Assembly (NCBI GenBank): GCA_003224135.1
Contig: QHYO01000118.1
Span: forward strand, 6,866-16,872
Source: Acidobacteriota bacterium
GTDB lineage: Bacteria > Acidobacteriota > Terriglobia > Acidiferrales > UBA7541
DNA: 10,007 nucleotides
Reading direction: 5' to 3'
Part shown: positions 1 to 10,007 of the stretch, in pieces
How positions within the stretch are numbered: the stretch's first letter is position 1
Layout: each line of letters begins with the position of its first letter
Translations under genes and position numbers: made by a program
The notes under the pieces: generated by a model
What the model saw: only the letters and a program-made list of their open reading frames with translations
What the model was told of the DNA's origin: nothing
Database searches by the model: none

Positions 1-719
1 TTACCGTGTGGAGTCGAAGAAAACAAGAAGCCAAGGTCTTCGACCCAACGGCTCACGTTTGGTGTTCTGTACTGCTTTTTCGTCATCGCCCACCACCGGC
101 GCAAGATCCTGCACTTGCATGTGACACGAAATCATGCTCTTTGGGTTGTACAGCAAATACGCTAAGCATGGGCCTACAAACAGCTGCACAGATTCTTGCT
201 ATTCGACCGAGATGCAAAGTTTGGAGCCGATGTAGTTTCGGCTGTGAGAGACATCTAAAGCCAACCAACTCGCACGGTCTTTCACAGTCCGTAGCAGAAC
301 GGTGTTGCTGAACGCTCGGTTGGGAACCAAACAATCGACTCTCGCCAGTCGGAAACCATCCCCGGAAGGTCATGAGGATGGATACAAAAGATATTGCGCT
401 GGCCCATGCCAAGACTCGCCGGTACCGAAATGCAGCGGCCGGAAGAACGCCCTCACGCAGTTCTTGTGCCATGTGCGCGGTGAAAGTTTACGTCGTCCCC
501 TTCGCACCGGTAAAGTCGGTCCTGCACCTATAACATGCTTCCGCACACCACCAGGAGACCGACCCGTGCAGAAACCCGTTTTGCTTGTTGCAATCCGAAG
601 AGAAATTCACCGACACGATGGCAAGGCTCACCCGAGACAACAAGCAGGAGGGAACGCGGGCCGACACGCATGAGCGTGGGCCGGCCCGTCCCAACATAGA
701 TCGCTGTACCTGCTCTAAA
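1..719. other. No supported gene; intergenic or decayed sequence
   Basis: Open frames exist on both strands, but they overlap one another, use rare-looking residue mixes (many Cys, Arg, Trp and Ser) and show no recognisable domain. I therefore treat the stretch as non-coding or decayed. The minus frame covering about 1-150 (ending with TAA at 1-3) contains the string QVQDLAPVVGDDEKAVQNTK. From memory this resembles poorly conserved open frames often annotated next to insertion sequences; see findings. A GC-rich imperfect hairpin lies at 658-687. Confidence 0.5.
658..687 (-). terminator. GC-rich hairpin 3' of the 720-1187 gene, possible terminator
   Basis: The left arm GGGCCGACACGC (658-669) and right arm GCGTGGGCCGGCCC (674-687) form an imperfect hairpin of about 12 pairs, with a four-base loop and a two-base bulge. 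It lies about 33 bases past the stop of the minus-strand gene ending at 720. No T-run follows on the minus strand, so if it terminates transcription it is not a canonical intrinsic terminator. Confidence 0.3.
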
Positions 720-1187
720 TCAGGCTTTGGCCGCCGCTGCAGACTGGGTACGCATCTGCTTCATGAATTGCCGCATGGCCGCGACATGACCGGGCTTACG
801 CTGCTCCGCCCAAGATTCGTAGCGCTGGACTGCTTTTTCCAAGTGCGCGAGGAGTTGTTTGTCCGCGAATCGCTCGCGGAACTCCGGGACGATGGGCTTG
901 ACCTGCTCCCACACCCCGAAAAATTCTCCGCTGGTCTCAAAAAAGAGATCTTCATGCAGAAGGCCGTAGTTCAGCAACGCACAGGCTTGCTCCCAATAGC
1001 CGACCACCATTCCCGCGAACGCCCCAGCTTCGGTTCCGGGTGCCGCGATGCGCATGGCGTCGTCGAGGGAATTCACGATGTAGTTTTTGGCGAACCAATC
1101 GCGTGCCTGACGTAGACGGGCTTCTCGGCGTAAGTCGTAGATCTGAAGGTGAAGTTGTGCTTGTTCGTGCGTCGGATTTCCGTCCAT
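720..1187 (-). CDS. Conserved-looking hypothetical protein, 155 aa
   Basis: Function unknown. The protein has no signal peptide or membrane helix and looks like a soluble, mostly helical cytoplasmic protein. Residues about 7-35 are a charged helix (LHLQIYDLRREARLRQARDW). The centre is hydrophobic with aromatics (GYWEQACALLNYGLLHEDLF), and the C-terminal third is helical and charged, ending in an Ala-rich tail. The ATG at 1187 is preceded by GGGAG about 8-9 bases upstream, a good Shine-Dalgarno site that fixes the start. I see a faint likeness to DUF4760-type proteins but cannot confirm it. The gene stands alone, divergent from the receptor gene with about 675 bases between them. Codon pattern and charge distribution look genuinely coding, unlike the opposite-strand frames. 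Confidence 0.75.
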   Translation of the reverse strand: MDGNPTHEQAQLHLQIYDLRREARLRQARDWFAKNYIVNSLDDAMRIAAPGTEAGAFAGMVVGYWEQACALLNYGLLHEDLFFETSGEFFGVWEQVKPIVPEFRERFADKQLLAHLEKAVQRYESWAEQRKPGHVAAMRQFMKQMRTQSAAAAKA

Positions 1188-1255
1188 GTTCCTTGTCTCC
1201 CTTTCCTTCGATTGATTGAATTACGTTTGAACGGGCTGAATCTTATATCCTTTGA

Positions 1256-1438
1256 CGGAGGCCAAATCGACACGCTAGCAGCATCTCCAACACGCTATCG
1301 GGCTCGTTGACCGATGCGTTATGCTCGATGAGCCCAACCAGCAACCCTACCCGGCCTGACCGAGTTGGCGTTGGCACCGGCGTGTTTGCCCTTGGGTCGC
1401 CTCGTGTCATCGAGTTCGGACTGAAGGTCACTTTCTAG
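1256..1438 (+). pseudogene. Remnant of the C-terminus of a TonB-dependent outer-membrane receptor
   Basis: A plus frame open from the TGA at 1253-1255 to the TAG at 1436-1438 ends in GSPRVIEFGLKVTF-stop (about 1394-1438). This is the pattern of a last outer-membrane beta-strand with terminal Phe. It aligns position by position with the end of the intact receptor: RVIEFGLKVTF against RSIRFTLRYRF shares R, I, F, L, K/R and the final F. The sequence just after each stop is also alike (TTCTAGCTTTTTT against TTCTAACTTTTTT). Only about the last 20 codons are convincing. Further upstream the frame does not look like a barrel, and no start, plug or signal peptide is present. I infer a deleted or decayed paralogue of the downstream receptor. 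Confidence 0.5.
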
Positions 1439-1863
1439 CTTTTTTGGCTCAAGGAGACGGCGGGGGCTGAGCGGTTCTCCGCCGTCCCTGTCTTATGTTG
1501 TGACATCTTTTGTGCTCTCAATCAATTCTCACCGCGCCAAGCCTTAGGACAGGATCGTCTCTCCGGAATCTCGAATTTTAATTTCTAAAAACTGTAGATT
1601 GTTCGCAGCTCTTGGTGAGGTGGTGCCCGTAGAGCCTGTATTTTTACTGATAAAATGGCACTTAAATGTCGCTAAAGTCGTAATCACTTTGGTAGTGGTT
1701 ATGCATGGCTGACAAGTAGTTGTCGGTATGCGCGGGGGAAGTTGTAGAGCAATATGGGGTTCTGCTTCCTCCAAGATAGTCTCGCCTTTTTGATCGATTG
1801 ACATAAATAGAAGTCTGAGCCGGAAATAGAGTCGGACCCGGAAGTCAGAAAAAGGAGTACGGG
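1439..1863 (+). promoter_or_regulatory. Leader/promoter region of the receptor gene
   Basis: About 420 bases without a credible gene lie before the receptor ATG. The tract at about 1560-1680 is AT-rich compared with the coding DNA around it. Visible elements are a small inverted repeat GACAA-GTAG-TTGTC (1711-1724), a second imperfect one at 1682-1698, and a TTGACA hexamer at 1798-1803. I see no good TATAAT-like box at 16-18 bases from that hexamer, so the promoter is not assigned. The Shine-Dalgarno AAAGGAG at 1851-1857, six bases before the ATG at 1864, is strong. Confidence 0.4.
1456..1486 (+). terminator. Hairpin after the receptor remnant, possible terminator
   Basis: GACGGCGG (1456-1463) and CCGCCGTC (1479-1486) form a perfect 8-bp stem around a 15-base loop, starting 17 bases after the stop codon of the receptor remnant. 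The following bases (CCTGTCTTATG) are only weakly T-rich. Its position suits a relic terminator of the decayed gene. Confidence 0.35.
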
Positions 1864-4800
1864 ATGTCCTATTTGAAGCGGCTGTTTTATTTGGCGGCTA
1901 CTGTGGCAGTTGTATTTTTTCTAGTCCAAGGAGTAGCGGCACAGGAAACGACGGGCGGTTTACAGGGCACGGTGAAGGATCCTTCGGGAGCGGTGGTGCC
2001 CATGGCGCACGTTGCAATAACAGGCAGCAACTTGGTGGGAAGCAAGGAACTTGATACCGACGGGAGCGGTTACTATCGGTTCGCGAACCTTCCCCCTGGC
2101 ACGTACACCGTCAGGGTGACTGCCAAAGGCTTTTCAACTGTAAAGCGCGAGTTAGTTCTTGAGGTGGGCCACCTCCCCACCGTTGACGTTGCACTTGAGG
2201 TGGGTTCGAGTACTACGGTCGTCGAGGTAAATGCTGCAGCTCCAGTGATCGACGTCACCACAACTCAGAATCTAACGAACGTCACGAACGACGTGATTGC
2301 TAACGTTCCCCACGGCCTCAGCTTCCAGTCGGTCATTCAGTTTGCGCCAATGGCTCGCAACGAGCCTCTTGCCGGTACCTCCATGAACGGCATGGGGTCG
2401 GGCGGCACAGGTGGCTCACTGCCGGGCAGCAGCGGCAACGGCTTGGGCTTCGGTTTCTCCATCGGCGGCGCCGCTGATTCGGAGAGCAGCTATCTCGTGG
2501 AAGGCCAAGATACGGAGAACAACTCCGGTGGCTATTCCAAAGCCAATGTTCCCTTCCAGTTCATTCAGGAAGTCGAAGTTAAGACTTCGGGCATCGAAGC
2601 GGAGCACGGCGGCGCTCTCGGCGGCGTGATCAACGTGATCATGAAGAAAGGCAGCAATGCCTATCACGGCGAATTGTTCGCTACCTATGAACCCTCGGGT
2701 GTGGACGCGAATCCCACAAACGCCTTCTTGCGTTATGATCCAAATGATAGCGGTAATGCTGTCATTGGTCAGGACCCCGGAGTACAGCTCTACCAGGCGC
2801 GGAAGGACCATTTCCGCATCCTTCAGCCTGGCTTTAGCGTTGGTGGACCGATCGTCAGGGATCGCCTATGGTTCTTCACGGGCTTTGCGCCTCAGATCAA
2901 CAGCAGGGCTAAAACAGTTAACTTCGGCACCAATGATGGCAATGCCGGCAATCAGTACTTTACCCAAGACAGAGAGATCTACTACGGCACTGCCCGCCTT
3001 GACGCCTCTCTGACGCAGAAGATACGCCTTTTCGGTTCGTGGCTATATCAGTACGCCCGTGAAACCGGAAACTCCTTGCCGATATCGGATCCGACAGCAG
3101 CACAGGTGGCGGCCGGTTACGTGAATACGTCTACGTTTAGTCCCTTGTCGTCTTTCTCGCACGGCCTGGGCTGGGCGGCTCCGAACTCGACCTACAACGT
3201 CGGCGCTGACATCAGCCTGACCCCAAAGATCGTAGCGACCACCCGCTTCGGCTACTTTTTTGAGAACTATCACGACTTTGGCTGGCCAACCACGGCTCCG
3301 AACCTTGTGTGGAATACCACTGGCGCGCAGGGAGTAGATAATGCGGGCAATCCCCTGCCGGCCGCTCTGGCGCAACCCGCGGGCACTTCCACCACACCCT
3401 ACCTTGGCAGTTTTACCCTGTTTAACGCCAATAAGCACTATCAATTCGACCAGGACGTGGCGTTCTTCAAGGGCGGTTGGTGGGGCACGCACAACATAAA
3501 GCTTGGCTACCAGCTCAACCATCTGACCAACGTGATCGATCAGAACGGCAACGTGCCCCAAGCATTCATTAACCCTGGCAGCGGGCAGAGCCACAGCCCG
3601 TTCACACAAACCGGTTCAGCGAACTGTGCCACGCTTACCAACACCTGGGGGGTCTGCGCTGGTCAATATGGCTATCTGACAGTGCAGGACTTCTCGACGA
3701 TTCTGACCAAGCCTGCCAGCGACTATAACCACGCCTTCTTTGCGCAGGATTCCTGGAATGTTGGCCGCGGGTTAACCCTAAACCTCGGCATCCGCATCGA
3801 GAAAGAATACCTTCCCGCTCCTTCTGGCTACAACATCAAGTCAATCAATTTCAATTGGAGCGACAAGATTGAGCCTCGCCTGGGAGCTGCCTGGGATCCA
3901 ACCGGCCACGGCAAGATGAAGCTCTTCGGCAGCTATGGCGTGGTCAACGATGTCATGAAACTGTTGCTTGCCCAGACGTCGTGGGGCGCGCAGTCCTTTG
4001 AACAGTGCATTTACGCTCTTGGCCCGGATGGGACGGCTGCCGGGTTCAGCGTCTCCGATATCAATCTGATCTACGTGAACGGCCGCGCTTGTCCGAACGG
4101 CCCGGCCACCACGCAAGCCAACTTCGCCGGTGGCACAACCCCGTCATCCCTGGTCGACAGCACGTCCGGCGTTTCGCTGGTTGAAAACATCAACCTTCGT
4201 CCGTGGGAGCCGGTCGCACCCGGCGTGAAGCCCTATCGCCAGCACGAGTACGTCGCTGGGTGGGACTACCAGATCTCAAAGGACTGGGCGTTTGAAGTCC
4301 GCTATGATCGTCGCCGTCTCGACCACGCCATTGAGGACGCATCATTGTCGGACCCGGCTTGGGGCGAGACATATACCATCGTTAATCCGGGCGAGGGTGT
4401 GAACAAGACCATCGACGGCTATGCCGCCTTCTTGACCTCCCTTGGCCAGGCATACGGCGTTCCGGGATGGGCGTTCAACGCGGGGTCGTTCGGCGCCCCT
4501 TTATTCGGCACGTGTCCCACATGTCCAGCCAACCCCAAGGCTATCCGTAACTACGACGGCGCGGAGTTCCGGCTGACCAGGACCCCAAGCAAGGGTTGGG
4601 CCGGATCATTCAGCTACACCTGGAGCCGCTTGTGGGGCAACTATACGGGGCTGACTACCACCGACCAGATCGACGGCGGGTCGACGGGACGCAACTCGCC
4701 CGACACCACCCGTGCCTTCGACGAGCCGTTTTACTATTTCGGAGCCAATGGCAAGTCAAACGACGGCCCTCTGCCGACCGATCGTCCGAACACGTTCAAG

Positions 4801-5424
4801 GGCTACGTGTATTATCAGCGACCGTGGGGCAAGGGCCAGACAACGACCTTCGGTCTCTTTCAGTCTGCCTACCAGGGCAGCCCGGTAAGCTCATACATTG
4901 ACTTGGCCAGCATGCCATTCGGCCAATTGGTTGCCGAAGCCACTTACATCTATGGCCGCGGCAAGTGGGTTAACATGACCAGTGACCCGGCGACCGGAAA
5001 CATCACGCTTGGCACCCCCTTTACCCGCCGTACTCCGTGGTTCACCCAATCGGATTTGAATGTTGGACATCAGATCAAGGTGGGCGAGGGCAAGGCCATC
5101 GCCTTTGAAGCAGCCGCTTTCAACCTGCTCAACCAGCGCGCCATCACCGCGTACTACGGAGGCATGAACTCGGTGAATTTCCAAACTCCTTTGGTTCCAG
5201 GTCCTGGAGTCAGCATCTTCAATGGTGCGGCGACGTACCAGGCGCTCGAGAGCGGGTATACACCACAGACGTGGATCAACGGAGTTCCGGGATCCCCATC
5301 CGGTTGTACAACAGCATGTAACACTCCGGCCGTTCCATCGGTGATTAAGAGCTCATGGTATGGGCAGCCGTTCCTCTTCCAGAACGCGCGCAGTATTCGC
5401 TTCACGCTGCGCTACAGGTTCTAA
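1864..5424 (+). CDS. TonB-dependent outer-membrane receptor with carboxypeptidase-regulatory-like domain (Oar-like)
   Basis: This is a 1186-residue outer-membrane beta-barrel transporter. Residues 1-26 are a Sec signal peptide (KR followed by a long hydrophobic core, with likely cleavage near VAA-Q). Residues about 31-113 form a carboxypeptidase-regulatory-like beta-sandwich (GTVKDPSGAVVPMAHV, then GSGYYRFANLPPGTYTVRV). A plug-like domain covers about 115-265, closing with GGVINVIMKKGSNAYHGE. The rest is barrel with many aromatic strands, ending in RFTLRYRF with a C-terminal Phe as expected for BAM-assisted insertion. The plug contains a Gly/Ser/Met-rich stretch (about 170-200). The only eight cysteines occur as four close pairs (588/598, 715/743, 884/887, 1148/1152), which suggests disulfide-closed external loops. 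The start is fixed by AAAGGAG six bases upstream. The substrate is unknown: no SusD-like partner or degradative enzyme lies nearby. Such receptors usually import large ligands with TonB-ExbBD energy. Confidence 0.93.
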   Translation: MSYLKRLFYLAATVAVVFFLVQGVAAQETTGGLQGTVKDPSGAVVPMAHVAITGSNLVGSKELDTDGSGYYRFANLPPGTYTVRVTAKGFSTVKRELVLEVGHLPTVDVALEVGSSTTVVEVNAAAPVIDVTTTQNLTNVTNDVIANVPHGLSFQSVIQFAPMARNEPLAGTSMNGMGSGGTGGSLPGSSGNGLGFGFSIGGAADSESSYLVEGQDTENNSGGYSKANVPFQFIQEVEVKTSGIEAEHGGALGGVINVIMKKGSNAYHGELFATYEPSGVDANPTNAFLRYDPNDSGNAVIGQDPGVQLYQARKDHFRILQPGFSVGGPIVRDRLWFFTGFAPQINSRAKTVNFGTNDGNAGNQYFTQDREIYYGTARLDASLTQKIRLFGSWLYQYARETGNSLPISDPTAAQVAAGYVNTSTFSPLSSFSHGLGWAAPNSTYNVGADISLTPKIVATTRFGYFFENYHDFGWPTTAPNLVWNTTGAQGVDNAGNPLPAALAQPAGTSTTPYLGSFTLFNANKHYQFDQDVAFFKGGWWGTHNIKLGYQLNHLTNVIDQNGNVPQAFINPGSGQSHSPFTQTGSANCATLTNTWGVCAGQYGYLTVQDFSTILTKPASDYNHAFFAQDSWNVGRGLTLNLGIRIEKEYLPAPSGYNIKSINFNWSDKIEPRLGAAWDPTGHGKMKLFGSYGVVNDVMKLLLAQTSWGAQSFEQCIYALGPDGTAAGFSVSDINLIYVNGRACPNGPATTQANFAGGTTPSSLVDSTSGVSLVENINLRPWEPVAPGVKPYRQHEYVAGWDYQISKDWAFEVRYDRRRLDHAIEDASLSDPAWGETYTIVNPGEGVNKTIDGYAAFLTSLGQAYGVPGWAFNAGSFGAPLFGTCPTCPANPKAIRNYDGAEFRLTRTPSKGWAGSFSYTWSRLWGNYTGLTTTDQIDGGSTGRNSPDTTRAFDEPFYYFGANGKSNDGPLPTDRPNTFKGYVYYQRPWGKGQTTTFGLFQSAYQGSPVSSYIDLASMPFGQLVAEATYIYGRGKWVNMTSDPATGNITLGTPFTRRTPWFTQSDLNVGHQIKVGEGKAIAFEAAAFNLLNQRAITAYYGGMNSVNFQTPLVPGPGVSIFNGAATYQALESGYTPQTWINGVPGSPSGCTTACNTPAVPSVIKSSWYGQPFLFQNARSIRFTLRYRF

Positions 5425-5467
5425 CTTTTTTCCGCTGTGCCTGAACGGCGCGGCGGCAGCTTTCCAG

Positions 5468-5500
5468 GGGCGCTCCGATTTGATCGGGGCGCCCTTTTTT
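5468..5500 (+). terminator. Intrinsic terminator of the receptor gene
   Basis: Arms GGGCGCTCCGAT (5468-5479) and ATCGGGGCGCCC (5483-5494) pair over 12 positions with one G-U wobble around a TTG loop, followed directly by six T. It begins 44 bases after the stop of the receptor gene, as expected for a monocistronic transcript. Confidence 0.92.
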
Positions 5501-5630
5501 ATTTTGTGGAAGCTTTGCTCCGCGCAGCAGTGTAGAACTCGCTCAAAGTTATTTTCGACGGAGGTGTTTATGCGAAGCCCAGCCCTCTCCCGAACTGCGA
5601 ATCGATCGTGCTGCCTCATGCGGACACCAA

Positions 5631-6281
5631 ATGTGGTATCAAGACCCCGACGCTTGCAGAAAGGATGTCGAGGTATTCCTCGCGCGCATTGCCATCCAGT
5701 CGACAAAGGCCAAGGTCAGAAATGTCATGCACGGTGTTTTTGCTCACGCTTGCCGTCACGAGTGGTTGCAAAAGAATCCCATCAGCCTTGTGCGGCAGGG
5801 CGCGAAACGGGAAAAGGCGCCTGATGTTTTGGATGCCGAAGAACTAAGAAAACTTCTTGCGGAACTTCAGAACCCCGCACGCGTGCTGGTCTTTCTGACC
5901 GCCGCCACGGGATTGAGAGTGTCCGAGGCTCTTGGACTGAAGTGGTCTGATGTTGAATTCGGCACACGGATGACCAATTTGAGCCGCGCAGTAGTTCATC
6001 GCCACGTTAGCGAAATGAAAACGGAAGCGTCTCAGAAACCAGTTCCAATGGCTGGCGCGTTGGCCAATGCACTCCTTGGATGGAGCGGACAAACGCCTTA
6101 TCGCCAGCCCGAAGACTGGGTATTCGCTAGCCCGAAGATGAAATGGCAAGCAACCCTACTGGCCGGAAACGCTGCTGAGGTGCTACGTGCAGCGCATCGC
6201 CAAACATCTAGGTATCACGAAGAAGATAGGCTGGCACACCTTCCGCAGAACTTTCGCAACCCTTCTCACCGGAAGCAATGA
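5631..6281 (+). pseudogene. Tyrosine recombinase (phage-type integrase) remnant, N-terminal fragment
   Basis: Residues about 12-185 of this frame match the core-binding end and first half of the catalytic domain of a tyrosine site-specific recombinase: TKAKVRNVMHGVFAHACRHE (the final helix of the core-binding domain), then REKAPDVLDAEELRKLL, AATGLRVSEALGLKW with catalytic Arg (R96), and EMKTEASQKPVP with the beta-hairpin Lys (K130). The family is normally about 350-400 residues, so roughly the first 130-150 are missing. The opening residues before about 12 do not look like integrase, so the frame's first ATG is probably not an original start. After about 6175 this frame leaves the family (AAHRQTSRYHEEDRLAHLPQ) while homology continues in the +1 frame. 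It is therefore both 5'-truncated and frameshifted. Its 3' end points at the tRNA-Gly gene. Confidence 0.85.
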
Positions 6282-6414
6282 GAACACCAAGACCACTCAG
6301 GAGCTAATGCGGAAGGCGAACGCCGGAATCACCATGAACCTGTACGCACAGGCTCTAACGCCCGCGAAACGTGCAGCACATCTGAAAGTGGTTGAGATGA
6401 TCCGGCCAGCGGCG

Positions 6415-6431
6415 GGAACAGCTTCTGTTCC
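6415..6431. repeat. Perfect small inverted repeat between integrase remnant and tRNA
   Basis: GGAACAG (6415-6421) and CTGTTCC (6425-6431) are perfect complements around a three-base CTT loop. On the plus strand three T follow, so it might have acted as a weak terminator for the integrase. On the minus strand it lies about 35 bases past the tRNA 3' end, without a T-run. Its role is uncertain. Confidence 0.4.
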
Positions 6432-6465
6432 TTTGTGTCCCCACGCTCAGGAAGCAGAGATATTA

Positions 6466-6539
6466 TGGAGCGGCCTATCGGAATCGAACCGACACCTGAA
6501 CCTTGGCAAGGTTCCGTACTACCACTATACTAAGGCCGC
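6466..6539 (-). tRNA. tRNA-Gly (anticodon GCC)
   Basis: Read on the minus strand, the cloverleaf is complete. The acceptor stem is GCGGCCT/AGGCCGC (7 pairs), followed by T8-A9. The D stem is GTAT/GTAC. The anticodon stem is GAACC/GGTTC with loop TTGCCAA, giving anticodon GCC (glycine, codon GGC and also GGU). The T stem is GTCGG/CCGAT with loop TTCGATT. Discriminator base U73, typical for bacterial tRNA-Gly, is followed by an encoded CCA (6466-6468 on the opposite strand). Length is 74 bases including CCA. Its 3' end faces the integrase remnant, so it is the probable attachment site of the lost or degraded island. It could be cotranscribed with the small gene at 6642-6854, but it has its own promoter-like sequence. 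Confidence 0.95.
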
Positions 6540-6552
6540 TCGGTTTCAATTA

Positions 6553-6582
6553 TTTATAACACGCCTTCGCGGAAAGCGACAA
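6553..6582 (-). promoter_or_regulatory. Promoter of tRNA-Gly
   Basis: On the minus strand a TTGTCG hexamer (6577-6582) and TATAAA (6553-6558) are 18 bases apart, with the -10 box 13 bases before the mature tRNA 5' end. An inverted repeat CGCGGA/TCCGCG (6568-6573 and 6584-6589) overlaps the -35 region. Its meaning is unknown. Confidence 0.55.
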
Positions 6583-6641
6583 GTCCGCGAATTTTCTGTG
6601 TTTCCCTAGAATGTTCCTGCTGAAATCATCCTGTTTGAAAT

Positions 6642-6854
6642 CTACGAGACTTGCGAAACGCGCACGGATTTCACTACCGGCGACCGGCGCTGGCGCTCGG
6701 CAAACCGCGTGGCCTTTTCCTTATCGGTGTACACGCGGCCGAATTTCTCCCCGTCGGCATAATAAACGGTCACCAAAAAGTGGTGATGGCGCCTCCGCTT
6801 GTCTTTGTTGAACGGCGCTTTGCCCCTCTTGGCAGTCTTGGTTGTTTTAGGCAC
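6642..6854 (-). CDS. Small basic hypothetical protein, 70 aa
   Basis: Function unknown. The N-terminal 24 residues are very basic (KTTKTAKRGKAPFNKDKRRR followed by HHH). A compact part follows with a beta-alpha-beta feel: FLVTVYYADGEKFGRVYTD (two strands), KEKATRFAERQRR (helix) and VVKSVRVSQV (strand). The basic tail suggests nucleic-acid or ribosome contact, but no named domain is recognised. The start is GTG (6854), with GGAG about 9-10 bases upstream. The gene points toward tRNA-Gly, about 100 bases downstream. The composition is more protein-like than the overlapping plus-strand frames, and such short basic proteins are common in acidobacterial genomes. Confidence 0.68.
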   Translation of the reverse strand: MPKTTKTAKRGKAPFNKDKRRRHHHFLVTVYYADGEKFGRVYTDKEKATRFAERQRRSPVVKSVRVSQVS

Positions 6855-7078
6855 GTTCCCACGCTCCGCTTGAAAAACGTCCCTGAACTATCGCAAGGAA
6901 AAGGCCCAAAGCGCAAGCCTCAAATACGACGTTCTTATGCAGGATCCAGGGTTAAAGATGGACAACCTTGCATAGCAAAATACGCTCTTTCGAGCAGAAA
7001 AGCATGAAACATTTTAAGGATTCCAACGTCTTTATCTATGTGAGGAGATTCGCTGGCAGGCGGAAACAGACCATGATT

Positions 7079-7576
7079 ATGAATTATTCGAAACTACCGC
7101 CCACTTTGGAAGACCTGAGAAACCATTCTCCGGAAGAGATCGCTGAACTTCGCGTTCTCCTGAGCGTGAACGCGGATATGCGTCCCGACCCTCGGCGTCC
7201 CGGCTTCTTTGAAGTCACCGGCCTCGAGCGCGTCTACTACATTTTCAAATATCCCAATGGCAGCAAGGTTCTTTTGCTCGGTGTTTGGGACCGCGACCCT
7301 GTGGCAGAGGCGGTAGCCTGCTCCTGCACCGCCGCATACTCCCTAATCTTTGTCCAGGTTCAACGCTACGGAATTGATGCAGTATCTCAGCCCCGTTGGC
7401 TGCGGACCATCTTCGAAAACATGCCCCAGATGCGCCTCGCATCGGCTGCACTTTACTTCGGTCCGGCGCATTCCGTGGCTACGATCCTCTTCGGTTTCCA
7501 CGAGTTCTTCCTTCGCTGGGGCATAGAAGCTCGGCCATCCGCATCCCGAATCAAACTTTGTCTCCGACCGGAATAA
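7079..7576 (+). CDS. Small conserved-looking hypothetical protein with probable read-on extension into msrB antisense
   Basis: Function unknown. The first 86 residues look like a compact real protein: a Pro-rich start and helix ([20 protein letters not shown]), then [13 protein letters not shown], paired strands ([20 protein letters not shown]) and a Cys-containing end ([12 protein letters not shown]). From residue 89 the frame lies entirely opposite msrB and its composition changes, so the last roughly 80 residues are probably a chance extension. The codon right after CTAA is TAC (7337-7339), one base from a stop. ATG codons at 7073 and 7079 are both possible and neither has a good Shine-Dalgarno site. 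The in-frame region from 6968 looks non-coding. The gene converges with msrB. Confidence 0.6.
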
Positions 7577-7741
7577 CGGTTGTCCGCAACAAACGCATTT
7601 GTAAGTTCCCGGCGTTTGCGTGTCCTCGTATTCCCCTGTGTACGGAGGCTCCGTTCCCTTCTGCCTGGTCACGTAGTACTGATTCTCCGTAAGCTGCTTT
7701 TTCCACTCGGCTTCTGCTTTCTTGACTTTTTCCTCCGCCAT
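7343..7741 (-). CDS. msrB: Peptide-methionine (R)-S-oxide reductase MsrB
   Basis: MsrB reduces methionine-R-sulfoxide in proteins back to methionine, a cytoplasmic repair of oxidative damage that uses thioredoxin. All family motifs are present in this 132-residue protein. The zinc site is formed by C49-x-x-C52 ([11 protein letters not shown]) and C98-x-x-C101 ([14 protein letters not shown]). The substrate-pocket motif is SGCGWPSFY, with C67 at the resolving-Cys position. The catalytic Cys is C121 in RYCINSVAL. Length is typical for a stand-alone MsrB, and no signal peptide is seen. The ATG at 7741 is preceded by a strong GGGAGGAG about four bases upstream, so this start is preferred over the longer frame to 7795. 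The gene diverges from the PilZ-like gene and overlaps, tail to tail, the extended frame at 7079-7576. Confidence 0.95.
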
Positions 7742-7830
7742 CACACTCCTCCCATTCCACCGTTCCGTTCTGTTATCCGATTCGGTGCGTACCATTGACG
7801 TTACACCGCATATTCCGCAGTCTAAGAGAA

Positions 7831-8217
7831 ATGCAAGATCCCGGCTCCAACTCGAGTTCCGGCCCGGCCGTCGAAATTCCTTATTCGGAGCTTCGCCGCG
7901 CCCGCCGCGCCAAACTCGCCCGGCCCATGCGCGTGCGCCCCTCCGAGCCTCGCGATGAGCATTTTGAAGATCTGCCCATCAGTGTAAACGCTTCAAAACA
8001 CGGCATCTACTTTGTTTCCCGCTGCCCGAACTATTACAAAGGCATGCGTGTTTTTGTCACCTTTCCCTACACCTCCGCGCACGATCCCATGACCTCAGAG
8101 TACCTCGCTGAAGTCGTCCGCATCGATACTCTTCCGAAGGACAAATTCGGCATCGCCGTCAACCTCAAAATGACCGTCAACATGTCCTCCAGTTTCAGAC
8201 CCGGCCCCCGCGCCTGA
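7831..8217 (+). CDS. PilZ-like domain protein, 128 aa (probable c-di-GMP binding)
   Basis: PilZ domains bind cyclic di-GMP through an Arg-rich N-terminal segment and a [D/N]xSxxG motif. Here residues 21-36 are Arg-rich ([16 protein letters not shown]) and residues 53-58 read NASKHG, an exact fit to NxSxxG. Strands follow ([34 protein letters not shown]), as expected for the PilZ barrel. It is a single-domain protein without signal peptide or membrane segment, so it is probably a cytoplasmic c-di-GMP adaptor; the output is unknown. The ATG at 7831 is chosen because the upstream in-frame part (from TTG 7795) is not protein-like, although its Shine-Dalgarno site (AAGAGA) is weak. It lies divergent to msrB and directly upstream of the his promoter. 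Confidence 0.75.
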
Positions 8218-8254
8218 TTTCTTGCTACGATTCGTCTCTGACGTTTCTTCTCCG

Positions 8255-8284
8255 TTGACACGCGCCGCGTATCTCCCCTATTCT
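8255..8284 (+). promoter_or_regulatory. Promoter of the his operon
   Basis: A perfect TTGACA -35 box (8255-8260) and TATTCT -10 box (8279-8284, four of six consensus positions) are separated by 18 bases. The expected start of transcription is about 6-9 bases after the -10 box, at about 8291-8293. That coincides with the ATG of the leader peptide and suggests a leaderless transcript. Confidence 0.7.
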
Positions 8285-8292
8285 TTTCTTTC

Positions 8293-8364
8293 ATGATTCT
8301 CGTTCGCCACACCCATCGTCACCATCATGGCCATCATTCGCCGCGTGCTCTGGGGTGCGGATAG
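8293..8364 (+). CDS. hisL: His-rich leader peptide of the his operon attenuator, 23 aa
   Basis: A short frame encodes 23 residues with the core RHTHRHHHGHH: seven His codons among ten positions (residues 6-15), ending at TAG 8362-8364. It stands between a promoter and an intrinsic terminator, upstream of hisI-hisG-hisD. This is the arrangement of classical histidine attenuation: ribosomes stall at His codons when charged tRNA-His is scarce, which allows an antiterminator to form. No Shine-Dalgarno sequence precedes the ATG (only CT-rich DNA), and the predicted transcription start falls at or next to the A of ATG, so initiation may be leaderless. The functional assignment rests on codon content and context and is strong despite the tiny size. 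Confidence 0.9.
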   Translation: MILVRHTHRHHHGHHSPRALGCG

Positions 8365-8422
8365 CAAATCGCTAATCAAACACCTTTTAGCCCGCTGGCG
8401 CAGCAAGTCCAGCGGGTTTTTT
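8345..8422 (+). promoter_or_regulatory. Transcription attenuator of the his operon (leader RNA)
   Basis: The leader RNA holds a clear terminator (8391-8422) and upstream segments that could compete with it. A plausible antiterminator pairs GTGC (8345-8348) with GCGC (8398-8401), and TGGG (8351-8354) with CCCG (8391-8394), across a small internal loop. It would destroy the terminator's 5' arm. A ribosome stalled on the His codons would leave 8345-8354 free, while one reaching the stop at 8362 would cover it and let the terminator form. A second candidate hairpin pairs GGTG (8354-8357) with CACC (8381-8384), with inner TAGC/GCTA. These pairings were found by eye; the energetics were not computed. 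Confidence 0.65.
8391..8422 (+). terminator. Intrinsic terminator (attenuator) before hisI
   Basis: CCCGCTGG (8391-8398) and CCAGCGGG (8409-8416) form a perfect 8-bp GC-rich stem around a 10-base loop. TTTTTT (8417-8422) follows directly, then G and five more T. AG before the stem can extend pairing into the first T residues. It lies between the leader peptide stop (8364) and hisI (8469), so it must be read through for operon expression. Confidence 0.93.
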
Positions 8423-8468
8423 GTTTTTGCAGCAGTGCTTCGTGGCATTTTTTTGAAAAGGAGTCATT

Positions 8469-8876
8469 GTGGAGATCGCGTTCGATAAATCAGGCGGCCT
8501 CGTTCCCGCCATCATTCAGGATGAAACGTCCGGCGACGTTCTCATGCTCGGCTTCATGAATGCCGAGTCAGTTGAACTCACCTGTCGCACCGGTGAAGTA
8601 GTGTTCTTCTCGCGCTCGCGCAACAAGCTTTGGAAAAAAGGCGAGTCCAGCGGTCATGTCCTGAAAGTCTGCGATATTCGCATCGACTGCGACGCCGACT
8701 CGCTCCTCATCCGCGTGAATCCCGTGGGTCCAGGAGTTTGTCACGAAGGCTATCGTAGCTGTTTCTTTCGCAGCCTGAACAACGAAGGCACCGCGCGGAT
8801 CATTGCTGAGCGCACCTTTGCTCCCGAGTCTGTCTACCCGTCCACAAGCTCGCGGTCCGCAAAAGAGGCCAAGTGA
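8469..8876 (+). CDS. hisI: Phosphoribosyl-AMP cyclohydrolase HisI
   Basis: This enzyme opens the purine ring of phosphoribosyl-AMP to give ProFAR, the third step of histidine biosynthesis, in the cytoplasm. The 135-residue protein shows the family signatures: [18 protein letters not shown] (about 47-63), the metal-binding DCDAD (73-77) and [13 protein letters not shown] (89-101). The three conserved zinc-ligand Cys are at 74, 91 and 98. It is the stand-alone PRA-CH form, with no fused HisE (PRA-PH) domain; the C-terminus ends after a short Ser/Lys-rich tail, so HisE must be encoded elsewhere. The start is GTG at 8469 with AAGGAG five bases upstream. The stop overlaps the GTG start of hisG, indicating translational coupling. 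Expression is likely controlled by the attenuator immediately upstream. Confidence 0.96.
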
Positions 8877-9746
8877 GTACACCGTCCTCGCGTCTGAAAC
8901 TCGGCATTCCCAAAGGCAGCCTGCAGGACGCCACGATCGAGCTCTTTTCTCGCGCTGGATGGAAAATCACCCTCGGTTCGCGCAGCTACGTCCCTGCCAT
9001 CGACGATCCTGAAATCGAATGCCTCCTCCTACGAGCGCAGGAAATGGCGCGCTATGTTCAGTCAGGCGCTCTCGACGCTGGAATCACCGGGCACGATTGG
9101 GTCGTAGAAACCGCCGCTGATGTGGAAGAACTCGCCGAACTTGTCTACGCCAAGCAGCGCCTGGCCCGCGTCCGATGGGTGCTTGCCGTGCCCGAAGATT
9201 CGCCGATCCGCGAGCTGCGCGACCTCCAAGGAAAAGTCATCGCCACCGAAGTCGTTCATCTCACAGAAAAATATCTTCAACGTTTCGGCGTCAATGCTCG
9301 CGTCGAATTCTCCTGGGGCGCCACGGAGGTAAAAGTTCCGCAACTCGCCGACGCCATCGTCGAAGTCACCGAAACCGGCTCATCACTTCGCGCCAATCGC
9401 CTGCGCATTGTGGACACCGTTCTTGAATCCGCCACTGTCTTCATCATGAACCGCGCTGCTGCCGCCGATTCGGCAAAGCGCGAAAAAGCCGAAAATCTTA
9501 TCTTGATGCTCAAAGGCGCCATCGACGCCGCCAGCAAGGTCGGGCTTCTGCTCAACGTTCGCCGAGACCATCTACCCGCGGTGCTCGCTGTCCTTCCCGC
9601 GTTGAAAAATCCCACCATTTCCAATCTCAGCGATCCCGATTGGGTCGCCGTCAACACCATCATCGAACCGCCAGCTTCTGCCCAAACTCAAAGCCGCCAA
9701 AGCTCAGGGCATTGTCGAATATCCTTTGAACAAGATCGTGCTCTGA
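8873..9746 (+). CDS. hisG: ATP phosphoribosyltransferase HisG (long form), frameshifted near the 3' end
   Basis: HisG joins ATP and PRPP, the committed and feedback-controlled step of histidine synthesis. The frame starts at GTG 8873, overlapping the hisI stop, with AAGAGG just upstream. Visible motifs are KLGIPKGSL (8-16), [15 protein letters not shown] (65-79) and the PRPP-binding segment [17 protein letters not shown] (159-175). A C-terminal ACT-like domain (about 215 on, [17 protein letters not shown]) marks the long, self-regulated form. After IIE (codon 265, 9665-9667) the homologous ending [20 protein letters not shown] continues in another frame (from 9672), ending at TGA 9744-9746. 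The offset equals one extra base or two missing bases between 9668 and 9671. Repaired, the protein would be about 290 residues. As given, the gene has no stop and runs in frame into hisD. It may be a sequencing or assembly error or a real mutation in the regulatory domain. Confidence 0.92.
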
Positions 9747-10007
9747 TGCGCATCAGAAAGCTCACATCTCAACTGGAAAAACATCTTCTCTCGCGTCGCG
9801 CACAATCCGACGCCGAAGCGCAGCGTGTAGCCTCCGAAATCGTTTCTGACGTCCGGCGCCGCGGCGACGCCGCACTCCTCACATGGACAAACAAACTCGA
9901 CCACGCCGAATTGCGCCCGAAAGATCTTTGGTTTTCGCAAAAAGAAATCCGTGCAGCCGAATGCAACGTCAGCCCGGACTTTCTGGGTGCGATTCGCCAC
10001 GCTGCTC
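9746..10007 (+). CDS. hisD: Histidinol dehydrogenase HisD, N-terminal part (runs off the window)
   Basis: HisD oxidises L-histidinol to L-histidine in two NAD-dependent steps, the end of the pathway. Only the first 87 residues are present, including [20 protein letters not shown] followed by [13 protein letters not shown] and [10 protein letters not shown]. This matches the conserved N-terminal region (helical start, then the V-x-x-x-x-x-GD-A-L block) of the family. The catalytic and zinc residues lie beyond the window. The ATG at 9746 overlaps the presumed original hisG stop as TGATG, a typical coupled junction. Because of the hisG frameshift, the HisG frame in this sequence continues straight into this ORF. 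Confidence 0.92.

Follow-up and report, generated by a model that had tools for sequence, protein, structure and literature searches.

Among the closest described systems is the enterobacterial hisL leader (RF00514), in which, according to the available part of its description, a run of His codons, an antiterminator and a terminator lie directly before the his structural genes (PMC3896937). Short leader peptides with a His run, together with an antiterminator and a terminator, also precede his operons in some Firmicutes, and the accessible portion of the source mentions no leaderless initiation for these attenuators (PMC9413887). Leader peptides for other amino acids can be leaderless: in extracts of the published accounts, S. 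lividans has leaderless Trp, Leu, Ilv, Met and Thr leaders, of which TrpL1, LeuL2 and IlvL carry a Rho-independent-type terminator (PMC8079986), the ilvB leader of C. diphtheriae is leaderless (PMC5784534), the start codon of the C. glutamicum ilvB leader lies one nucleotide from the transcription start site (TSS) (PMC11857589), and the trpL/rnTrpL transcript of S. meliloti has the start codon of its leader ORF, ATG, at the very 5′ end (PMC7298713). Upstream of actinobacterial histidine operons no conserved RNA structure was observed, as given in the excerpt available from that study (PMC1262725). Among the papers listed in our searches of one open-licence library, none describes an attenuator with a His or Cys leader peptide in Acidobacteriota, a result that holds for those listings and does not by itself show absence in print. 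A 2015 study is said to have searched for His-containing leader peptides in Actinobacteria.

Here, we analysed the region upstream of hisI in a window of 10,007 nucleotides (the whole stretch of DNA under study), and we read it as a ribosome-mediated his operon attenuator whose transcript probably has its 5′ end on the leader AUG or a few bases upstream of it (probability about 0.86). Unlike enterobacterial hisL, the acidobacterial leader has no Shine-Dalgarno (SD) site, its promoter abuts the AUG and hisI comes first in the operon; by score it is not a sequence or structure member of RF00514 (16.7 bits against a gathering score of 49, E 1.7). With the actinobacterial leaders, as far as the available text on them goes, it shares regulatory codons and probably also a transcript start at or close to the leader AUG, which in those leaders falls on the AUG or one base away; they concern other amino acids and another phylum, and their start was mapped while the acidobacterial one is inferred. 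The likeness to S. meliloti trpL is a transcript that starts, here by prediction, at about the leader ATG; that system concerns Trp in Alphaproteobacteria, and its leader also has trans functions, according to the portion of the report available (PMC7298713). The original prediction had considered a leaderless start a notable variation, a view that is weakened because leaderless leader peptides are described in Streptomyces lividans, Corynebacterium and S. meliloti. Leaderless attenuator peptides are thus already known from Actinobacteria and Sinorhizobium, and what is added here is a conserved His version in Acidobacteriota and a Cys version in the family of the window.

The features of the locus are as follows.

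8255 to 8284, plus strand: sigma-70-type promoter, TTGACA-N18-TATTCT (sequence; most relatives examined have a comparable promoter about as far from the leader start)
8290 to 8293, plus strand: predicted transcription start, 0 to 3 nt before the leader ATG and most likely at the ATG
8293 to 8364, plus strand: leader peptide ORF of 23 codons, MILVRHTHRHHHGHHSPRALGCG followed by the stop codon, without an SD site (sequence, relatives, duplex energy)
8308 to 8337, plus strand: regulatory codons, seven His in ten codons (sequence, chance scan)
8339 to 8357, plus strand: 5′ side of the candidate antiterminator, formed by the tail of the leader ORF directly 3′ of the last His codon (fold; pairing in relatives)
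8360 to 8377, plus strand: small predicted hairpin with the leader stop codon, within the antiterminator (fold; helix 3 of the aligned model)
8381 to 8400, plus strand: 3′ side of the candidate antiterminator, overlapping the 5′ arm of the terminator (fold, aligned pairing, duplex shuffles)
8391 to 8422, plus strand: intrinsic terminator with a perfect 8-bp stem, a 10-nt loop and T6 (inverted-repeat search, fold, alignment)
8457 to 8463, plus strand: AAAGGAG, SD site of hisI (duplex –8.4 kcal/mol, against +3.7 for the leader)
8469 to 8876, plus strand: hisI, phosphoribosyl-AMP cyclohydrolase, GTG start (NF000768, 145 bits against a cut-off of 126)
8873 to 9745, plus strand: hisG, ATP phosphoribosyltransferase, with an apparent frameshift near the 3′ end (TIGR00070, 171.4 bits against 75.75; TIGR03455)
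9746 to 10007, plus strand: start of hisD, which continues beyond the window end (Pfam PF00815, 38.8 bits against 27)

A direct check of the window placed the elements named in the original prediction (the TTGACA/TATTCT promoter, the 23-codon ORF with seven His in ten codons, the 8-bp terminator with T6, then hisI-hisG-hisD) exactly where it had put them. The –35 box (8255-8260) and the –10 box (8279-8284) are separated by an 18-bp spacer and match the consensus at 10 of 12 positions, and this promoter was the sole plus-strand match of a simple promoter scan from 7900 to 8700. The terminator arms, 8391-8398 and 8409-8416, form a perfect inverted repeat followed by T6 at 8417-8422; a simple terminator scan passed over it because its 10-nt loop exceeds the limit of 8 set in that tool. 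An Rfam search of the whole window gave only a tRNA at gathering level, and a T-box was rejected since it had no Rfam match.

The source genome comprises 4.5 Mb in 804 contigs and is 85% complete. The hisG frame seems to be shifted at 9640-9760: the frame of the conserved N-terminal part enters hisD without a stop, and the expected C-terminal end apparently lies in another frame, which could be an assembly error. Elsewhere in the window, a tyrosine recombinase split over two overlapping frames (5631-6609, plus strand) lies beside a tRNA-Gly (gcc) (6466-6539, minus strand), an arrangement as at an old integration site. We also observed a protein of 1186 amino acids that combines an outer-membrane beta barrel (PF25183) with a carboxypeptidase-regulatory-like domain (PF13620; 1864-5424, plus strand), a DUF4760 protein (720-1187, minus strand) and the methionine-R-sulfoxide reductase MsrB (7343-7795, minus strand). 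The ORF directly upstream of the his promoter (7795-8217, plus strand) had no Pfam or NCBIfam match at E 0.001.

Recurrence of the His-rich leader

The original prediction had pointed to related genomes as the place to look for His-rich ORFs with terminators upstream of hisI or hisG, and they were found there. hisI was present in 51 of the 61 genomes of relatives, and a His-rich leader (at least three His in ten codons) preceded it in 44 of the 50 loci examined (genome G049 was left out, and L038 has 269 nt upstream only). With a threshold of at least four His in ten codons, 69 genomes carried a short ORF of this kind upstream of either hisI or hisG, out of 112 Acidobacteriota genomes examined, a convenience sample that does not estimate prevalence because part of it was picked for a hisI seemingly early in the operon. 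These carriers span 15 family labels, seven of which (f24, f30, f33, f42, f53, f55 and f67) belong to the same phylum outside the class of the window. The higher threshold drops two loci with three His each (L036 and L040), both of which are kept in the 44 of 50 and in the recount of 71 leaders described below. The same scan, covering only the stretch adjoining hisI or hisG, found no such leader in the other 43 genomes, some of which have hisI inside a long operon.

The wider hisI set drew on the 102 of 159 genomes with hisI, from which 30 loci were taken together with 20 picked ones (14 from family f11 and six others with short open frames); all 20 were leader-positive, a biased figure because they were hand-picked on these grounds. 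hisG was found in 103 of the 159 genomes, and 30 of these loci were examined. For several f11 carriers the genome comprises no more than ten contigs, and a host in culture may therefore exist. In six f30 genomes the leader stands directly before hisG and not hisI (L280, L281, L282, L286, L287 and L288). No terminator was recognised by the scan after these six leaders, nor in L044; the f30 leaders have AT-rich stretches near the ATG and possibly another mode of termination.

Relatives are not independent of one another, and the titled hisI loci overlap the 61-genome set. Among the best 80 of 549 titled loci, 46 had an ORF with at least four His in ten codons within 450 nt upstream, and a terminator was recognised in 40 of the 46. 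The closest titled relatives are mostly metagenome-assembled Acidobacteria (gp2, Candidatus Acidiferrales, class Terriglobia). Acidobacteriota-type titles account for 43 of the 46 leaders, and the remaining three are titled Betaproteobacteria (L054), Gemmatimonadetes (L075) and 'bacterium' (L081). An acidobacterial-type leader on the L054 and L075 contigs probably reflects mislabelled bins, or else transfer. Within the same 80, no leader was found in five Acidobacteriota-titled loci (L097, L099, L101, L114 and L125) or in 29 loci of other groups (Spirochaetes, Planctomycetes and others). L116, from a non-acidobacterial group, has a three-His frame without a terminator.

The chance occurrence of such ORFs was assessed in the window and in control loci. 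Counting ORFs of 8 to 45 codons with an ATG or GTG start and at least five His in ten codons, the leader was the only one on both strands of the window, and 60 dinucleotide shuffles of the window, again on both strands, gave one such ORF in total and none with a terminator after it. The control loci, L131-L221 without L143, amount to 328,635 bases and gave one His-rich hit on the two strands together, a GTG-started frame in L192 about 750-860 nt upstream of a leuA match. The His-rich ORF before the his genes, recurring in 69 of the 112 Acidobacteriota genomes examined, is not a product of chance.

Across these loci the His codons are kept in leader peptides of 18-33 residues, while the rest of the peptide varies between families. 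This pattern argues against a terminator that merely insulates the operon from upstream transcription, with the His-rich ORF incidental or untranslated. Intergenic terminators are common, which makes such a role conceivable, yet here the promoter is itself within the insulated stretch, which means that transcripts of the operon are cut by the terminator as well; we regard this explanation as very improbable, and a plain insulator was rejected as the identity of the region upstream of hisI. His-rich peptides can bind metals, and the peptide might for example act in trans through metal binding instead of sensing His-tRNA. One leader peptide that does work in trans is peTrpL of S. meliloti, according to the section of the report available (PMC7298713). 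However, the His-rich ORF is tied to a terminator in most loci (it was sought before his genes only), and a Cys-rich counterpart lies before a gene whose single scanned relative resembles nitrite/sulfite reductases, which fits amino-acid sensing. The chance that the peptide acts in trans instead is therefore, in our estimate, slighter still than that of insulation.

Promoter spacing and the leader start

In the window the –10 box ends eight bases before the ATG, as the original prediction had it. All eight of these bases (8285-8292) are pyrimidines, and the A of the ATG is therefore the first purine. For comparison, the available part of the S. lividans study gives 4-9 nt (mean 6.3) between the –10 box and the TSS, and a purine at 97.1% of leaderless TSS (PMC8079986).

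Our earlier choice of leader starts favoured a nearby promoter or an ATG, and in a recount of 71 leaders (26 of which had more than one candidate start) only the peptide decided the leader start, and for hisI the start nearest the match was taken. With these starts, a TAnnnT box ended 5-14 nt upstream in 62 of 71 leaders and was accompanied by a –35-like box in 52. The corresponding numbers for other ATGs in the upstream regions of 64 loci (f30 and f24 loci excluded) were 25 and 0 of 317. Start choice shifted these counts only slightly, since with promoter preference the TAnnnT box was present in 63 of 69 leaders and the –35-like box in 54. When the best promoter was sought from –200 to +40, it scored at least 9 of 12 in 37 of 44 loci, and its –10 box ended 6-20 nt before the start in all 37.

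The gap between the –10 box and the start was 11 nt in 19, 9 in 15, 8 in 12, 10 in 7 and another value in 11 of 64 leaders (62 ATG and 2 GTG starts, chosen with a preference for ATG and for gaps of 5-14 nt), giving a predicted 5′ UTR of about 0-5 nt in most leaders. Within the family of the window, 19 of 32 loci had a gap of 11 nt and three a gap of 8 nt, which favours a 5′ UTR of about 3-5 nt over one of exactly zero in that family.

The SD duplex at the peptide-set leader start had a median of +0.4 kcal/mol (+3.7 in the window), compared with –7.4 at the hisI start of the same loci, where 52 of 65 were at or below –5. For the first 44 loci, the strongest in-frame hisI candidate gave a median of –9.3 against +0.4 for the leaders. 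Even when the strongest in-frame leader start was taken, 65 of the 71 were still weaker than –5. The leader of the window thus has no SD site, in agreement with the original prediction. Its further proposal of a leaderless leader mRNA gains from the conserved promoter-to-start spacing and the missing SD, and has to be adjusted in its strict form, given the predominant gap of 11 in the family. The best reading is a leader transcript with a predicted 5′ UTR of about 0-5 nt, to which strong indirect evidence from sequence points.

Alternatively, the His attenuator could have a conventional longer 5′ UTR, with transcription starting further upstream, from a second promoter or by readthrough out of the preceding ORF, which ends at 8217; the leader would then be translated without an SD by some other route. 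Consistent with this, the simple scan found no plus-strand terminator between 8217 and 8255 (the scan that also missed the real one), and SD-like energies at or below –5 occur at 3 of the 71 peptide-set starts, or six if any in-frame start is allowed. Promoters close to the leader start in most relatives examined, and the other 68 starts, all weaker than –5, make a longer UTR unlikely.

The strict promoter-ATG pattern gave 14 hits genome-wide against 11 for a more distant ATG, so there is no enrichment and no sign here of an abundance of leaderless genes in this genome. In three Acidobacteria genomes, leaderless genes made up 9.7-19.4% (mean 13.3%) by a published prediction method, according to the part of that work available (PMC3160421). 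Together, the loci collected here form a large natural set of leader peptides that look leaderless; in them, ribosome loading without an SD would have to be fast enough for termination control.

Predicted alternative pairings of the leader RNA

The original prediction had suggested folding the leader RNA, and this gave a possible antiterminator that competes for the 5′ arm of the terminator. In a nascent RNA lacking the 3′ arm of the terminator, 8339-8357 is predicted to pair with 8381-8400, and the two pairings are mutually exclusive on paper. The leader as a whole folds only modestly better than its shuffles (z –1.51; truncated, z –1.13).

In 33 aligned sequences, 98.5% of the cells of the terminator stem are paired (slid versions, 25-53%), and none of 500 shuffles reached its pairing percentage, its two-sided cells (nine, all at one pair) or its covariation score. 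The antiterminator was not recovered by RNAalifold on the aligned leaders; its model was therefore written from single-sequence folds and then counted over the alignment. By this count 83.6% of its cells are paired (slid versions, 28-46%), a value reached by 3 of 500 shuffles. Two-sided changes are few (two pairs, three cells), and its covariation score was matched by 152 of 500 shuffles.

The ORF tail was also compared with the sequence that leads up to the terminator 5′ arm, and the mean z for their complementarity was –1.28 over 63 loci. This complementarity fell in the best 5% of 200 shuffles in 21 of them, 16 of these being in the family of the window; the window itself (z –1.83, with 11 of 200 shuffles as good) lies just outside this 5%. 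Support for the antiterminator is good in the family of the window and weak in distant families, with little compensatory change.

We also folded the leaders with a ribosome at different positions. At equilibrium, with the ribosome on the first His codon, the terminator had a probability of at least 0.5 in 42 of 43 loci (median 0.85); any switching would therefore need to be kinetic. In simulations, capture of the terminator 5′ arm reached at least 0.5 in 41 of 43 loci when the first His codon was occupied by the ribosome, in 21 when it was the last His codon and in 4 when it was the stop. With shuffled upstream sequence the mean capture was 0.59 (at least 0.5 in 70%) against 0.74 observed; in 21 of 43 loci the capture exceeded that of 24 or more of the 30 shuffles. 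These position-dependent folds point in the direction of the model and are weak evidence, because a longer stretch of free RNA can also take up the arm by chance.

The His-codon run, the possible antiterminator, the terminator and the recurrence in many Acidobacteriota families support ribosome-mediated His attenuation, the reading first put forward in the original prediction. We infer the following course for the 5′ end, ribosome stalling, termination and the response to histidine. RNA polymerase would start at or a few bases before the leader AUG, and a ribosome would load on the bare 5′ end without an SD. With ample His-tRNA, the ribosome would pass the seven His codons to the stop and cover the tail of the ORF; the antiterminator would thereby be blocked, and the terminator would halt transcription. 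With scarce His-tRNA, the ribosome would stall on the His codons, the ORF tail would pair with its downstream partner and, with the terminator 5′ arm occupied, hisI-hisG-hisD would be transcribed.

Cys-rich leaders and other amino acids

One of the 14 promoter-ATG pattern hits in the genome is a poly-Cys ORF of 30 codons, MQMRCQTMCCCCDCCCCRQNHISGLRLLRT (L131 1501-1700; G000:C68:9221-9420), which looks like a further attenuator built in the same way as the His one. Its layout is TTGACA-N17-TACGCT-N9-ATG, followed by a GC hairpin with a T-run and then by a gene cut by the contig end. This gene is present in 17 of the 61 genomes searched; the one relative scanned (L211) matches models of ferredoxin-nitrite reductase, NirA and sulfite reductase, each below the cut-off. 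A Cys-rich leader with a recognised terminator precedes it in 12 of the 17 genomes, all in the family of the window. In these 12, a TTGAC-N17/18-TAnnnT promoter has its box ending 7-9 nt before the chosen start, and three (L206, L211 and L215) have SD-like energies of –5.1 to –7.2. Of the other loci of this gene, L218 and L219 have TAnnnT without a –35 box, L220 and L221 have neither, and L207 was unreadable at the expected place.

Polycysteine leaderless short ORFs in mycobacteria were reportedly described by Canestrari in 2020. The Cys-rich leader of this genome resembles these polycysteine ORFs, and Cys-rich uORFs are also noted for mycobacteria in the available part of another report (PMC4633059). 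The mycobacterial cys leaders have no conserved terminator hairpin, judging from the excerpt available (PMC1262725), whereas a terminator-like hairpin follows the acidobacterial one.

With promoters of both the His and the Cys leaders abutting the leader AUG, it is conceivable, and we propose it tentatively, that leaderless initiation is the standard design of amino-acid attenuators in Acidobacteriota, in which the first ribosome would load on the nascent 5′ end while this emerges from RNA polymerase and provide coupling without a 30S/SD step. If this were so, His and Cys biosynthesis would depend on the state of the leaderless (70S) initiation pathway in addition to tRNA charging.

Leaders for two further amino acids were sought before trpE and leuA with a scan that required an ATG or GTG start and a terminator, at loci some of which hold partial genes. 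No Trp leader was found before trpE in 30 loci. In one of 30 leuA loci (L175, from a genome of the same order), a possible Leu-rich leader with a GC-rich terminator lies about –217 to –120 before the leuA match.
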